This document shows, piece after piece, positions 1-64,000 of a DNA stretch of 64,000 nucleotides (positions are counted from its first letter, which is position 1; each line of letters opens with the position of its first letter). The position numbers and the translations under genes were made by a program. This stretch comes from Natribaculum breve. Its GTDB lineage: Archaea; Halobacteriota; Halobacteria; Halobacteriales; Natrialbaceae. Where the stretch lies: positions 1,488,001 to 1,552,000 of the forward strand of contig NZ_CP095390.1 in NCBI RefSeq assembly GCF_023008585.1, written 5' to 3'. Under the pieces are notes generated by a model. It made no database searches, was not told where the DNA came from, and saw only the letters and a list, made by a program, of their open reading frames with translations.

Positions 1-943
1 CCTGGTGGGTCCACAGGCGTTCGCCCGTCTCGAGGTCCATCGCCAGCGTCCCGGCGCTGTTGCGGTTCGGTCCCGGGCGGACGGAGCCGTCGAAGTCGGG
101 GCCGGGGTTGCCCACGGGGAGGTACAGCCGGCCCTTCTCGGCGTCGATCGTCGCGGTCATCCAGTTCGTCGCACACGACTGTTCGATGCTGTCGCCGACC
201 CACTCCTCTTCGGGCGAGGTCCAGGTGTGCCAGAGCTGTTCGCCGGTCTCGGTGTCGAGCGCGGTGTGGAAGCCGCGAACGCCGTACTCGCCGCCGGCGC
301 TGCCGGTGAACAGTTTGCCGTCGTAGACGACGGGTGCCCACGTCGCCGAGTAACCTTCCTCGTGGTCGGCGGTGCTCGTGTACCACTCCTCCTCGCCTGT
401 GTAGCGGTTCAGCGCGACGACGCCCGAGTCGAGCGTCGTCATGAACACCTTGTCGCCGAGGACGGCGACGCCGCGATTGTTGTCGTCACAGCAAAGCACC
501 ACGTCGGAGGGGACCGCGTAGGTGTAACTCCAGAGCGTCTCGCCCTCGCGGGCGTCGATGGCTTTCACGTGGTTCGGCCCGTTCGACTGGTACATCACCG
601 GCGGATCGCCCGGGACGATCAGCGGCGTCCCCTCCATGCTCGAGCCGGCACCGACGTGCATCACGTACTCGAGTTCGAGGTCGGCGACGTTGTCGGGGGT
701 GATGACGTCGGCGGTCGTACAGCGGTGCTGTTCGTAGTTCCCCCCGTAGGTGAGCCACGCTTCCGGGTTCTCACCCGACTCGAGGATCATCTCCTGGGTG
801 ACGTCCACCTCCGGAATCCGGTCGACGTCGTGCTGGTGTGTCACCGATTCGTCGGGCGAGCCGAGTACCCGATACCCCTGGTCTGTTTCCCGTACGATCG
901 TGTCCTGTGCGGCCTTGACGGCCCTGTCTTCTTCGATTCCCAT
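1..943 (-). CDS. PQQ-dependent alcohol dehydrogenase-like quinoprotein (partial)
   Basis: The reading frame runs off the left window edge, so only about 314 N-terminal residues are visible. They read as a beta-propeller quinoprotein dehydrogenase: W-x-T-Y-G-G near residue 60, 'SNGPNHVKAID', 'LWSYTY', and a vicinal cysteine pair followed by NRG (LCCDDNNRGVAV, about residue 150), which in PQQ dehydrogenases forms a disulfide next to the cofactor. The ATG at 943 is preceded by GAGGTGA about 6 bases upstream, inside the tail of the preceding gene. Only 6 bases separate it from that gene, so the two are probably one operon. I see no signal peptide, although the family is normally exported. Substrate cannot be told from this fragment. 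Confidence 0.75.
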   Translation of the reverse strand, partial: MGIEEDRAVKAAQDTIVRETDQGYRVLGSPDESVTHQHDVDRIPEVDVTQEMILESGENPEAWLTYGGNYEQHRCTTADVITPDNVADLELEYVMHVGAGSSMEGTPLIVPGDPPVMYQSNGPNHVKAIDAREGETLWSYTYAVPSDVVLCCDDNNRGVAVLGDKVFMTTLDSGVVALNRYTGEEEWYTSTADHEEGYSATWAPVVYDGKLFTGSAGGEYGVRGFHTALDTETGEQLWHTWTSPEEEWVGDSIEQSCATNWMTATIDAEKGRLYLPVGNPGPDFDGSVRPGPNRNSAGTLAMDLETGERLWTHQ

Positions 944-949
944 TGGTTG

Positions 950-1858
950 TCACCTCGGTCGCGCCTTGCTCGGCGCACGCATGTCTTCCGTGATCCAGAA
1001 GACGTCCTTGCAGATCTCCTCCTGGTTGACGATCATGATCGCCGCACTCGCGGTCAGCGCGGCGGTCAGCTGTGCGTCGGTCAGCGGTCCGTCCTCGGCG
1101 ACGTCGAGTGCGGCCTTCGTCATCGCGTACAGCCCGCCGAGCATCGCCTTGACGTCCGAGTAGCCGTCGTCGAGGATCTCGTCGGTGACGAGGATCCGCT
1201 TTTGCCAGAGGTGGACGTCGAGCGCGTTGATCCACAGCAACGCACCCCCCATGGCCCGCTGGTGAAGTGGCGGCACGTGCTCGACGTCGAACTCGACCTC
1301 CTCTGGAATCTCCTTCGTCGGTACCCACCGCGCCAGTCGCGTGTTGTTGTTCACGACGTTCATCACCAGCACCAGCTTCTCGCGCTCGTCGAACCCGATC
1401 GTCGAGAGTTCGGACGTGAGCGGCTCCGTCCGGATCAGCTCGTGTGCAGTGTGTTCGATGTGTTCCGGCGTGAACCGCGGCAGGCTGTCTTCGACGCTCT
1501 CGAAGAATCCGACGTCCACGAGGTGGTCGTAGACGCGCCAGCCCGGAGCGACGAGTTCGCGATACAACTGTTCTGGCTCCGTCTCACCGTCCGGGATCCC
1601 CGCCTCGCGGACCTCGGGAAGCCGTTCGATCTGCGTCGCCAGCTTCCCGAGTTCCTCCTCGAGCAACGACTCGTCGAGTTTGCCAGAGAGGTCACGTCGG
1701 ATCGACTCCCCCATCGAAGCGAACTCGGGGTCGGTCTCGGCGTCTACCGACTCCCGTATTCGCTCGAGCGTCAACCGGCTCTCTCCCGGGACCTGGCTCA
1801 TCCCGAGATTCCGGGCCAGTTGCCGTTGAGCTTCGTCTGTTATCTGTGTTTTAGTCAT
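950..1858 (-). CDS. Conserved-looking protein of unknown function, upstream of quinoprotein gene
   Basis: A 302-residue acidic protein, mostly helical in appearance, with no membrane segment or signal peptide and no motif I recognise. The segment around residues 170-190 (VMNVVNNNTRLARWVP) and the region ending WITEDMRAPSKARPR are distinctive. The ATG at 1858 is chosen over a GTG 33 bases upstream because it follows a TATA-like tract by a normal distance and gives a usual N-terminus. It lies 6 bases ahead of the quinoprotein dehydrogenase gene and probably shares its transcript, so a role in that oxidation system (partner, maturation or regulation) is inferred only from position. Confidence 0.6.
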   Translation of the reverse strand: MTKTQITDEAQRQLARNLGMSQVPGESRLTLERIRESVDAETDPEFASMGESIRRDLSGKLDESLLEEELGKLATQIERLPEVREAGIPDGETEPEQLYRELVAPGWRVYDHLVDVGFFESVEDSLPRFTPEHIEHTAHELIRTEPLTSELSTIGFDEREKLVLVMNVVNNNTRLARWVPTKEIPEEVEFDVEHVPPLHQRAMGGALLWINALDVHLWQKRILVTDEILDDGYSDVKAMLGGLYAMTKAALDVAEDGPLTDAQLTAALTASAAIMIVNQEEICKDVFWITEDMRAPSKARPR

Positions 1859-1918
1859 GATTCGACTCGTGTGTGATTCATGAGAACACACACCAGTGCC
1901 GTGAGAATGGCCAACGGA

Positions 1919-2030
1919 TCACTATATAATATTAACCATATATATTCTACGACGGCTGTTCGAAATAATGGATGTCCAACGGTCGTCGCCGGCGGCGGTC
2001 GGTCGCGTGCGATCAGCCGACAGTATATTA
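1919..2030. promoter_or_regulatory. Divergent promoter region, quinoprotein operon and CDC48-like gene
   Basis: A/T-rich tract in a G/C-rich background. CTATATAATATT at 1922-1933 read on the minus strand gives a TATA box suited to the leftward operon. AGTATATTA at 2022-2030 is 24-31 bases ahead of the ATG at 2054 and fits a leaderless rightward transcript. Confidence 0.5.
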
Positions 2031-2053
2031 CGCTCGTCGTTCACGTATGCGGC

Positions 2054-4216
2054 ATGGGAACGAACGCCCTGGAACTGGTGGTCGAGTCCGCTCGAGGACG
2101 GGTCGAGGAGGGAACGGCCGTCCTCGATCGCGACGCGAGACGGGAACTGGGGGTCGAGGTCGGCGACTGGGTGCTCCTCGAGGGCGACGATCGACGGGCC
2201 GTCGCGAGAGTCGGCGCTGGCGACGCCGAACGCGGTCGCGTCCGCTTCCCGGAGCGACTCCGTCGGAACCTCGGGGTCGCAGTCGACGACCGCGTCGCGG
2301 TCGACGCCGTCGACGTGACCGACGCGGATCGAGTTACGATCGCCCTGCCCGAGGACGTCGGCGTCGAGGACGGCGTCGGACTGCACGTCAGGGACGCCCT
2401 CGTCGGACGGGGCGTCGTCGACGGCCAGGTGCTCTCGGTCGCGCTCGGCTACGGCTCGCTGCCAGCGGAGGCGAGCCGCCAGGTACCGGTCCGGGTGACG
2501 GGGACCGACTCGAACGGTCCCGCGGTCGTCCGCGACTGGACGGCCATCTCTGTCGACGAGGAACCCGCGACGGGGCTCACGGACGAGCCGGCGGACCGAT
2601 CGGCAGTCACCTACGCGGACGTCGGCGGCCTCGAGGCGGAACTCGAGCGAGTGCGCGAGCTGATCGAGCTCCCTCTTCAGCACCCGGGCCTGTTCGACGC
2701 GCTCGGCGTCGATCCGCCCTCGGGCGTCCTGCTCTACGGCCCGCCGGGCACCGGCAAGACGCTGATGGCCCGCGCCGTCGCCAACGAGATCGACGCCCAC
2801 TTCCAGACGATCTCGGGGCCGGAGATCACGTCGAAGTACTACGGCGAGAGCGAACAGCGCCTCCGGGAGGTCTTCGCGGAGGCCGAGGCGAACGCGCCGG
2901 CGGTCGTCTTCGTCGACGAACTCGACTCCATCGCGCCGACGCGGGACGGGTCCGGCGGCGAGGCCGAGAGCCGGATCGTCGCCCAGTTGCTCTCGCTGCT
3001 CGACGGCGTGCGAGACCGAAAACGCGTCGCCGTCGTCGGGACGACCAACCGGGAACACGTCGTCGACCCCGCGTTGCGCCGCCCCGGCCGGTTCGACCGC
3101 GAGGTGGAGGTCGGCGTTCCCGACGCGCAGGGCCGCGAGGAGATCCTCCGGATCCACACCCGAGACGTGCCACTGGCCGACGACGTCGACCTCGAGCGCT
3201 ACGCCGAGATCACCCACGGGTTCGTCGGGGCCGACCTCGAGCACCTCGTCAGGGAGAGTGCGATGAGCGCGCTTCGACGGGTGCGTCCCGACGACGACCT
3301 CGAGGTGACGCCGGGAGACGTCGCCGACGTCGACCTCGAGGTGACGGATCGAGACGTCCGGGACGCGCTCACGGGCGTCGAACCCTCGGCGTTGCGCGAG
3401 GTGTTCGTCGAGGTGCCGGACGTCTCGTGGGACGACGTCGGCGGTCTCGAGGACGTGAAACGACGGCTGCGTCAGACCGTCCAGTGGCCCCTCGAGCACC
3501 CCGACGCGTACGAGCGGGTCGACCTCTCGCCCGCGAAGGGCGTGTTGCTCTACGGCCCGCCCGGCACGGGCAAGACGCTGCTCGCCAAGGCGGTCGCGAA
3601 CGAGGCCCAGTCGAACTTCATCTCGATCAAGGGGCCGGAGCTACTGAACAGGTTCGTCGGCGAGTCCGAACGGGGCGTTCGCGAGGTCTTCTCGAAGGCC
3701 CGCGAGAACGCGCCGACGGTGGTCTTCTTCGACGAGATCGACGCGCTGGCGGGAGAACGCGGTCGCAGCGCAGCCGACTCGGGGGTCGGCGAGCGCGTCG
3801 TCTCGCAACTGCTGACCGAACTCGACGGCCTCGAGACCCTCGAGGACGTCGTCGTCGTCGCGACGACCAATCGCCCCGACCTCCTCGACGACGCCTTGCT
3901 CCGGTCGGGTCGGTTCGACCGACACGTCCACGTGCCGGTTCCGGACGAGGAGGCTCGGCTGGCGATCTTCGAGGTGCACACCGCAGCCAAGCCCCTGGCC
4001 GCTGACGTCGACCTCGAGCGACTGGCGGGCGAGACCGACGGCTACGTCGGCGCGGACGTCGAGGCGATCTGTCGCGAGGCCGCGACGGCGGCCGTCGAGG
4101 AGTACGTCACCGACGCGCGGAACCTCGAGGACCTCGTGCTCACTGCGGCCCACTTCGAACGAGCACTCGAGGTGGTCGAACCGACGACGGCGGGCGACGC
4201 CAGGTTCGATACTTAG
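2054..4216 (+). CDS. CDC48/VCP-like double AAA ATPase
   Basis: A 720-residue AAA+ protein of the CDC48 (VAT) type, an ATP-driven unfoldase acting in protein quality control, often with the proteasome. The N-terminal part (1-190) looks like the double-psi barrel and 4-alpha-beta N domain. Two AAA modules follow, with Walker A GPPGTGKT at about 229 and 502, Walker B VVFVDELDSIAP and VVFFDEIDAL, and arginine-finger regions RRPGRFDRE and RSGRFDRH. The first Walker B carries DEL rather than the usual DEI. The ATG at 2054 fits a TATA box about 27 bases upstream; an in-frame ATG at 1880 would put the promoter inside the gene. Haloarchaea often carry several paralogs, so this may not be the main one. 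Confidence 0.93.
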   Translation: MGTNALELVVESARGRVEEGTAVLDRDARRELGVEVGDWVLLEGDDRRAVARVGAGDAERGRVRFPERLRRNLGVAVDDRVAVDAVDVTDADRVTIALPEDVGVEDGVGLHVRDALVGRGVVDGQVLSVALGYGSLPAEASRQVPVRVTGTDSNGPAVVRDWTAISVDEEPATGLTDEPADRSAVTYADVGGLEAELERVRELIELPLQHPGLFDALGVDPPSGVLLYGPPGTGKTLMARAVANEIDAHFQTISGPEITSKYYGESEQRLREVFAEAEANAPAVVFVDELDSIAPTRDGSGGEAESRIVAQLLSLLDGVRDRKRVAVVGTTNREHVVDPALRRPGRFDREVEVGVPDAQGREEILRIHTRDVPLADDVDLERYAEITHGFVGADLEHLVRESAMSALRRVRPDDDLEVTPGDVADVDLEVTDRDVRDALTGVEPSALREVFVEVPDVSWDDVGGLEDVKRRLRQTVQWPLEHPDAYERVDLSPAKGVLLYGPPGTGKTLLAKAVANEAQSNFISIKGPELLNRFVGESERGVREVFSKARENAPTVVFFDEIDALAGERGRSAADSGVGERVVSQLLTELDGLETLEDVVVVATTNRPDLLDDALLRSGRFDRHVHVPVPDEEARLAIFEVHTAAKPLAADVDLERLAGETDGYVGADVEAICREAATAAVEEYVTDARNLEDLVLTAAHFERALEVVEPTTAGDARFDT

Positions 4217-4296
4217 TGTTTCGTCGAGCCTGAATCGCTGCGCGGAACCGATCGCTGCCGTCCGGTTCCGCGCATCGATCGACGGTTGACGGAATA

Positions 4297-4638
4297 CTAT
4301 GTTTCCCGCCAGTCGGGTTGCTCGCGCGGCGGTGCGAGCACGCCGATCCCGATCGCGGGTTCGTCGGACCGGTTCTCGGCACCGTGGCGTTCCCCGCTCG
4401 GGAACCGGTAGCAGTCGCCGGACGAGAGCGTGACCTCCTCGCCCTCGACCAGCGCGACCAGCGTCCCGTCGAGGACGTAGCCGATCTGCTCGTTGTCGTG
4501 GCGGTGTACGGGCAGCGTCGCGCCGGACTCGATCCGCCAGTACTTCACGCAGGCCCGCCGCCCGGTCGCCAGGTCGGCGAGGTACACCCCCTCTGCGACC
4601 TCGTCGAACGTCGTGTCCCCGATACTTACCCTGTCCAT
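4297..4638 (-). CDS. Cupin-domain protein
   Basis: A 113-residue single-domain cupin. Motif 1 is seen as PVHRHDNEQIGYVLDG (about residues 43-58) and motif 2 as SSGDCYRFPSGERHG (about 72-86), giving His, His, Glu/Gln and His as likely metal ligands. The ATG at 4638 was preferred over a GTG at 4668 because a TATA box (TTTTTATATG on the minus strand, 4674-4683) places the transcript start between them. It is divergent from the binding-protein operon starting at 4732 and may belong to the same system, as an enzyme on the transported compound or as a small sensor. Substrate unknown. Confidence 0.75.
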   Translation of the reverse strand: MDRVSIGDTTFDEVAEGVYLADLATGRRACVKYWRIESGATLPVHRHDNEQIGYVLDGTLVALVEGEEVTLSSGDCYRFPSGERHGAENRSDEPAIGIGVLAPPREQPDWRET

Positions 4639-4672
4639 GGTAGCATACCTCACTATCGCCCTGTCCACGACG

Positions 4673-4706
4673 ACTCATATAAAAATTCTCGAGAAACCTT
4701 TATCAG
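4673..4706. promoter_or_regulatory. Back-to-back TATA boxes, cupin gene and PBP operon
   Basis: ATATAAAAATTC (4677-4688) reads on the minus strand as a TATA box for the cupin gene. CTTTATCA (4698-4705) lies 27-34 bases before the ATG at 4732 and suits a leaderless rightward transcript. The closeness of the two boxes suggests shared control. Confidence 0.5.
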
Positions 4707-4731
4707 TCCGTTCGTGATTAGCGACGAGCGC

Positions 4732-5628
4732 ATGGCAGAGAATGCCTCACTCAGATTGTTTCACCTCCCGTTCTCGTTCGTCCTCCCGCAGCGGGTGGCG
4801 GCCGAGCGGGGCTACTTCGAGGCGGAGGGACTCGAGGTCGACCTGGTCGAGCGCGACCGGCGATCCGTCGAGGTAAAGTACATTCCCACAGAGGAGACGC
4901 TGACCGGCGACTACGAGGTCGACATCTACCCGGTGTGCAAGTGGGAGAGCCTCAGGCGAACGTGGCGGATGGACGACGGTCGAGTCGTCGCGAACGGCAC
5001 CTTCGCCGACCAGCCGTACACGGTGTTCACCCGCCCGGAGACGTCGATCGAGTCGCCGGCGGACCTCGCGGACGTCCCGGTCGCCGTCAACCGACGAACC
5101 GGCCAGGAGTACACCGCGATGCGGGCGCTCGAGGAGCACGTCGACCCCGAGGAGGTACGCCTCGTCCACTACGGGATGCCGACCGATCGCCTGCGGGCGC
5201 TCCGGGACGGCGAGGTCGACGCCGTGACGCTGCTCGATCCACAGAGCACGCTCGCGGAGTCCCTCGGCTTCCAGCCGATCCTCGAGTTCGAGAACCACGT
5301 GGGGATCGTCGGCGGCGACGACGTCGATCGCGACGTCCTCGAGTCGTACGTCGCCGCCTACACGCGCGCCGCTCGCGACGTCAACGAGAACCCCGAGGCG
5401 TTCCGCGAGGAGTACCTCGAGATGCTCGAGAAGGACCTCCGGGTCGCACCCGACCTCTTCGAGGACGTGGACGTGGCAAAACTGCGCGAGCGGGTGACGG
5501 TCCCGCGCTACGAGGTGCCGAAGCCCGCCGACCGGGACGACCTCGGCGCGCAACTCGAGTGGATGAAAGACCGCGACCTCATCGACGACGAGGCGGACCT
5601 CGACGCCATCGTCGCTTCGCTCGGGTGA
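4732..5628 (+). CDS. Cytosolic substrate-binding-protein-like (NMT1/THI5-type) protein 1
   Basis: A 298-residue protein with the type-II periplasmic-binding-protein layout of the NMT1/THI5/SsuA superfamily: PQRVAAERGYFEAEGLEVDLVE at the N-terminus, SPADLADVPVAVN (about 105-117) and a C-terminal helical part. It starts directly with the fold (MAENASLRLFHLPFSF): no Tat or Sec signal and no lipobox, so it should stay in the cytoplasm. Its first half is more divergent than in the paralog at 6632. It heads a tight run of four genes (gaps of 5, 5 and minus 4 bases). It has no cysteine cluster like the CCCFC of yeast Thi5, so Thi5 chemistry is not supported. It may be an enzyme, a ligand sensor or a binding component. 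Confidence 0.7.
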   Translation: MAENASLRLFHLPFSFVLPQRVAAERGYFEAEGLEVDLVERDRRSVEVKYIPTEETLTGDYEVDIYPVCKWESLRRTWRMDDGRVVANGTFADQPYTVFTRPETSIESPADLADVPVAVNRRTGQEYTAMRALEEHVDPEEVRLVHYGMPTDRLRALRDGEVDAVTLLDPQSTLAESLGFQPILEFENHVGIVGGDDVDRDVLESYVAAYTRAARDVNENPEAFREEYLEMLEKDLRVAPDLFEDVDVAKLRERVTVPRYEVPKPADRDDLGAQLEWMKDRDLIDDEADLDAIVASLG

Positions 5629-5633
5629 GTCCC

Positions 5634-6626
5634 ATGGAGGCAGTCGATCTCGAGACCCAGCAGACCGAACTGGACGCCCACCACGACGACCCGGGAGACC
5701 GGCCCGTGTTGCGAGCGCGATTCGAGCACAACGGCAGCCCCCGGTACGTGCTGTACACGATCAAGCGGTTCGGGTACGACCACGATCACGACTTTCACCT
5801 CGACGTGCGACTCGTCTCCGACGAACTCGAGGGCGGGGTCGAGACCGTCGAGGCGAAGTTACAGGGAGGCGAGGCCGACCTCATCGACATCGACTACATC
5901 TCGACGGCGCGCGAGCGGGCCGAGGGCGCGCCGATCGTCGCCGTCCACCCGTACGGCCGGACGGTCGGAGGGCTCGTCGCGCCGACGGACTCGCCGCTCG
6001 AGGACCTGACGGACCTGCCGGGCCGGCGCATCGGCGTCGTCCGCCGGCTGGACAAAAACTGGATCCTGGTTCGCGCAGCGTGTCGCGAGTACCACGGTTT
6101 CGACCCCGACGACGAGGCGACGCCGGTCGAGTCGGGCTCGAAGGTCGAACTCACCCGCATGCTCCGAGACGGGGAAGTCGACGCGATCCTCCAGTTCTGG
6201 CCCATCGTCCCCGAGATCACCGAGACGGGCGACTACCACGAGGTGCTCCCGATGTCCCGGCTCGTCCAGGACCTCTCGGAGACCGACCGGAAGCTGCCGA
6301 TCTCGACGTTCCTCACGAGCGAGGACTACCTCGCGGAGAACCCCGACGCAGTTCGCGGGTTCACGGGCGCGTACCGCGACGCCGTCGAACGGCTCACGAC
6401 CGACGACGAGATCTGGACGGAGATCGGCGAGCGACTGATGTACGAGGACGACCCCGCCGTCGTCCGCGCCGTCCGCGACGGCTGGCGGGACATGGTCGTC
6501 GCCGACTGGGACGAGGAGACGGTCGCCGGGATGGAACGGCTGTTCGACCACCTGCTCGAGGTCGCGGGAGCCGACGCCCTCGGCGTCGACCACATCCCCG
6601 AGGACACGTTCCGCCTGGAGCTCTGA
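5634..6626 (+). CDS. Cytosolic substrate-binding-protein-like protein 2
   Basis: A 330-residue protein of the same binding-protein superfamily but the most divergent of the set. Family hallmarks are YVLYTIKRFGY near residue 38, LQGGEADLIDIDYIS (about 75-89), SPLEDLTDLPGRRIGVV (about 118-134) and LRDGEVDAILQFWP (about 178-191). The N-terminus is hydrophilic (MEAVDLETQQTEL), with no export signal. The ATG lies 5 bases after the previous stop, and the next start is 5 bases after its stop, so translation is probably coupled. The function of a signal-less binding-protein fold inside an operon of such proteins is not known to me. Confidence 0.65.
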   Translation: MEAVDLETQQTELDAHHDDPGDRPVLRARFEHNGSPRYVLYTIKRFGYDHDHDFHLDVRLVSDELEGGVETVEAKLQGGEADLIDIDYISTARERAEGAPIVAVHPYGRTVGGLVAPTDSPLEDLTDLPGRRIGVVRRLDKNWILVRAACREYHGFDPDDEATPVESGSKVELTRMLRDGEVDAILQFWPIVPEITETGDYHEVLPMSRLVQDLSETDRKLPISTFLTSEDYLAENPDAVRGFTGAYRDAVERLTTDDEIWTEIGERLMYEDDPAVVRAVRDGWRDMVVADWDEETVAGMERLFDHLLEVAGADALGVDHIPEDTFRLEL

Positions 6627-6631
6627 TCGCC

Positions 6632-7603
6632 GTGGAATCGATCACCTTCCAGCTCAACTGGGAACCCAACGGCTTCCAGGCCCCGTACTTCCTCGCACGC
6701 GAGCGAGGCTTCTACGACGAGGAGGGACTCGAGGTCGAGTTCGTCGAGGGACACGGCTCGCCGTTCGCCGCCGAGCAAGCCGCTCGAGGCGCGGCCACGT
6801 TCGCGCTCGCGGGTGCAAGCGCCGTCCTCTCCGTACAGAGCCGGGGACTCGAACCGCTGGCCGTCGCGGCGGTCACGGCGAAAACGCCAGCGGCGATCTA
6901 CACGCTGCGGGACGTCTTCGGCGAACCGCTCGAGCGGCCCGACGACCTCGCCGGCCGGACCGTCGCCCCCTCGGCGACGAAGACGCGCATCCTCGCGGCC
7001 CAGTTGCTCGAGGACGCCGGAATTCGCGACGAGGTCGACCTCCGGGACGTCGACCCCCACACCCACCACCGCGTCGAGCACCAGCTGCTCGACGGGGACG
7101 TCGACGCGGCGGTCGGCGTCGTCACCAACGGCCTCGAACTCGAGCGCGACCACGACCGGCCGGCGGACGAACTCCCGGTCGGGGAGCACCTGGGCGTCTA
7201 CGGGATGACCCTCGTGACGAACCCGGCGTTCGCGGCCGACGCTCCCGAGACGGTGCGGGCGTTCCTCCGTGCCACCGCCCGTGGCTGGGCTGCGGCGTCG
7301 AGAGAACCGGAGGCCGCCGTCGACGCGCTGGTCTCTCGCAACGCCACGCTCGAGCGCCGTCGGGCGATCGAACGCGAGAAGTTCGAGACGGCCGCCCGCG
7401 ACCTCCAGGTCACCCCGCACGTCGCGGAGACGGGGTGGGGGAACCACGACGGCGACCGCTGGCGACGGCTCGGCGAGACGCTCGCGGAGACCGACCTGCT
7501 CGAGGGCGAGATCGATCCGGACGCCGCCTGGACGAACGAGTACCTCGACGTGGACGCGCCGGCGATCCGCGACTACGCCGAGCGCGCGGGGCGGTGGCGA
7601 TGA
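6632..7603 (+). CDS. Cytosolic substrate-binding-protein-like (NMT1/THI5-type) protein 3
   Basis: A 323-residue NMT1/THI5-type protein starting with the core fold: ITFQLNWEPNGFQAPYFLAR then RGFYDEEGLEVEFVEG. It closely resembles the exported lipoprotein at 8124, for example VRAFLRATARG and LLEGEIDPDAAWTNEYLD against VLEGDVDPNAVWTNEFLD, but lacks a signal peptide and lipobox. The start is a GTG at 6632; the upstream frame is the arginine-rich shadow of the previous gene. Its stop overlaps the next ATG (ATGA). It contains no cysteine at all, which argues against a Thi5-type HMP-phosphate synthase. Probable role: binding the same ligand in the cytosol, or an unknown conversion. Confidence 0.72.
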   Translation: MESITFQLNWEPNGFQAPYFLARERGFYDEEGLEVEFVEGHGSPFAAEQAARGAATFALAGASAVLSVQSRGLEPLAVAAVTAKTPAAIYTLRDVFGEPLERPDDLAGRTVAPSATKTRILAAQLLEDAGIRDEVDLRDVDPHTHHRVEHQLLDGDVDAAVGVVTNGLELERDHDRPADELPVGEHLGVYGMTLVTNPAFAADAPETVRAFLRATARGWAAASREPEAAVDALVSRNATLERRRAIEREKFETAARDLQVTPHVAETGWGNHDGDRWRRLGETLAETDLLEGEIDPDAAWTNEYLDVDAPAIRDYAERAGRWR

Positions 7604-8031
7604 CCGCACGCGCCGTCGATCACGTGAACGTCGACGTCGACGACCTCGAGGCGTGCTACGAGTTCTACCGGGACGTCCTCGGACTGTCGTTGCTGCGCCC
7701 ACCGGAGGACTTCCAGGGCGAACACGCCATGTTCGAGGTCGGCGAGACCGTCGTGACGCTCGTCGAGACGGGCCGCGCCGACGGGTGGTCGCCCGCGGAC
7801 CTCGAGCACCCCCTCGACAAGGGCCACCTCGCGTTCGAGACCTCGCGCGAGCGCTACGACGAGTTCGTCGACGACCTCGACGGCCAGTTCCCGAAGCAGG
7901 GACCGTACGACTGGGGCGAGTTCGAGGGCTTCTACTTCCTCGACCCCGACGGCAACCTCCTCGAGGTGGTGACGTACGATCCGCCGCGAGCGGAGCGCGA
8001 CCGGCCGTTGCTCACGCACGACGACGTCTGA
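7600..8031 (+). CDS. VOC superfamily (glyoxalase/extradiol dioxygenase-like) protein
   Basis: A 143-residue vicinal-oxygen-chelate protein with two beta-alpha-beta-beta-beta modules. DHVNVDVDDLEACYEFYRDV (residues 7-26) opens the first; GHLAFETSRERYDEFV and FYFLDPDGNLLEVVTYDP make the second. His8, the His of GHLAF and the Glu of LLEVV are the expected metal ligands. Its ATG overlaps the stop of the preceding binding-protein-like gene, so the two are translationally coupled. This puts a likely metal enzyme into the same operon and suggests the ligand is chemically altered in the cell. Lyase, isomerase and dioxygenase activities all occur in this superfamily. Confidence 0.85.
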   Translation: MTARAVDHVNVDVDDLEACYEFYRDVLGLSLLRPPEDFQGEHAMFEVGETVVTLVETGRADGWSPADLEHPLDKGHLAFETSRERYDEFVDDLDGQFPKQGPYDWGEFEGFYFLDPDGNLLEVVTYDPPRAERDRPLLTHDDV

Positions 8032-8084
8032 CGCGGTCAGCAGCGGTCTCGCTCGCACCCCTTATAATGATTTTCGCAAATGAT

Positions 8085-8092
8085 TTTTATAC
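8085..8092 (+). promoter_or_regulatory. TATA box before the exported SBP gene
   Basis: TTTTATAC lies about 32-39 bases before the GTG at 8124. This makes the exported binding protein and permease a separate transcript from the four genes upstream and speaks against the in-frame ATG at 8067. Confidence 0.5.
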
Positions 8093-8123
8093 GCCTCTGT
8101 GGACAGTTGGTGACGGTGAGAAA

Positions 8124-9242
8124 GTGACACGCATTCACACGGGTCGTGGGGCGGCGCGCAACACGCGCCGGGGATTTCTGGCGGTCGCCGGCGGAGTCGC
8201 CGTCGCCGGCTGTACCGGGGGGTTCGGGAACGACAGCGAGCCGGCCGGCGCGGACGACGGGTCGGGGGACGGCTCGGGGGACAGACCCGAAGTCGAGTCC
8301 GTGTCCCTGTTGCTCAACTGGAACGTAAGCGCCCTCCACGCGCCGTACGTCGCGGCCGACGAGAACGGCTTCTACGAGGAGGAAGGCTTCGACGACGTCG
8401 AGATCGAGAGCGGCGACGGCTCCGACTTCGCGGCCAACCAGGCGGGACTCGGCAACGTCGAGTTCGCAATCTCGAGCAGCGACCAGCTCCTCAACGTCAA
8501 CAGTCGGGGGCTCTCGCCGCTCGCGGTCGGCATCGTCATGCAACGGAATCCGAACGTCGTCTTCGCCAGCCGCGAGCAGTTCGGCGAACTGACCGACGCC
8601 GAGCAGTTAGACGGTGCCACGGTCGGGAGCGGCCCCGGCATGGTCCGCCAGATGACGCGGGCGTTTCTCGACCACCACGGGGTCCTCGAGAGCGTCGAGT
8701 ACGTCGACACCGGGTTCGACACCGTCCAGCAACTGCTCGGTGGCGAGATCGACGCCGCGGGGGGCGTCTTCGGCGACGTCGTCGACGCCGAACACCAGGG
8801 TGGCGAGATCGACGTCCTCCCGATCGCGGACGCGATCCCGTCGTACGGCCACCTCGTGGTCACCGAGGAGGACTTCGGCGATGCGAACCCGAACACCGTC
8901 CGGGCGTTCCTCCGGGCGACGGCCAGGGGTGCCGTCTGGGCGAGCCAGAACCCGGACGAGGCGATCGACCTCCTCGTCGACGCCCAGCCCGAACTCGAGG
9001 AGGTCCGCGAGAACCAGGCCGACAAGTGGGACGTCATGCACGGCGAGTACATGACCTCGGAGACGGTGCGCGAGAACGGCTGGGGGTTCAGCGCCGCCGA
9101 CCCGTGGGAACGAACGCACGAGGTGCTGGCCGACGGCGACGTCCTCGAGGGCGACGTCGACCCGAACGCCGTGTGGACGAACGAATTCCTCGACGCGGAG
9201 TACGAGTACGTCGCCGACTACGCGGAACTGGCCGAAGAATGA
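8124..9242 (+). CDS. ABC transporter substrate-binding lipoprotein (NMT1/THI5-type, Tat-exported)
   Basis: A 372-residue binding protein for an ABC importer of the nitrate/sulfonate/HMP-precursor type. The N-terminus has a Tat motif NTRRGFLAVAGG followed by lipobox AVAGC, then an acidic glycine-serine linker and the mature domain from about residue 55 (VSLLLNWNVSALHAPYVAAD). It should be lipid-anchored outside the membrane. The GTG start at 8124 is favoured because the TATA box at 8085 would lie inside a longer gene. It is followed by a permease gene 49 bases on. The cytosolic paralog at 6632 is very similar over the C-terminal half, so both probably see related ligands; the ligand itself is not identifiable. 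Confidence 0.88.
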   Translation: MTRIHTGRGAARNTRRGFLAVAGGVAVAGCTGGFGNDSEPAGADDGSGDGSGDRPEVESVSLLLNWNVSALHAPYVAADENGFYEEEGFDDVEIESGDGSDFAANQAGLGNVEFAISSSDQLLNVNSRGLSPLAVGIVMQRNPNVVFASREQFGELTDAEQLDGATVGSGPGMVRQMTRAFLDHHGVLESVEYVDTGFDTVQQLLGGEIDAAGGVFGDVVDAEHQGGEIDVLPIADAIPSYGHLVVTEEDFGDANPNTVRAFLRATARGAVWASQNPDEAIDLLVDAQPELEEVRENQADKWDVMHGEYMTSETVRENGWGFSAADPWERTHEVLADGDVLEGDVDPNAVWTNEFLDAEYEYVADYAELAEE

Positions 9243-9291
9243 CTCGCGTCCGAGCGGGCAGGTCGCGACCGGAACGCGGGGACGAGAGACG

Positions 9292-10125
9292 ATGAGCGAC
9301 GGACGCGGTGACCGACACGGTCGACCGCGCGTGAACGTTCCCTCGCTCGGCCGACGGGAGGGACGGAGCGTCGCCGACGTCGGTCTCGACGCGACGAGTC
9401 GTGCGCTTCCGCCGGTCGCCGTCCTCGCGGTCGTCCTCCTCGGGTGGCACGCCGCCGTCGTGGTCTCCGACGTGCCGACGCTGATCCTCCCGTCGCCGCT
9501 CGAGGTCCTCCAGGCGCTCACCGAGACGTACCCGACGCTGCTCGAGGACGCCGCGGTCACGGGGCTCACCGCGGGCCTCGGACTGCTCGCCGGCGGGACG
9601 GTCGGGTTCGTCCTCGCCTTCGCGATGACCTACTCGCGGACCGCGACGCGGACGCTGTTGCCCTACGTCGTCGCGTTGCGCATCGCCCCCCTGATCGCCG
9701 TCGCCCCGCTCCTGTTTCTCTGGTTCGGCCGGGGCGTGCTGGCCCGGGCGCTGCTCGTGACGACGCTGACTGTCTTCCCGATCACGATCGCCGCGGTCGA
9801 CGGACTTCGGAGCACGCCGGAGTCGTACCTCGACCTCGCGCGCACCGTCGGCGCGTCGCGGGCCGCCGTCTTCCTGCGCGTGCGCGTCCCCGCCGCCGCG
9901 CCGAGCGTGTTCGCCGGGTTCAAGATCGCCGCGACGCTTTCCGTCGTCGGGACCGTCGTCGCGGAGTTCGTCACGCTCGAGGCGGGTCTCGGTTACCGGG
10001 TGTTCGACACCGCGGCGTACCTCCGGACGGCCGAGACCTACGCCGCCCTCGTCGTCCTCGCGGGACTCGGCGTGGGCTTTTACCTCCTCCCCGTCGCCGT
10101 CGAACGCGCGTTCTGGCGGGCGTAA
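9292..10125 (+). CDS. ABC transporter permease (SsuC/TauC-like) 1
   Basis: A 277-residue inner-membrane permease of the BPD-transport family with about six hydrophobic helices (for example LPPVAVLAVVLLGWHAAVVV and the C-terminal VVLAGLGVGFYLLPVAV). The EAA loop that contacts the ATPase is seen as YLDLARTVGASRAAVFLRVRVPAAAPSVF (about residues 180-208). It follows the exported binding protein and ends 4 bases from the end of the second, oppositely oriented permease gene. Only one ATPase gene is present, so the two permeases may form a heterodimer or serve alternative importers. Confidence 0.87.
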   Translation: MSDGRGDRHGRPRVNVPSLGRREGRSVADVGLDATSRALPPVAVLAVVLLGWHAAVVVSDVPTLILPSPLEVLQALTETYPTLLEDAAVTGLTAGLGLLAGGTVGFVLAFAMTYSRTATRTLLPYVVALRIAPLIAVAPLLFLWFGRGVLARALLVTTLTVFPITIAAVDGLRSTPESYLDLARTVGASRAAVFLRVRVPAAAPSVFAGFKIAATLSVVGTVVAEFVTLEAGLGYRVFDTAAYLRTAETYAALVVLAGLGVGFYLLPVAVERAFWRA

Positions 10126-10129
10126 GGGA

Positions 10130-10909
10130 TCACTCGAACTCGAGACCCACCCACCGGAGGACGCCGCGCTGTGCGAGCACGACGACGCCGTAGAGGGCGA
10201 GTCCCTCGAGCAACAGGACGACGAGCGCCGCGAGCATGACCTCGGGACGGACGTTCTCCGACCCCAGGAGGATAATGAATCCGAGGCCGTCGTCCGCGAC
10301 GACCCACTCGGCGACGACGGCCCCGACGACCGCGAGCGTCACCGACTGCTTGAGTCCCGCGAAGACGTCCGGCAGGGCGTAGGGGACGTCCACGTACGCG
10401 ATCCGCTCGAGCGTGCTGGCGTTCACCGACCGCAACAGGTCGTGGTGCTCCGCCGGTGCCCGGTCGAGTCCCGCCGCCGTGCTCAACACGAGCGGGAAGA
10501 ACGTGACGAGCGCGACGAACACCGTCGCCGTCGTCGTCCCCGTCCCCAGGTAGATCAGAAGCAGCGGCGCGATCGCGAGTTTCGGCACCACCCTGACCGT
10601 CACGAGCGAGGGGTAGATCGCCCGTCGAAACCACGGGACGTACGCGACGAACGCCGCCAGCAGGAATCCCGCGAGGACGCCCACGACACCCCCGTAGACG
10701 ACCTTCTCGAGCGTGTCCCAGGCGTTGTGTGCGTACAGCGTCGGATTCCCCAGGAGCTGGGCGGCGACGGCCCGCGGCGACGGCAACACGAACGACGGAA
10801 CGTCCGCGAACGTCACGATCGTCCACCAGAGCGCGATGCCCACACAGAGCGCGCTCGCCGGGTAGAGCACGTCCGCCGCGGCGGCGCGAACGCGTTCACT
10901 CGTGGCCAT
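10130..10909 (-). CDS. ABC transporter permease (SsuC/TauC-like) 2
   Basis: A 259-residue permease of the same family as the neighbour at 9292. Hydrophobic helices include VLYPASALCVGIALWWTIV near the N-terminus and a C-terminal segment before WVGLEFE. The coupling loop is HHDLLRSVNASTLERIAYVDVPYALPDVFAG (about residues 155-185). The ATG at 10909 overlaps the end of the ATPase gene by 14 bases, so the leftward order regulator, ATPase, permease looks like one operon. Confidence 0.87.
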   Translation of the reverse strand: MATSERVRAAAADVLYPASALCVGIALWWTIVTFADVPSFVLPSPRAVAAQLLGNPTLYAHNAWDTLEKVVYGGVVGVLAGFLLAAFVAYVPWFRRAIYPSLVTVRVVPKLAIAPLLLIYLGTGTTTATVFVALVTFFPLVLSTAAGLDRAPAEHHDLLRSVNASTLERIAYVDVPYALPDVFAGLKQSVTLAVVGAVVAEWVVADDGLGFIILLGSENVRPEVMLAALVVLLLEGLALYGVVVLAQRGVLRWVGLEFE

Positions 10910-11645
10910 GGGTTTCGTGTAACGTCCGTCGCACCGCGGCGACCTGGCGCTGGAACGCGCCCGAGCCGAACACTTCCTCGTCGCGCGGCGTCGGCAGGTC
11001 GACCTCGAACGTTCGCTGGATCCGTCCCGGCTGTCCGCCCATCACGACGCAGCGGTCGGCGAGGAACACCGCCTCGGGGACGCTGTGGGTGACGAACACG
11101 ACGGTCTTCCGTTCGCGCCGCCAGAGCGCTCTGATCTCGACGCCGAGTTCGTCGCGGGTGATCTCGTCGAGTTCGCCGAACGGTTCGTCCATCAGGAGGA
11201 CGTCCGCGCCGAGGTGGATGGCGCGGGCGATCGCGACGCGCTGTTTCATCCCGCCGGACAGCGCCTGCGGGCGCGCGTCCTCGAACCCCTCGAGCCCCAT
11301 CGACGCGAGCAACGCCCGCGCCCGCTCTCGCTCCGGCGGGTCGTCGGCCATCGTCCGGAGGAACACCACGTTCTCGAGTGCGCTCTTCCACGGCAACAGG
11401 GTGTGTTGCTGGAAGACGAACCCGACGTCGGCGTTCGCCTGGGCGACGTCGGGTGGCCGCCCGTCGATGCAGACGGTCCCGGTCGTCGGCTCCTGCAGTC
11501 CGGCGATCGTACGCAGGAGCGTCGTCTTTCCGCAGCCAGACGGGCCGACCACGGTGACGAACTCGTCTCCGCCGACGCGGAGGTCGACGTCCGCGATCGC
11601 GGTGAAGTCCTCGAACGCCACCGTGACGTCGTCGAGTTCGATCAT
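10896..11645 (-). CDS. ABC transporter ATP-binding protein (SsuB/TauB-like)
   Basis: A 249-residue ATPase subunit for the adjacent permeases. Walker A GPSGCGKTTLLRT (about 38-50), Q-loop FVFQQHTLLPWKS, signature LSGGMKQRVAIARAI, Walker B VLLMDEPFGELDE and switch His in FVTHSVPEAVFLADR are all present. The ATG overlaps the stop of the upstream regulator gene (ATGA), showing coupling. A much longer upstream frame is an arginine-rich shadow and was not used. Confidence 0.93.
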   Translation of the reverse strand: MIELDDVTVAFEDFTAIADVDLRVGGDEFVTVVGPSGCGKTTLLRTIAGLQEPTTGTVCIDGRPPDVAQANADVGFVFQQHTLLPWKSALENVVFLRTMADDPPERERARALLASMGLEGFEDARPQALSGGMKQRVAIARAIHLGADVLLMDEPFGELDEITRDELGVEIRALWRRERKTVVFVTHSVPEAVFLADRCVVMGGQPGRIQRTFEVDLPTPRDEEVFGSGAFQRQVAAVRRTLHETHGHE

Positions 11646-12892
11646 TCGTCGAGCAGTCGCCCCTGTCCGAGCGCGATTCGGAGTCGATCCCACATCTCCT
11701 GGCGCTGCCACCCCCAGCCGCGTTCGCGCATGGCGTCGCTCTCGCCGAATCTCGAGGCCGCCCGCTCGAACGTCCGGCGGATCGACGCCGGCTCGTCGTC
11801 GCCCACCGCGGCGACCCGTTCTGCGGCCGGCTCCGGGTCGCATCGCGCGTCGGCCCAGCCGGCCGTCGTTCCGGCGAGAAAGCCCGCGAGCGCCGCGGTC
11901 CGATCCGCGAGGACGTCCTCGCGAACGATCACCGTCGGCCCGTAGATGGGGAAGTGATCCGTGATAGGGAGCGTGTCGACCGTTCTCCCCTGCCGCTCGA
12001 GCTGTCGCGGATCGGTGATCGACCCGGTCACGACGTCCGCCTCGCCCGCGAGCAGCGCGTCCTGTTCCTCGCCGGTCGTATCGACGATTCGGATGTCGTC
12101 GGCGAACGCCGTCTGCGAGAGAAAGAGCCGACCGAGCACCCGCGTCTCGGAGTTCGGCGGCATGCCGATCCGCCGCCCTTGCAGTTGCTCGACGCTCCGC
12201 AGCGGCTCGCCGAACGCCTCGCGGACGGTGTAGAGGACGGTCATCGCCCGCTGGTAGAGGACCGCGATCGGAACGACCGGGACGTCCGTCGCCCGGGCAC
12301 GGGCGACCGTCGCAGCGCCGACGACGCCGACGTCCGCGTCGCCGGCGGTGACCCGCTCGAGGGCGCGTCGCGACCCCTCGTAGTGGTCGACGGTCACGTC
12401 GACGCCGAACTCGTCGTACCACCCCGCCGTCTCACCGGCGTAGACGGGGACGTGGAGCCCGTTCGGCCGCCAGTTCAACGCGACGGTGAGGTCGCCGGCC
12501 GTCGACCCGGAACGGCCATCCTCGATCCCCGCGTGCTCGACAGCCCGGTCGAGCAACTCCTCCGCGTGGCGTTCGTACGCACAGCGGACGGCCGACTCGG
12601 GGTCGCCGACGGGTCGCCACGCCGTCGGCGGGCGACCGGGATCGTCGTCTCGAACGTGCGTGCGCTCGAGCAGTCCGGCGGACTCGAGTCGCTCGACGGC
12701 GTCGACGACAGTCGCCCGGTTCAGCCGGGTCCCGATCCGGAGGTGGACGGTCGTCGCCGGTTCGCGCTCGCGGTCGGCACGCAACAGCAGGTACGCGAGG
12801 ACCCGGCCGGCGTCGGTCCCGAGCCCGGCCGCCAGCCGCTCGACGACGTCCTCGTCCTCGTCGTCGAGTGCCCAGAAGGTTCGCGTGCGCAT
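11642..12892 (-). CDS. Winged-helix DNA-binding domain fused to NMT1/THI5-type binding-protein domain: putative ligand-sensing regulator
   Basis: A 416-residue two-domain protein. Residues 1 to about 85 read as a winged helix: DEDVVERLAAGLGTDAGRVLAYLLLRAD, then IGTRLNRATVVDAVERLESAGLLERTHV, typical of TrmB/MarR-like archaeal regulators. From about residue 135 a full binding-protein fold follows (LTVALNWRPNGLHVPVYAGE, AGWYDEFGVDVTVD, AFGEPLRSVEQLQGRRIGMP, ITDHFPIYGPTVIV). No export signal is present, so the ligand would be sensed in the cytoplasm. It is first in the operon with the ATPase and permease 2, and its TATA-like CCTTATGC lies about 27-35 bases before the ATG at 12892. The inferred role is one-component control of the uptake locus by its own substrate. 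Confidence 0.8.
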   Translation of the reverse strand: MRTRTFWALDDEDEDVVERLAAGLGTDAGRVLAYLLLRADREREPATTVHLRIGTRLNRATVVDAVERLESAGLLERTHVRDDDPGRPPTAWRPVGDPESAVRCAYERHAEELLDRAVEHAGIEDGRSGSTAGDLTVALNWRPNGLHVPVYAGETAGWYDEFGVDVTVDHYEGSRRALERVTAGDADVGVVGAATVARARATDVPVVPIAVLYQRAMTVLYTVREAFGEPLRSVEQLQGRRIGMPPNSETRVLGRLFLSQTAFADDIRIVDTTGEEQDALLAGEADVVTGSITDPRQLERQGRTVDTLPITDHFPIYGPTVIVREDVLADRTAALAGFLAGTTAGWADARCDPEPAAERVAAVGDDEPASIRRTFERAASRFGESDAMRERGWGWQRQEMWDRLRIALGQGRLLDE

Positions 12893-12918
12893 TCGTCCCA
12901 ACCCTCTATGTGCTATCG

Positions 12919-12967
12919 CATAAGGGTATCTCCGGCTGCGACGGCGATACCTCTCAGCGATATTTAG
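12919..12967. promoter_or_regulatory. Divergent promoters, PBP-fusion regulator and DUF4242 gene
   Basis: GCATAAGG (12919-12926; CCTTATGC on the minus strand) is correctly spaced for the regulator. ATATTTAGAAA (12960-12970) serves as a weak TATA box for the gene at 13007. I did not find a convincing operator palindrome here. Confidence 0.35.
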
Positions 12968-13006
12968 AAAGCGTTACAACCGGTTCCGTGGACAGTCCGA
13001 CGTGCT

Positions 13007-13306
13007 ATGTCAGATAATAGCACCCACGAATTTCTGATCCTCCGAGAGTTAGACGAGCCGATCACGTACGACGAACTCGACGAGGCGGCGACGGCGTCCG
13101 GCGAGACGCTCGAGAACCTCCGCGAGGAGGGCGTCGACATCAGCTGGGAGGAGTCGGAGGTGCTGACGAACGACGAGGGACGCGTCGTCGGGACCTTCTG
13201 TCGGTACCGGGCCGAGAGCGAGGACGCGGTGAGAGAGCACGCAGAGCGGGCCGGCCTTCCCGCGACGAAAGTCACCCGACGGGGCGAACCGCTCGAGGGG
13301 GAGTAG
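13007..13306 (+). CDS. DUF4242-type small protein (nickel-binding-protein-like)
   Basis: A 99-residue protein resembling the DUF4242 / SCO4226-like family: an alpha-beta fold beginning EFLILRELDEPITYDELDEA and ending SEDAVREHAERAGLPATKVT, the usual family C-terminal pattern. In bacteria one member binds nickel; the role here is unknown. It stands alone between the PBP locus and a membrane-protein gene. Confidence 0.6.
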   Translation: MSDNSTHEFLILRELDEPITYDELDEAATASGETLENLREEGVDISWEESEVLTNDEGRVVGTFCRYRAESEDAVREHAERAGLPATKVTRRGEPLEGE

Positions 13307-13378
13307 CGCTCGAACCGCGACGACCGACGCTGACGAAGTTTTATGCTCCAGTTCGTGTCACCAACTACCAGACACGTC

Positions 13379-14242
13379 ATGCGCCTCGTCAGCGGACTGG
13401 CTGACCGCCTGCGACAGCCGGAGTACACCGGCAGCAACCGATGTCTGCCGTGTACCGCGGTGAACGTGGCCATCGCGGTCGGCCTGGCGACGGTGATCGG
13501 TATTTACGCCACCGTTCCGGCGGGACTGCTGGCGTTTCTCGCCTGCGTCGGCGTGATCTACGCCAGGGGCTATCTCGTCCCCGGGACGCCGACGCTCACG
13601 AAGCGATACCTGCCGCCGTCGGTCCTTCGGCTGTTCGGGAAGGGGGCGGTCCAGGAGCGGACGCTCGACCGTGGCGCGGACGAGCCCGTCTGGGCCGCGC
13701 TCGCCGACGCGGGAGTCACGACGCGTGCCGCGTCGGACGACGGCCTTCGCCTCACCGACGCGTTTCGGGATCGGTGGCACCGCGAGCTGCGGCGATACCG
13801 CGACGCCTCGCCGTCGCCCGAGGAGGTCGCAGCGACCGTCGACGCCGACGACGTAACGAAGCGCGGACCGCTGGCGTTTTCGGTCGACGGCGCTCGCTTG
13901 CTCGAGTGGGACTCCGAGGCGGCGCTGGTCGCGGACGTCGCCGCCACGCGGGTGCTCGACGACTGGTTCGCCGACTGGGACGAGGTCGACCGCGACGCGC
14001 GACTCGACGTCCTCCTGCGGCTTCGATTCGTGCTCGATCACTGTCCAGCGTGTGGCGGCGACGTCGACCGGGACCACGAGCGCGTCGACCCCTGCTGTCA
14101 GAAGGCACGGACGTACGTCTGGACCGAGTGTGCAGACTGCGAGGCGGTCGTCGCCGAAGTCGCGGTGGCCGACTCGAACCTCGAGGAGTGGGCCGAACTC
14201 GGCGACGTCGGCGAGCGTGCGACGTCCACCGCGTCCCGGTAA
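13379..14242 (+). CDS. Membrane protein with cysteine-rich (zinc-ribbon-like) tail, unknown function
   Basis: A 287-residue protein. An N-terminal [10 protein letters not shown] leads into two adjacent hydrophobic helices ([33 protein letters not shown]). The long cytosolic part ends with a metal-site-like set CPAC (about 221), CC (about 236) and CADC (about 249). The ATG at 13379 is preferred over 13343 because TTTTATGC at 13339-13346 is a TATA box at the right distance. I do not recognise a function; an N-terminal CxxC beside the membrane and a C-terminal ribbon suggest redox or metal dependence. Confidence 0.7.
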
Positions 14243-14342
14243 CGATCGGAGCCGATCGATCGGCACCGACGGCCCCGCTCGCGGCGTCGGCGAATCGAGA
14301 ACGTCCGCGACTGTTATGTGTCCACACGGCAAACGAGAACGT

Positions 14343-14807
14343 ATGTCAACGGACTTGCCCAACATTCGCGTCGGCCGTGACGCTGAGGGGGACGACGGGG
14401 ACACGCGCACGCTCGAGTATCTCAACTACGAAGTGCTGGACGAACGCGGCTGGCGACTGGACGACGACGACCTCTTCGAGAAGGCTGCGGTGGCAGACCT
14501 CGACCCGACGGATTACGGGCGCTTCGAGGTGGCGGAAAACCGATACATCCTCGACGCGGCCGAAGACAACGGCTACGACTGGCCCTTCGAGTGTCGCGCC
14601 GCGTCGTGTGCGAACTGCGCTGCTATCCTGCGTGAGGGCGAGGTGTCGATGGACATGGACCTCATCCTCACCGAGGAGGAAGTCGAGGAGAAGAACATCA
14701 TCCTGACGTGTCAGGCGGTCCCGACGACCGACGAGGTCAAGATCGTCTACAACGCGATGCACCTCCCGTACCTCCAGGACCGCGTCATCGGCGTTCGGGA
14801 AGTCTGA
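14343..14807 (+). CDS. 2Fe-2S ferredoxin, halobacterial type
   Basis: A 154-residue plant-type ferredoxin with the cluster ligands in CRAASCANC (about residues 83-91) and the fourth Cys in ILTCQAVP. The N-terminal acidic helical insertion ([22 protein letters not shown]) is characteristic of halophilic archaeal ferredoxins, which serve 2-oxoacid oxidoreductases. It is about 25 residues longer than the classical protein, the extra being an N-terminal extension. A TATA-like CTGTTATG lies about 30 bases upstream, so the transcript is probably leaderless. Confidence 0.92.
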
Positions 14808-14917
14808 GTCTCCGCCGACGCGCCGCACGACCGCTCGTACGGACCACTGTAAGTCCTTACCGCAGCGACCGCGTCCCGTCGGGCGGTCGCCGCGGAAAAT
14901 AGTTACAGCAGACCGTA

Positions 14918-16687
14918 TCAGTCGGCCTGCTCGCTCGAGCGGGCGGTCGCGAATCGCGAGAGGTCGACCTCGGCGTCGACTCCGGCGTCGGCGACCGACT
15001 CGTAGGGCCGGTTGACCACGATGTCGCCGGCGCGGCGCTTCCCGACGCCCGGAACCGTGGTGAGTTCGTCCATCGAGGCCGCGTTGAGATCCAGCGGGTA
15101 CGGGACCCCCGTGACCGACCGGTAGCCGTGGTCGACGACCGCGACGTCGATCGTCTCGCCGAGGGGCCGCTCGCCGGGAATCGCGACCAGTAGCGGGTAG
15201 GTGCCCAGCTGGCGGCCGAAGGTCCGGCCGTCCTGGTGGTACTCGAGGTGGACGTCCGGGAGGACGGTTCCGGGCGGCGCGACCCGCTCGAGCATCGGGT
15301 TGTCGATCTCCTCGCGCACCTGGCGCTTGTAGGGCTTGAACTGCTTTTTGTGCTCGTGGGCGATCTCCGCGCCGGTATCGGACATCTCGGTGCCGGCGAA
15401 CGCCATCACCTGGCGGACGTTCACCCGCCGGAGCATCAGCCCCTCGTCGTAGATTCGCCGGAGGAACTCGAGGTTGTGCTCGTAGGTCTCCTCGCGCTCG
15501 CCTTTGAGCCCGTGGACGAGGTTGATCCCCGGGAGGAGTTTGGGGAGGCGGTTCGGGGCCTCCTCGCCGGTCGAGGGGCCTCGCGGCTTCGCCGCTCGGC
15601 TTCCCGAGGCGCTGTGCGCCTCGCCCTCCTCTCCCGGCCGCCAGCCCCCCTCCTCGTTGACGATCCGGACCGCCTCGAGACACTCCTCCGTCGAGACCGC
15701 GAGATTGTTCTCCTCCTGGACGACCGGATCGGCCGACTCGAGGCCGAACGCAGCCGTGTCGCCGGGCGTGTTGTGCTCGGCGATGATCCGGATGCCCTCC
15801 CGCGAGGCCTCGGGCCACTTCGCGATCGTGATCGGGTTCATGTTGTCGAGGTGCAGCGTCTCGAGGTCGGGGGCGACCTCGCGGATGCCGCCGTAGAGGT
15901 CGCGAAGGGCGTCGGGGTTCGGCGCTTCGCCGTCGCCGCCGTAGGCCAGGATGTCGGCCTGCCGGCCGAGTCGGAAGTGCTTGATCCCGTGGTCCGAGAG
16001 GGCGTCGACCTCGTCGACGACCGTCTCTGGTGGCCGGAAACTCGGGTTGCCGTACAGCGGTTCCGTACAGAACGAACACCGGTAGGCACAACCGCGGGAG
16101 GTCTCGAGTTCGCAGATGAGGTAGTCGGGGTGGTTCGGGTGCTGTTCGACGACGAACGCGCCCTTCCGGGCCCACCGCGTGACCTCGGAGACGTCGCGCA
16201 TCCGATCGTTGAACCCCTCGAGGCCGTTCTCGACTACGTCGTAGGCGGCGGCCTCGACGTCGCCTTTCGCGACGAAGTCGAAGTCCAGGTCCTGGCGTTC
16301 GGTCTCGATCGCGCCCGCGTTCTCGTCGCCGACGCCGAACTTGACCGGCCCACCCATGAGACTCGTGCCGCTCGCGGTCCAGGCCAGTTTGCGGACCTCG
16401 TCGGGTTCGGCCGGCGTCCCGCCGACGTACTTGCCGGGGACGGTCATCCCGCCGATGTAGATCAGCAGGTCGGCCTCGTCGACGTCGCGCCACCGATCGG
16501 GATCGTCCCGCAGGGCGTCGATCGTGTGGTAGGTGATCCGGTCGGGAGCGACGCCGGCGTCGACGAGCGCGCCGGCCGTGTACCGGGGGTACGTCGAGAC
16601 GTACGGCGGGACCCCGAAGTGCGCCGGCTCGTCGACGTAGCCGTCGACGAGCGTGACTGTGAGCGAGTCGGGATCGGGGTCGGACAT
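14918..16687 (-). CDS. Radical SAM protein with C-terminal helix-hairpin-helix
   Basis: A 589-residue radical SAM protein. The N-terminal third resembles a cobalamin-binding-like Rossmann domain (YIGGMTVPGKYVGG). The 4Fe-4S/SAM motif is RGCAYRCSFC (about residues 199-208). The C-terminus has a TRAM-like part and a helix-hairpin-helix (LNAASMDELTTVPGVGKRRA, about 540-560). The ATG at 16687 follows the end of an arginine-rich shadow. A short low-complexity insert (about residues 355-378) is encoded by two small palindromes. The reaction is unknown; the HhH tail suggests nucleic-acid contact. Confidence 0.82.
   Translation of the reverse strand: MSDPDPDSLTVTLVDGYVDEPAHFGVPPYVSTYPRYTAGALVDAGVAPDRITYHTIDALRDDPDRWRDVDEADLLIYIGGMTVPGKYVGGTPAEPDEVRKLAWTASGTSLMGGPVKFGVGDENAGAIETERQDLDFDFVAKGDVEAAAYDVVENGLEGFNDRMRDVSEVTRWARKGAFVVEQHPNHPDYLICELETSRGCAYRCSFCTEPLYGNPSFRPPETVVDEVDALSDHGIKHFRLGRQADILAYGGDGEAPNPDALRDLYGGIREVAPDLETLHLDNMNPITIAKWPEASREGIRIIAEHNTPGDTAAFGLESADPVVQEENNLAVSTEECLEAVRIVNEEGGWRPGEEGEAHSASGSRAAKPRGPSTGEEAPNRLPKLLPGINLVHGLKGEREETYEHNLEFLRRIYDEGLMLRRVNVRQVMAFAGTEMSDTGAEIAHEHKKQFKPYKRQVREEIDNPMLERVAPPGTVLPDVHLEYHQDGRTFGRQLGTYPLLVAIPGERPLGETIDVAVVDHGYRSVTGVPYPLDLNAASMDELTTVPGVGKRRAGDIVVNRPYESVADAGVDAEVDLSRFATARSSEQAD
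15575..15632. repeat. In-frame palindromic insert inside radical SAM gene
   Basis: Two adjacent hairpins: GCGGC-TTC-GCCGC at 15583-15595 and GAGGCGC-TGT-GCGCCTC at 15606-15622. They encode a serine/alanine/glycine/proline stretch that breaks an otherwise ordinary radical SAM domain without shifting the frame. Confidence 0.5.
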
Positions 16688-16792
16688 GACCCGACGTAGC
16701 CACTCGAGGCCTAAAACGGTGACTACACGGCGGTCCCGGCCTCCCGAACCGGGACCCGTGCGTTGATGGTCGTCCCGCCAGTAGGGCCGTCT

Positions 16793-16951
16793 ATGCCCGC
16801 GACACTCGAGGTCGTCTGTACGGACGACGACTGCACGCTCGACATGTTCGAACTGCACTACACCTACGACATGCCCGACGACACGACCGTCGACGACTTC
16901 TCGTGTCCGTACTGCGGCGGGACGAGTTGTCTCGAGGAGATCGAACTCTGA
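16793..16951 (+). CDS. Small CPxCG-type zinc protein
   Basis: A 52-residue protein with cysteines in C-TDDD-C (residues 9-14) and a C-terminal CPYCGG with a further Cys seven residues on, a probable single zinc site. The middle is acidic (DMPDDTTVDD). Such micro-proteins are common in haloarchaea and often of unknown function. The ATG at 16793 gives the shortest form keeping the whole cysteine set; an in-frame ATG 30 bases upstream is possible. Confidence 0.7.
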   Translation: MPATLEVVCTDDDCTLDMFELHYTYDMPDDTTVDDFSCPYCGGTSCLEEIEL

Positions 16952-17053
16952 CGGCTGGTCGGCGGCGATCTCCACCACCGAAAATCGTCTGACGTTTATT
17001 TAATTTGTACCAAAATCAATAAGAATGCGGGTGGCGTAGGCTATCGCACCGAC

Positions 17054-17116
17054 ATGGAGTACTCCACTTTTCGCCGCGACCCGCTTCCGGTCCCTGTCGG
17101 AGGTGACGCCCCGTGA
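17054..17116 (+). CDS. Possible 20-codon leader ORF coupled to hsp20
   Basis: ATG at 17054 opens a 20-codon frame whose TGA overlaps the GTG start of the Hsp20 gene (GTGA). It lies 46 bases after a TATA-like TTTAATTT (17001-17008). The perfect Shine-Dalgarno GGAGGTGA for hsp20 is read as codons of this small frame. Whether it is translated cannot be decided from sequence. Confidence 0.25.
   Translation: MEYSTFRRDPLPVPVGGDAP
17099..17106 (+). promoter_or_regulatory. Perfect Shine-Dalgarno sequence for hsp20
   Basis: GGAGGTGA, a full match to the archaeal anti-SD, sits 6 bases before the GTG at 17113. In a window dominated by leaderless starts it fixes this start codon and implies a 5' UTR of about 80 bases. 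Confidence 0.7.
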
Positions 17117-17538
17117 GTTTCAGAGACGTCGGTCGGTCCGTCGGCAGCAAGCTCTATCGCCAGATCGGACGCGCGAGCAGCCACGTGCAAGAACACAGAT
17201 CGCTCCCCGTCGACGTCCTCGAGAACGACGACGCGTACCTCGTCGTCTTCGACGCCCCCGGAGCCGAGAAAGAGGACGTCCAGGTCCGGTACCTCGACGC
17301 CACGGTGAAGATCCGGATCGACAGGTTCCGCGAGTTCTACGAGGGATTCGACATGCGCTTTCCCGGGAGAGGGATGGCGCTCGACGGCGAGGCCGAACTG
17401 CCCGACGACGCGGTGGTCGACCCCGACGCCGGAACGGCCCGCCTGACCGAGCACGGAACGCTGAACATCGAGATTCCAAAGGAAACGTCGTCCGAAGAGC
17501 CGGAAGACGACACGGAGCGGATCGAGATCGACGAATAG
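17113..17538 (+). CDS. Hsp20/alpha-crystallin family small heat-shock protein
   Basis: A 141-residue small heat-shock protein, an ATP-independent chaperone. The alpha-crystallin domain covers about residues 28-125 (LPVDVLENDDAYLVVFDAPGA near the start) and closes with HGTLNIEIPK, the conserved GxL strand; an acidic tail ends the protein. The start is GTG with a strong SD. It has its own promoter in the A/T-rich tract near 17000. The long leader with an overlapping small frame may allow translational control. Confidence 0.88.
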   Translation: MSFRDVGRSVGSKLYRQIGRASSHVQEHRSLPVDVLENDDAYLVVFDAPGAEKEDVQVRYLDATVKIRIDRFREFYEGFDMRFPGRGMALDGEAELPDDAVVDPDAGTARLTEHGTLNIEIPKETSSEEPEDDTERIEIDE

Positions 17539-17541
17539 CGC

Positions 17542-18738
17542 TCACTCGCCGTCGATCCGCATTCCCTCCACGATTTCGAACTCCTCCTCGCCGGGAAACC
17601 GCGTCGGATCGAACGCGTCGACGCCGTCGTCGCCCAGCATCTGTCCGGCGATCCGCTTCCCGATCGCCGGCGCACGCATGAAGCCGTGTCCCTGGAATCC
17701 GGTCGCGACGTAGACGCCGTCGCGGAGCTCGCCCACCAGCGGGTCCCCGTCCGGCGTCGCCGTACAGAGCCCCGCCCAGGCGTCGCTCACCTCGAGGTCG
17801 ACGCCGGGGAACCGCTGCTCGATCCGTGCGACGGTGTCGGCGACGAAGTCGGAGTCCGCGGTTCGGTCATAGTCGTCCGGGTCCGCCTCGACCGGTTCGG
17901 TGCCGTCGCCCGCCAGCAGTCCGTCGGGATGGGGGCGGACGTAGAAGTCGCCGGTCGCGTCGTAGCACATCGGTTCCTCGAGGTCGGCGTCGGCGACGAG
18001 CGCCTGCACCCGGTAGGGTTTCATCGCGATCGGAACGTCGGCGGCCGCGAGCACCCGCTTCGTGTGTGCGCCCGCGGCGACGAGGACGGCGTCGACCTCG
18101 CGCTCGTCGCCGTCCTCGAGCGCGACCCGGGGCGGATCGGTCCGCACCTCGACCGGCGCGTGCGTCTCGAGGGTCGCCCCGGCACCGGTCGCCGCCGCGG
18201 CGAGACAGGCCGTGTACCGCGCTGGATCGGTGTAGCCGGCCGCGCCGGCGATGCCAGCGACCGCGACGTCGTCGGCCCGGAGCGCGGGGAACCGATCGGC
18301 GAGCGCGTCGGCGTCCATCTCGAGGGCGACGACGCCGTGGTCTTGCATCCGCGAGATCTGTTCGCGAATCGCCGCGGCGCGTCGCTCGTCGCCCTCCCGG
18401 GCCAGCCAGACGTACGGACACTCCCGGAAGGGGAACGTGTCGTCGCCCGACAGCGCACGGAAGCGCTCGATCGCGTCGCCGGCGATCTCGGCGTCGAGTC
18501 CGTCGGCGAAGGCGTCGTAACAGATCCCGGCGGCGCGACCGCTCGAGCCGGAGGCGACGGTCCCTCGGTCGTACAGCGTCACGTCGGTACCCTCGCGTGC
18601 GAGGTCGTAGGCAGCCGTCGCGCCGACGGCACCGGCACCGACGACGGCGACCTCGAGGTCTGCACCCCGGTCGACGAAGGCGTCGGCTCCGACGGCGAGT
18701 TCGGGGCCGGGATCGCCACCGCTCGACTCTCCGTTCAC
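17542..18738 (-). CDS. FAD-dependent oxidoreductase (DAO/DadA-like)
   Basis: A 398-residue flavoprotein of the D-amino-acid-oxidase / glycine-oxidase / sarcosine-oxidase superfamily. FAD-binding GxGxxG is seen as VVGAGAVGATAAYDLAREG (about 31-49), followed by VTLYDRG. The C-terminus has the second FAD contact (GVYVATGFQGHGFMRAPAIG). The start is a GTG at 18738 and about 25 residues precede the Rossmann fold. It ends 3 bases from the convergent hsp20 gene. The amine substrate is not evident. Confidence 0.85.
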   Translation of the reverse strand: MNGESSGGDPGPELAVGADAFVDRGADLEVAVVGAGAVGATAAYDLAREGTDVTLYDRGTVASGSSGRAAGICYDAFADGLDAEIAGDAIERFRALSGDDTFPFRECPYVWLAREGDERRAAAIREQISRMQDHGVVALEMDADALADRFPALRADDVAVAGIAGAAGYTDPARYTACLAAAATGAGATLETHAPVEVRTDPPRVALEDGDEREVDAVLVAAGAHTKRVLAAADVPIAMKPYRVQALVADADLEEPMCYDATGDFYVRPHPDGLLAGDGTEPVEADPDDYDRTADSDFVADTVARIEQRFPGVDLEVSDAWAGLCTATPDGDPLVGELRDGVYVATGFQGHGFMRAPAIGKRIAGQMLGDDGVDAFDPTRFPGEEEFEIVEGMRIDGE

Positions 18739-18887
18739 CGTCGATCACCCGGCCAGTCCGCGTCGCGTCGATCCGCGGCCGTCGTCGTTCGTTCGACCAA
18801 CAGCGTCATGCAGGTGGCTGGGAGTGGCACCCACTTACCTGTGGGTGATTCGACTCGCAGCGGGCGCTCGAAAACGGGGCGAATCGA

Positions 18888-19670
18888 TCACTCGAGCAGC
18901 GACTCGAGACCCAGCGCGGGGTAGCCGACGACCGTCGTCGCACCCGCCTCTCGAAGGGCGTCGGCCTGCTCGCGGACCTCGCCGGCGGTGCCGACGAGCG
19001 CGTAGTCGTCCGCAGCGGCGAGTAAGACGTCTCGAGTGCGTCCCGTCGCCGTCGCGTCCGTCGTCGGATCGTCGGGCAGCGCCCGTGTGACCGGGCGACG
19101 GCGAGCGACGTAGTCCCCGACGGCGTCGAGCACGGCGTCTTCGTCGTCGGTGAGGACGGTCGGGGCGTAGACGGCCACGTCACCGTCGAACCCGGCGGCA
19201 CGAAGACCGCGGAGTTCGCGCTCGGTCGTCCGCGAGAGCAGGTCGTACTGCGTCGCGCCCGTCGCCATCGCGATCCGTTCGACGCTTTCGGTGCCGACCC
19301 ACGCGTCGGGGGCGGTCTCGAGCGCTGCGCCGAGACGCGGTGCGACGGCGCGTCGTTGCTCCTCGGCGGAGAGGTACGCCGGGTGGCCGGCCACGAGGAC
19401 GCGGCCGACCGCACCCGGAACGTCAGAGAGCAGCGAATCGTCGCCCAGCGGGTCGAACCCGTCGGCGCGAACCGGCGTCGTCAGCAGGACGTCCCCGTCG
19501 GCGGCGAGCGACTCGAGTGTCTCGCGGTCGGGGAGGTGTTCGCGTCCCTCGTAGTCGATCGCGACGGTGTCGACCGGGACGAACGCGGCCTGCGAGACGT
19601 CGCACTCGGCGGGTTTGACGGCGATCGCGTCCAGGCCAGCGCGGGAACGGACGCTCGAGTCGGTCAGCAT
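18888..19670 (-). CDS. Conserved haloarchaeal-type protein, possible TIM-barrel, unknown function
   Basis: A 260-residue acidic protein without membrane segments. The alternating pattern (VDTVAIDYEGREHLP, GDVLLTTPVRADGFDP, VGRVLVAGHPAYL, DGDVAVYAPTVL and a final VVGYPALGLESLLE) looks like a barrel and weakly recalls luciferase-like F420 enzymes, but I see no cofactor motif. It stands alone, with a 560-base gene-poor stretch upstream. Confidence 0.6.
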   Translation of the reverse strand: MLTDSSVRSRAGLDAIAVKPAECDVSQAAFVPVDTVAIDYEGREHLPDRETLESLAADGDVLLTTPVRADGFDPLGDDSLLSDVPGAVGRVLVAGHPAYLSAEEQRRAVAPRLGAALETAPDAWVGTESVERIAMATGATQYDLLSRTTERELRGLRAAGFDGDVAVYAPTVLTDDEDAVLDAVGDYVARRRPVTRALPDDPTTDATATGRTRDVLLAAADDYALVGTAGEVREQADALREAGATTVVGYPALGLESLLE

Positions 19671-20231
19671 CGACGACCACCTCGCGCGACGGAGAAGAGT
19701 CTACGAGCGGTGCGGAACTCGATCCATCGTCTGTGTGACCATGTACGGCGAGGTCCGCGACACGCGGTCAAAAAGGTAACGCCCCGACAGGTGGCCTACT
19801 ACCGGTCTGGCGACGCCCAGTCCGACTCGATCCGATCGGGGGCACGTCTACGCCTGTATTTTGAAGGGACAGGCCCACGTTCGTCGCCCGACAAGTCGTC
19901 GATGCAGTCGCGTTCCGGCCTCGTCGGAACGCCGACCCGACAGCCGGACGATTCCGCTGACACGGGATCGGCGGAGTCCGTGGCTCGTATTGCCGAACGT
20001 CAGCCCGGATCAGGCACCGACGCGAGACGGAATCGCCACGACGTGCGCTCGTGATCCATATCATACCCCGCACGTCGGCACGCGATTCCGACCGATCGCG
20101 TTCACGTGTTGTCCATCCTCGATTTTCGGCCGGCCCGCTCGTGGCGTCACTCGAGCGGTCGTCGGCCACCCCCACCCCCAACTCACCCACTCGACCGGAC
20201 TGTGACGGACGGTCGACGTCGCCGGAACCGC
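19671..20231. other. 560-base stretch with no supported gene
   Basis: Open frames here (for example 19768-20235 on the minus strand) are rich in arginine and serine, unlike the acidic proteins around them. I see no tRNA cloverleaf, no transposase and no long repeat. It may hold a decayed gene or an RNA, but nothing can be named. Confidence 0.4.
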
Positions 20232-20837
20232 TCACGTCGACGACCGGTCGACCCGTTCCGGCGCTTCGAACTCGGTCGTCAACTCGAGCAGTTGGACGAG
20301 GATCCGCCCCGTCGCCCCCCAGACGGTGTAGCCGTCGACGTGGAAGTAGTGGATGACGACGTCGCCGTAGTAGGGGTGTGACCGGCGATCGTACTCGTAG
20401 TTGTCTGGATCGAGCAGTTCCGACAGCGGGAGGACCGCGATCTCGGCGACCTCGTGTTCGTCCGGGACGTACTCCCGGTCGGGAACGCGGGCGACGAACG
20501 GCGTGACGGCGTACTCGGTCACCGTCCGGATGTCGTCGAGCTGGCCGACGACCTCCGCCTCCGTCTCCTCGAGCCCGATCTCCTCGTAAGCCTCCCGGAG
20601 GGCGGTGTCGAGGATCGTTCGATCCTGTCGCTCCGCACCGCCGCCTGGGAAGCTCATCTGGCCGGGATGTTCGCCGAGGTGGTCCGCGCGCTTCGTGAAC
20701 AGCAGGTGGTGTTCGCCGTCGCGGTCGACGATCGGCGCGATCACGGCTGCGTCGTACTCCTGATCGTCGATTTCGACCGGCTCGTGGCTGGCGACCGGCT
20801 CGAGGTTCATGCGTACCATCTCGTCAGTCGAGTTCAT
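20232..20837 (-). CDS. Nudix hydrolase, CoA-diphosphatase-like
   Basis: A 201-residue Nudix enzyme. The Nudix box reads GGGAERQDRTILDTALREAYEEIGL (about residues 66-89), matching Gx5Ex7REUxEExGU. The preceding LLFTKRADHLGEHPGQMSFPGG is the upstream pattern of CoA/acyl-CoA diphosphatases (NudL/PCD1 type). The ATG at 20837 overlaps the upstream gene by 14 bases, so the two are co-transcribed; an internal ATG 18 bases later is possible. Confidence 0.87.
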   Translation of the reverse strand: MNSTDEMVRMNLEPVASHEPVEIDDQEYDAAVIAPIVDRDGEHHLLFTKRADHLGEHPGQMSFPGGGAERQDRTILDTALREAYEEIGLEETEAEVVGQLDDIRTVTEYAVTPFVARVPDREYVPDEHEVAEIAVLPLSELLDPDNYEYDRRSHPYYGDVVIHYFHVDGYTVWGATGRILVQLLELTTEFEAPERVDRSST

Positions 20838-21327
20838 CGTCGAGGCGAGCGCGTTCGTCCGCGAGGTCGATCGGTGCCCACGTTTCGATGTCGTAACTTA
20901 CGTCCAGTAGCTCCCGAACGCGTTCGTCGTCGTCCTCCTCGAGCGCCTCGATCGCCGCCCGGGCGAAGCGCTCGAACACCTGCTCGCCGAGAGCCTCGCG
21001 ATCGGGCGATCGGGGCTCGATCTCGAGGATGTGCGGGAGGTCGTCGGCGTGTTCTGGCGGCGAGGGGAACGCCGTCGGTCCGGCGACCAGCAGTGGCTCG
21101 TCGAAAGAGACGTCGGTCGAGCGTCCCGCCGACGGTGCGATCCGCTCGTAGCGGACGAGTGCGAATCGCTCGATCGCGTCTTCGATGGCGTCGTCGACCG
21201 TCGCGTCGTCGACCGACTGCCCGTCGGTTCGAAACGCGAGTTCCGAGAGCGCACGCTCGAGTTCGTCACGGGTCAACCCGCCGAAGAGGTCGACCACGCC
21301 GGCGAGTTCGTCGGCGGTCGCGTCCAT
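20824..21327 (-). CDS. Conserved acidic protein of unknown function, coupled to Nudix gene
   Basis: A 167-residue protein with about 30 percent acidic residues. The N-terminal helices (ADELAGVVDLFGGLTRDELERALSELAF) look like a small helical domain that might bind DNA or protein. No known motif. It overlaps the Nudix gene by 14 bases, so the pair form an operon. Confidence 0.65.
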   Translation of the reverse strand: MDATADELAGVVDLFGGLTRDELERALSELAFRTDGQSVDDATVDDAIEDAIERFALVRYERIAPSAGRSTDVSFDEPLLVAGPTAFPSPPEHADDLPHILEIEPRSPDREALGEQVFERFARAAIEALEEDDDERVRELLDVSYDIETWAPIDLADERARLDDELD

Positions 21328-21427
21328 GCGGGAGACAACGAGGAGTGGTCAGATTAGTCTTGTGCGCCTGGAATCACGCGCCAGTAGCGGGGAACGTCCG
21401 ATCCTGGAACCGTCCGGACCGGCGGAC

Positions 21428-22528
21428 CTATCCCTCTAGCCACGGCGTCGCCGCGGCGACGACCGCCTCGGGCGCGAACGGGGCGTCGGTCCACGGCGGC
21501 AGGCGTCGGTCCTGGCCCGGCGACCGGATCGCCTCGGCGTAGCGGTCGAGCTGTTCGCGTTCGGCGGCGGCGTCGTACTCGAGTCCGTTGAACGCGGCGT
21601 CGGCGCGGTACTGGTCGATCAGCCGCCGGCCCGTCTCCCGATACCGGGCGGGAAGCGTCTCGTAGTCGGGGGCGACGCCGTGGTCCTCGAGGACGGACAA
21701 CAGCGCGTCGGCGACCTCGCGGCTCATCCCCTCGAGGCCGGTGTCGCCGGCGACCGAGCGGTGGTCGTGTTCGTGTCGGCCGAGGTCGACCTGTGCCGTC
21801 CCCGAGAAGCCGGCGTGCTCGAAGGCGTCCCCCAGCGTGGCCACCTCGAGGCCCCAGGCGCGTGGGGGTCGCAATCGCCGGACGAGGTCGGCCGTCGCGG
21901 CGAACTCGCCCGCGAGCGCGTACCGGAACGCGCCCAGGTAGTCGACGATCGGCGCGTCGTGATCTGCCTCGAGCGTCCGGAGGAGCGGTTCGTAGAAGAG
22001 CCGACAGAGTCGCCCGTAGAGGCGACCGTTTTCCACGCGGGCGTAGTACCCCTTCGAGAACGCAAACCCCATCTCGAGCGGAGCGAGCAGTCGGGCGACG
22101 TGGCCGGCCTCGTAGCTGCTCGCGTCCGCGTCGTGGACGACGACGTGTTCGCAGGTCGCCGCCGCCGGGCCGAGAGCCAGCCAGACGTCTCTGCCCTTGC
22201 CGAAGCCACTCGCCAGCCCCGCGTCGGCCAACAGCTCCTCGACCGCCGGCGCGTTACACCAGAGGACGCGGATCGCGAGGTCGAACGACTCGAGCCACTC
22301 GCGAAACGGTTCGATCCGCTCGGGGGCCGCACGGACGGGAACGAAGACGGCGGCGGGGTCGACCCGCTCGAGTTCGGTCAGGACCCGTTCTGCGGCGAGA
22401 CTCGCGTGCTCCCGGTCGGTCATCGGGACGACGACGGCGGCGTCGGTCGCCCGCCGCTCGAGGGAACTCGCGGGCGGTTCCCCGGACAGGTCGTGGAGCG
22501 TCGCGATTCGCTCCTGTACGTACTCCAT
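21428..22528 (-). CDS. Glucosyl-3-phosphoglycerate synthase-like glycosyltransferase
   Basis: A 366-residue nucleotide-sugar transferase of the GT81 type, which makes glucosyl- or mannosyl-3-phosphoglycerate, a precursor of the compatible solute glucosylglycerate. Seen: VVVPMTDRE near residue 33, metal-binding HDADASSYE (about 150), GFAFSKGYYARVENGRLYGR (about 172-191), RAWGLEVATLGD and AQVDLGRHEHDHR. The ATG at 22528 gives the usual length. No phosphatase partner gene is adjacent. Confidence 0.75.
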   Translation of the reverse strand: MEYVQERIATLHDLSGEPPASSLERRATDAAVVVPMTDREHASLAAERVLTELERVDPAAVFVPVRAAPERIEPFREWLESFDLAIRVLWCNAPAVEELLADAGLASGFGKGRDVWLALGPAAATCEHVVVHDADASSYEAGHVARLLAPLEMGFAFSKGYYARVENGRLYGRLCRLFYEPLLRTLEADHDAPIVDYLGAFRYALAGEFAATADLVRRLRPPRAWGLEVATLGDAFEHAGFSGTAQVDLGRHEHDHRSVAGDTGLEGMSREVADALLSVLEDHGVAPDYETLPARYRETGRRLIDQYRADAAFNGLEYDAAAEREQLDRYAEAIRSPGQDRRLPPWTDAPFAPEAVVAAATPWLEG

Positions 22529-22585
22529 CAGTCGCCCCTTCGGGCGGAGGGTGAAAACGACCACGACTCCGGCGAACCGTTCGCG

Positions 22586-23800
22586 TTACCCGTTCGCGCC
22601 GGTGGGTACCCGTCCGACGGCGTTCAGCACGGCCAGCACGAGGGCGATTCCGGCGATTCCGACGGCGGACGCCTGGAGGAGGTCGTCGTACCCCACCCCG
22701 AGGTCGACGAGCGTTCCCAGAACGACGCTTCCAGTCGCCTGGATCGGCATCATCGTCCCGCTGTACAGCGCGTACGCGCTGGCGCGGTTCTCGTCGGGAA
22801 ACGAGGCGAGCAGGTAGGTGTCGACGGCCGGAAAGAAGCTGTGGGCGACGTAGCCGGTGACGGCGGTGACGACGAGAATCGCGAGCGCGCTCTCGGCGAC
22901 GGTCAGCGCGACCAGCGACGCGCCGAACCCGACCAGGATCGAGAGCAACAGCGGGACGAACCGGACGCGGTCGGCGACGTAGCCGGTGACGGCGAAGGCC
23001 GGAACGCCGGCCGCAAAGAGGATCGTCAGGAACGTCCGCGCTCGGGGCTCGGAGAACCACTTGACCTCGACGAGATAGGTCACGTAGAAGTTGAACAGGC
23101 CGTTCCAGACCAGTCCCGCGAAGCCGATGACGAACACTCCCGTCGCGATGATCGGCCACTGGCGCTCGAGTGCGACGCGTAGACGGCGGTCCTCGGTGCC
23201 CGCCGTCGGGAGCGTCGTCTGTCTGGCGGTGACAGAGAGCGCGACCGTCGAGACGACGGCGGCGAGCGAAATCGTCAGGAAGACGACGCGCCAGGCGGCG
23301 ATCGGTCACGTCACGGCGAAGTACGCCCCGACCATCAGCGGTGCGACCACCGCCGCGACCTGGCTCGAGGTGCCGTGGATCCCGATCGCCCGCCCGACGC
23401 GCGTCGGAAACAGTTCGCTGACGAGCGGGTTCGCCGAGACGAAGTAGACTCCGCTGGCGACGCCCATGAGCAACGCGCCAGCGTACAGCACCTCGAGCGA
23501 AGTCGCCGTCGCCGCAAAGGCCGAAGAGCCGGCGAGGACGAGTCCGGAGGCGAGGACGAGTCGGTGTCGCGGAAACTTCGTCAGCAGGTAGCCGGTCGGG
23601 AATCGAAGCGACGCGCTACCGATCCAGGCGAGCGTCGCCAGCAGGCCGACCTCTCCCGCGCTCGCGTCGAACGTCGCCCGGAACGGCTCGAGCAGCGGAG
23701 CGTAGATCACCCGGCCGAGATTGACGAGAAAGACCATCGCACACAGTGACGCGAAGACGGAGCGTCGTCCGCCGAATCGTCCGCTCGACGCGTCGCTCAT
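22586..23800 (-). pseudogene. MFS transporter interrupted by one in-frame TGA
   Basis: A 405-codon frame for a 12-helix major facilitator. The first half (MSDASSGRFGGRRSVFASLC to LMVGAYFAVT) ends at a TGA at 23306-23308. The same frame continues without loss as PIAAWRVVFLTISLAAVVS and on to the last helix, ending VGRVPTGANG. MFS features in the N half include SLRFPTGYLLTKFPRHR. A single base change (for example TGG to TGA) explains the break. Upstream and downstream codon use is alike, so the event is recent, or a sequencing error. Confidence 0.75.
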
Positions 23801-23917
23801 GGATGGAATCTGACCGGCCAACGCTTCAACAGTTCCGGATCGACGCGGAACCGTCAGGTACGATGACAGTCACGGAAGCCCCGGTCTTTTTCTCCCCTAC
23901 CTCCGAATGTGACGAAC

Positions 23918-24088
23918 ATGAAATCGATCCGGAAGGCACTTCGAGACGGCGAACTCGTCAAGGACACCTACGAGCGAGTCACCTGTGCGGAGTGTGGCAA
24001 GCCACTGAAGACGGAGAACGATCCGGACACGATCACGACGATCCGGCGGTGTCCCGACTGCGGGAGCGAGTGGAAAGAGCTTCGCTAG
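23918..24088 (+). CDS. HVO_0758-like zinc-finger micro-protein
   Basis: A 56-residue protein with two zinc-knuckle motifs, CAEC at 23-26 and CPDCG at 45-49, ending SEWKELR. The pattern and length closely match what I remember of Haloferax HVO_0758, a zinc-finger micro-protein reported to affect biofilm and swarming; I could not check this. It is more basic at the N-terminus (MKSIRKALRDG) than its neighbours. It is convergent with the aldo/keto reductase gene. Confidence 0.8.
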   Translation: MKSIRKALRDGELVKDTYERVTCAECGKPLKTENDPDTITTIRRCPDCGSEWKELR

Positions 24089-24143
24089 CTCGCACTTCCG
24101 GCCGTGAAAACAGTTACAGCCGACAATATCACAACCGACAGTC

Positions 24144-25238
24144 TCACTCGAAGACGGCGTCGAACGCGTCGGCACCGAGCGGGTCGAACGTCCCCGCAGC
24201 GACGTTCTCTTCGACGTGGTCGACGCGGCTCATTCCGACGAGCGACGACGTCACGCCCGGTGCCGACCGTGCGAAGTTGATCGACCGCTGGGCCGTCGTC
24301 TCGCCCTCGAGTCGCGCGGCGACGTCGGCCGGGATGTCGTCGGCGAGGTCACCCTGGGCGATGCTCGCGCTCGTGAAGACGTCGAGACCCGCGTCGGCGG
24401 CGAACCAGAGCGCCGACTTCCGCCCGTCGGGCGCGTCGTGGGCCTCGACCGTGAACGCGTCCGCCATGACCACGTTGAACGGGAGCTGTATCGCCCGGAA
24501 GTGCGTTCCACTGGCGTCCGTGTCGGCCTCGCGGGCCGCCGCCCTCGCCCGCTCGACGACCGCCGGCAGCGAGAGGTACGACGGGTGACCTTCCGGAACC
24601 CGGAAGGCCTCCCACGTCGCGACGCCGTAGTGGGCGATGTCGCCGTCGGCCACCCGCTCCTCGAGTCGCACGAACGTCTCCTCGAGCTGGTCGTAGACCT
24701 CCTCGCGGGAACGCTCGCGCAGTTGCGTCTCCGGGTTGTGGACGTAGTAGAGGTCGATGGTGTCGACGCCGAGGTTCTCGAGCGAGCGATCGAGCTGGTC
24801 GTCGATGTAGTCGGGCGCGATGCAGTGACTCCCCGCGACGAGGTCCTCGCGGTCGACGAGACCCGTATCGACGTACTCGGCTTTGACGTACCGTCCCGGG
24901 TTCTCGGGTCGCTCGCCGTCGAACGGGACGAACCCGCCTTTCGTCGCGACGAGCACCGCGTCCCGGTCGACGTCCGCCTCCTCGAGGACCCGTCCGATCA
25001 CTCGCTCGCTGCGCTGGCAGCGATAGTTGATCGCCGTGTCGAGGACGTTACAGCCGCGCTCGAGGGCGGTGCGGATCGCCGCCTCGTAGCGGTCGTCGAC
25101 CTCGTCGGTCGGCTCCCCGAGGTAGGTGCCGAGCCCGATACTCGAGACGAGGCCGTCGTCGAAGCGCCGGAAGTACGTCCGCCCGAACGCCTCGTGGTGG
25201 GCGTCGCGATAGTCCCACGTCGCAGATCCGGTTGCCAT
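24144..25238 (-). CDS. Aldo/keto reductase
   Basis: A 364-residue NAD(P)H-linked oxidoreductase with a TIM barrel. Catalytic-site segments are visible: LDTAINYR (Asp and Tyr, about residues 61-68), ATKGGF (Lys, about 98-103) and IDLYYVHNPE (His, about 168). The C-terminal part has FARSAPGVTSSLVGMS, the usual cofactor loop. The ATG at 25238 is the first in frame. Substrate unknown. Confidence 0.88.
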   Translation of the reverse strand: MATGSATWDYRDAHHEAFGRTYFRRFDDGLVSSIGLGTYLGEPTDEVDDRYEAAIRTALERGCNVLDTAINYRCQRSERVIGRVLEEADVDRDAVLVATKGGFVPFDGERPENPGRYVKAEYVDTGLVDREDLVAGSHCIAPDYIDDQLDRSLENLGVDTIDLYYVHNPETQLRERSREEVYDQLEETFVRLEERVADGDIAHYGVATWEAFRVPEGHPSYLSLPAVVERARAAAREADTDASGTHFRAIQLPFNVVMADAFTVEAHDAPDGRKSALWFAADAGLDVFTSASIAQGDLADDIPADVAARLEGETTAQRSINFARSAPGVTSSLVGMSRVDHVEENVAAGTFDPLGADAFDAVFE

Positions 25239-25314
25239 GTGCCACCGTAGGGTCGTCCGGAATAAAAGGGCGGCTACTGACCGCCGACGTGGCTACGCTC
25301 GAGTCGTTTCTGGG

Positions 25315-26514
25315 TTACCGCTCGCCGGACAGCGCGGCGAACAGTCGGTCCTCGAACTCGTCTCTGCTGATCCCGTCCGAGGGACCGATCCCGTGCATGT
25401 GGTCGACCGACAGCTGACCGCCACCCATCCGCGCGTGACCGCCCGCGTTCGCCATCGGAATGTCGCTCACCGCGTTCCGGAGCGTCTCGCCCATGTGTAC
25501 CCGGTCGTCGCGCGATCGGCCGGAGAGGTGGACCGTCCCGTCGTTCTCGCCGTAGACGACCACCGCCGTCACCCCCTCGAGTTGCATGAGTTCGTCAGCA
25601 GCCTGTGGAATCGCGTCGACGTTGCCGATCTCGCCGACGTCACAGATCGCGAACGAGCCCTCCACGCGTTTCTGCTTGATCGCGTCGGCTTTGATCTGCA
25701 GGACCTCGTCTGCCACCTGCGGGTTCGCGATTCGATCGAGCAGATCCTCGTCGATCCCCGGGAAGAGAAACGCCGCCGCGTCGAACTCCGCCGCCGAACA
25801 GCCCTTGGTCAGATGGTTCGTGTCGGACAGAATACCGTACAGGAGCCCGGTCGCGAGTTCGGACGAGACGGTGAGCCCGTCGCCGGATTCCGACTCGTCG
25901 CCGTCCATCGTCGCGCCGAGTTCCTCGAGGTACTCGACGACGACCGTCGACGCCGCACCGTAGTCCGTCCGGATGTCGGTAAACGCCGTTCCCGCTCCGT
26001 TGCCGGGATGGTGGTCGACGACCGCCACCGGCTCGATCGTTTGCGCACCGGGAAACCCACGGGGGACGTTGTGGTCGGCGAGTACCACCGTCTCGGACTC
26101 GAGGTCCGCTTTCGTCTCGACGTGCTCCAGGTCGAGTTCGAGGACCGTCCGGAACGCCCGGTTCTCCTGGTGGCGGATCTCACCAGCGTACTTGAGCGTC
26201 GCGTCCGTGTCGGCTGACTCGGCGATCCGCGCGATACCCATCGCGGTCGACATCGCGTCGGGGTCCGGGTTCGGGTGCATCAACACCGTCACCTCGTCGT
26301 GCTTCCCGAGGACGCGTCTGAGACGGACCCCCGGCGGCCGCCGGAGCCAGCGGACGGCCCACCACCCGCCGACGAGCAACGTGATGACACCGAGCACCAG
26401 CAGCGAAAGTACCAGCGGGTCGACGTCCCGAACCACGTCGACCGCCCTGTCGACGACCAGCACGTCGTCGACGCCCGGCACCACGCCGGTCGTCCGGGCG
26501 ATCTGGTAGCTCAT
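25315..26514 (-). CDS. Membrane-anchored DHH/DHHA1 phosphoesterase
   Basis: A 399-residue DHH-superfamily protein. A single N-terminal hydrophobic helix (VLSLLVLGVITLLVGGWWAV, about 36-55) precedes the DHH domain: VLMHPNPDPDAMSTAMGIARI (about 80), VLADHNVPRG and VAVVDHHPGNG (about 170), the metal-binding DHH. DHHA1 signature GGHARMGGGQLS lies near 360. Relatives include nanoRNases and cyclic-dinucleotide phosphodiesterases; which applies here is open. The start was set at the ATG at 26514 rather than three codons upstream. Confidence 0.87.
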   Translation of the reverse strand: MSYQIARTTGVVPGVDDVLVVDRAVDVVRDVDPLVLSLLVLGVITLLVGGWWAVRWLRRPPGVRLRRVLGKHDEVTVLMHPNPDPDAMSTAMGIARIAESADTDATLKYAGEIRHQENRAFRTVLELDLEHVETKADLESETVVLADHNVPRGFPGAQTIEPVAVVDHHPGNGAGTAFTDIRTDYGAASTVVVEYLEELGATMDGDESESGDGLTVSSELATGLLYGILSDTNHLTKGCSAAEFDAAAFLFPGIDEDLLDRIANPQVADEVLQIKADAIKQKRVEGSFAICDVGEIGNVDAIPQAADELMQLEGVTAVVVYGENDGTVHLSGRSRDDRVHMGETLRNAVSDIPMANAGGHARMGGGQLSVDHMHGIGPSDGISRDEFEDRLFAALSGER

Positions 26515-26573
26515 ACCCCACACTCAAAGTGAACGACCAAGAACTTTCTCCCTCGTTCGTCGACTGTCCAGCG

Positions 26574-27470
26574 TCACTGACGGTCGCGTCGGAACGCCTC
26601 GATCGCGTCGCGATACCCCTCGCGAAACGTCGGATACGCGAACTCGTATCCCAGTTCGCGGAGCAACGCGTTCGAGCACCGTTTGCTGGTCAGGATTCGT
26701 CGCCGTGCCGCATCCGACAGGTCGTCGTCTGCCAGTCGCTGTTCTTTCGTCCGCTTTGGCGGCCGCTCGACGCCACACTCGTCGGCCAACCAGTCGGCGA
26801 ACGACCACTTCGACACCGGCTCGTCGTCGACCACCTGGACGACGTCCCCGCGTGCGAGATCGCCCTCGAGCAGGAACCGGACCGCACCCGCGGCGTCGTC
26901 ACGATGAACCATGTTCAGGTACCCGTCCGTCACCGGCCCCTCGAGGTAGCGCTCGAGTCGATACCGATCCGGACCGTACAGCCCGCCGAATCGGGCGACA
27001 GTCCCGTCGTACCCGAACGCCGTCGGCGTCTCGAGTGCGACCCGCTCGGCCTCGGCCAGCACCTGCGTCTTCGGCGTCGTCGGCTCGATCGGCGTCTCCT
27101 CGTCGACCCAGTCGCCGCCGTGGTCGCCGAAGACCCCGGTCGAGGAGGTGTACACCAGCCGCTCCGGCGGTTCGTCCCGCGTGCCGAACGCCTCGATTGC
27201 CGTCTCGAGACCGTCGACGTACACCTCGCGGGCCGCCTCGGCACCACGGCCGCCGCTGCTCGCCGCGAACACGAGCGCGTCGACGTCCGGCACCGCCTCG
27301 AGCGACGACGGGTCGGTGACGTCGGCTCGAACGCCCTCGAACCCGTTCTCTTCGATCGCCGCCACGCCCGCCCCGGATCGACGGACGCCGATCGGTTCGT
27401 GTCCCGCCTCGAGAAGCTGTCGGCCGAGTTCGAGGCCGACGTATCCACAGCCCAGGATGGCAACGCGCAT
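26574..27470 (-). CDS. NAD-dependent epimerase/dehydratase-like (YeeZ-type) protein
   Basis: A 298-residue Rossmann protein: AILGCGYVGLELGRQLLEAG (about 4-23), VDALVFAASSGG (about 67), LVYTSSTGVFGDHGGDWVDE (about 104-123). It resembles the YeeZ-like extended SDR group, which often lacks the full catalytic YxxxK; I do not see a clear one here. The nucleotide-sugar or other substrate is unknown. Confidence 0.8.
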   Translation of the reverse strand: MRVAILGCGYVGLELGRQLLEAGHEPIGVRRSGAGVAAIEENGFEGVRADVTDPSSLEAVPDVDALVFAASSGGRGAEAAREVYVDGLETAIEAFGTRDEPPERLVYTSSTGVFGDHGGDWVDEETPIEPTTPKTQVLAEAERVALETPTAFGYDGTVARFGGLYGPDRYRLERYLEGPVTDGYLNMVHRDDAAGAVRFLLEGDLARGDVVQVVDDEPVSKWSFADWLADECGVERPPKRTKEQRLADDDLSDAARRRILTSKRCSNALLRELGYEFAYPTFREGYRDAIEAFRRDRQ

Positions 27471-27539
27471 ACTCGAACTCGGGAGTCACGGCCTATAATC
27501 ACACCGCTCGTCGAACCGTCGCTGTCGGCGGGTTAGCGT

Positions 27540-27965
27540 TCAGGGAGCCCCGTCAGCGATCACGTACTGGACGTGGACGAACTCCTCGAACGACATGGGC
27601 GCTCGCCGCTCGATCTTCTGCTGGATCTCCTTTGGATCGAGCTCGAGCTCGAGTTCGCTCGCGACCGTCTCCACGTCGATCACCGCCGTCGACATCCCCA
27701 ACAGGAGGTGCTCGCCCGCCATCTCGACGATCGTCTCCGCGTCCGGCTCGTCGTCGGCGAGCGCCTGAACCTGTGCCGCGTCCTCGAGCGAGAGCGCAGG
27801 CGACTCGCCGTCGACCAGCGCCTCGAGCGTCTCCCGGTCGACGTCGGTGGCGTCGGCGGCCGCCTCGAGCCCGACTCGATCGACGATTTCGGCCAGGTCG
27901 TCTTCGTACTCCGCGCGCAGCTCTGCCGGCGAGTCCGGCACCGTCATCCGCTGCTCGTAGAACAT
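27540..27965 (-). CDS. DUF5791-like helical protein, unknown function
   Basis: A 141-residue acidic, all-helical protein: a repeated short helical unit (LRAEYEDDLAEIVDRVGLEAAADATDV then RETLEALVDGESPALSLEDAAQV) recalls small HTH modules, followed by FEEFVHVQYVIADGAP. I think it belongs to a haloarchaea-specific DUF (DUF5791), from memory only. The ATG at 27965 has a TATA-like CCTATCAG about 25 bases upstream; the ATG at 27947 is an alternative. Confidence 0.65.
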   Translation of the reverse strand: MFYEQRMTVPDSPAELRAEYEDDLAEIVDRVGLEAAADATDVDRETLEALVDGESPALSLEDAAQVQALADDEPDAETIVEMAGEHLLLGMSTAVIDVETVASELELELDPKEIQQKIERRAPMSFEEFVHVQYVIADGAP

Positions 27966-28118
27966 ATCCGACCCGAAGAGCGTCGACCTGATAGGAATTG
28001 CCATCGCCGACCGCCGTGTCTCGAGGTGGTCGGGAAGGTACCGCCAGGAGTTATGTTCACTCCTATCTACCTATAATTGCTAAGTTTTATTATTCGAACC
28101 AATATATCTCGAGTGTCG

Positions 28119-29318
28119 ATGGAACGGACGACCTCCCGCCGGCACTGGCTCGCCGCCTGTGCCAGCACCGCCGCCGGCCTCGCCGGCTGTCTCGGAAGCG
28201 ACGACGAACGCGACTCGAGTGGCGACACCGACGGTTCCGGCCCCCTCGGAATCGGCGGCGACGACACGCTGGTCACGCCGGACTCCTGGCCGATGTACGG
28301 CGTCGATGCGCGAAACACCGGCCACCACCCCGATACGACCGGCCCGAAAGACGACGTCACCGTCCGCTGGACCGTCGAAGCCGACGACTCCTTCGAGACG
28401 AGTCCGGCCGTGGTCGACGGGACGCTCTACGCGGGTTCACACGACAACTACCTCTACGCCATCGACGTCGAGACAGGTGAGACTGAGTGGCGAGCCGACC
28501 TCGGAACGCTCGTCCGCTACAATCCTGCCGTCGTCGACGGTACCGTCTACAACGGTGCCCATACCGATATGTACGCACTCGAGGCCGACAGCGGGGACGA
28601 ACTCTGGCACGAACAACTCGAGCGGGGACGGTGGGGTCACGCTGTCCCGGTCGGCTCAGATGTCTACGTCACTGACGGCTACTCTCTTATTTCGTTCGGT
28701 GGGGAAACCGGCGACCAAAACCAGGTAGCAGGACTCCACGATGGTGCGTCTGCAGCACCCGCTGTAGCTGACGGTCTCGCTTTTGTCGGGACGTGGGACC
28801 AACTCCGAGCAATCGACCTCGAAACCGGTGAGGTGGAGTGGCAGTTCAAGAATGAAGACGGGGAGCGAATGACTGTCAGCGATCCGGCCGTCGTCGATGG
28901 GACCGTCTACATCGGAAGTAGCGATCACAATCTCTACGCGATCGATGCCGACACTGGTGACGAAAAATGGCGCTTCGAAGAATCTAGTGATACGATCTAT
29001 TCAAGCCCCTCAGTCACCGATGGTAGCGTCTACATTGGCAGTAGTGACAACTATATTTATTCAGTTGACGCCAACACCGGTGAAAAACAGTGGGAATATG
29101 AAACTGGTCTTGGGATCAGAGCAAAACCAGCGATTGTTGATGATACTCTATATATTGGTTCGGGGGATGGATCCATATACGCACTGGATCAAGAAACGGG
29201 GAATCAAATTTGGACATTCAAAACCGAGGGAATCGTATGGTCAGGACCGGTTGTTCTTAATAAATCCGTTTACGTGACCTCGAACGATGGCAATATCTAC
29301 GCTCTTGAAGAAGTTTGA
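28119..29318 (+). CDS. PQQ-like beta-propeller Tat lipoprotein
   Basis: A 399-residue exported lipoprotein. SRRHWLAACASTAAGLAGC (residues 6-24) combines a twin arginine and a lipobox, followed by an acidic linker. The rest is a propeller of about seven repeats of the form VVDGTVYIGSSDHNLYAIDADTG, as in BamB-like and PQQ-repeat proteins; no CC or catalytic Asp is seen, so it is probably a structural or binding protein rather than an enzyme. A TATA box TTTTATTAT (28085-28093) fits a leaderless start at 28119. Codon use shifts sharply: the first half is G/C-rich, the last third A/T-rich, which suggests recombination. Confidence 0.85.
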   Translation: MERTTSRRHWLAACASTAAGLAGCLGSDDERDSSGDTDGSGPLGIGGDDTLVTPDSWPMYGVDARNTGHHPDTTGPKDDVTVRWTVEADDSFETSPAVVDGTLYAGSHDNYLYAIDVETGETEWRADLGTLVRYNPAVVDGTVYNGAHTDMYALEADSGDELWHEQLERGRWGHAVPVGSDVYVTDGYSLISFGGETGDQNQVAGLHDGASAAPAVADGLAFVGTWDQLRAIDLETGEVEWQFKNEDGERMTVSDPAVVDGTVYIGSSDHNLYAIDADTGDEKWRFEESSDTIYSSPSVTDGSVYIGSSDNYIYSVDANTGEKQWEYETGLGIRAKPAIVDDTLYIGSGDGSIYALDQETGNQIWTFKTEGIVWSGPVVLNKSVYVTSNDGNIYALEEV

Positions 29319-30390
29319 CTTGATTATAACTTTATTAATAATACATATGTAATTATATATTTCTGACTAACAATCTGCCTCTTGTGAATCTTGGTTAACA
29401 TCACCGGCATTCGGCCACGTTGCCGAACACTCCGTCCGCTCCCCTGTTCGATCGCCGACACCGATTCTACCAGGGGGAACCACGATTAGGACCATCGTTC
29501 GACTCGAGAAAGAAATCGGCTCAGCGTGACCGATAGTGTGGGTGGTATCGTCTCCTTTAAGTTGAACGGGTTCTCCGTCGCGGATGTATGTCGTACCTCC
29601 GACTGTCACAGGCGTTCCCGAACTCGCCTGTAGTTCGAAGCGGGCGTACTCGCCCTCAACTTCGATGTCCCAGACGTTGGCAGTCACGTACCACGACCCC
29701 GGGATCGGCATGATTGGCATGCCCGCCGGGATCCGACTCGGCGACAGGTTACGGGTTTCGTTGTCCTTGTTAGTCAGCCATTCTTCTTCAAGTTTTGTGG
29801 CGTTGACCGAGTCGTTTTGGACCCGATATTCGATCACGTCTCTGGTAACTTGATCAAGTTCATCTCGAACTCGTTCATTAATCTGATTTAGATCGTCACG
29901 ATCAACAGAATCGATCACACCTTCATCTAAAGAATTACTCAATTCGTACACTATCACAGATGATGCGTGTTCTCTCCAAATCTCTGTATTATCATAGGGT
30001 GTGTCATCCGGTATTTCTAGTTCTTGTTTCACTATGCTGCGAACTTGCTTTGCACCTTCTTGACCACCGAGTTTAATCGCCTGTTGTCCAACATTTCCAA
30101 GAGATGGAAACACCTCGTTTTTAAGAGTTTTTTCGATGTGGTCTTCTTTACCACTAAGGTGATCGGTATTAGCGGCCCTTTCCGCTGTTTTTCCGGCAAT
30201 CGCATTAAGCTCATTTTCTATTTCTGATTTTAGTTGCGCTCGTCTGAAAGATAAGAAATCATCATCTTCCTTGACTTCTGCAGCCAACTCAGCAGCCTGA
30301 AGCATCTCTCCTGCAGTTCGGAGCGTGATGACCTCCTCCGTTTCATTGCTATCGTCGAAGTAATCCAGCACTTTAGCCAACCAGTCCGCC
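28690..30390. other. Low-G+C tract spanning the 3' halves of two convergent genes
   Basis: From about 28690 to 30390 the third codon positions lose their G/C bias in both the propeller gene and the 1119-residue gene; the 48-base gap between them is almost pure A/T. Codon use in the flanking 5' parts of the same genes is normal for the window. Confidence 0.6.
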
Positions 30391-32726
30391 GACTTCTCGT
30401 TGTACGGCACCGCAAACCAGTTGTAGTTCTTCGCCGCCATCGGCGCGTGCTCGCCGTCGCCCACCGCCGGCACCTGGTCGCGCTCGACCGTCTCGAGTGA
30501 CAGATACGTCGGTGACCCGGCAGGCGTGAACGTGACGTTCTCGAGTAGCGGCGAACCCTCGAGTTCGCCCTCGTGTTCGGTGACGTTGCCCGCGAGGGCG
30601 TCCTGGGCGAAGGTCGTCACGTCAGCGAGTGCGTCGTCGGTCGCGTCGACCTCGTCGTCGAGCTCCTCCTCGAGTGCGTCCTGGGTATCCGCGTGGGTGT
30701 CGGCGACGTCGTCGATGTGGGAGAGGAGCGTCTCGAGGTAGACCTGCCGAACTTCGACGCGGGCCTTGTCCGCGACGCTATCGTAGGCACCGTTCGGATC
30801 GCCCTCGTAGACGTACCGTCGTTCGTCGTCGACTTCCGCTTTCAACTTCTCGAACGGCTCACCCTGGATGATCTCGTGGCGTTCGAACTCGTAGCTGACG
30901 CCCGCGGCCTCGTCGCGAAGAGTCGCCAGATCGTGTGCGATCTCGACCGTGAGCAGCTCTGTCGACGGGTCGGCGTCGATCGCCGCGCTGTCGGTGATTC
31001 GGAACTCCCGTTCGAGGGCTGCCGCGCTCTCGATCGCCTCGGTATCGGTGAGTTGTGCCTCGAGTTGGGACTCGAGCGACCGGTCGGAGTCGAGTCCGAG
31101 CAGGCGCTCGAGGGCGGCGTCCGGAACGCCGTCGTAGTTGTCCGAAAGCGGGGCTGGCCACCCGCCGGGATCGTAGTCGGTCTCGATGCCGTTGTAGTCG
31201 ACGTCGGCGTCCGGGTGCGCACCCGAGAGCGCGATCTCGATCTCGAACTCCGAGGTCGACGTGTCGTTCGCCGTGACCGTCGCCGGCAGCCCGGTCTGCG
31301 ATCGGTTGCCCTCGTAGCGCCACTCTTTTCGCTCGAAGTGTTCGTTGACGACGGTGACGTGGAAGGTGTGGTAGTCGGTCTCGCGACGTGACGTGTCCGG
31401 ATCGTGTGCGACATGGTCGACGCTCGCGGTCGACGTCGTCGTGGTGTCCTCGATCGTAGACGGATCGGTCCAGTTGTCGGGGTCGGTGGCCGTCTCGGGC
31501 GGTGGCGTGACGTCCGGTTCGTCGTGGTCGTCGACGACGTGCGAGACGTCCGTACTGGCCTCGATCTCGTGGAGATCGTCGATCACGTCGTCGATCTCAC
31601 CCTCTGCGAGCACCTCGGCGAACGCGACGTCGGCGACCTCGTTGACAGAGATCGTCTCCGTCGCATCCATGCCGGGCGTGGCAGCCAGGAGATCCGACGT
31701 CTCCGGCGGTGGCGGTAGTTCGCCTTCGACGTCGCCGTAGACGTAGTCCAGACCGGTACAGAGCTCCTCGGCGTTGACGACTGCCGGCTCCTCGTCGTAC
31801 GTCCCCTCGTAGACTTCTTCGGCGTCTTTCGCCGCCAGACAGCCCCACGCGTTCATCATCGTTCGCTGTTCGTACGGGTCGGTGGTTCCGAACACCGCCC
31901 GTTGCGTGGTGAAGACGGCGTCGTTCGCCAGCACCTCGACGTGGCGGTTGGCGATCACCTCCGTGACGGGTGCACCCCCGTACTGGGCGTAGCCACGCGC
32001 CCAGCTCAGGGGGTACGTTCGTGCGGCGAAGTACCGACCGAATCCGTCGTACCCATCCGCCTCGAAGAAGCCCGTATTCAGTTGCCGTTCGTACTCCTGG
32101 GTCTTCTGCCGGAGTTCGAACAGCGTCGTCGCGACCGTGACCGTGACGTCTTGCGTTCGTTCGGCGACCCGGTCGCCGTCGCGTTCGACCGTGATGGTGA
32201 CGTCTTCGACCGTCACCTCGAGGAGACCGGGCTCGAGAGAGCCGTCGCCCCCACGTTCGATCCGCACTCTGTCGATCGCGTCGGCCGCCGACTGCTGGCC
32301 GTTCTCGAGTGGGGGTACGGAGACTCGCGCCACGGTGTCGTCTCGAATCGTCTGGCCGGCGTGTGTGAGCCCTGCCTCGAGTTCGCGGTAGATCCGCAGT
32401 CGCAGGGACCGCTCGAAGACCGCGTCGGCGGTCGGGCCGTCGATCGCTCGACCCCACGGATCCGCGGCGTTTGCGTCGGTGACGGGATCGCTGGCAGCGT
32501 CGTCCGCGGCACTGACGACGGCGTTTCGAAGCGTCGTCTGCGTCGTCGCTGCCGTTCGGTCCATCGCGAGCGACGGGTCGACGTCCGGCCGTGGATCGGG
32601 TCTGGACTCGAGTACGCCGACCATCGTCACGCTACTGACCAGCAACAGGACGCCGATCAGCGCGAACGGGATTCGGGCGCGGTCGTCGTCCGCGATCGAG
32701 ACCGTCGGCCGTCGATCGCCGGTCAC
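29367..32726 (-). CDS. Large membrane-anchored protein of a Tad/pilus-like operon
   Basis: A 1119-residue protein with one N-terminal hydrophobic helix (IPFALIGVLLLVSSVTMVGVL, about 19-39) preceded by arginines, resembling a pilin-type anchor, and a very large acidic extracellular part containing many possible N-glycosylation sequons (NWT, NRS, NVT). Helical coiled regions occur at 700-780 and 850-930. Two cysteines lie near residues 300-320 and two at the C-terminus. The GTG at 32726 overlaps the previous stop (GTGA). It is the last gene of the operon that starts near 39351. The C-terminal 340 codons are A/T-rich. I think it belongs to a haloarchaea-specific DUF family; function unknown. Confidence 0.75.
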   Translation of the reverse strand: MTGDRRPTVSIADDDRARIPFALIGVLLLVSSVTMVGVLESRPDPRPDVDPSLAMDRTAATTQTTLRNAVVSAADDAASDPVTDANAADPWGRAIDGPTADAVFERSLRLRIYRELEAGLTHAGQTIRDDTVARVSVPPLENGQQSAADAIDRVRIERGGDGSLEPGLLEVTVEDVTITVERDGDRVAERTQDVTVTVATTLFELRQKTQEYERQLNTGFFEADGYDGFGRYFAARTYPLSWARGYAQYGGAPVTEVIANRHVEVLANDAVFTTQRAVFGTTDPYEQRTMMNAWGCLAAKDAEEVYEGTYDEEPAVVNAEELCTGLDYVYGDVEGELPPPPETSDLLAATPGMDATETISVNEVADVAFAEVLAEGEIDDVIDDLHEIEASTDVSHVVDDHDEPDVTPPPETATDPDNWTDPSTIEDTTTTSTASVDHVAHDPDTSRRETDYHTFHVTVVNEHFERKEWRYEGNRSQTGLPATVTANDTSTSEFEIEIALSGAHPDADVDYNGIETDYDPGGWPAPLSDNYDGVPDAALERLLGLDSDRSLESQLEAQLTDTEAIESAAALEREFRITDSAAIDADPSTELLTVEIAHDLATLRDEAAGVSYEFERHEIIQGEPFEKLKAEVDDERRYVYEGDPNGAYDSVADKARVEVRQVYLETLLSHIDDVADTHADTQDALEEELDDEVDATDDALADVTTFAQDALAGNVTEHEGELEGSPLLENVTFTPAGSPTYLSLETVERDQVPAVGDGEHAPMAAKNYNWFAVPYNEKSADWLAKVLDYFDDSNETEEVITLRTAGEMLQAAELAAEVKEDDDFLSFRRAQLKSEIENELNAIAGKTAERAANTDHLSGKEDHIEKTLKNEVFPSLGNVGQQAIKLGGQEGAKQVRSIVKQELEIPDDTPYDNTEIWREHASSVIVYELSNSLDEGVIDSVDRDDLNQINERVRDELDQVTRDVIEYRVQNDSVNATKLEEEWLTNKDNETRNLSPSRIPAGMPIMPIPGSWYVTANVWDIEVEGEYARFELQASSGTPVTVGGTTYIRDGEPVQLKGDDTTHTIGHAEPISFSSRTMVLIVVPPGRIGVGDRTGERTECSATWPNAGDVNQDSQEADC

Positions 32727-33709
32727 GGCTCTCGCCCCCAGGTTCGTACGGTGATCGTCACGTCGCCCGTCGAGACGGTTCCGGCGATCGCCTCGCCGAT
32801 CTCGCCGTCGTGCTCGTCGACGGGATACCGTCGCTGGATCTCCTCGACGTCGGAGGCGAGTTCCGCCTCGAGGTCGGCCGCGATCAGCACCGCGAGTTCG
32901 TCGGTGAGTTTCTCGTTTGCGGCCGTCGCGTTGGCATTGTGTCGGCTCACGACGCCGTCCTCGGGATCGAGGTCGACGCCGAGGATGTCGGCCAGTCGCT
33001 GATATCGATAGACGACGAGCGTCCGATCGACGCCCTGGCGCTCGAGTGCGAGTCGGCTCTCTGCCGGCGGCAGGTAGCCGTCGACGATCGCCGTCGCGAT
33101 CGGTCGCGCAGCGGCTTCGAAGCCACCGCGTTCGTAGGCGGCCGTGATCCGATCGTCGTCGACGGGAGGGATCCCGCTCGCGACGGTCATCGTGGCAGTG
33201 CTGACGTCTGCGTCCGACGGCGGCTTCCGCCCCGCGGTCGCCCGGCCCTCGATCGACGAGCCGTCGTGTGGGGTCCAGACGGCGACGACGTGAACGTCGT
33301 CTGTCGCACCCTGCAGGACGCCCATCGCGGTTCGATCGACGGCGTCCTCGAACTCCTCGCCGGCGACGGTGAGTCGCCGATCGTCGAACCGGACGTTCGT
33401 GGCGGCGGCGTCGGCGAGCAGCGCCGCCGTCGGTCCGTGGGCGACGCGGGCGTACGCCTCGTCGTCGAAATCGGTGTCGTCGAACGTGCCAGTGTCGTCG
33501 GTTCGCGCGACCGGTCGGAGGGAGTACTCGACCGACGTCGTCGTCGACGCGAGCGTCTCCGCGGTTCGGTCCGCTTCGGCGTGGGTCGGTGCCCGGTCGT
33601 CGTCCTCGAGAAAGAGCGCCAGCGTCGTCACCGCCGCACTGACCAGCAGCAAGAAGAGCGCGACGTCGACGACGGTGCTGATGGCGCGGTCGCGAGCGAA
33701 GCGCGTCAT
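32723..33709 (-). CDS. Pilin-like membrane-anchored protein in Tad-like operon
   Basis: A 328-residue protein whose N-terminus, RDRAISTVVDVALFLLLVSAAVTTLALFL (residues 6-34), is a class-III-signal-like basic segment plus hydrophobic helix, as in archaeal pilins. The remaining domain is acidic and soluble. It overlaps both neighbours by 4 bases, so it is translated with them. Likely a minor pilin or assembly factor; not assigned further. Confidence 0.72.
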   Translation of the reverse strand: MTRFARDRAISTVVDVALFLLLVSAAVTTLALFLEDDDRAPTHAEADRTAETLASTTTSVEYSLRPVARTDDTGTFDDTDFDDEAYARVAHGPTAALLADAAATNVRFDDRRLTVAGEEFEDAVDRTAMGVLQGATDDVHVVAVWTPHDGSSIEGRATAGRKPPSDADVSTATMTVASGIPPVDDDRITAAYERGGFEAAARPIATAIVDGYLPPAESRLALERQGVDRTLVVYRYQRLADILGVDLDPEDGVVSRHNANATAANEKLTDELAVLIAADLEAELASDVEEIQRRYPVDEHDGEIGEAIAGTVSTGDVTITVRTWGREP

Positions 33710-34164
33710 CGCGACCAGACCTCCACGCGAAGACGACCACCGCGAACGTCGCCGGCGGGTACGTCCTCAAGGTGAACCCCGATCGGTCGACTCGCCGATC
33801 GTGCCTCGGGCGGTGGCGTGACGCTGGACCTGGAGTTCCCAGCGGCGTCGACGAAGAACGACGCGACCGTCTCGCGATCGCCGTCGTTCGCGAGCGTCGT
33901 CACCTCGAGGTAGACGTTGTACCCATCCGGCAGCCGTCCGGGCGGAACCGAGAGGTCGTCGGTGGACTCGTCGAAGATGCCGTCCGCTCCGGCGTCCGTC
34001 CACGCACGCTCGAGGACAGTTTCTTCGACGGCGCGGTCGCTCACGCCGGGCGAGACGTCCGCGACGAATCCGGCGTAGATCGTCAGCCCGACGCCGACTG
34101 CGAAGACGGCGGCGAGTGCACCGAGCGGTTCGGTCTGACCTCTACGCGACGACGAGCGTGACAT
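33706..34164 (-). CDS. Pilin-like small protein in Tad-like operon
   Basis: A 152-residue protein with SRRGQTEPLGALAAVFAVGVGLTIYAGFVAD at residues 6-36: arginines and a glycine ahead of a hydrophobic helix, a plausible prepilin-peptidase site. The C-terminal domain is a small beta-rich acidic part (RLPDGYNVYLEVTTL). It overlaps the previous gene by 23 bases and the next by 4. Confidence 0.72.
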   Translation of the reverse strand: MSRSSSRRGQTEPLGALAAVFAVGVGLTIYAGFVADVSPGVSDRAVEETVLERAWTDAGADGIFDESTDDLSVPPGRLPDGYNVYLEVTTLANDGDRETVASFFVDAAGNSRSSVTPPPEARSASRPIGVHLEDVPAGDVRGGRLRVEVWSR

Positions 34165-34738
34165 GGTACTGCTCCGTGGTACGGTCGTACTCGATCCAGC
34201 TGTACCTGTTCGAGAGGGCGTCCCGGCTGCTGTCGCCGTCCACCCACCCGAAGAACAGGCGCAGCGCTCGCCACTGCCAGCCAGCGTCCCAGCTGATCGT
34301 CCTGACCGTCAGCCGGCCGGTCGAGGGGTGCCACTCACCGGCGTTGTCCTCGTGGGCGTCCTCGAGCGCGTTCACGAAGTCGACGACGGCGAACGGTCCG
34401 TCGAACTCCGCTCGCAGCGACGTTCCGTCCGTGACGTTCTCGAGTCGGTCGTGTCCCGTCACGGGAACCACGCTGCCGTACGCGACGCTCGCGTGTGCTG
34501 TGTCGCCGTCGTCGCGCAACGAGATGCGTTTTGCGTCGATTCGAACCGCGTCGGCGTCGTGTTCGTAGGTGACGGTCGCATCGTACGGATTGCCAGCCGC
34601 CCTGTCGATGGCGTTTGCAGCCGCGTTCGCGTCGGGTGGCGGCGTCGACGGTAACTCGAGTGCGACGCCGGCGACGGCGACGCTGACGAGCGCGACACCG
34701 ACCCAGACGAACCACGCGTCCGCAGGTGCTTCGAACAT
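34142..34738 (-). CDS. Small membrane-anchored protein in Tad-like operon
   Basis: A 198-residue protein with one N-terminal helix (WFVWVGVALVSVAVAGVALEL, residues 9-29) and an acidic exterior domain. No catalytic motif. It begins 33 bases after tadC ends and overlaps the next gene, so it is part of the same transcript. Probably a pseudopilin-like or alignment component, by position only. Confidence 0.68.
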   Translation of the reverse strand: MFEAPADAWFVWVGVALVSVAVAGVALELPSTPPPDANAAANAIDRAAGNPYDATVTYEHDADAVRIDAKRISLRDDGDTAHASVAYGSVVPVTGHDRLENVTDGTSLRAEFDGPFAVVDFVNALEDAHEDNAGEWHPSTGRLTVRTISWDAGWQWRALRLFFGWVDGDSSRDALSNRYSWIEYDRTTEQYHVTLVVA

Positions 34739-34771
34739 GGCGGGGATGGCCGCGGGTTCCTACTTAAACTC

Positions 34772-36466
34772 TCAGACGAACGTGCTGGCGACGATCACCG
34801 AACAGACGTAGATCGGCGTGGCGACCGACAGGGCACGGCCCACCCGATAGCCCACGAGCGAGCGGTCGAGCCCGTGTCGGAGCCCGATCGAGATCGTCGT
34901 CAGTACGACGGCGAGCGTCAGCACGTAGACGCCGACGACGAGTCCGAGCGCGTCGGTGGGAAGGGTCGTCGCGTCGGCCGCCTCGGCACCACTTCCGACC
35001 ATGCCGCCGGCGAGGGCGACGGTCGCGCCAGCGACCATCGGCCCGAAAAACGAAGCCGTGTTGTCGAGCGTCCCCGTCACGGTCGCGAGTTCGCGACGGG
35101 TCTCGCGTTCGACCTCCTGGAGTTCTTCCAGGTGGTCGGCCATGGAGACGATCGCGCGACCAGCCGGCTGTCCCTCGTCAGCGGCGATCGCGAGAAGCGA
35201 GGCCGTGCCGTGTGCTCGAGGGCTCGGAACGTCCGCGAGCGAGCCGTACCGACCCAGGAAGGCGTCGCGGACGCCGAGGTGGAGGCGACGCTGGAGGCCG
35301 GCGGCGTCGGCGAAGACGTCGCCGGTTTCGGCGGGAACGCGGTCGCCGGCGAGGGCGATCGCGGATTCGACCGCTTCGCCCTCGGCTACCTGTCGGCCGA
35401 CGAGGTAGAGCGCGTCGACGAGGTGCGCTTCGACGTCGCGAACGCGCTGGCGAACGATCGCGATGGGGTAGTAGACGCCTGTGAGTGCGATTCCGAGTGC
35501 GAGGCCGATGGCGGCGATCGGAGCGAGAGCTGCGGGACCGAGGGCCGGCGTCACGAGATACGCACCGACGCCGACCACGAGTCCGAAGACGATCGGTTTC
35601 CACGGCCGATCGGGAACGTCGGGATGGGCTCGCGTGACCGTCGGCGGTGGAAACGCCACCGGTCGACGGACGAACAACCAGACGCCAGCGACCACCAGTA
35701 TCGTCGGGAGGACGAGATTGTAGACGACGACGAAAAACCAGATCGAGACCGGATACCCCGCGATCGTCGCGGCGGGGACGAGCGCGACGAGCGCGAGCGG
35801 GAGCATGACGCCGAAGGCGTACAGCCCGGTCGCCGGACCGCGAATGCTCGCAGTGAACTCGGCCATCTCGTCTCGAGTTCCGTCGAGAACTGCCGCGAGT
35901 GCCCGATCGAGCGTCCGGGCCCGTTCGCCGTCCGGTGCGTTCTCGGCTGCCGCGAGCAGGTGTGCCGACCGGCGAAGTGCCGGAAACCGGTCTGCCCACT
36001 CGGTCGCGAACGCGAGCAGCCCAGATCGTGGCGTGCCAGCGGCGCGGTCGACGTGAGTGTCGAGACTCGAGGCGAGCGGGCCCTGTCCGGTCTCGGCGGC
36101 GAACCGAACGGCCGATTCGGTCGCAGGCTGAATCTGCATTCGGAGGACGATACGGCCGATCAGGGCAGGGGTATCGCCCAGCGCGCGCGTCCGTCGGACG
36201 GCCGCGAGGAGGTGTGGTCCGGAGTGGATCGCGTGAACGACGCCGAGACCGACTGCGAGGATCGCGACGAGCGAACCCCACAGCGGCAGCGGCGCGAAAA
36301 GCAGTGGCGTCGAGAGGAGGGCCGCGAGCGTGCCCGCGACGTAGCCGGCTCGGACGATCGTCTCGGCGTCGTGGGCCGACTCGACGAACGCGAGGGACTC
36401 GGCCAACTCCTCGCTCGGCTCGACCGACCAGGGATAGAGTGCGGCGAGACGACGGAGGGAGGTCAT
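34772..36466 (-). CDS. TadC/GspF-like platform membrane protein
   Basis: A 564-residue integral membrane protein of the type II secretion F family, the platform that converts ATPase motion into pilus assembly. Two F-type halves are visible, each with a cytosolic helical bundle and hydrophobic pairs, for example VAGTLAALLSTPLLFAPLPLWGSLVAILAV and the final YVLTLAVVLTTISIGL. The second half carries the typical EGEAVESAIALAGDRVP helix. Its ATG overlaps the ATPase stop (ATGA). Length fits archaeal ArlJ/TadC proteins. Confidence 0.87.
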   Translation of the reverse strand: MTSLRRLAALYPWSVEPSEELAESLAFVESAHDAETIVRAGYVAGTLAALLSTPLLFAPLPLWGSLVAILAVGLGVVHAIHSGPHLLAAVRRTRALGDTPALIGRIVLRMQIQPATESAVRFAAETGQGPLASSLDTHVDRAAGTPRSGLLAFATEWADRFPALRRSAHLLAAAENAPDGERARTLDRALAAVLDGTRDEMAEFTASIRGPATGLYAFGVMLPLALVALVPAATIAGYPVSIWFFVVVYNLVLPTILVVAGVWLFVRRPVAFPPPTVTRAHPDVPDRPWKPIVFGLVVGVGAYLVTPALGPAALAPIAAIGLALGIALTGVYYPIAIVRQRVRDVEAHLVDALYLVGRQVAEGEAVESAIALAGDRVPAETGDVFADAAGLQRRLHLGVRDAFLGRYGSLADVPSPRAHGTASLLAIAADEGQPAGRAIVSMADHLEELQEVERETRRELATVTGTLDNTASFFGPMVAGATVALAGGMVGSGAEAADATTLPTDALGLVVGVYVLTLAVVLTTISIGLRHGLDRSLVGYRVGRALSVATPIYVCSVIVASTFV

Positions 36467-38343
36467 TCGTCTCGCCCGCGACCCGCGCAGGCCGCCGCGA
36501 TCTCTGCGGGAGCCGTTCTCCCGTCCGCCACGAGATCGGCGAGCGACGAGCGTCGGTCGTCGATCGCTGCACGAACGTCGGCGTACGTCTCGGTCGGGCC
36601 GGCGAGTCGACTGAGGAGGTGGCTCTGGCCGCGGTCGATCCTGGCCGTCGAGGTCGTCCGGTCGCCCTCGAGTTCGTACAGCGGTTCGAACCGGACGCCG
36701 TCTTCGCCGACGACGACCTCCTCGATCGCGGCGAGTCGTCGTTTTCGTCCAGTTGGCGTGCGGTAGACCTGGACCGTCACGACGAGGTCGGTCGCCCCGA
36801 ACGACGACGGCGGAACCTCGAGGTCGGATACCACGCGCTCGTAGACGGCGTCGCCGCCGTCGCCGTGGATGGTGCCGAGGACGGCGTTCGCGTTCGCACC
36901 GACGCGCATGGCCTCGTAGAGGACGCGGGCTTCCTCACCACGGATCTCGCCGACGACGAGCGCACCGTCTCCGAGCCGGAGTGCAGTCCTGAGCGCGTCT
37001 GAAGCCGAAATTTCGGGGCCGTCGCCGGTTCCGGTCCGCAGGGACTGGACGTCTCGGCCGACCGACTGGAGCGGCCCGACCGGCAGTTCGGGCGTATCCT
37101 CGATGACGACCGTCCGCGTGCCCGGCGACAGTTCGTACAGCAACGTTCCGAGCAGCGTCGTCTTCCCCGCGCCGCGGGTGCCGGCGACGAGGATGGCGGC
37201 GTTCCGTTCGACGGCGACGGAGAGAAACGCCGCCGCCTCGGCCGTCATCGTGTCGTTCGCGACGAGCGCCGGCAGGGTAAACCGGTCGTCGGCCCGCTCG
37301 CGAAAGGCGAAGGCGACGCCGTCCGCGACGGGACCGGTCACGCCAGCGACGCGAACGCCGGTTCCGTTCTCGAGTTCGGCCGTCGCGTCGACGGTCGGAC
37401 TCGCCCGCGAGAACGACCGACCGCTCGTTCGCCGAACGCGAGAAGCCAGCGCACCCGCCCCGTCGGGCGTCAGGTAGATGTTCGTCGCCATCGACTCGCC
37501 GTCGACGACGACGCGAAGCGGGTTGTCGGCGACCGGCGAGGTGACGTAGACGTCGCTCACCCGCGGGTCGGCGAAGAGGTCCTCGAGGACGCCGTAGCCG
37601 CGGGTGTGTTTCGCGAGGACGGCGGTCAACAGCGGATCCGGCGGACCGTCGGCGACGCGTTCGACTGCCCGCGAGGCGACGCGATCGCCCTCGACGACCC
37701 CGTCGGCGACTGCTGCATACGCCTCGAGGAGCAACTCGCGTTCGTCGGCGGCTAACTCGAGGTCGACCACCTCGAGTGCGTACAGCGGGACGCCGTCGGG
37801 TCGAGCGTAGATTCGGGCCTCGCTTCCCGTCTCGAGCGTGCGAACGCCCCGGAGTTTCGCGTCGGAGACCGCGGTTCGATCGACGAAGGAGTGAGCGATC
37901 GAGAGTCCGACCGAGGGGGTCAGCGCGTCCTCGTAGTCGGCGACGTGGTCGGCGACGACCGCGAGACCGGACTCCGCAGCGATGGCGGCCGCCGGACCGG
38001 CGCGAGCGGTCGCCTCGCGTGCAGCCTCGAGCGGATCGCGCGCTGCGAGGTCGGCGAGCCGTTCGTCCCGGTCGGCGACGAGGTCGACGAAGCGACCCGC
38101 AGCGGTGAGCAACGCCACGCCGCAATCGTCGTAGCGGTACTCGAGGCCACGACGGCGGACGACGACGTCGGCAGCGGCGCGGTCAGCGAGCGCGCGGACG
38201 ACGACCGTGCGCCACTCCGGCGACGACGCGAGCGCGCCGTCACGTCCCGTGGCGTCGACGACGAGCGTTCCGTCCTCGAACGTCGTCGCACAGCCCGTCG
38301 TCTCGGGTTCGCTCGCGGCGAACCGATCGATGAGTGATCGCAT
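36463..38343 (-). CDS. Type II/IV secretion (TadA/PilB-like) ATPase
   Basis: A 626-residue ATPase. The N-terminal 280 residues form an archaeal-specific domain; the core has Walker A AGTRGAGKTTLLGTLL (about 430), Asp box ELPVGPLQSVGRDVQSL, Walker B LRLGDGALVVGEIRGEEARVL and His box GTIHGDGGDAVYERV (about 525). The ATG at 38343 follows TATA box TTTATACC (38368-38375, minus strand), although it could also be read from the gene upstream. It powers the adjacent TadC-like platform; whether the product is a pilus or a secretion device is open. Confidence 0.92.
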   Translation of the reverse strand: MRSLIDRFAASEPETTGCATTFEDGTLVVDATGRDGALASSPEWRTVVVRALADRAAADVVVRRRGLEYRYDDCGVALLTAAGRFVDLVADRDERLADLAARDPLEAAREATARAGPAAAIAAESGLAVVADHVADYEDALTPSVGLSIAHSFVDRTAVSDAKLRGVRTLETGSEARIYARPDGVPLYALEVVDLELAADERELLLEAYAAVADGVVEGDRVASRAVERVADGPPDPLLTAVLAKHTRGYGVLEDLFADPRVSDVYVTSPVADNPLRVVVDGESMATNIYLTPDGAGALASRVRRTSGRSFSRASPTVDATAELENGTGVRVAGVTGPVADGVAFAFRERADDRFTLPALVANDTMTAEAAAFLSVAVERNAAILVAGTRGAGKTTLLGTLLYELSPGTRTVVIEDTPELPVGPLQSVGRDVQSLRTGTGDGPEISASDALRTALRLGDGALVVGEIRGEEARVLYEAMRVGANANAVLGTIHGDGGDAVYERVVSDLEVPPSSFGATDLVVTVQVYRTPTGRKRRLAAIEEVVVGEDGVRFEPLYELEGDRTTSTARIDRGQSHLLSRLAGPTETYADVRAAIDDRRSSLADLVADGRTAPAEIAAACAGRGRDE

Positions 38344-38374
38344 GGGGGTGCTGGCCGCGGCTTCCGGTATAAAC

Positions 38375-38839
38375 TCACGGCAGGGAAACGACGACGACCG
38401 GATCGTCGCTGGCGTCGCGCTCGAGCGTGAGGGCGAGGTCGTACTCGCCCGACCCTCGGAGGACGAGTGGATCGCCGCCTGCCGTCCGGATCGGGGCGTC
38501 GACGTGGACGAGTCGTTCTGCGCCCCCATCGACGCGGTAGGCGACGACGCGGCCCTCGTCGGTCCCGGAGTCGAACGCGTCGCCGACGACGACGTAGTCG
38601 ACGGGCGCCCAGGTGAACGACGGAGACGGTAGCGAGAGCGTCACGATCAGCCGCGGTCCCGCCGTCCCGGGCGGCGGAAGTTCCTCGTGCTCGAGCAACG
38701 CGGCGGCGGCACAGTCGAGTGCGGCGACGTCCGATCCGACTCGTTCGTCCGTCCGAACCGTTCCGGCGCGGTCGACCGCCGGCATGGAGAGGCCGACCAG
38801 CGCGAGCGTGAGGACGACGGCGAGGACGAGTCGGATCAC
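38375..38839 (-). CDS. Small membrane-anchored protein upstream of tadA-like gene
   Basis: A 154-residue protein with one N-terminal hydrophobic helix (LVLAVVLTLALVGLSMPAV, residues 4-22) and a beta-rich acidic remainder. The GTG at 38839 overlaps the stop of the coiled-coil gene (GTGA), and the end lies 31 bases before the ATPase start. No function recognised; presumably a component of the same machine. Confidence 0.68.
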   Translation of the reverse strand: MIRLVLAVVLTLALVGLSMPAVDRAGTVRTDERVGSDVAALDCAAAALLEHEELPPPGTAGPRLIVTLSLPSPSFTWAPVDYVVVGDAFDSGTDEGRVVAYRVDGGAERLVHVDAPIRTAGGDPLVLRGSGEYDLALTLERDASDDPVVVVSLP

Positions 38840-39351
38840 GGCAGGAGACGGCGAACCGACGCGAGAACGCCGCCCTCGTTCTCGCCTTCCTCGGCTGACT
38901 CGCCTGCGTCCTCGTCGGGCGTCGTGCCGATCCGCGTCGGGTCGACGTCCTCGCGTGTCTCGAGCGTTTCGACACCCCCGAAGCCGCCGTCGGCCGCTCG
39001 AGTCCACGACGGCGAGACGAGGTCGCCGCCGGGTCCGTCGGACGATCTCGCTGCACATTCGAGTGTGGCGACGCGACGCTCGAGCCGATCGACGGTCGCA
39101 ATCGCCGCGTCGGCCCGTCGCTCGACGTCCTCGTCTACCGATCTGACGTTGCCGACGTAGCCACGAAGCGCCCGCGTCGAGCCCTCGAGTTCGGCGACGC
39201 GAGCGTCGAGGTCGTCGAGTCGCTCGTCGAGACGGGCCAACTCGTCGGCGACGGCAGCCGCGTCGGGGAGGTCGGTGAGCGCGTGGTCGCCGTCGACGAG
39301 GGCCCGTTCGACGGCAGCCAGTCGTCGCTCGAGCGCGTCGGAATCGGTCAT
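38836..39351 (-). CDS. Coiled-coil protein, first gene of the Tad-like operon
   Basis: A 171-residue soluble protein, coiled coil over about residues 3-95 with regular heptads (DELARLDERLDDLDARVAEL), then a disordered acidic linker and a short C-terminal helix (GGVLASVRRLLP). The ATG at 39351 fits TATA box TTTAAGTATAAT on the minus strand (39373-39384). It heads the operon and is divergent from cetZ. Confidence 0.7.
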   Translation of the reverse strand: MTDSDALERRLAAVERALVDGDHALTDLPDAAAVADELARLDERLDDLDARVAELEGSTRALRGYVGNVRSVDEDVERRADAAIATVDRLERRVATLECAARSSDGPGGDLVSPSWTRAADGGFGGVETLETREDVDPTRIGTTPDEDAGESAEEGENEGGVLASVRRLLP

Positions 39352-39427
39352 GGACGCTCTGGTGCCGTAATTATACTTAAACCTGACAGTCGCAACGTTC
39401 AATTAGGCGCTCTGTGACGTGGTACGT
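39352..39427. promoter_or_regulatory. Divergent promoter, Tad-like operon and cetZ
   Basis: ATTATACTTAAA (39373-39384) gives the leftward TATA box. TTCAATTAGG (39397-39406) is a weaker rightward one, 22-31 bases before the ATG at 39428. Only 76 bases separate the two starts, so the genes may be controlled together. Confidence 0.45.
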
Positions 39428-40516
39428 ATGAAAGTTGCCCTCATCGGGGTGGGACAGGCCGGTGGAAAGGTGACCGAACGCCTCGCCCGCTTCGACGCGA
39501 AGATGGGATTCGACGCGGTGCAGGGTGCCCTGGCGATAAACTCCGCGAAGGCGGACCTGCAGTCACTCGAGGTCGTCGACACGCGGTTGATCGGTCAGGA
39601 TCGAGTGAACGGCCACGGCGTCGGCGGCGACAACGAACTCGGAGCCGAGATCATGCAGTCGGACGTCGACGAGGTACTCGACGCGCTCGACGGACACGTC
39701 ACGTCGAGAGCCGAGGCCATCTGGGTCGTCGCCGGACTCGGCGGCGGCACCGGCAGCGGGGGTGCGCCCGCGCTCGTCCACAACCTGCAGCGAGTCTACG
39801 ATCGGCCGGTCTACGGACTCGGGATCCTCCCGGGACGAAACGAAGGGGCGCTCTACCAGGCCAACGCGGGCCGGTCGCTGAAGACGCTCGTCCGCGAGGC
39901 CGACTCGACGCTCCTGATCGACAACGACGCCTGGCACGAACAGGGCGAGAGCGTCGAGGGGGCGTTCGAGACGATCAACCAGCGGATCGCCCAGCGCGTC
40001 GGCCTGCTCTTTGCCTCGGGCGAGGCCGTCGAGGGCGTCGGCGAGAGCGTGGTCGACTCGAGCGAGGTCATCAACACGCTCCGGGAGGGCGGCGTCTCGG
40101 CACTCGGGTACGCGAGTGCGGTTGCCGCCGAGGACAGCGCCGAAAACATCAACACGGTGATGACCGTCGCACGGCAGGCACTGCTGACCGGCACGAGTTT
40201 GCCCGACGCGACGACGGCCGACGCCGCCTTGCTGGCCGTAATCGGTGATCCCGACCGGATTCCCCGCAAGGGCGTCGAGAAGTCGCGCCGCTGGCTCGAG
40301 GACGAGACCGAGAGCCTGCAGGTGCGCGGCGGGGACTTCCCGCTCGAGAGCGACCGCCTCGCCGCGCTCGTGTTACTCGGTGGAGCCGAACGCTCCGATC
40401 GAATCGAGGCGTTCATGGAACGGGCGCGACAGGCACAGAAAGCCGAGAGCCGGGAGGAAAACCGAACGGATCCAGCCGAACAACTCGTGGACGATCGACT
40501 CGAGAACCTGTTCTAG
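39428..40516 (+). CDS. cetZ: CetZ-family tubulin-like GTPase
   Basis: A 362-residue FtsZ/tubulin superfamily protein of the archaeal CetZ group, which affects cell shape and motility in haloarchaea. Nucleotide-binding motifs are visible: IGVGQAGGKV (residues 6-15), the tubulin signature GLGGGTGSGGAP (about 104-115) and NDAWHEQGESVEGAFETINQRI (about 165-186). It lacks the FtsZ C-terminal conserved peptide and ends EQLVDDRLENLF. The N-terminus MKVALIGVGQ is usual for CetZ. Which CetZ subtype it is was not determined. Confidence 0.92.
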   Translation: MKVALIGVGQAGGKVTERLARFDAKMGFDAVQGALAINSAKADLQSLEVVDTRLIGQDRVNGHGVGGDNELGAEIMQSDVDEVLDALDGHVTSRAEAIWVVAGLGGGTGSGGAPALVHNLQRVYDRPVYGLGILPGRNEGALYQANAGRSLKTLVREADSTLLIDNDAWHEQGESVEGAFETINQRIAQRVGLLFASGEAVEGVGESVVDSSEVINTLREGGVSALGYASAVAAEDSAENINTVMTVARQALLTGTSLPDATTADAALLAVIGDPDRIPRKGVEKSRRWLEDETESLQVRGGDFPLESDRLAALVLLGGAERSDRIEAFMERARQAQKAESREENRTDPAEQLVDDRLENLF

Positions 40517-40565
40517 TCCTTCTATCGTCGATCGATCCACTGGCCCGACTCGCTCTCGGACTCAC

Positions 40566-41579
40566 TCAGTCTGCGATTCGGTCGTCGGCGATCGACCGTG
40601 TTTCAGCGGCGGGTTCGCGACTCGCCTTCGCTTTCCCGACCAGGACGGCTATGACGTAGATCGCGACGGCGACGAGGACGATCGTGCCGCCGGCCGTCGC
40701 CTCGTACTGGTAGGCGAGCGTGATGCCCGCGAGTACCGCCAGTTCGGCGAGAACGACCGACGCGAGCAGCGCCTCCCTGAAGCTCCGGGCCAGCTGGGCT
40801 GCGCCGGCGACCGGAACGACGAGCATCGCCGCGACCAGGATGACGCCCATGATTTGCATCGCGCCGACGACGACCATCGCGGTCAGCATCGTCATAATTC
40901 GATTGTACCAGCGGACGTTGACGCCGGCGACCCTGGCGGCGGTCTCGTCGAAGGTCACGTACAGCAGTTGCTTGTAGGTGAGGCCGACGACGAGGACGAT
41001 CGCGAGAAAGAGGCCGATCAGGATCATCGCGTTCTCCCGCGAGACCGTCGCGAGGTTGCCAAAGAGGTACTGATTGACGCCGACGGCGAGCCCACCCGCG
41101 TTGATACTGATCAGGACGGCACCGAGCGCGAAGCCAGTCGAGAGCACGATCGCCATCGAGACGTCGTTGTAGGCGTCCGTTACCTCGGATATCAGCTCGA
41201 TCGCGAGCGCGGCGATCATCGCCACGACGACCGCCGTGAGGTACGGCGAGACGCCGACGCCGAGGACGGCGTTGACGAACAGGCCGACCGCGACGCCGGC
41301 GAAGGCAGTGTGGGCGAGTGCGTCGCCGATCAGCGCGAGCTGTCGGTGGACGAGGAACGTACCGATCAGCGGTGCCATCACGGCGATGAGGGCACCGACG
41401 AGAAACGCCCGGTGCATGAATCCGTACCGGAGCATCTCGATCCCGAACGTCTCGCCGACGGCCGACAGCCCGTCGCTCCAGCGGTCGAGCAGCCAGCCCA
41501 GTGCGTCGGTCGGGGCGCCGAGTTGACCGACGAGGGCAGAACCGGCGGTTGCGAACGTGTGTGCGGTGATCGCAGTCAT
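40566..41579 (-). CDS. Zn/Mn-type ABC transporter permease (ZnuB-like)
   Basis: A 337-residue ABC-3 family permease with eight or nine hydrophobic helices. The motif ALIGDALAHTAFAGVAVG (about 86-103) is the conserved family stretch, and RVAGVNVRWYNRIMTMLTAMVVV is the coupling region. The ATG overlaps the ATPase stop (ATGA). With the two upstream genes it forms a high-affinity divalent-metal importer. Confidence 0.92.
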   Translation of the reverse strand: MTAITAHTFATAGSALVGQLGAPTDALGWLLDRWSDGLSAVGETFGIEMLRYGFMHRAFLVGALIAVMAPLIGTFLVHRQLALIGDALAHTAFAGVAVGLFVNAVLGVGVSPYLTAVVVAMIAALAIELISEVTDAYNDVSMAIVLSTGFALGAVLISINAGGLAVGVNQYLFGNLATVSRENAMILIGLFLAIVLVVGLTYKQLLYVTFDETAARVAGVNVRWYNRIMTMLTAMVVVGAMQIMGVILVAAMLVVPVAGAAQLARSFREALLASVVLAELAVLAGITLAYQYEATAGGTIVLVAVAIYVIAVLVGKAKASREPAAETRSIADDRIAD

Positions 41580-42346
41580 GGCGCGCTCGCCTCGGGCTGG
41601 CGGCGGAGGTCGGTTCCGTAGGCGCGCTCGAGTGCGTCGGTTTCGACGAACTCGTCCGGCGGCCCGTCGAAGTACACCTCTCGGTTGAGACAGAGCACGC
41701 GATCGGTGTGCTCGAGGACGGCCCCGATGTCGTGTTCGACCAGCAGGATCGTCATCCCGTCGTCGTTGAGGTCGTCGAGCAGGTCGAAGAAGGCCGCGAC
41801 GGACTCGGCGTCGACGCCGACGGTCGGCTCGTCGAGGACGAGCAGTTCGGCTTCGCTGGCGAGCGCACGGGCGATGTACGCCCGCTGGCGCTGTCCGCCG
41901 GAGAGTTTCGTAATGCGTCGGTCGGCCAGGTGCTCGATTCCCACCGTCTGAAGTGCTTCGCGTGCGCGGTCGCGATCTGCCGTCTCGATGCGACCGAAGC
42001 CGGCGTGTGGGAACCGTCCCATCAGCACGACCTCCGCGACGGTGATCGGCATCTCCGTCGTGTTCTCGGTGACGTCCTGGGCGACGTAGCCGACTCGCTC
42101 GCGCTCGACGAACGCCCTCGAGGGGTGGCCGAACAGCCGGACGTCGCCACGGTCGGGTTCGTGCAGGCCAAGTACCAGCTGGAGAAGCGTACTCTTGCCG
42201 GAGCCGTTGGGCCCGATAATTCCGACGTACTCGCCTTCCTCGACGGTAAGGGAGACGTCTCTAACGACCGGACTGGCCGTGTAGCCAAACGAGAGGCCGT
42301 CGACCGTCACGTGTGCCGTCGTTCGGTTGTCTGTGTCGTGTCTCAT
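41576..42346 (-). CDS. Zn/Mn-type ABC transporter ATP-binding protein (ZnuC-like)
   Basis: A 256-residue ATPase. Walker A GPNGSGKSTLLQ (about 40-51), Q-loop YVAQDV, signature LSGGQRQRAYIARAL (about 139-153), Walker B LLVLDEPTVGVD and switch histidine LLVEHDIGAVLEH are intact. It begins 6 bases after the binding-protein gene and overlaps the permease gene. It energises metal uptake. Confidence 0.93.
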   Translation of the reverse strand: MRHDTDNRTTAHVTVDGLSFGYTASPVVRDVSLTVEEGEYVGIIGPNGSGKSTLLQLVLGLHEPDRGDVRLFGHPSRAFVERERVGYVAQDVTENTTEMPITVAEVVLMGRFPHAGFGRIETADRDRAREALQTVGIEHLADRRITKLSGGQRQRAYIARALASEAELLVLDEPTVGVDAESVAAFFDLLDDLNDDGMTILLVEHDIGAVLEHTDRVLCLNREVYFDGPPDEFVETDALERAYGTDLRRQPEASAP

Positions 42347-42352
42347 GTCAGG

Positions 42353-43408
42353 TCATTCGAAGTTCCGCCACTCGTCGTCGAATTCGGTACCGTCGGGGTC
42401 CATCGCCCCCAGCACGACCCGGAACGTCGGCATGTTGATGTTCCGGGCGATCTCGAAGTATCCCCAGCCGCGGTCGACCCACTCCTCTTTCGTGCCGGCG
42501 TACGGCGTGACCGGATAGTAGGCCTCGACGTCCGTGCTCTCGCGCAACTGTTGGGCAGGACGACGAGGTTCGAAGATCGCCGCCCCGATGTACTGGATAT
42601 CGTTGTCGTCGATCGTCTCGCGGGCACGGCGCATGTCCGCCGGTCGGACGTCGTCGGTCGCCGCGAGGTTGGTCACCAGCGGCTGGATCGTCGCGCCGTA
42701 TCGCTCGCCGACGTAGCCGAAGGCGTTGTGTGCCGCCAGAAAGACCGTCTCGCGTTCGGCGGCGTCGAAGATCGCCTCCCACTCGGCGTCGATCTCGTCG
42801 AGTTCGGCCTTGACGTCGGCGGCGTTGGCGACGAAGGCGTCCTCGTGGTCGGGCGCGATTTCGACGAGTCCGTCGACGACGTTGTCGACTGACGCCTTGG
42901 CGAGGTCCGGATCGAGCCAGAAGTGTGGATCTTTCCCCTCGCCGACCTGCTCGTCCTCGTCGACGGTGTCCGGGAGATCCATCAGTTCGATCCCTTTACG
43001 GGCGTCGATCAGGTGCGTGTCGGCGTCGTCGTCGCGGACGGTTTCGATCGCTCTGTCGGCCCACGGCTGAAACTCCGGGCCGACGTAGACGAACGCGTCC
43101 GCCGTGACGATCTTCTCCGTAATCGAAAAGTCCGGCTCCCAGCCGTGTCCGTGCAGCCCGGTCGGAACGAGGTTGTCGATCGTCACGGGGGTTCCGTCGA
43201 CGACCTGCCGGGCGAAGTCGTAGAACGTGAAAAACGAGGCGACGACGTCCGCCCCATCCTCGTCGCTGGCACCGCCGAGACACCCCGCGAACCCGGCGGT
43301 CGCGAATCCACCGGCGGTCGCGACGAATCGGCGACGGGACCACCGTCGACCATCTGCGCTGTTCGTTCCTCGAGGCAGTCTCTTACTACTCGTCGCTCGA
43401 TTGTCCAT
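42353..43408 (-). CDS. Zn/Mn-type substrate-binding Tat lipoprotein (ZnuA/TroA-like)
   Basis: A 351-residue cluster A-I metal-binding protein. Tat/lipobox signal WSRRRFVATAGGFATAGFAGC (about 23-43). Likely metal ligands: His in LHGHGWEP (about 87), His in KDPHFWLDP (about 153), His in FLAAHNAFGYV (about 217) and an acidic residue in AAIFEPRRP (about 285). There is no long His-rich loop, so the metal (Zn or Mn) cannot be decided. The ATG at 43408 has a TATA box within an inverted repeat upstream. Confidence 0.9.
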   Translation of the reverse strand: MDNRATSSKRLPRGTNSADGRRWSRRRFVATAGGFATAGFAGCLGGASDEDGADVVASFFTFYDFARQVVDGTPVTIDNLVPTGLHGHGWEPDFSITEKIVTADAFVYVGPEFQPWADRAIETVRDDDADTHLIDARKGIELMDLPDTVDEDEQVGEGKDPHFWLDPDLAKASVDNVVDGLVEIAPDHEDAFVANAADVKAELDEIDAEWEAIFDAAERETVFLAAHNAFGYVGERYGATIQPLVTNLAATDDVRPADMRRARETIDDNDIQYIGAAIFEPRRPAQQLRESTDVEAYYPVTPYAGTKEEWVDRGWGYFEIARNINMPTFRVVLGAMDPDGTEFDDEWRNFE

Positions 43409-43429
43409 CTCACTTCCGAGTACGTGACG

Positions 43430-43444
43430 AAGAATATAATTCTT
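43430..43444. promoter_or_regulatory. Inverted repeat over the TATA box of the metal transporter
   Basis: AAGAA-TATAA-TTCTT is a perfect 5-base inverted repeat centred on the TATA-like core, 22-36 bases before the ATG at 43408. A repressor bound here would block TBP, as known for metal-responsive DtxR/MntR-type regulators, but none is encoded next door. Confidence 0.4.
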
Positions 43445-43670
43445 TGTATCTAAGAGAAAGTTTTGACTTGTCTAAACCACCAGGCGTCGATACGGAGTGC
43501 CACGAGCCAACCGGCCATCGTGGCGACGCCCCGCGCGATCGACGGCGGCGCGTGGCTCGCGACGGTGGACCAGGTCACGGGGAACACCTTCATTTCGTAT
43601 TGAATAATATTTATTTTGATTACTACAGGCTCCGAAACACCTATTTTGTCGGGGTTCGCTCACCGAGACG

Positions 43671-45530
43671 ATGGCCGGGAAGTGGACAGGTGGCGTCGTC
43701 GAATCGGGAAGTGGTGACGATCCGCCGATCGTCGACGAGTGGAGGACCGTCCCCGTTCCAGGGCGACCGTCCGGGCTCGCGGACGCCGACGGTCCGATCG
43801 CCTACCGGACCAGGTTCGACGATCCGCGAACCGACGGCGACGAGCGAGCGATCCTCGAGTTAGGCGGCGTCTACGGGCAGGCCCGGGTCTGGGTGAACGA
43901 CACTCGGCGGGACGTTGCCGGGCCGTACTTCGTCCCGACCCGGTTCGAGTTCGAACCCCGCCAGGAGAACGAGCTGTTCGTCGTCTGCGAACCGCCGGCG
44001 TCGGTCGACAGAACCTACGACACTGCGGCCGTTCCGGACGACCTCGCCGTTCCCGGCATCTGGTGGGACGTCTCCATCGAGGCCAGACCGGCGACGTTCC
44101 TCCGGGAGATGGCGGCCACGCCGCGGCTTTCCGACGACGGCGCGGCCGTCGACGTCGAGATCGAGGTCGACGCGGGCGAAGCGATCGACGACGCGGTGAC
44201 GCTCTCGCTGCGACCCGAGGGGGTCCGCGGTGCCGGATCGATGGAACGCACTCGAGTCGCGGCCGACGCCGGCGAGCGCGTGCGCGTCTCGAAGACGCTC
44301 GAGATCCGAAACCCGTCGCTGTGGTGGCCCCGCGAGTTCGGCCCCCAGGCCCGGTACGCGATCCGGGCGAAACTCGGGGACGACGTGGCAGAGCGAACGG
44401 TCGGTCTGCGAACGATCGAGCGCGACGAAGACGGCCTCCTCGTCAACGGCCGCCGGGTTCGCGCGCGTGGATTTACTCGATTGCCCGGCGGCGACGAACG
44501 CGAGGACGTCCGGCGTGCCGTCGACGCGAACGCGACGATCGTCCGCCCGCAGGCGCACGTTCCCTCTCGCGACTTCTACGCCGCGTGCGACGAGGCTGGA
44601 CTGCTCGTCTGGCAGGACCTGCCGACGAGCGGCCCCGACCTGGACGTCGACCGCGGGATCGACCTCGCAACGACTCTGGTCGAGGAGTACGGCACCCACC
44701 CGAGTCTGGCGATGTACGGCGTTCAGACCGCCACGGTCGACCCGTTCGAGGAGCCACTCGGCAGCGGCCGCCTCGCGAAACTGGCCGTGCGGTGGCGGGC
44801 GTGGCGAACCGACTTCGACGGGAGCGACGCCGAGACCGTCGCGGCGGCACTGCCCGAAGACGTCCCGGTCGTCCCCGTCACCGGGCCGCTCGGTGTCGAT
44901 CCTGACGCCGCGATCCTCGGGCTGGGCTGGCAGTACCTCGAGGCGAGCGACGTCGACTGGCTGCTCGAGCGGTACCCATCGCTGTCGTCCGCAGTCGGCG
45001 GCTTCGGTCCCGCCTCGCTGTCGAGCGAACGCGTCGATCCGGATCGGGTTCCGGGCGTCGACGGGGAACTCCTCGAACGACGGGTGGAGACGGCCGCACA
45101 GTCGCGAACGTACCAGGCGAGAGCGACGAAGACGATCGCCGAAGCCCTCCGGCGGCGCGGCTGTGGGATCGTCGTCGCCTCGCCGTTGCGAGACGCCGCA
45201 CCGGGTGGCGGACCGGGCGTCCTCACGACCGACGGGGCCGAGAAGCCGGCGTACCGGGCGATGGCCACCGCCTACGAACCGGTCCAGGCCGTCCTCGAGT
45301 CGCCGCCTGCGCCCGGCACCGTCGGCCTCTCGCTCGTCAACGATACGCGCGAGCGCGTGGAGACGACCGTCCGGTGGTGGGCCGGCGAGAACGACGGCGA
45401 ACGACGGGTAGACGCCGGTCCACTCGAGGTCGCCGACGCCGGCGGGCTCGAGATTCCCACCGACGCGAGCGAGGTCCGTCTCGAACTGTCGGTCGGCGGC
45501 CGAACGGTCGACAACCGATATCGTTTATAA
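43671..45530 (+). CDS. Glycoside-hydrolase-family-2-like protein, probably without catalysis
   Basis: A 619-residue protein with the GH2 layout: jelly-roll sugar-binding domain (1-150; ELGGVYGQARVWVND, GIWWDVSIEARP), Ig-like domain (150-250; PSLWWPREFG), then a TIM-barrel part opening LLVNGRRVRARGFTRLPG. In GH2 mannosidases the acid/base lies in HPSLALWNGNNE; here the place reads HPSLAMYGVQTATVDP, with no Glu. The nucleophile segment SEFG appears as SAVGGFG. Both glutamates thus seem missing. No signal peptide is present. A TATA box AATAATATTTATTT lies near 43600-43613. It may bind sugar without cutting it, or use other residues. Confidence 0.7.
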   Translation: MAGKWTGGVVESGSGDDPPIVDEWRTVPVPGRPSGLADADGPIAYRTRFDDPRTDGDERAILELGGVYGQARVWVNDTRRDVAGPYFVPTRFEFEPRQENELFVVCEPPASVDRTYDTAAVPDDLAVPGIWWDVSIEARPATFLREMAATPRLSDDGAAVDVEIEVDAGEAIDDAVTLSLRPEGVRGAGSMERTRVAADAGERVRVSKTLEIRNPSLWWPREFGPQARYAIRAKLGDDVAERTVGLRTIERDEDGLLVNGRRVRARGFTRLPGGDEREDVRRAVDANATIVRPQAHVPSRDFYAACDEAGLLVWQDLPTSGPDLDVDRGIDLATTLVEEYGTHPSLAMYGVQTATVDPFEEPLGSGRLAKLAVRWRAWRTDFDGSDAETVAAALPEDVPVVPVTGPLGVDPDAAILGLGWQYLEASDVDWLLERYPSLSSAVGGFGPASLSSERVDPDRVPGVDGELLERRVETAAQSRTYQARATKTIAEALRRRGCGIVVASPLRDAAPGGGPGVLTTDGAEKPAYRAMATAYEPVQAVLESPPAPGTVGLSLVNDTRERVETTVRWWAGENDGERRVDAGPLEVADAGGLEIPTDASEVRLELSVGGRTVDNRYRL

Positions 45531-45772
45531 GTAACGCGGGGAAGTGTGAGTCGGTTGCACGCCCCCGTCGGGCCCCCTGCTAACGGTTTTCACGGCCTGC
45601 ATGACCGGTACATTTAAATTGAGGGCGACAGTAGTTACCGGTACCAGAACGCCACCGGCTCGGCGTGTATCGCTCGACGATCGATGACAGGGAATCTTAT
45701 TCACCGAGGTTTCGCAGGTCGTGAGCGGACGCTACAGCCGGTGCGGGTATGGCACAGAGGTTTGACTAACAC

Positions 45773-46654
45773 ATGGTAGACGAAGCGAAAAACATCGAAC
45801 TTACAGAGGACGACCTCGAGAACAAATCCAAAGGACAGCTCATCAAGAAGGCCGGACAACTCCGAGACCGACGAAACGAGCTGAACCAGATGGCTTCTGA
45901 ACGCGCGTCGAAGCGCGACGAACTCAACGCGAAGACGCGCGAGAAAGTCGACGAGGCCCAGGAGCACCGCGAGAAGCGCGACGAGCTCAACGAGAAGGTC
46001 CAGGAGCACAAAGAAAAGCGAAACGAGCTCAACGCCGAGGCCAACGAGCTGTTCGACAAGGTCGAGAAGCTCAAGTCGGACATGGAACTCGACGAGGGCA
46101 AGGACTTAGAAGAACTCGAAGAGGAGATCGAACAACTCGAGTTCAAACAGCAGACCGAGGTTCTCTCGACCGAAGAGGAGCGCGAGCTCATCGAGAAGAT
46201 CGAGGCCAAACGCGAGGAGTACGCAGACCGCAAGGAGAAACTCGACCAGAACGAGGACCTCGAAGAGCTCGTCGAGGAAGCCGAGGAGGTCCGATCGGAG
46301 GCCTCCCAGCACCACCAGAAGGTCACGGAACTCGCCGACAAGGCCCAGGAACACCACAACCAGATGATCGAGGCCTATCGCGAGGCCGACGACATCCGTG
46401 ACGAGGCCGACGAGATGCACGAGAAGTTCGTCGAGGCCCAGGAGGCGGCCGACCGCCACCACGAGGACTTCGTCCGCGTCCAGAAGCGCCTGCGCGAACT
46501 GGACAAGAAAGAGGAGAAACAGCGCAAGTCCGCCCGCGACAAGAAAAAAGAGGAAGCCAAGGCCGAGGCCGAGGAGATCTACCAGAAGTTCAAGGAAGGC
46601 GAGACCCTCGACACCGAGGACCTGATGAAGCTCCAGAAGACCGGCCTGCTCTGA
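45773..46654 (+). CDS. Long coiled-coil protein (COG1340-like)
   Basis: A 293-residue, highly charged protein that is coiled coil almost throughout (RDRRNELNQMASERASKRDE, EEERELIEKIEAKREEYADR), ending in a short globular tail GETLDTEDLMKLQKTGLL. Lysine is AAG or AAA in roughly the pattern of a well-expressed gene, and lysine content is high for a haloarchaeon. AGAGGT about 12 bases before the ATG may act as a ribosome site. Members of this archaeal family occur near ribosome- or phosphatase-related genes; function unknown. Confidence 0.75.
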   Translation: MVDEAKNIELTEDDLENKSKGQLIKKAGQLRDRRNELNQMASERASKRDELNAKTREKVDEAQEHREKRDELNEKVQEHKEKRNELNAEANELFDKVEKLKSDMELDEGKDLEELEEEIEQLEFKQQTEVLSTEEERELIEKIEAKREEYADRKEKLDQNEDLEELVEEAEEVRSEASQHHQKVTELADKAQEHHNQMIEAYREADDIRDEADEMHEKFVEAQEAADRHHEDFVRVQKRLRELDKKEEKQRKSARDKKKEEAKAEAEEIYQKFKEGETLDTEDLMKLQKTGLL

Positions 46655-46766
46655 TCGAGTCGTCCACTCTTTCTCTCTCCGTTTTCAGCCGTCGTGAGCC
46701 ACCGCGTCCGGTCTTCGACGTCAACGCTTAACACGACGGCACACCGAGAACCGGGCATGGATCGAG

Positions 46767-47771
46767 GTGTCTCCAGTGGTCAGTAGCCGTGGTATCGGCC
46801 GACTGGCGATCGTCTTGTTCGGTGCGGCGCTGTTCGCCGCCGTCGGCGTCGGCCTGTTCGTCGTCGCCCCCGAGACGCTGGCGGATCTGTTCGGCGTCCT
46901 CTTCGCGCTCGTCACCGTCGTCCTCGGGATCAGGTTCGCTGGCAACGTCGCGAGTTCGCTGCTGCCGGAGTACGACGTCGCCGAGGTCGCCGTCGAGGGA
47001 CCGATCAGCCGCGACGGCGGCGGCGGTCCCCTGCCGTCGAGTCCGCGCTCGACGCCGGCAGACGACATCGTCGAGCAGATCGACCGGGCGGACGACGACG
47101 ACAACGTCGACGCGCTGTTGGTGAAGCTGAACACGCCCGGCGGCGAGGTCGTGCCGAGCGACGACATCAAACTCGCCGCCGAACGATTCGACGGCCCCAC
47201 GGTCGCGTACGCCACCGACGTCTGTGCGAGCGGCGGCTACTGGATCGCAAGCGGTTGTGACGAACTCTGGGCGCGGGACGCGAGCGTCGTCGGCTCGATC
47301 GGCGTCATCGGCGCGCGCGTGAACGCGAACGAACTCGCCGAGAAGATCGGCCTCTCCTACGAGGGATTCACCGCCGGCGAATACAAAGACGCCGGCACCG
47401 CCCTGAAGGAGATGACCGACGACGAGCGCGAGTACCTCCAGGGACTGGTCGACGACTACTACGACCACTTCGTCGAGCGAGTCAGCGACGGGCGCGACCT
47501 CGAGCCGTCGTTCGTCCGCGACACCGAGGCGCGAGTCTACCTGGGCGAGCAGGCCCACGAGATCGGACTGGTCGACGAACTCGGGACTCGCGAGGACGTC
47601 GAGGACGCGATCGCAGCCCGACTCGAGGTCGACGAGGTGACCGTCGAGGAGTTCGAACCGACGCGACCGCTGATGCGACGTCTCGGTTCGGGTGCCCAGC
47701 GCGTCGCGTACGCCTTCGGGTCGGGACTCGCGGGCATCGCGGGCGACGGCGAGTTCCGATTGCGGACCTGA
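46767..47771 (+). CDS. sppA: Signal peptide peptidase SppA-like membrane protease (S49)
   Basis: A 334-residue serine protease that digests signal-peptide remnants. Two N-terminal hydrophobic segments (about 12-33 and 41-58) anchor it; the S49 domain has LLVKLNTPGGEV (about 117), the nucleophile Ser in DVCASGGYWIASG (about 152-164) and the general-base Lys in GEYKDAGTALKEMT (about 208). The GTG at 46767 is the most likely start; a second GTG follows three codons later. Length is that of short archaeal SppA. Confidence 0.9.
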   Translation: MSPVVSSRGIGRLAIVLFGAALFAAVGVGLFVVAPETLADLFGVLFALVTVVLGIRFAGNVASSLLPEYDVAEVAVEGPISRDGGGGPLPSSPRSTPADDIVEQIDRADDDDNVDALLVKLNTPGGEVVPSDDIKLAAERFDGPTVAYATDVCASGGYWIASGCDELWARDASVVGSIGVIGARVNANELAEKIGLSYEGFTAGEYKDAGTALKEMTDDEREYLQGLVDDYYDHFVERVSDGRDLEPSFVRDTEARVYLGEQAHEIGLVDELGTREDVEDAIAARLEVDEVTVEEFEPTRPLMRRLGSGAQRVAYAFGSGLAGIAGDGEFRLRT

Positions 47772-47924
47772 TACTGCCTGCTGTCCCCGTTTTCCGAAAA
47801 CAGCCGGACAGATCACGGTTGCGTCGGTACCGGCGGACGGCAGACGGTGCGGACGAAGCGGTCGCCGACTGGATCGGCTGAACGAGTAAGTGGTTTTATC
47901 GTCGCGCGGAATGCATCCGACACC

Positions 47925-49151
47925 GTGACAACGCTGGTCGTCTGCCTCGACCGGACCGACGACGTGGGTCGAAAGACGGGTCTCCGGACCCCGATCGTCG
48001 GCTGGGAGGCGATTCGCGCGCTCGTGACCGACGTCGGTCTCGCGGATCCCGAGGATTCGGGCGTCAACTCGCTACTCGAGACCTTGCGCGTCGCCCAGAG
48101 CCTGCGCGACGACGACGAAGAGCCCGTCGTCGCCGTGGTGTCGGGCGACCGCGAGTCGATGGTAAGCGCCGACCGGGCCGTCGCGCGCCAGCTGGACGAA
48201 CTCATCGCGACGCACGATCCCGACTCGGCGGTCGTCGTCATCGACAGCGCGGAGGACGAGCGACTGGTTCCGATCGTCGAGAGCCGCGTCCAGGTCGACT
48301 CGGTCGACCGCGTCGTCGTCAGACAGGCCCGGGACATCGAGTCGACGTACTACCTGCTCAAGCAGTTTCTCGCCGACGAGGAGCTCCGACAGACGGTCCT
48401 CGTTCCGATCGGGTTGACGCTGCTTGTCTTTCCGGTGCTCGCGACGGTCGTCGGTCCGGCAGAGGGGGCGGCCGCGATCACGACGTTCATCGGGCTCTTC
48501 TTGCTGTACAAGGGCTTCAGCGTCGACGAGCTCCTGACGGGACTCGCCCGACGGGCCCGCGAGTCGCTGTACACCGGCCAGGTGTCGGTCGTCACCTACG
48601 TCGTCGCCGTCGGGCTCACCCTCGTCGGGCTGTTCGCCGGCGGACTCGGCGTCTCGAGTCTCGAGGATCCACAGGGCGTGTTCGTTCCCGCGATGCGGTT
48701 CGCCTTCGACAGCGTCCCGTGGCTGGCGGCGGCCGCCCTGACGGCGAGTGCCGGCCGGCTCCTCGACGAGATCATCGGCGAGGAACCGCTTCGAAACTCC
48801 TACATCAACCTCCCGTTCGTCGTCGTCTCGGTCGGACTCGTCGTCCGCGGGTTCTCTGCGTACTTCCTCGAGCGAGGGGGGTTCGTCGAGCCGTTCGTGG
48901 TGCCGGCGATCCACGTCGGGGCACTCTCGGTCGACAGCTTCGCGATCACGGCCGGTGAACGTCTCGCGATGTTCGTCGCCGTGGCGTTCCTCCTGAGCCT
49001 CGTCGGCGTCCGCGTCGCGTCGACGTTCAGCGGAACGACGCTCGAGGAGTCGGACCTCGCAGACCGGCGGCCGGAGTCGGAACCGGACTCGGAGCTCACC
49101 GACGGCGGGTCGAAAGCCGACGTCGACGAGCACTCGGACTCCTCGCGCTGA
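47925..49151 (+). CDS. DUF373 family membrane protein
   Basis: A 408-residue archaeal DUF373 protein. The cytosolic N-terminal 150 residues (TTLVVCLDRTDDVG, TPIVGWEAIRALVTDVGLADPEDSGVNSLLETLRVA) are the family's conserved part, followed by about six hydrophobic helices and an acidic tail. The GTG at 47925 has a TATA box GTTTTATC at 47893-47900 and is leaderless; the in-frame ATG at 47847 would precede the promoter. Biochemical role unknown. Confidence 0.88.
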   Translation: MTTLVVCLDRTDDVGRKTGLRTPIVGWEAIRALVTDVGLADPEDSGVNSLLETLRVAQSLRDDDEEPVVAVVSGDRESMVSADRAVARQLDELIATHDPDSAVVVIDSAEDERLVPIVESRVQVDSVDRVVVRQARDIESTYYLLKQFLADEELRQTVLVPIGLTLLVFPVLATVVGPAEGAAAITTFIGLFLLYKGFSVDELLTGLARRARESLYTGQVSVVTYVVAVGLTLVGLFAGGLGVSSLEDPQGVFVPAMRFAFDSVPWLAAAALTASAGRLLDEIIGEEPLRNSYINLPFVVVSVGLVVRGFSAYFLERGGFVEPFVVPAIHVGALSVDSFAITAGERLAMFVAVAFLLSLVGVRVASTFSGTTLEESDLADRRPESEPDSELTDGGSKADVDEHSDSSR

Positions 49152-49215
49152 GAGCCGCCCCGCTCGACGCGAGTGGACTCGTCACGCCTTTACTCACGTG
49201 TCCGTAGCTTCAACC

Positions 49216-49941
49216 ATGGACCGCACAGACGGCGGGTGGGTCAGCCTCTTTTCCGGCGGCAAAGACTCCGCCTGGGCACTCTACCAGGCCCTCGAGCGGG
49301 GACTCGACGTGACGCACCTCGTCACCGTCCACCCCGCGGGCGACTCGTACATGTACCACGTTCCTGCCACCGACCTGACCGCGCTGGCAGCCGAGAGCAT
49401 CGGCATTCCCCTCGTGGACGTCGAACCCGGGGACTTCGCGGCCGAGTCCGCAGCGGACTCGAGCGCGCAGGGCGACGCCGAACTCGAGCCACTCGAGGCC
49501 GCCCTGTGCGACCTCGAGTCCGACCTCGAGGGAGACATCGCGGGCGTCACCGCGGGTGCCGTCGAGAGCGAGTACCAGACGAGCCGCATCGAGGAGATGT
49601 GCGAGCGGCTCGAATGTGACCTCTTCGCGCCGCTCTGGCGGGAAGACCCGCGAGAACTCGCCGACGCGATGCTCGAGGCGGGCTTCGAGATCGTGATCGT
49701 CCAGGTCGCAGCCCACGGCCTCGACGAGTCGTGGCTCGGACGGACGCTCGACGAGGACGCCCTGGCGGAACTCGAGGAACTCAACGAGGAGTACGGCGTC
49801 CACGTTCTGGGAGAGGGTGGCGAATTCGAGACGCTAGTCGTGGACGGGCCACACATGGATCGGCGGATCGCCCTCGAGTACGAGACCGAGTGGGACGGGA
49901 CCAGAGGGTGGATTCGGGTGACAGAAGCCCGACTCGAGTGA
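49216..49941 (+). CDS. dph6: Diphthine--ammonia ligase (Dph6-like)
   Basis: A 241-residue PP-loop ATPase that amidates diphthine on elongation factor 2. PP-loop LFSGGKDSAWAL is at about residues 11-22; AVESEYQTSRIEEMCERL (about 115) and LGEGGEFETLVVDGP (about 201) are family signatures. Between residues 75 and 95 it has an acidic insert typical of haloarchaeal forms. The last 37 codons are repeated twice more downstream. Confidence 0.92.
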   Translation: MDRTDGGWVSLFSGGKDSAWALYQALERGLDVTHLVTVHPAGDSYMYHVPATDLTALAAESIGIPLVDVEPGDFAAESAADSSAQGDAELEPLEAALCDLESDLEGDIAGVTAGAVESEYQTSRIEEMCERLECDLFAPLWREDPRELADAMLEAGFEIVIVQVAAHGLDESWLGRTLDEDALAELEELNEEYGVHVLGEGGEFETLVVDGPHMDRRIALEYETEWDGTRGWIRVTEARLE

Positions 49942-49973
49942 GTCTCACCGCGAGCGAGTACGACGAGCGAGCG

Positions 49974-49996
49974 GGACTTTTTGGTCCAGATTTTTG
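49974..49996 (+). terminator. T-rich terminator behind dph6
   Basis: GGACTTTTTGGTCC is a small stem-loop followed by ATTTTTGCGCC. Poly-T runs end archaeal transcripts. The same sequence recurs in each downstream repeat copy. Confidence 0.45.
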
Positions 49997-50381
49997 CGCC
50001 GAGCGGTCGCTCGAAGAGCGATCCCGAGGCGGAAAAAGGTGGTTCCTGAGACGCTAGTCGTGGACGGGCCACACATGGATCGGCGGATCGCCCTCGAGTA
50101 CGAGAACGAGTGGGACGGAACGCGAGGGCGGATTCGGGTGACAGAAGCCCGACTCGAGTGAGTCTCACCGCGAGCGAGTACGACGAGCGAGCGGGACTTT
50201 TTGGTCCAGATTTTTGCGCCGAGCGGTCGCTCGAAGAGCGATCCCGAGGCGGAAAAAGGTGGTTCCTGAGACGCTAGTCGTGGACGGGCCACACATGGAT
50301 CGGCGGATCGCCCTCGAGTACGAGACCGAGTGGGACGGAACGCGAGGGCGGATTCGGGTGACAGAAGCCCGACTCGAGTGA

Positions 50382-50459
50382 TACTGCCGGACGTAAGTCG
50401 TGAAAGATTCTCGCCGTCCCGGGGTGGCGAGAATCTTCACACAGTTACGTCCGATAGTA
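50382..50459. mobile_element. 78-bp palindromic MITE-like element, copy A
   Basis: TACTGCCGGACGTAAG at one end matches TACTATCGGACGTAAC at the other in inverted orientation; the inner arms GATTCTCGCC/GGCGAGAATC pair perfectly around a CCCGGG loop. TGA at 50379-50381 and 50460-50462 flank it. Repeat units 1 and 2 show the empty site with a single TGA, so the insertion and a 3-base duplication are seen directly. It encodes no protein. Confidence 0.88.
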
Positions 50460-50634
50460 TGAGTCTCACCGCGAGCGAGTACGGCGAGCGAGCGGGACTT
50501 TTTGGTCCAGATTTTTGCGCCGAGCGGTCGCTGAGACAGGAGTGGTGGTCGGGCCGCGTGTGGTCCGTCGTCGATCGGTCGACTCGGACGGCACGATATA
50601 CAGATATATGTCGTTGTGTTCGGTTCTGTCGAAT

Positions 50635-51084
50635 ATGGAGAAGGTCTCTATCGACGATGTCGAACCGGGTGCGTTCGGACGGGACATTGACGTCCGTGGC
50701 CTGTCGGATCCACTGGCGACGAGCGATCTCTCGATCAACTACTTCCGGCTCGAACCCGGCGAGCGGTTTTCGAACGGTATGCACACCCACATGGATCAGG
50801 AGGAGGTGTTCCTGATCGCCGAGGGCGAAGCGACCTTCGAGACGAGAGACGGCGAGGTCACCGTCGGTGCGGGCGATGCGATCCGGTTCGCCCCAGGTGA
50901 GTTCCAGACGGGAGCGAACACGTCAGACGGCGAGGTCGTGGCGTACGCGCTGGGTGCACCCCGCGACAGCAAGGACGTGCGCGTTCCCCAGGAGTGTCCC
51001 GAGTGCGGCCACGACGATATGCGGGCGATTCCGGGCGACGACGGGTTCACGCTGGTCTGTCCGGAGTGCGGTGCCGAACTGTAA
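50635..51084 (+). CDS. Cupin fused to C-terminal zinc ribbon
   Basis: A 149-residue protein. The cupin core has FSNGMHTHMDQEEVFLIAEG (about residues 43-62) and GAGDAIRFAPGEFQTG (about 80-95). A zinc ribbon follows: CPECGHDD (about 120) and CPECGAEL at the very end. The ATG at 50635 lies about 27 bases after TATA-like GATATACAGATATATG, so it is probably leaderless. It sits between two inverted MITE copies. A metal-dependent small-molecule binder is likely; partner unknown. Confidence 0.82.
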   Translation: MEKVSIDDVEPGAFGRDIDVRGLSDPLATSDLSINYFRLEPGERFSNGMHTHMDQEEVFLIAEGEATFETRDGEVTVGAGDAIRFAPGEFQTGANTSDGEVVAYALGAPRDSKDVRVPQECPECGHDDMRAIPGDDGFTLVCPECGAEL

Positions 51085-51152
51085 CAGTCTGAAACGGTTT
51101 CCACACTGCTCTCAGCGGAGCGGTCAGGACTGGCCGTATCGGTAGCTGCTGA

Positions 51153-51230
51153 TACTATCGGACGTAACTGTGTGAAGATTCTCGCCACCCCGGGACGGCG
51201 AGAATCTTTCACGACTTACGTCCGGCAGTA
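51153..51230. mobile_element. 78-bp palindromic MITE-like element, copy B
   Basis: Base-for-base the reverse complement of copy A at 50382-50459. It is flanked by TGA on both sides (51150-51152 and 51231-51233), again a 3-base target duplication. It lies 68 bases after the cupin gene, in a 247-base intergenic region holding no other feature I can name. Confidence 0.88.
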
Positions 51231-51331
51231 TGAAGAAGTCAACCGAGAAACCACCGAACTGACGGGGACGCTCGCGATAGCGTTCTTATCACTCGGTCGC
51301 CGACGCACTCTCGAGGTCGCGACGAGTGCGG

Positions 51332-52024
51332 TCACGTCGTCTCGATCGCCGCCTCACGGTCTGTCTCGTCGACGAAGTTCCACCAGGCGATCCGGTCGAT
51401 CTCGATCCGCCGGTAGGACGTGACGGCCGCCAGCCACTCGCAGGCAGCGACCGACCGCAACCCCTCGAGGCCCTCGAGTTCCGCCACGTCGGCCTCCGCG
51501 GCGACGACCGCGAGCAGCGCGGTCACCTCCGGATCGGGCTTTGCCGTGTCGATCCCGGCGAGCATCCGGAGGTACTGGAACGTCGCCGGGCCGACGCCCG
51601 AGATCGCACCGATCGGATCCTCGCCGTACCGGTAGACGTCAGCCTCGGCGGCCCACGCCCGCAACGCCTCGAGGTCGTCGTCCTCGGGCCGATCGGCGAA
51701 GATTGCGGCGGCCTCGAGCAACACGTTACGCTTGCGCTGTGCGCCGAACGCCTCCACGAGGTCCTCGTCCTCGAGTTCGAGCGCGGCGAGGTCGTCAAAA
51801 GACCGGACGCGATCGGTCGCGACGAAGGCGTCTCGGAATCGCTCGACCGTCGGCCGGATGCCAGTTGCGTAGCTCTGTCCCGTCGAGGACGCGGCACCCT
51901 CGGCGAGTAGCAAGACGGAATCGTCGCGGGGAGCGCGGTCGAACTCGAGGAAGGTGGCCGCGAGCCGCTCGTAGGGGACCCCCTCTGCGCACCGATCGAG
52001 GACGGCCTGGACGCTTCGTATCAC
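51332..52024 (-). CDS. Helix-hairpin-helix (HhH-GPD-like) protein
   Basis: A 230-residue acidic protein. ISGVGPATFQYLRMLAGID (about residues 140-158) is a helix-hairpin-helix followed by a conserved Asp-containing stretch (TAKPDPEV), as in the endonuclease III / AlkA superfamily, but I do not see the catalytic Lys or an Fe-S cysteine set. The start is GTG at 52024 with TATA box ACATATAGG on the minus strand (52050-52058). It may bind DNA without glycosylase activity. Confidence 0.6.
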   Translation of the reverse strand: MIRSVQAVLDRCAEGVPYERLAATFLEFDRAPRDDSVLLLAEGAASSTGQSYATGIRPTVERFRDAFVATDRVRSFDDLAALELEDEDLVEAFGAQRKRNVLLEAAAIFADRPEDDDLEALRAWAAEADVYRYGEDPIGAISGVGPATFQYLRMLAGIDTAKPDPEVTALLAVVAAEADVAELEGLEGLRSVAACEWLAAVTSYRRIEIDRIAWWNFVDETDREAAIETT

Positions 52025-52076
52025 TCGTCGGTAGACGTCACGCGGCGGGCCTATATGTGTATCGACGGGTCGGGCC

Positions 52077-53048
52077 TCACTCCGACGAGCCGTTGATCGT
52101 GGTGTGAGCTCCGATGAGCGCCCCAGCCAGGTCGAGGTCCTCGAGGTGGGTGTTCTCGTCGATGATCGACCGGCGGATGTCGGCGTTTTTGACCGTCGCG
52201 TCGGGGAAGATGATCGAGTAGTCGACGTGGGTGTCCTCGAGCGTCGCGCCGTCCATCACGTGGACGTTCTCGCCGACGGTCGCGTTCTCGAGGGTCGCGC
52301 TCTCGGCGACGAGCGAGTCGCCATCGAGGTGCCAGCCGACGGCGTCGAGGTAGCTTTCGGGGGTGCCGATGTCGAACCACGCCCCCTCGAAACAGAACGC
52401 GTAGGTCGGCTCGCGTTCCTGGAGCCACTGGACGAACCAGCCGGGCTCGTCGGGGTTGTTGTCCTCTTCGAGGTACGTCGAGAGCAGCGAGAGCGACTCG
52501 CGGGGGAAGGCATAGCAGGCGATGGAGACGAGCGTGCTCTTTGGATCCTCGGGTTTCTCCTGGAAGTCGACGACGCGGTCGTCCTCGAGTTCGACCAGGC
52601 CGTAGGACTTTGCCTTCTCGCGAGAGCCGACGTCGTAGGCGGCGAGCGTCGGCGCGTCTTTTTGCTCGAAGTAATCGAGAAAGTCAGCGACGTCGAAACT
52701 GATCAGGTTGTCACCCGCGATGACCAGCAGGTCGTCGTCGACGCCCTCGCGGTCGACCAGCTGGGCGAGCGCGCCGACGACGCCGAACTTCTCGTCTTCC
52801 TCGCTCGTCTCTTCGACCGAGAGCCGCGGTTTCTCGAACTCGCTGTCTGCGAGGTGAGCCTCGAAGTCCGCGGCGAACCGCTCGTTGGTGCTGACGTAGA
52901 CCTCCTCGATCCGGTCGTCGGCCTCGAGTTCGGCGAAGATGCGATCGACGACGGTCGACTCGCCGATCGGGAGGAACATCTTCGGCCGATGCTTCGTGAT
53001 CGGCCACATCCGAGTCGCGTACCCGCCAGCAAGAACGACGGCTTTCAT
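52077..53048 (-). CDS. Sugar nucleotidyltransferase (glucose-1-phosphate thymidylyl/uridylyltransferase-like)
   Basis: A 323-residue enzyme joining NTP and sugar-1-phosphate. The N-terminal Rossmann-like domain opens VVLAGGYATRMWPIT and RPKMFLPIG (residues 4-31), with VIAGDNLISFD (about 113) as the metal site and EKPEDPKSTLVSIACYAF (about 165). The C-terminal 90 residues form a left-handed beta-helix (ATLENATVGENVHVMDGATLEDTHVDYSII). The ATG at 53048 puts the fold at the N-terminus. Nucleotide and sugar specificity are open. Confidence 0.88.
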   Translation of the reverse strand: MKAVVLAGGYATRMWPITKHRPKMFLPIGESTVVDRIFAELEADDRIEEVYVSTNERFAADFEAHLADSEFEKPRLSVEETSEEDEKFGVVGALAQLVDREGVDDDLLVIAGDNLISFDVADFLDYFEQKDAPTLAAYDVGSREKAKSYGLVELEDDRVVDFQEKPEDPKSTLVSIACYAFPRESLSLLSTYLEEDNNPDEPGWFVQWLQEREPTYAFCFEGAWFDIGTPESYLDAVGWHLDGDSLVAESATLENATVGENVHVMDGATLEDTHVDYSIIFPDATVKNADIRRSIIDENTHLEDLDLAGALIGAHTTINGSSE

Positions 53049-53248
53049 GACGGATTGGTTCACCGTCGTGGAGTAAGTAGTTACGGTTTTAGGTCGTCCT
53101 AGATAGAACCCAGGTCGACTCTGTGTCCGGCGTGTATTCGGTTGCCCGGCCGAGATGCGGCCGAAGACGACTCGAGTCGCCGGCGACCCGTGATCGCGTC
53201 GGGCGTCGGGGAGAAGACGTATATCGACACGTCCCATCACCACCGGAC

Positions 53249-53539
53249 ATGCGCGAGGCAGACCGAACGACGCGGCGCAGGATACGCGAGTTTCTCTCCG
53301 ACGAACCCGCGACGCCGAGCGCGCTGGCGGCGAGGTTCGACCTCACGCCCGAGGCCGCGATGAGACACGTCGAGCACGTCGCCCACTCCGTCGAGGGGAA
53401 CGGAGAGCAGTTGCTCGTCGCGCCGCCGTCGTGCCGGGAGTGTGGCTTCGACGGCTTCGACGACCTGCTCAACCGGCCGTCTCGCTGTCCGGAGTGCAAG
53501 AGCGAGTCGGTCGACGAACCGACGTTCACGATCGAGTAG
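53249..53539 (+). CDS. Winged-helix regulator with C-terminal zinc ribbon
   Basis: A 96-residue protein: an HTH (TTRRRIREFLSDEPATPSALAARFDLTPEAAMRHVEHVAHSV, residues 7-49) then a ribbon with CRECGF (about 62) and CPECKS (about 80). This architecture is a common archaeal transcription-factor or transcription-accessory type. TATA-like CGTATATCG (53217-53225) fits a leaderless start at 53249. Confidence 0.82.
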   Translation: MREADRTTRRRIREFLSDEPATPSALAARFDLTPEAAMRHVEHVAHSVEGNGEQLLVAPPSCRECGFDGFDDLLNRPSRCPECKSESVDEPTFTIE

Positions 53540-53755
53540 CGCCGCCGTTCGATCGCCGAACCGACGGCACTCGACTGCCCGACCGACGACCCACCCAGGG
53601 TAGTGGGTCGCGTTTCGACACTCCTATTTACGGTGTCGGCTAGTACTGCATAGGAATCATCGGGCGTACAGTCGGGCCGCAGCCGCTCTCGATCTGGCGA
53701 TCGATCGCAGTCGCTTTCCGCCTCCGTCTGTACGTTCGAGACTGCTGGTACACGA

Positions 53756-54112
53756 ATGACGGATACCTCCGACCGAGATGGCGACTGTGCCGACGTCGCG
53801 CTGACGGTACTCGATCGCCTCGAGTGCGAAGACCTCCCCCCGGAAGCAGTCGACGCGGCGTTTCGGCTCCTCGCGGACCGTCGCCGCCGACTGTTGATCG
53901 AGGTCGTCAGGGCCCACGACGAGGCGCTCACGCTGCCGGACGTCGCAGAGGAAGTCGCACAGCGAGAGACCGGTCGATCGATCGTCGACCTCTCGCCGGA
54001 GCAGGTCAAGGAAGTGTACATCTCGCTCTATCACGACCACCTGCCACGGCTGGTCGACGCTGGCCTGCTCGAGTACGAACAGGAGCGGGACCTGGTCGCT
54101 CCCGGTTACTAG
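53756..54112 (+). CDS. DUF7344-like winged-helix protein
   Basis: A 118-residue protein with the pattern AFRLLADRRRRLLIEVV (about 35-51), a linker, then VKEVYISLYHDHLPRLVDAGLLEYEQERDLV (about 84-114), typical of the large haloarchaeal family of small winged-helix regulators. Its stop shares the palindrome CTAG with the stop of the convergent Rieske gene. Target genes unknown. Confidence 0.78.
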   Translation: MTDTSDRDGDCADVALTVLDRLECEDLPPEAVDAAFRLLADRRRRLLIEVVRAHDEALTLPDVAEEVAQRETGRSIVDLSPEQVKEVYISLYHDHLPRLVDAGLLEYEQERDLVAPGY

Positions 54113-54525
54113 AACTCGACGTTCGACTTCGACGCCCGGTCGAGGTCGTCTTTCTCGATGGGACCGGGACCGACGAACTCGTAGTCGTCGTCTGCCAGGT
54201 ACACCTCGCCGTCGTCGACCGTCACCTCGACGTCTGGCAGGTACGCGCCCTCGCAAGGGCCGTAGGTACACAGTCCCGTGTCGGATTCGAAGTACGCGCC
54301 GTGGTTCTCGCAGACGATCTCGCCGTTGCGCATCGGTGCGCCGGACCCCTTGTCGAGGTGGATGTGGGTGAAGTGCTGGCAGTAGTTGAGCCACCCAGCG
54401 ACGTCGCCGTTCTGTCGCACGAGAATCGCTTCTCTCACCTCGTCGGTCTCGACGTCTCGAAGCCGAAAGAGGTGCGTGGTGTCGTCCGGAACTGCCTCGA
54501 GGTCGGTGATCCGATCGTCGTCCAT
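54109..54525 (-). CDS. Rieske 2Fe-2S domain protein
   Basis: A 138-residue Rieske ferredoxin. Cluster ligands are CQH (about residue 48; NYCQHFTHIHL) and CENHG (about 70). The rest is beta-rich and acidic, with no membrane helix, so it is probably a soluble electron carrier. The ATG at 54525 follows TATA box CGTATAAGTC on the minus strand (54547-54556). It is divergent from the saccharopine-dehydrogenase-like gene. Confidence 0.88.
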   Translation of the reverse strand: MDDDRITDLEAVPDDTTHLFRLRDVETDEVREAILVRQNGDVAGWLNYCQHFTHIHLDKGSGAPMRNGEIVCENHGAYFESDTGLCTYGPCEGAYLPDVEVTVDDGEVYLADDDYEFVGPGPIEKDDLDRASKSNVEF

Positions 54526-54616
54526 CGTCGGCGGATATCGACCGATCGGACTTATACGGTCGGATATCGGCTCGCACCGGGCCAACGTTTACCGTGCCGC
54601 CTGCAGAACGCCCGCC

Positions 54617-55678
54617 ATGGACGACCTCCTCGTCTACGGTTCGTACGGCTACACGGGTCGGTTGATCGCACGCGAAGCCGTCTCGCGGGGAGGTGCGCCG
54701 GTCGTCGCCGGCCGCGACGCAGAGCGGGTCACGGCCCTGGCCGACGCCCTCGGCGTCGAGGGGCGAGCGTTCGGCCTCGAGTCGGACGTCGCCACACACC
54801 TCGACGGCTTCGCGGCCGTCTGCAACTGCGCCGGGCCGTTCGTCGACACCTGCGATCCGCTGGTCGAGGCGTGTCTCGAGACCAGGACGGACTACCTCGA
54901 CGTTACGGGTGAGGTAGCGGTATTCGAACGACTCGGCGGCCAGAACGGGCGGGCAGAGCGAGCGGGGGTGACGCTCCTCCCGGGCGTCGGGTTCGACGTC
55001 GTCCCCTCTGACTGCCTGGCGACGTACCTCCACGAACGGCTCCCGTCGGCGGACGACCTCGCGGTTGGGGTCACGAACTGGGGGTCGCTCTCTCGCGGGA
55101 CGCTGGTGACGGCGATACGGAACCTCGGAAGCGGTGGCGTCGTCCGCCGCAACGGTCGACTCATCCGCGTGCCGACGGCCTACGACACCCGCACGTTCGA
55201 CTTCGGACGCGGGCCGACGACGACCGTCACGGTCCCACTCGGCGACGTCGTGACGGCCGCTCACAGCACCGGCGTCGAGAACGTCGCCGTCTACGTCGAC
55301 CTGCCGGATCCCGTGATCCGCGCGATGAAGGCCGGACGCCCACTCGAGTCGCTGCTGGGAAGCTGGCCGATCAGGCGGTGTCTCGAGCGAGTGGTCGAAA
55401 CCACCGTCGACGGCCCGGACGCGGCCGAACGGGAACACGGCGAGGCGGTCGTCCAGGCGGCAGTGACCGACGGCGACCGAACCGAACGCGCACGCCTGTG
55501 GACGCCGAACACGTACGCGCTGACGGCCGACGCCGCGGTCAGCGCGGCCCAGCGCGTGCTCGAGGGGGACGTCCCGTCGGGGTATCAGACGCCGTCGACG
55601 GCTTTCGGTCACGAGTTCGTCCTCGACCTCGAGGGGGTCGAGCGCGAACTGCTCCCGTCGCCGAGGCAGGTTCAGTAG
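54617..55678 (+). CDS. Saccharopine dehydrogenase-like oxidoreductase
   Basis: A 353-residue Rossmann protein of the saccharopine-dehydrogenase-like / trans-acting enoyl reductase family: LVYGSYGYTGRLIAREAVSRG (residues 5-25), VVAGRD, VCNCAGPFVDTC (about 76), YLDVTGEVAVFE (about 94), GVGFDVVPSDCLATYL (about 125). Members reduce enoyl lipids or are of unknown function. TTTACCGT (54587-54594) is TATA-like and suits a leaderless start. It overlaps the end of pabC by 7 bases. Confidence 0.85.
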   Translation: MDDLLVYGSYGYTGRLIAREAVSRGGAPVVAGRDAERVTALADALGVEGRAFGLESDVATHLDGFAAVCNCAGPFVDTCDPLVEACLETRTDYLDVTGEVAVFERLGGQNGRAERAGVTLLPGVGFDVVPSDCLATYLHERLPSADDLAVGVTNWGSLSRGTLVTAIRNLGSGGVVRRNGRLIRVPTAYDTRTFDFGRGPTTTVTVPLGDVVTAAHSTGVENVAVYVDLPDPVIRAMKAGRPLESLLGSWPIRRCLERVVETTVDGPDAAEREHGEAVVQAAVTDGDRTERARLWTPNTYALTADAAVSAAQRVLEGDVPSGYQTPSTAFGHEFVLDLEGVERELLPSPRQVQ

Positions 55679-56538
55679 TGCTCGTTCTCGACGCGTTTGT
55701 CGAACAGTCGCGCGAGCAGGTCCGTCACCGGTCCGCCGCCGACGTCGATGCCGTCGACCGATTCGACGGGGCGAATCTCCCACGAGGAGTTCGTGAGAAA
55801 GACCTCCTCGGCCTCGCGAACCTCGGCCGGCTCGTACCACTTCTCGTGGGTCGGAATCCCGGCCTCTGCCGCCAGCTCGAGGACGACACGTCTGGTGACT
55901 CCCGGGAGCACGGGGCCGTCGGTCGTCGGCGTGTGGAGCCCGTCGTCGGCGACGAAGAAGACGTTGCTCGTCGCCCCCTCCGCGACGTAGCCCTCGAGGT
56001 CGCGGATCAGCGCCTCGTCGGCGTCGTACAGCTCCTGACGGGCGAGAATCCCGTTTATGTAGTTGTGCGTCTTCGCCGTCGACGGGATCGCCTCGTCGGG
56101 CACGCGGCGCGTCCGGACCGTCTGGAGCGTCGCCGGCCCGTCCCAGACGGGGTCGCCCTCGAGGCCGCCACGCGGGAGCGGGTCGACGGAGACGACGACC
56201 GTCGGATCGACCTCGGGACGGGGAGTGAGCTTCCCTGGCTGGACGCCGCGCGTGATCGAGAGCCGCGCCGAGGCGTCCTCGAGGTCGTTCGCCGCGAGCG
56301 TCTCGTCGATCCGCGCCCGAAGATCCGCCCGCGAGAGGCCGTGCTCGAGGGAGAGCGCCTCGCAGGTGCGCTCGAGGCGGTCGGCGTGTGCGTCCCACTC
56401 GAACACCGTCCCGCCGTAGACGCGTACGGTCTCGAACGCGCCGTCGCCGTACCGGAAGCCGCGATCGGCGACGGACACCGTCGCCTCGCTGGCTGGAACG
56501 AGGTCGCCGTTTACGTGATAGATGCGCTCGTCGCTCAT
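55672..56538 (-). CDS. pabC: Aminotransferase class IV, 4-amino-4-deoxychorismate lyase-like (PabC)
   Basis: A 288-residue PLP enzyme. The catalytic Lys lies in STAKTHNYINGILARQE (about residue 159), and VAEGATSNVFFVADD (about 187) and GPVLPGVTRRVVLELA (about 210) bind PLP phosphate and close the site. Fold type IV also includes branched-chain aminotransferases; the ATG overlaps the amidotransferase stop and the synthase gene is next, so release of p-aminobenzoate from aminodeoxychorismate is the favoured role. Confidence 0.85.
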   Translation of the reverse strand: MSDERIYHVNGDLVPASEATVSVADRGFRYGDGAFETVRVYGGTVFEWDAHADRLERTCEALSLEHGLSRADLRARIDETLAANDLEDASARLSITRGVQPGKLTPRPEVDPTVVVSVDPLPRGGLEGDPVWDGPATLQTVRTRRVPDEAIPSTAKTHNYINGILARQELYDADEALIRDLEGYVAEGATSNVFFVADDGLHTPTTDGPVLPGVTRRVVLELAAEAGIPTHEKWYEPAEVREAEEVFLTNSSWEIRPVESVDGIDVGGGPVTDLLARLFDKRVENEHY

Positions 56539-57335
56539 CGACGCTCACCGGCGCGTTCGGCCGCGAGTGCACAGAAGTTTTCGACCAGCCGCTTGCCGAC
56601 CTCGAGCGAGATCGACTCGCCGCTCGTCCCGTCGCCGGTCGTGCCGTCGTCGACCTCGCGCGTGAGGATGCTCTCGGGGTGGAACTGAACTCCAACGTGG
56701 GGTTTCTCGCGGTGACGGACCGCCATCAGCACCTCGCGTTCGTCTACGGTCTGGGCCGTCTCGAGCAGGCAGTCGGGCAGATCCGCCCGTTCGACGGCCA
56801 GCGAGTGGTAGCGTCCGACCTGGAACCGGTCGGGCAGTCCCGCGAAGATTCCGTCGCCGTCGTGGGCGACGACGGAGGGCTTGCCGTGGACGACCTCGGG
56901 TGCGTGGACGACGGGCGCGCCGTGGGCGGCACACAGCGCCTGGTGACCGAGACAGACTCCCAGGATGGGGTAGTCGGTCTCGGCGAACAGCGGGATCGAG
57001 ACGCCGGCGTCCGCCGGCGTTCCGGGGCCGGGCGAGACGACGATGCCCGTCGGATCGAGGTCGTAGACGCCCTCGAGGCCGATCTGGTCGTTGCGACGGA
57101 CGATCACCTCGTCGGCGACCTCGCCGACGTACTGGACGAGGTTGTAGACGAACGAGTCGTAGTTGTCGATCACCAGCAACCGTTTGCGCTGCGGTCTGTC
57201 ACGCTGGTGGCTTCGCCACACAGCGCGACGTCCCTCGGCAAAAGGTTGATCAAAACCCTTCCTCCCTCCCTCCGGTCGGTCGTCGGGCCGCTCGCTCGCG
57301 TTCGCTCGCTCACGGGCACTGCACTCGTCGCTCAT
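56535..57335 (-). CDS. pabA: Glutamine amidotransferase subunit (PabA/TrpG type) with N-terminal extension
   Basis: A 266-residue class-I amidotransferase: [20 protein letters not shown] begins the usual fold at about residue 53; nucleophile Cys in [14 protein letters not shown] (about 136) and His-Glu in [10 protein letters not shown] (about 221). The first 52 residues are an arginine-rich, low-complexity extension encoded by palindromic DNA; family members start at the fold. The ATG at 57335 overlaps the stop of the synthase gene, and no closer ATG exists before the core, so the extension is either translated or a GTG/TTG start near 57180 is used. Confidence 0.88.
57195..57325. repeat. Palindromic insert at the 5' end of pabA
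   Basis: GTGGC-TTC-GCCAC at 57207-57219 lies within a longer imperfect palindrome (57203-57224), and 57290-57312 is an iterated CGCTCGCTCG/CGAGCGAACG sequence. Its arginine-rich translation is unlike either neighbouring protein. The TTC-loop hairpin resembles that inside the radical SAM gene at 15583. Confidence 0.45.
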
Positions 57336-58978
57336 GGTCGATCACCTTCGTCGGCCTCGAGTGCCATCGCCGCCCGGTCGCCGAGGGCGTCGTCGACCGC
57401 CGTAATCAGTGCTCGCGCCTTGTCGAGCGTCTCGTCGTACTCGCGGTACGGATCGGAGTCGTGGACGATCCCCGCACCGACCCGCAGGTGGTACTCGTCG
57501 CCGTGGCGGACGAGCGTCCGGATCACGATGTTCAGGGTCGCCCGGCCGTCGAACCCGAAGATTCCCACGCTGCCGGTGTACGGCCCTCGCCGCGTGGCCT
57601 CGAGTTCGTCGATGATCTCCATCGTTCGGGGCTTCGGTGCGCCGGTGATCGTTCCGCCGGGGAAGACGGCGGCGATGGCGTCGGCGAGCGTCGCACCCTC
57701 GCGAAGCCGGCCGGTCACGTTCGAGACCAGGTGCATGACTTCGGAGTAACGGTCGACCCGTCGGTACTCGTCGACCGCGACGCTGCCGTAGGCACACACC
57801 TTCCCGAGGTCGTTTCGCTCGAGATCGACGAGCATCGCGTGCTCGGCCCGCTCTTTCTCGTCGCCGAGCAGGTCGGCCTCGAGGCGCTCGTCCTCGGCTG
57901 CAGTCTCCCCGCGTGGCCGGGTGCCGGCGATCGGTTCCGTCCGGACGACGTCGCCGTCGCGCTCTCGCTGACGCCGCCCGCTCGAGTCTGTCGAGGCGCG
58001 TGACGGTGCGCGCTCGAGCAGGAGTTCGGGGCTCGCGCTCACGAGTTCCGCGCCGCGAAACTCGAGCAGACAGGAGTAGGGCGCGGGGTTCACTCGACGA
58101 AGCGCGTCGTAGGCGGCGACCGGGTGGACGGCCGCCGGCGCGACGAGTCGCTGGGAGACGTTCGCCTGGAAGGTGTCTCCGTCGCGGACGTACGCTTTGA
58201 CCCGGCGGACGCGGTCGGCGAACGCCTCGCGACCGCAGTCGCTCTCGAACGTGACCGCCGGCGCTGAGACGGGCGGGTCGTCTATCGACGGCTCCCCGTC
58301 GAGGGTACGGCGGGCGAGATCGAGCGCCCGCTCGCGACCCCGTTCGTACGCCGCGTCCGGGTCGTCACCGACGCGCGGACAGGCCGCGATTCGCAGCGTC
58401 GTCTCGCCGTCGTCGGAACTTCTCGAGTTCTGATTGGTCGTGTCGGTCGGTTCCTCCCACGCCGCGAGCCGATCGTAGACGGCGACCTCGAGTCGCGGTA
58501 ACCGGCGGTCGTCGACGGCCGACCCGGGCAACTCCTCGAGTTCGCGGGCGACGTCGTAGGAGAGCCAGCCGATCGCACCGCAGGGGTAGGGGATCGAACA
58601 GTCGCCGCGGGAGAGCGCGTCGCCCTCGAGCAGTCCTTCGAGCGCTGCAAGCGTCGGGGAGCGGTCGTCGCTCGCTCGAGCGACGGCGTCCGGGCCGACG
58701 GTGAGTCGGTCGACGGGATCGACGCCGAAGTAGCCCCAGCCGGGCTGTCCGCCGGTCGTCTCGAGGAATGCGCCGTCGGCGTCGGCTCCGCCCCGGGCAC
58801 GACGGTAGGCGAGAAAGGGGTCGTCCACCCGGACGCGAACTTCGACGGGGACGCGGACGCTTTCGACGCCCCGCTCGGGCGGGGTTCGGGTTTCGTCGCC
58901 CGGTTCGTAACCACCGGGTGCGTCGGCGACGGCCGAGCGGAACGAGTCGGCCGTCGTGACGACGTACGGCTCGGTCAT
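57332..58978 (-). CDS. pabB: Aminodeoxychorismate synthase component I / chorismate-binding enzyme (PabB)
   Basis: A 548-residue chorismate-utilising enzyme. Conserved segments: [19 protein letters not shown] (about 285), [12 protein letters not shown] (about 372), [24 protein letters not shown] (about 393-416), [12 protein letters not shown] (about 438), [18 protein letters not shown] (about 464). TrpE-type anthranilate synthases look alike; the following amidotransferase and PabC-like genes favour p-aminobenzoate synthesis. Two hydrophilic inserts (about 195-207 and 352-368) are haloarchaeal-style. The ATG at 58978 is preferred over a longer arginine-rich frame. Confidence 0.88.
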
Positions 58979-59075
58979 GCCGAGAACCTGGCAGGGGTCG
59001 CGTAACCGTCTTGCGGTTCGTTCGATCTCACCGGGAAAACGGGCGTCTGCGCTGTCGACTCGAACGTCCGATCCG

Positions 59076-59651
59076 CTAGCGGACTTCCGCCCGGTCGATC
59101 CAGCCCTGGATGCGCGTCTCCGAGATGTCCGTCTGCTCGGCAAGTTCGGCCGCGTCTGCGGCCGCGAGTTCGCCGACGGTCTCGACGCCGGCGCCGGCGA
59201 GGCGGTCGGCGTAGGCCGGACCGATGCCCTTGATCTCGTCGACCGGTTCCGGGTTCGGTTCGGGTTCGGGCTCGGGTTCGGGTTCGGGTTCCGATTCAGG
59301 CTCGGACTCCGATTCCACGTCGGGTTCGGGTTCCGACTCGAGATCGGACTCCGGTTCTGGTTCGGGTTCTGACTCCGGTTCCACGTCGGTTTCGGCCGAC
59401 TCCGCTTCTTCGACCGGACTCTCGGCCGGTTCAGATTCCGACTCGGGAGTACTCGTGGTCGAGAAGTCGACGGCGTTCTCGTCGGACGGCGACGAGACGG
59501 GTCGGCTCGAGTCGGGTCGGCTCGAGTCGGCCGTCGCGTCGGATCGGCCGCTCTCGCGTTCGACGGTCACACCCACGTCCCGCTCTCGCCGACGGTCCGA
59601 CCGGGAGTCGCCGAGCCCCAGCAGCGACTTCAGTTTCTGGAGGATCGCCAT
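59076..59651 (-). CDS. Helix-hairpin-helix protein with Ser/Glu/Pro repeat linker
   Basis: A 191-residue protein. [15 protein letters not shown] at the N-terminus could be an amphipathic helix. Residues about 65-140 are an ESEPEP-type low-complexity linker. The C-terminal 55 residues are a helix-hairpin-helix module ([24 protein letters not shown], then [15 protein letters not shown]), related to domains that bind DNA or serve in rRNA/protein complexes. The ATG at 59651 is the only reasonable start. Confidence 0.78.
59236..59440. repeat. Hexanucleotide-like simple repeat (TTCGGG family) inside HhH gene
   Basis: Iterated GGTTCG, GGCTCG and GGTTCC hexamers, densest at 59246-59300, encode alternating Glu-Pro and Glu-Ser. 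Every hexamer keeps the frame, so slippage would alter linker length without breaking the gene. Confidence 0.8.
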
Positions 59652-59726
59652 TACCTCGACGTAGAGGGTTGTCACACTTAAAGTCGTTTGATCGTGGCAG
59701 TAACGCTACTCGAACAGTCTCCCGGG

Positions 59727-60530
59727 CTACAGCCTCGACCGCAGCGCGTCGTTCATCGCCTCGACGGGCGCGGATTCGCCCGTCCACCGCTCGAACGCCT
59801 CGACGCCCTGGTAGAGGAGCATCCACGCGCCGTCGACCGTCGTCGCTCCTCGCTCGCTCGCCTCGCGAAGCAGGCGCGTCTCGAGCGGGCTGTAGACCGC
59901 GTCGAGCACCGTCAGGTCGGCGTGTAACGCCTCGGCCGGGACCGGCGAGACGTCCTCTTCCATCCCGACGCTGGTCGCGTTCACGAGGACGTCGGCGTCG
60001 GAAAGCAGGTCAGAGAGCGACTCGAGGCCGTGACCCGACGCGTTCGGGACCGCCGCCGCGAGGTCGTGTGCGCGCGACTCGGTCCGGTTTGCGATCGCGA
60101 CGGTCGCGCCCGCGTCGGCGAGGCCGAAAGAGATCGCGCGACCCGCACCGCCTGCGCCGACGACGACGGCCGTCGCCCCCTCGAGGTCGGCGTCGCCGCG
60201 CTCGAGCGCCCGAATCGCGCCGGCAGCGTCGGTGTTGTGGCCCGTCGGCGTCCCCTCGCCCGAGAAGTCGATCGTGTTGACCGCGCCGATCCGCGAGGCC
60301 AGATCGTCGGGGTCGACGTACGCGAGGACGTCTTGCTTGAACGGGATCGTCACGTTCAACCCCCGAATTCCGAGCGCGTCGGCGCCGCGTATCGCCGACT
60401 CGAGGTCGTCCGGGGCGGGCTCGAAGGTGACGTACCGCGCGTCGAGACCGAGTTCGTGGTACGCAGCCTCGTGCATCGGCGGCGACAGCGAGTGACCCAC
60501 CGGATTGCCGAGTAGACCGAAGACGTGCAT
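59727..60530 (-). CDS. aroE: Shikimate dehydrogenase
   Basis: A 267-residue NADP enzyme reducing 3-dehydroshikimate. [20 protein letters not shown] (residues 3-22) binds shikimate, with catalytic Lys in [10 protein letters not shown] (about 65) and Asp in GHNTDAAG (about 101). The nucleotide-binding loop is [20 protein letters not shown] (about 121). The closing [19 protein letters not shown] is conserved. It lies in the same direction as the pab genes, linking two chorismate steps. Confidence 0.95.
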
Positions 60531-60646
60531 ACTCGCACTCGAGGCGGCGGGGGCATAATCGGTCCGACTCCGGCAGCGTTTCGAGCGACGGACACGGCGA
60601 ATCGCGTTTCGCACCGCTTATACGACCCTCGAGAGTACTTCCGCGC

Positions 60647-61594
60647 ATGCTCCTCGAGGGGGTCGCCCGCTATCTGTTACTGCTGGTTGGCGGCGTCGTC
60701 GCGCTGTACGCCGGTGCCGAGTTGCTCGTCGCCGGTGCGAGACGACTCGCGCTCGGCCTCGGCCTCCGGGCGGCGACCGTCGGCGTGACGATCGTCGCCT
60801 TCGCGACGACCGCCCCCGAGTTGTTCGTCTCGATCATCGGCGCACTCGAGGTTTCGACGGACATCGGACTGGGCGCGATCGTCGGTTCGAACGTCGCGAA
60901 CATCGGCCTCGTCCTGGGCGTGTCGGCCCTGATCAGCCCGCTGACGATCAGCGACACCACGATGCGCCGACACGTCCCCTTCATGGTGCTCGCCGCGGTG
61001 TTGTTACCGATCCTCGGGCTGGACGGCCGGATCGGCCGACTCGAGGGCCTGCTCTTCTTGTTCGTCCTCGCCGGATTTACGGCCTACTTGCTGTACTACC
61101 TCGGAGCCGACCCCGCACCGGCGGTTGACGACCCCGACGCGGGAGCGGGGATCGCTGCTCGCGACGTCGTGTTCGTGATCGGCGGACTGCTCGTGCTCGT
61201 ACTCGGGTCGCGCTGGCTCATCAGCGGCGGTCGCGGCATTCTCGCCGCGATGGGCTTTTCGGACCTGTTCATCGGGCTGACCGTCCTCGCACTCGGCACC
61301 TCGCTGCCGGAACTCGCAGCGTCGGTCGTCGGCGCGGTCCGGGGTCACGCCGAGTTCTCGGTCGGCAACGTCGTCGGCTCGAACATCTACAACGTCCTGG
61401 CGGTGCTGGGCGTCGTCGCACTGATCGCCCCCATCTCCATCTCCACGAGCACGCTTCGATTCGAACTTCCCGCGATGGTCGCGTTCACGCTCGGGCTGGT
61501 CGCGATGATGTCCGTCGGCGATCGGTTGACGCGCGTCGACGGTGCGATCCTCGTCGCGGGATACGGCGCGTTCGTCTACCTGTTGTTCCCGTGA
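60647..61594 (+). CDS. Sodium/calcium exchanger (CaCA, YrbG-like)
   Basis: A 315-residue membrane antiporter with about ten helices in two inverted repeats. The alpha-repeat signatures are visible: ATTAPELFVSIIGAL with GSNVANIGLVLG in the first half and GTSLPELAASVVGAV with GSNIYNVLAVLG in the second; the Glu residues bind Ca2+. TATA box GCTTATACG (60616-60624) suits a leaderless ATG at 60647. Confidence 0.93.
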   Translation: MLLEGVARYLLLLVGGVVALYAGAELLVAGARRLALGLGLRAATVGVTIVAFATTAPELFVSIIGALEVSTDIGLGAIVGSNVANIGLVLGVSALISPLTISDTTMRRHVPFMVLAAVLLPILGLDGRIGRLEGLLFLFVLAGFTAYLLYYLGADPAPAVDDPDAGAGIAARDVVFVIGGLLVLVLGSRWLISGGRGILAAMGFSDLFIGLTVLALGTSLPELAASVVGAVRGHAEFSVGNVVGSNIYNVLAVLGVVALIAPISISTSTLRFELPAMVAFTLGLVAMMSVGDRLTRVDGAILVAGYGAFVYLLFP

Positions 61595-61666
61595 GCGCAG
61601 TCGACGCTGACGCTACCTGACCTCGTGATCACACGAAAACGACGGTCGTGGCGGCACAATCGGCCG

Positions 61667-62200
61667 TCAGACAGACGCACGCTCCCGTTCGGCGGCGTCT
61701 ACGTCGTCGGCCGCCCCGTCACGTTCGAACGACGCTTCGATCGGATCCGGCGCGTCCGACTCGAGTGCAGCGAGGCAGTCGGCGGCGGTGAACACGTCGT
61801 CGCCGTCGGAGCAGGGGGCGACACACTGGAGCTCGTCGTCCTCGTAGACGGCCAGACAGATCATCGGCACCACGAGTTCCGAACGGGACGTCCGGGCGAC
61901 CATCGACGAGACGTCGCGACGGTCGAACGCCGGACGGAGCGTGTAGCCGTTGCGGTCCGCCCAGGACCGAAACTCCGCGACCGTCGAAGCGACGGCGGTG
62001 TCGGCGCTCGCGACCGCGTCGGTCTCGCACTGTCGACCCCAGGTCTCGACCCGGAGGGCGGTTATCTCACCGTCGCCCTCGAGCCGTCGCAGCCTGTCGA
62101 CGACGTCGTCGACGACGTCGGCCACCGAGGCGGGGATACGCTCGCGAACCCGGAGTTCGACTCGTCTCGACCGTGAAGAGGTGGCGTTCGCTTCGGTCAT
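61667..62200 (-). CDS. Haloarchaeal HTH-partner protein of unknown function
   Basis: A 177-residue protein with VELRVRERIPASVADVVDDVVDRLRRLE (about 14-41), TALRVETWGRQ and a C-terminal MICLAVYEDDELQCVAPCSDGDDVFTAADCLAALE (about 115-149). I recall this pattern from small haloarchaeal families annotated loosely as HTH-domain proteins. It begins 6 bases after the winged-helix gene, so both form one unit, likely a regulator and its sensing partner. Confidence 0.6.
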   Translation of the reverse strand: MTEANATSSRSRRVELRVRERIPASVADVVDDVVDRLRRLEGDGEITALRVETWGRQCETDAVASADTAVASTVAEFRSWADRNGYTLRPAFDRRDVSSMVARTSRSELVVPMICLAVYEDDELQCVAPCSDGDDVFTAADCLAALESDAPDPIEASFERDGAADDVDAAERERASV

Positions 62201-62206
62201 GGTGGG

Positions 62207-62425
62207 TTACACGCAGGCGTAGACGCGATCACGCCGTGTGACGAGTTCTAGCTCCGTGAGCGAGTCGAGCACGCTCAGAATCGTGATCTTCGTGAGAGAA
62301 AGTATCTCCTGCAGTTCGGTCACGGTGGCACCGTCCGTGACCAGCAGACAGAGGTACACGAGTTTCGCTCGTGGTGACGTGATCGCGTTCGGTATCGATG
62401 TACGACGTCGTTCGTCGAGTTGCAT
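62207..62425 (-). CDS. Small MarR/TrmB-like winged-helix protein
   Basis: A 72-residue protein that is essentially one winged helix: SPRAKLVYLCLLVTDGATVTELQEILSL (about 17-44), the recognition helix KITILSVLDSLTELELV and wing RRDRVYACV. TATA-like GGTATACC lies about 30 bases upstream (62456-62463). It is followed by its presumed partner gene. Confidence 0.72.
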   Translation of the reverse strand: MQLDERRRTSIPNAITSPRAKLVYLCLLVTDGATVTELQEILSLTKITILSVLDSLTELELVTRRDRVYACV

Positions 62426-62725
62426 GTATCGTCACGAGGGCGGAGGTCTGGTATTGGTATACCCTTCCTAAATCCAGTAAATATCAGATTACGGTGGTGA
62501 TTTCGGTTGAATCAGGCCGTTCAGCGAGTGGTTTTTGATAACACGTCACACATAATCACGGTGGGTAATGACTACCTACAGAGTCGATCCAGCAGTGCGA
62601 GTGCAGCGCGGGACGAACGCCCGTCGGTCGCCAGCGACACGACACCTCGCGAGAAGGGACGGCGTCGGGCCGATGGCCACGATCGAAACGGAGCGTATTC
62701 AGGGTCGCGCCGTCGAGAGACTCGT
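62426..62725. other. Intergenic region, divergent promoters and a doubtful 53-codon frame
   Basis: A/T-rich around 62455-62560 with TATA-like GGTATACC for the leftward unit and GTATTCAG near 62697 suited to the rightward gene. A frame from ATG 62568 to 62729 ends in an overlap with the next start but is very arginine-rich and probably not translated. Confidence 0.4.
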
Positions 62726-64000
62726 GTGATCGCGATCGTCGAAAGCCGTGCCGACCGCGCCTCCGAGCACGTCTGTACGTTTCTCCGGGAGCTCGCCGAC
62801 TGGGAACGACTCGAGGACGACACCCGTCCCGACGCCGAGGGCGGTGGCCGCTGGTATCGAACCGAGGGTGCCGAACTCCGATCGTTCGACGACTTCCACC
62901 TCGACCTCGAGCGACCCGTCGAGGCGTTCGACTGCGACCCCGACCTGCTCGTCTTCGCGTCGCGCCACTCCGGCGACACCGGCCCGCTGTTGACCGGCCA
63001 CTTCACCGGCAACTTCGGGCCGGCGGAGTACGGCGGAGACGACCACGCGCTCGCGGCGGCCTGTCCCAACGCGCTCGTTCGCCTGCTCGAGGCGTTCGAC
63101 GAGTACGCACCCGAGGGCTACGACGTGGGTATGGAGTGTACCCACCACGGGCCGACCGACGTCGGCGTCCCCTCCCTGTTCGCGGAGCTGGGAAGCGACG
63201 ACGAGCAGTGGGACGACCCCGACGGGGCCGAGGCCGTCGCTCGGGCGATCCTCGCGCTCCGCGGCGTCTCGCCCCACCGGGACAGACAGCTCGTCGGCTT
63301 CGGCGGCACCCACTACGTCCCCCGGTTCGAACGTATCGTCCGCGAGACCTCGTGGGCCGTCGGCCACGTCGGTTCGGAGTGGGCCCTCGAGGACATGGGC
63401 GACCCCGACGAACACCGCGACGTCCTCGAGGCAGCGTTCGAGTGCAGCGAGGCCGACCTCGCCGTCGTCGAAGACGCGAGACCGGACCTCGAGGCCGTCC
63501 TCGAGGACCTCGGCTACCGCGTCGTGAGCGAAACCTGGCTCCGCGAGGTCGACGACCGCCCGCTCGAGACGGTCGAGTCGATCGAGCGCGAACTCGGAGC
63601 CGTCGACGACGGCGTCCGGTTCGGAGCCCGGCGGACGGACTCGTTTACCGTCGTCGACCTCCCCGTCGAGGTGATCGAGGCAGCCGAGGGAATCGACCCC
63701 GATCGGGTCTGGGACGCCGTCGAGGAACGAACTGTCGCGTTCGAGACCACGAACGGTGCGAGTCGCGTCGGCAAGCGGGCCGCGATCGGCGACGAGGACG
63801 TCCGTGAGACGCTCGTCGAGGCGCTCGCAGCCGTCCTCGAGGAGAAGTACGATTCGGTGCGGATCGAAAGCGACGCCGTCGTCGTCGAGGAGCGTGCGTT
63901 CGATCCGGACCGCGCCAGCGAACTGGGCGTCCCGGAGGGACCGAAGTTCGGCCAGCTCGCGGCGGGCGAAGAAGTCGAAGTCGACGGCGAACTGGTCAGT
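62726..64000 (+). CDS. dtdA: D-aminoacyl-tRNA deacylase, archaeal DTD2 type (partial)
   Basis: The first 425 residues are in the window and the gene runs past the right edge. The N-terminal 240 residues match the archaeal/plant D-aminoacyl-tRNA deacylase: DLLVFASRHSGDTGPLLTGHFTGNFG (about 73-98), MECTHHGPTDVGVPSLFAELGS (about 136-157), FGGTHYVPRFERIV (about 192). It removes D-amino acids from mischarged tRNA. The C-terminal 180 residues are the extra domain of haloarchaeal forms. The GTG at 62726 is chosen as directly preceding MIAIVESRADRAS-like family N-termini. Confidence 0.92.
   Translation, partial: MIAIVESRADRASEHVCTFLRELADWERLEDDTRPDAEGGGRWYRTEGAELRSFDDFHLDLERPVEAFDCDPDLLVFASRHSGDTGPLLTGHFTGNFGPAEYGGDDHALAAACPNALVRLLEAFDEYAPEGYDVGMECTHHGPTDVGVPSLFAELGSDDEQWDDPDGAEAVARAILALRGVSPHRDRQLVGFGGTHYVPRFERIVRETSWAVGHVGSEWALEDMGDPDEHRDVLEAAFECSEADLAVVEDARPDLEAVLEDLGYRVVSETWLREVDDRPLETVESIERELGAVDDGVRFGARRTDSFTVVDLPVEVIEAAEGIDPDRVWDAVEERTVAFETTNGASRVGKRAAIGDEDVRETLVEALAAVLEEKYDSVRIESDAVVVEERAFDPDRASELGVPEGPKFGQLAAGEEVEVDGELVS

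Follow-up and report, generated by a model that had tools for sequence, protein, structure and literature searches.

Analysis of a 64,000-nucleotide stretch of Natribaculum breve DNA (the window) revealed three consecutive genes for PBP-fold proteins without a recognizable export signal, which therefore appear to remain intracellular. The genes, designated P1 to P3, and their surroundings are as follows.

1..943, minus strand: F6, PQQ-dependent alcohol dehydrogenase of 572 aa that lacks a signal peptide (PF01011, 194.7 bits); its C-terminal end lies outside the window, before its first base (L077)
950..1801, minus strand: F5, conserved partner gene of F6, without Pfam match at E 0.01
2054..4216, plus strand: CDC48-type AAA ATPase with two GPPGTGKT motifs, named from the annotation at the equivalent place elsewhere
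4297..4668, minus strand: cupin of the module, in divergent orientation (PF07883)
4732..5628, plus strand: P1, member of a Cys/Sec family (C69-K70-W71) with the PBP fold, predicted to be cytosolic (NMT1 domain, AF2 model, and invariant Cys)
5634..6626, plus strand: P2, PqqT relative without signal (D140-K141-N142-W143 and F188-W189; PDB 9b1u/9b1v, E 1e-25)
6632..7603, plus strand: P3, paralogue of the importer lipoprotein encoded at 8124-9242 (40% identity), without signal, with NMT1 domain
7600..8031, plus strand: VOC (glyoxalase-fold) protein (PF00903)
8124..9242, plus strand: exported Tat lipoprotein, the substrate-binding protein of the adjoining ABC importer (NMT1, 120 bits; twin arginine and lipobox-like Cys)
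9292..10125, plus strand: ABC permease (PF00528)
10130..10909, minus strand: ABC permease (PF00528)
10896..11645, minus strand: ABC ATPase (PF00005; the Pfam scan used a start 30 bases further out)
11642..12901, minus strand: winged-helix/NMT1 fusion, likely a ligand-sensing regulator (NMT1, 108.8 bits; MarR-type matches under the cut-off)

The Pfam NMT1 scores of P1, P2, and P3 (43.5, 48.1, and 119 bits) exceed the cut-off of 20.5. Gaps of 5 nt separate P1 from P2 and P2 from P3, and P3 overlaps the VOC gene by 4 nt (ATGA), which bears out the tight translational packing with a VOC metal protein gene described previously. Export signals were sought with a simple hydropathy and twin-arginine scan, not a trained predictor, from every in-frame ATG or GTG upstream of the fold. 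No hydrophobic core was detected there in 36 P1, 39 P2, and 33 P3 proteins (window copies included), whereas five exported relatives used as a control showed the core in four cases and the twin arginine in all five. An upstream twin-arginine match occurred in four triad frames (one P1, the window's own; two P2; and one P3), none of which had a hydrophobic core. Fewer than 20 residues of frame precede the fold in 25 of 36 P1 and 19 of 33 P3 proteins and in no P2 protein. Inspection by eye showed that the fold of bacterial P1 relatives starts directly, as in the triad. The preliminary description had reported three signal-less proteins of the binding-protein fold and had named conserved upstream starts bringing signal peptides as a finding that would overturn this; none of the 108 proteins gained a signal from such a start.

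Comparison of P2 with solved structures revealed an alignment of residues 39-325 with PqqT (9b1u, 9b1v, and 9ooz; E 9.9e-26), and the titles of these PDB entries name PqqT with PQQ. According to PMC12828617, K142 of PqqT is the residue exchanged to create a La-binding site. By an offset of 27, derived here between the 9b1u numbering and the chain index, K142 corresponds to the Lys of the LDKNW motif. The DKNW and FW motifs are invariant in all 39 haloarchaeal P2 proteins, including this Lys. All 11 annotated bacterial P2 relatives examined lie among PQQ genes, nine with PQQ dehydrogenases, one with pqqABCDE, and one with a quinoprotein carrier gene. P2, which has one Cys in the window copy, also matches Thi5 weakly (E 0.002). 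Judged by its sequence, P2 looks like a cofactor carrier of the PQQ type. Because none of the 39 copies has the signal that export to the periplasm would require, P2 is classified as a signal-less PqqT relative, not as PqqT itself.

F6 is a member of the PQQ alcohol dehydrogenase family with predicted PQQ and lanthanide-type ligand motifs. It contains the PQQ propeller domain (PF01011) and the CC, GGE, GNP, and DYD elements, and its best PDB matches are PedH and XoxF. The 15 module-linked copies carry CC, GGE, and DYD throughout and GNP in 13. The scan detected no signal peptide in any of these 15 copies, and visual inspection revealed none in 25 of 26 additional ones. PQQ alcohol dehydrogenases were detected at E 1e-20 in 33 of the 34 genomes with P2 versus 8 of the 208 others (Fisher p 6e-32, relatedness ignored). 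The remaining P2 genome, G037, has the module, and no PQQ dehydrogenase was found in it. In the eight others (G192 with only a fragment) P2 was absent, also by profile search. Six of the 33 (G032, G107, G150, G162, G190, and G202) contain only PQQ alcohol dehydrogenases with less than 50% identity to F6, except for one 52% piece in G162. The pqqC gene was found in none of the 242 genomes by a search that does detect pqqC in a Ruegeria plasmid. No pqqE was found in the 242 genomes at E 1e-60, a weak result with no positive control. Judged by pqqC, PQQ synthesis is probably lacking in these haloarchaea. No report of a haloarchaeal cytosolic PQQ dehydrogenase was found among the listed titles and abstract beginnings of open-licence papers on archaea and PQQ; one paper places PQQ proteins of Haloferax volcanii among down-regulated pathways, and the passages of another concern only a bacterial enzyme.

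The AF2 model of P1 (pTM 0.83) has the PBP fold. The only Cys of the window copy, residue 69, is conserved without exception in the 36 haloarchaeal members. At 43 bacterial P1 loci, this Cys is in frame in 35, replaced by TGA at that codon in 7, and frameshifted in 1; the in-frame TGA occurs at all seven P1-family loci of Rokubacteria. SelB scored above the cut-off in 7/7 TGA genomes versus 0/4 of the Cys genomes tested, and the TGA probably encodes selenocysteine. Four single stretches were folded without a significant SECIS energy (z 0.43, 0.17, -1.76, and 0.18), so support for a SECIS comes from the conserved sequence of the hairpin and from codon invariance, for which the codon range was picked after the alignment had been viewed. 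Since the conserved Cys is exchanged for TGA, a probable selenocysteine, P1 is probably an enzyme. The family, annotated as transport protein in most of the records examined, would then be a candidate for a group of enzymes with members in cyanobacteria, actinobacteria, proteobacteria, and haloarchaea. No mention of selenocysteine in it was found among the open-licence papers listed, including PMC13188914 and PMC9312934, whose tables were covered in part.

The folds nearest to P1 are SsuA and its relatives; DszB (Z 15.4, 263 residues, rmsd 4.1), ThiY, and Thi5 also match. At E 0.001, 19 of 26 P1 relatives matched SsuA models and 16 of 26 taurine-binding models. The SaoX model NF040735 gave 12.4 bits on P1 against a cut-off of 300 and matched only 1 of 26 members at E 0.001 (best E 0.00061); the SaoB model NF040727 matched no member at that threshold. 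Bacterial P1 genes mostly lie with ABC transporter genes; 30 of 45 loci include an ATPase family, and some have UbiD, XDH, or CaiB-like genes (named by eye). These neighborhoods form several unrelated sets, giving no single substrate. Incidental inspection revealed no PQQ genes beside bacterial P1 relatives.

P3 shares 40% identity with the Tat lipoprotein of the adjoining importer and is clearly a paralogue of it, predicted to be cytosolic; the earlier statement that one of the proteins is very similar to this lipoprotein holds as to paralogy and is too strong as to degree. Its matches among solved structures are 4nmy, ThiY, and Thi5, thiamine-type binders being the best. Cys is absent from 29 of 33 P3 proteins (window copy included), and the other 4 have one. 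The ABC set also occurs, whole or in part, beside F5/F6 at 6 of 10 further F6 loci.

Together with the cupin and VOC genes, P1 to P3 make up a module that is conserved among haloarchaea; of 242 genomes, the 34 that carry P1 are also the 34 that carry P2. Within the stretch read, the VOC gene was present at 33 of 36 module loci, with variable adjacency, and F6 at only 15. The cupin was found at 34 of the 36 by our own gene calling and at a 35th (L107) by annotation. The CDC48-type AAA ATPase family is present at 8 of the 36 and adjoins F5/F6 in several genomes. Of the 36 loci, 11 include aldehyde:ferredoxin oxidoreductases (AOR) and 6 an FDH-like family (named by eye); in one plasmid, an XDH-type gene lies beside the module.

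We propose, with about an even chance of being right, that P1 to P3 are cytosolic PBP-fold proteins serving an intracellular quinoprotein system. PQQ would be imported, plausibly by the adjoining ABC importer. Cytosolic P2 would bind PQQ as periplasmic PqqT does and buffer it or hand it on, as homology and gene linkage suggest. F6, which has no signal, would take up PQQ and fold without leaving the cell. P1 would act as an enzyme, its Cys being a nucleophile or redox thiol acting on the ligand or a ligand product; this step draws on the observed invariance and Cys/TGA exchange and on a predicted position of the Cys in the cleft. P3 may have kept the ligand site of the importer lipoprotein and, given the paralogy, could be a cytosolic carrier of the same ligand. 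Several observations speak against this proposal: the module without a PQQ dehydrogenase in G037, the eight genomes with a dehydrogenase match and no P2, the six with only distant relatives of F6, the limited number of module loci with F6 and the frequent AOR and FDH-like genes, the thiamine-type matches of P3 and the weak Thi5 match of P2, and the SsuA and taurine-binding matches and transporter neighbors of P1 relatives. A bolder version, which we consider unlikely, is a wholly intracellular haloarchaeal PQQ economy of importer, cytosolic PqqT-like carrier, and cytosolic quinoprotein with a lanthanide-type site, in which P1 would found a Cys/Sec PBP-fold enzyme family and act on PQQ or a PQQ-like quinone, modifying, activating, or recycling it for the quinoprotein. 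To our knowledge, PQQ enzymes have been described from the periplasm, from membranes, or as secreted proteins. If confirmed, the pairing of a PQQ dehydrogenase with binding proteins in the cytosol would be a different use of PQQ, in Archaea.

The same genes could instead form a set that breaks down an imported compound, such as an aldehyde, an acid, or a sulfonate. The substrate would be converted by P1, as an enzyme resembling DszB or of another PBP-fold type, further steps would fall to the cupin and the VOC protein, AOR, FDH, or XDH would oxidize the products, the PQQ dehydrogenase would be one step, and P2 might bind the substrate instead of PQQ. Such a set would account for the oxidoreductases at module loci, the transporter, UbiD, XDH, and CaiB-like neighbors of bacterial P1, the affinity of P1 and its relatives to SsuA, taurine-binding proteins, and DszB, and the module without PQQ alcohol dehydrogenase in G037. 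It is nevertheless somewhat unlikely, as P2 resembles PqqT specifically, through LDKNW, and its bacterial relatives examined track PQQ genes. It appears quite improbable that the proteins are non-catalytic ligand buffers or sensors feeding the winged-helix/NMT1 regulator: a regulator with an NMT1 domain does adjoin and P3 has no Cys, but a Cys that does not vary in P1 and has TGA as its counterpart suggests catalysis.

Handling of a thiamine precursor, with P1 to P3 as Thi5-like HMP synthases or cytosolic precursor binders, is very improbable; the matches of P3 to 4nmy, ThiY, and Thi5 and of the P1 fold to ThiY and Thi5 are outweighed by ThiC in the genome, the absence of CCCFC, and co-occurrence with the PQQ dehydrogenase. 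The absence of CCCFC and of Cys from the third protein had been stated before and agrees with the counts (P1 one, P2 one, and P3 none). Ordinary transport proteins, exported by piggyback or along some unconventional path, would suit a locus with a complete ABC importer, since PBP-fold proteins usually serve importers. We regard this as very improbable, given the missing signals, the importer's own lipoprotein, and bacterial P1 relatives that start at the fold. The preliminary interpretation as a new enzyme or ligand-buffering set thus survives in outline, with P1 enzyme-like and P2 carrier-like, and its thiamine/Thi5 lead does not. The invariance of the single Cys of P1 and the likeness of P2 to PqqT were absent from that description.

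Among known systems, the HMP synthase Thi5 (4h65, 4h67, 4h6d, and 4esx) is a cytosolic enzyme that shares the NMT1/THI5 fold with the triad. P1 to P3 were down-weighted as Thi5-type proteins, as they lack CCCFC, have other gene partners, and occur in a genome with ThiC. DszB, the 2'-hydroxybiphenyl-2-sulfinate desulfinase (2de2 and 2de3), has the same fold as P1 and is an enzyme with a catalytic Cys; its active site comprises Cys27 with His60, Arg70, and Gly73, according to PMC12168087. P1 was rejected as a DszB because this Cys lies near the N terminus, whereas the only Cys of the window P1 is at 69. SaoX and SaoB, predicted selenoprotein substrate-binding subunits with UxP and CUxxT motifs (PMC13188914), resemble the P1 family in a predicted selenocysteine in an ABC substrate-binding protein but differ from the UEC of the Rokubacteria P1 relatives. 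PQQ dehydrogenases of heterotrophic marine Thaumarchaeota are archaeal and some carry DYD, as F6 does; according to PMC7300363, signal peptides occur in 15 of 21 families and PQQ synthase is encoded, unlike the signal-less F6 and the 242 genomes in which pqqC was not found. PedH and XoxF belong to the same family as F6 and share its ligand elements and DYD motif but not its lack of a signal peptide. PqqT of Methylobacterium extorquens (9b1u and 9b1v) differs from P2, which has no signal peptide, has no permease/ATPase pair directly after it, and is placed between P1 and P3; the two share near full-length homology, LDKNW, and linkage to PQQ enzymes.

Analysis of the 4.35-Mb haloarchaeal host genome, in which the window is part of contig C1, revealed eight NMT1 matches. 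Five of these lie in the cluster of P1, P2 and P3, three consecutive genes for proteins with the periplasmic-binding-protein (PBP) fold; the other two cluster members are encoded at 8124 (the Tat lipoprotein) and at 11642-12901 (a winged-helix/NMT1 fusion). The principal features are as follows.

1-943, (-) strand, end outside the window: F6, 572-aa PQQ alcohol dehydrogenase (PQQ-ADH), PF01011 194.7 bits
4732-5628, (+) strand: P1, NMT1 above the Pfam cut-off
5634-6626, (+) strand: P2, NMT1 above the Pfam cut-off
6632-7603, (+) strand: P3, NMT1 above the Pfam cut-off

The NMT1 scores, the 5-nt gaps between P1 and P2 and between P2 and P3, and the ATGA overlap of P3 with a VOC gene confirmed the preliminary description of three consecutive PBP-fold genes translationally packed with that gene. 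A TATA-like stretch was seen by eye upstream of P1. The description had also reported the absence of export signals, and this was borne out when each in-frame ATG or GTG upstream of the fold was tried as a start (segments of fewer than 15 residues, in which a signal would not fit, were left unscored). None of the upstream frames of P1 (0/36), P2 (0/39) or P3 (0/33) had a hydrophobic core. Twin-arginine matches occurred in one P1 frame (the window's own), two P2 frames and one P3 frame, all lacking a hydrophobic core, and fewer than 20 residues precede the fold in 25/36 P1 and 19/33 P3 frames. Five exported relatives used as controls, including the window's lipoprotein, showed a twin arginine in 5/5 and a hydrophobic core in 4/5 cases. 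P1 to P3 appear to be cytosolic by design.

The best solved relative of P2 (residues 39 to 325; E 1e-25) is represented by the entries 9b1u, 9b1v and 9ooz, whose PDB titles name PqqT with PQQ. P2 and PqqT share the segment LDKNWIL. If the derived numbering offset of 27 is correct, the Lys of this segment is the residue replaced to make the artificial lanthanide protein K142D. DKNW and FW are invariant in 39/39 P2 sequences, and LDKNW is complete in 37. P2 matches were present in 184 plasmid records, of which 12 bacterial ones, a nonrandom choice of one to three per genus, were examined; PQQ dehydrogenases are neighbors in 9 of the 11 that are annotated. The Ruegeria relative adjoins pqqABCDE and a quinoprotein carrier gene, and the Sagittula relative adjoins a quinoprotein carrier gene alone.

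The genes of the module (P1 to P3, a divergent cupin gene and the VOC gene) were predicted with a purpose-made gene caller. Of the 242 genomes of the class, 34 carry P1 at ≥60% identity (36 places in total) and a further 8 have a distant P1 relative only; P2 is present in the same 34. P2 lies immediately 3' of P1 in 35/36 places by gene calling and in the 36th (L111) according to a search match. P3 was called in 33 places, the cupin gene in 34 and the VOC gene, whose adjacency is not constant, in 33. One genus-level group (L104, L106, L108 and L109) carries a tandem P2 duplication within the module. Sodium/calcium exchanger-like genes near the module are annotated at L070 and L071 and were recognized by eye, as family F9, at L080, L082, L083, L086, L090 and L107; they possibly serve the metal of the quinoprotein.

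PQQ-ADH is present in 33/34 genomes with P2 versus 8/208 without it (p = 6e-32, relatedness of the genomes being ignored). In 6 of the 33, all matches are <50% identical to F6, except for one 52% piece in G162. Profile searching likewise detected no P2 in the eight other PQQ-ADH genomes, one of which has only a PQQ-ADH fragment. pqqC was found in 0/242 genomes by a search that was positive in a Ruegeria plasmid.

The best solved relatives of F6 are PedH and XoxF-type enzymes. Alignment to these revealed that F6 retains the vicinal Cys pair, GGE, GNP and the D-x-D pair (WDYD), elements that bind PQQ and metal, and that the Arg of DRNG in both aligned enzymes is replaced by Lys. Among 15 module-linked copies, the Cys pair, GGE and WDYD are conserved in all and GNP in 13. 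The D-x-D pair is described in PMC11996626 as a mark of lanthanide dependence. No signal peptide was detected in the 15 copies, 5 of which, missing the fold motif, were scored over 40 residues past each start. By eye, none was seen in 25/26 further PQQ-ADHs of the class (L189 to L214), the exception, L198, having a signal-like sequence after a long extension. The partner gene F5 (950-1801, (-) strand) had no Pfam match. Its product begins with DRRQFLK and a hydrophobic stretch, resembling a Tat signal, in L104, L106, L108 (shortened) and L109; this N terminus is absent outside that genus-level group.

A scan of 84,980 species genomes with two patterns yielded 43 bacterial loci related to P1, in which the fold, as judged by eye, starts directly at the N terminus. 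One pattern includes the Cys, so that part of this set has Cys by construction; 33 loci were found solely by the Cys-free pattern EPW[LI]TVAE, and 26 of these have [YF][RN]ACEW, which in L164 is out of frame, and 7 have TGA. The xCxW motif is YPICKW or YPVCKW in haloarchaea and mostly YRACEW in bacteria, with its Cys present in 36/36 haloarchaeal P1 proteins and in frame in 35/43 bacterial loci. The remaining eight comprise the frameshifted L164 and seven Rokubacteria loci with an in-frame TGA exactly at the Cys position and an open frame of >230 codons beyond. Frameshifted relatives (L164 and L172) occur in Komarekiella and Nocardiopsis records. SelB exceeded the cut-off in 7/7 TGA genomes (in one as two pieces) versus 0/4 Cys-form genomes tested. 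In a range 3' of the TGA chosen post hoc, 9/12 conserved-residue codons are identical across the seven loci versus 32/129 elsewhere (p 8e-4). The identical codons include CCGCC-GGGT-GGCGG, a possible SECIS hairpin judging from the sequence; folding energies alone gave no support for it. The Rokubacteria proteins (L165 to L171; UEC motif) probably represent a PBP-fold selenoprotein, a family absent from those named in the consulted portions of PMC13188914 and PMC9312934.

The predicted P1 structure (26 sequences; pTM 0.83) has the PBP fold, with SsuA nearest by Z and ThiY, PqqT, Thi5 and DszB among the matches. The Cys lies at a strand end leading to a helix, which in this model may correspond to the position of PBP ligand loops. 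A position at which Cys and Sec interchange usually has a catalytic or redox role, and P1 is most likely an enzyme. Distant haloarchaeal relatives (about 26 to 28% identity; L114, L115 and L116) adjoin genes named, by eye, as ABC ATPase, permease and a separate receptor.

The importer set (lipoprotein, permeases, ATPase and winged-helix/NMT1 gene) adjoins F5/F6, whole or in part, in 6/10 further F6 loci, including genomes with P1 to P3 elsewhere or absent. The winged-helix/NMT1 fusion (11642-12901, (-) strand), beside the ABC importer, has a MarR-like winged helix under the Pfam cut-off and probably acts as a one-component regulator whose sensor is a cytosolic PBP domain. P3 shares 40% identity with the lipoprotein and 32% with this regulator, so the three probably recognize related ligands. 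P3 looks like a cytosolic version of the receptor used by the importer.

The best single explanation, with roughly even odds of being right, is that P1, P2 and P3 all work for one PQQ system. The main rival is a catabolic pathway with PQQ-ADH as one step, because AOR and FDH-like genes neighbor the module, the P1 family has SsuA/taurine-type matches, and G037 has the module while no PQQ dehydrogenase was found there, by Pfam either.

Marine Thaumarchaeota also have PQQ dehydrogenases, most of them with signal peptides according to PMC7300363, in contrast to F6. PqqT is described in PMC12124388 and PMC12828617 as a periplasmic PQQ-binding protein (Kd 50 nM), and three aligned bacterial P2 relatives have, by eye, N-terminal extensions resembling signal peptides that are absent from P2. 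P2 most likely carries PQQ for the dehydrogenase F6, which also lacks an export signal.
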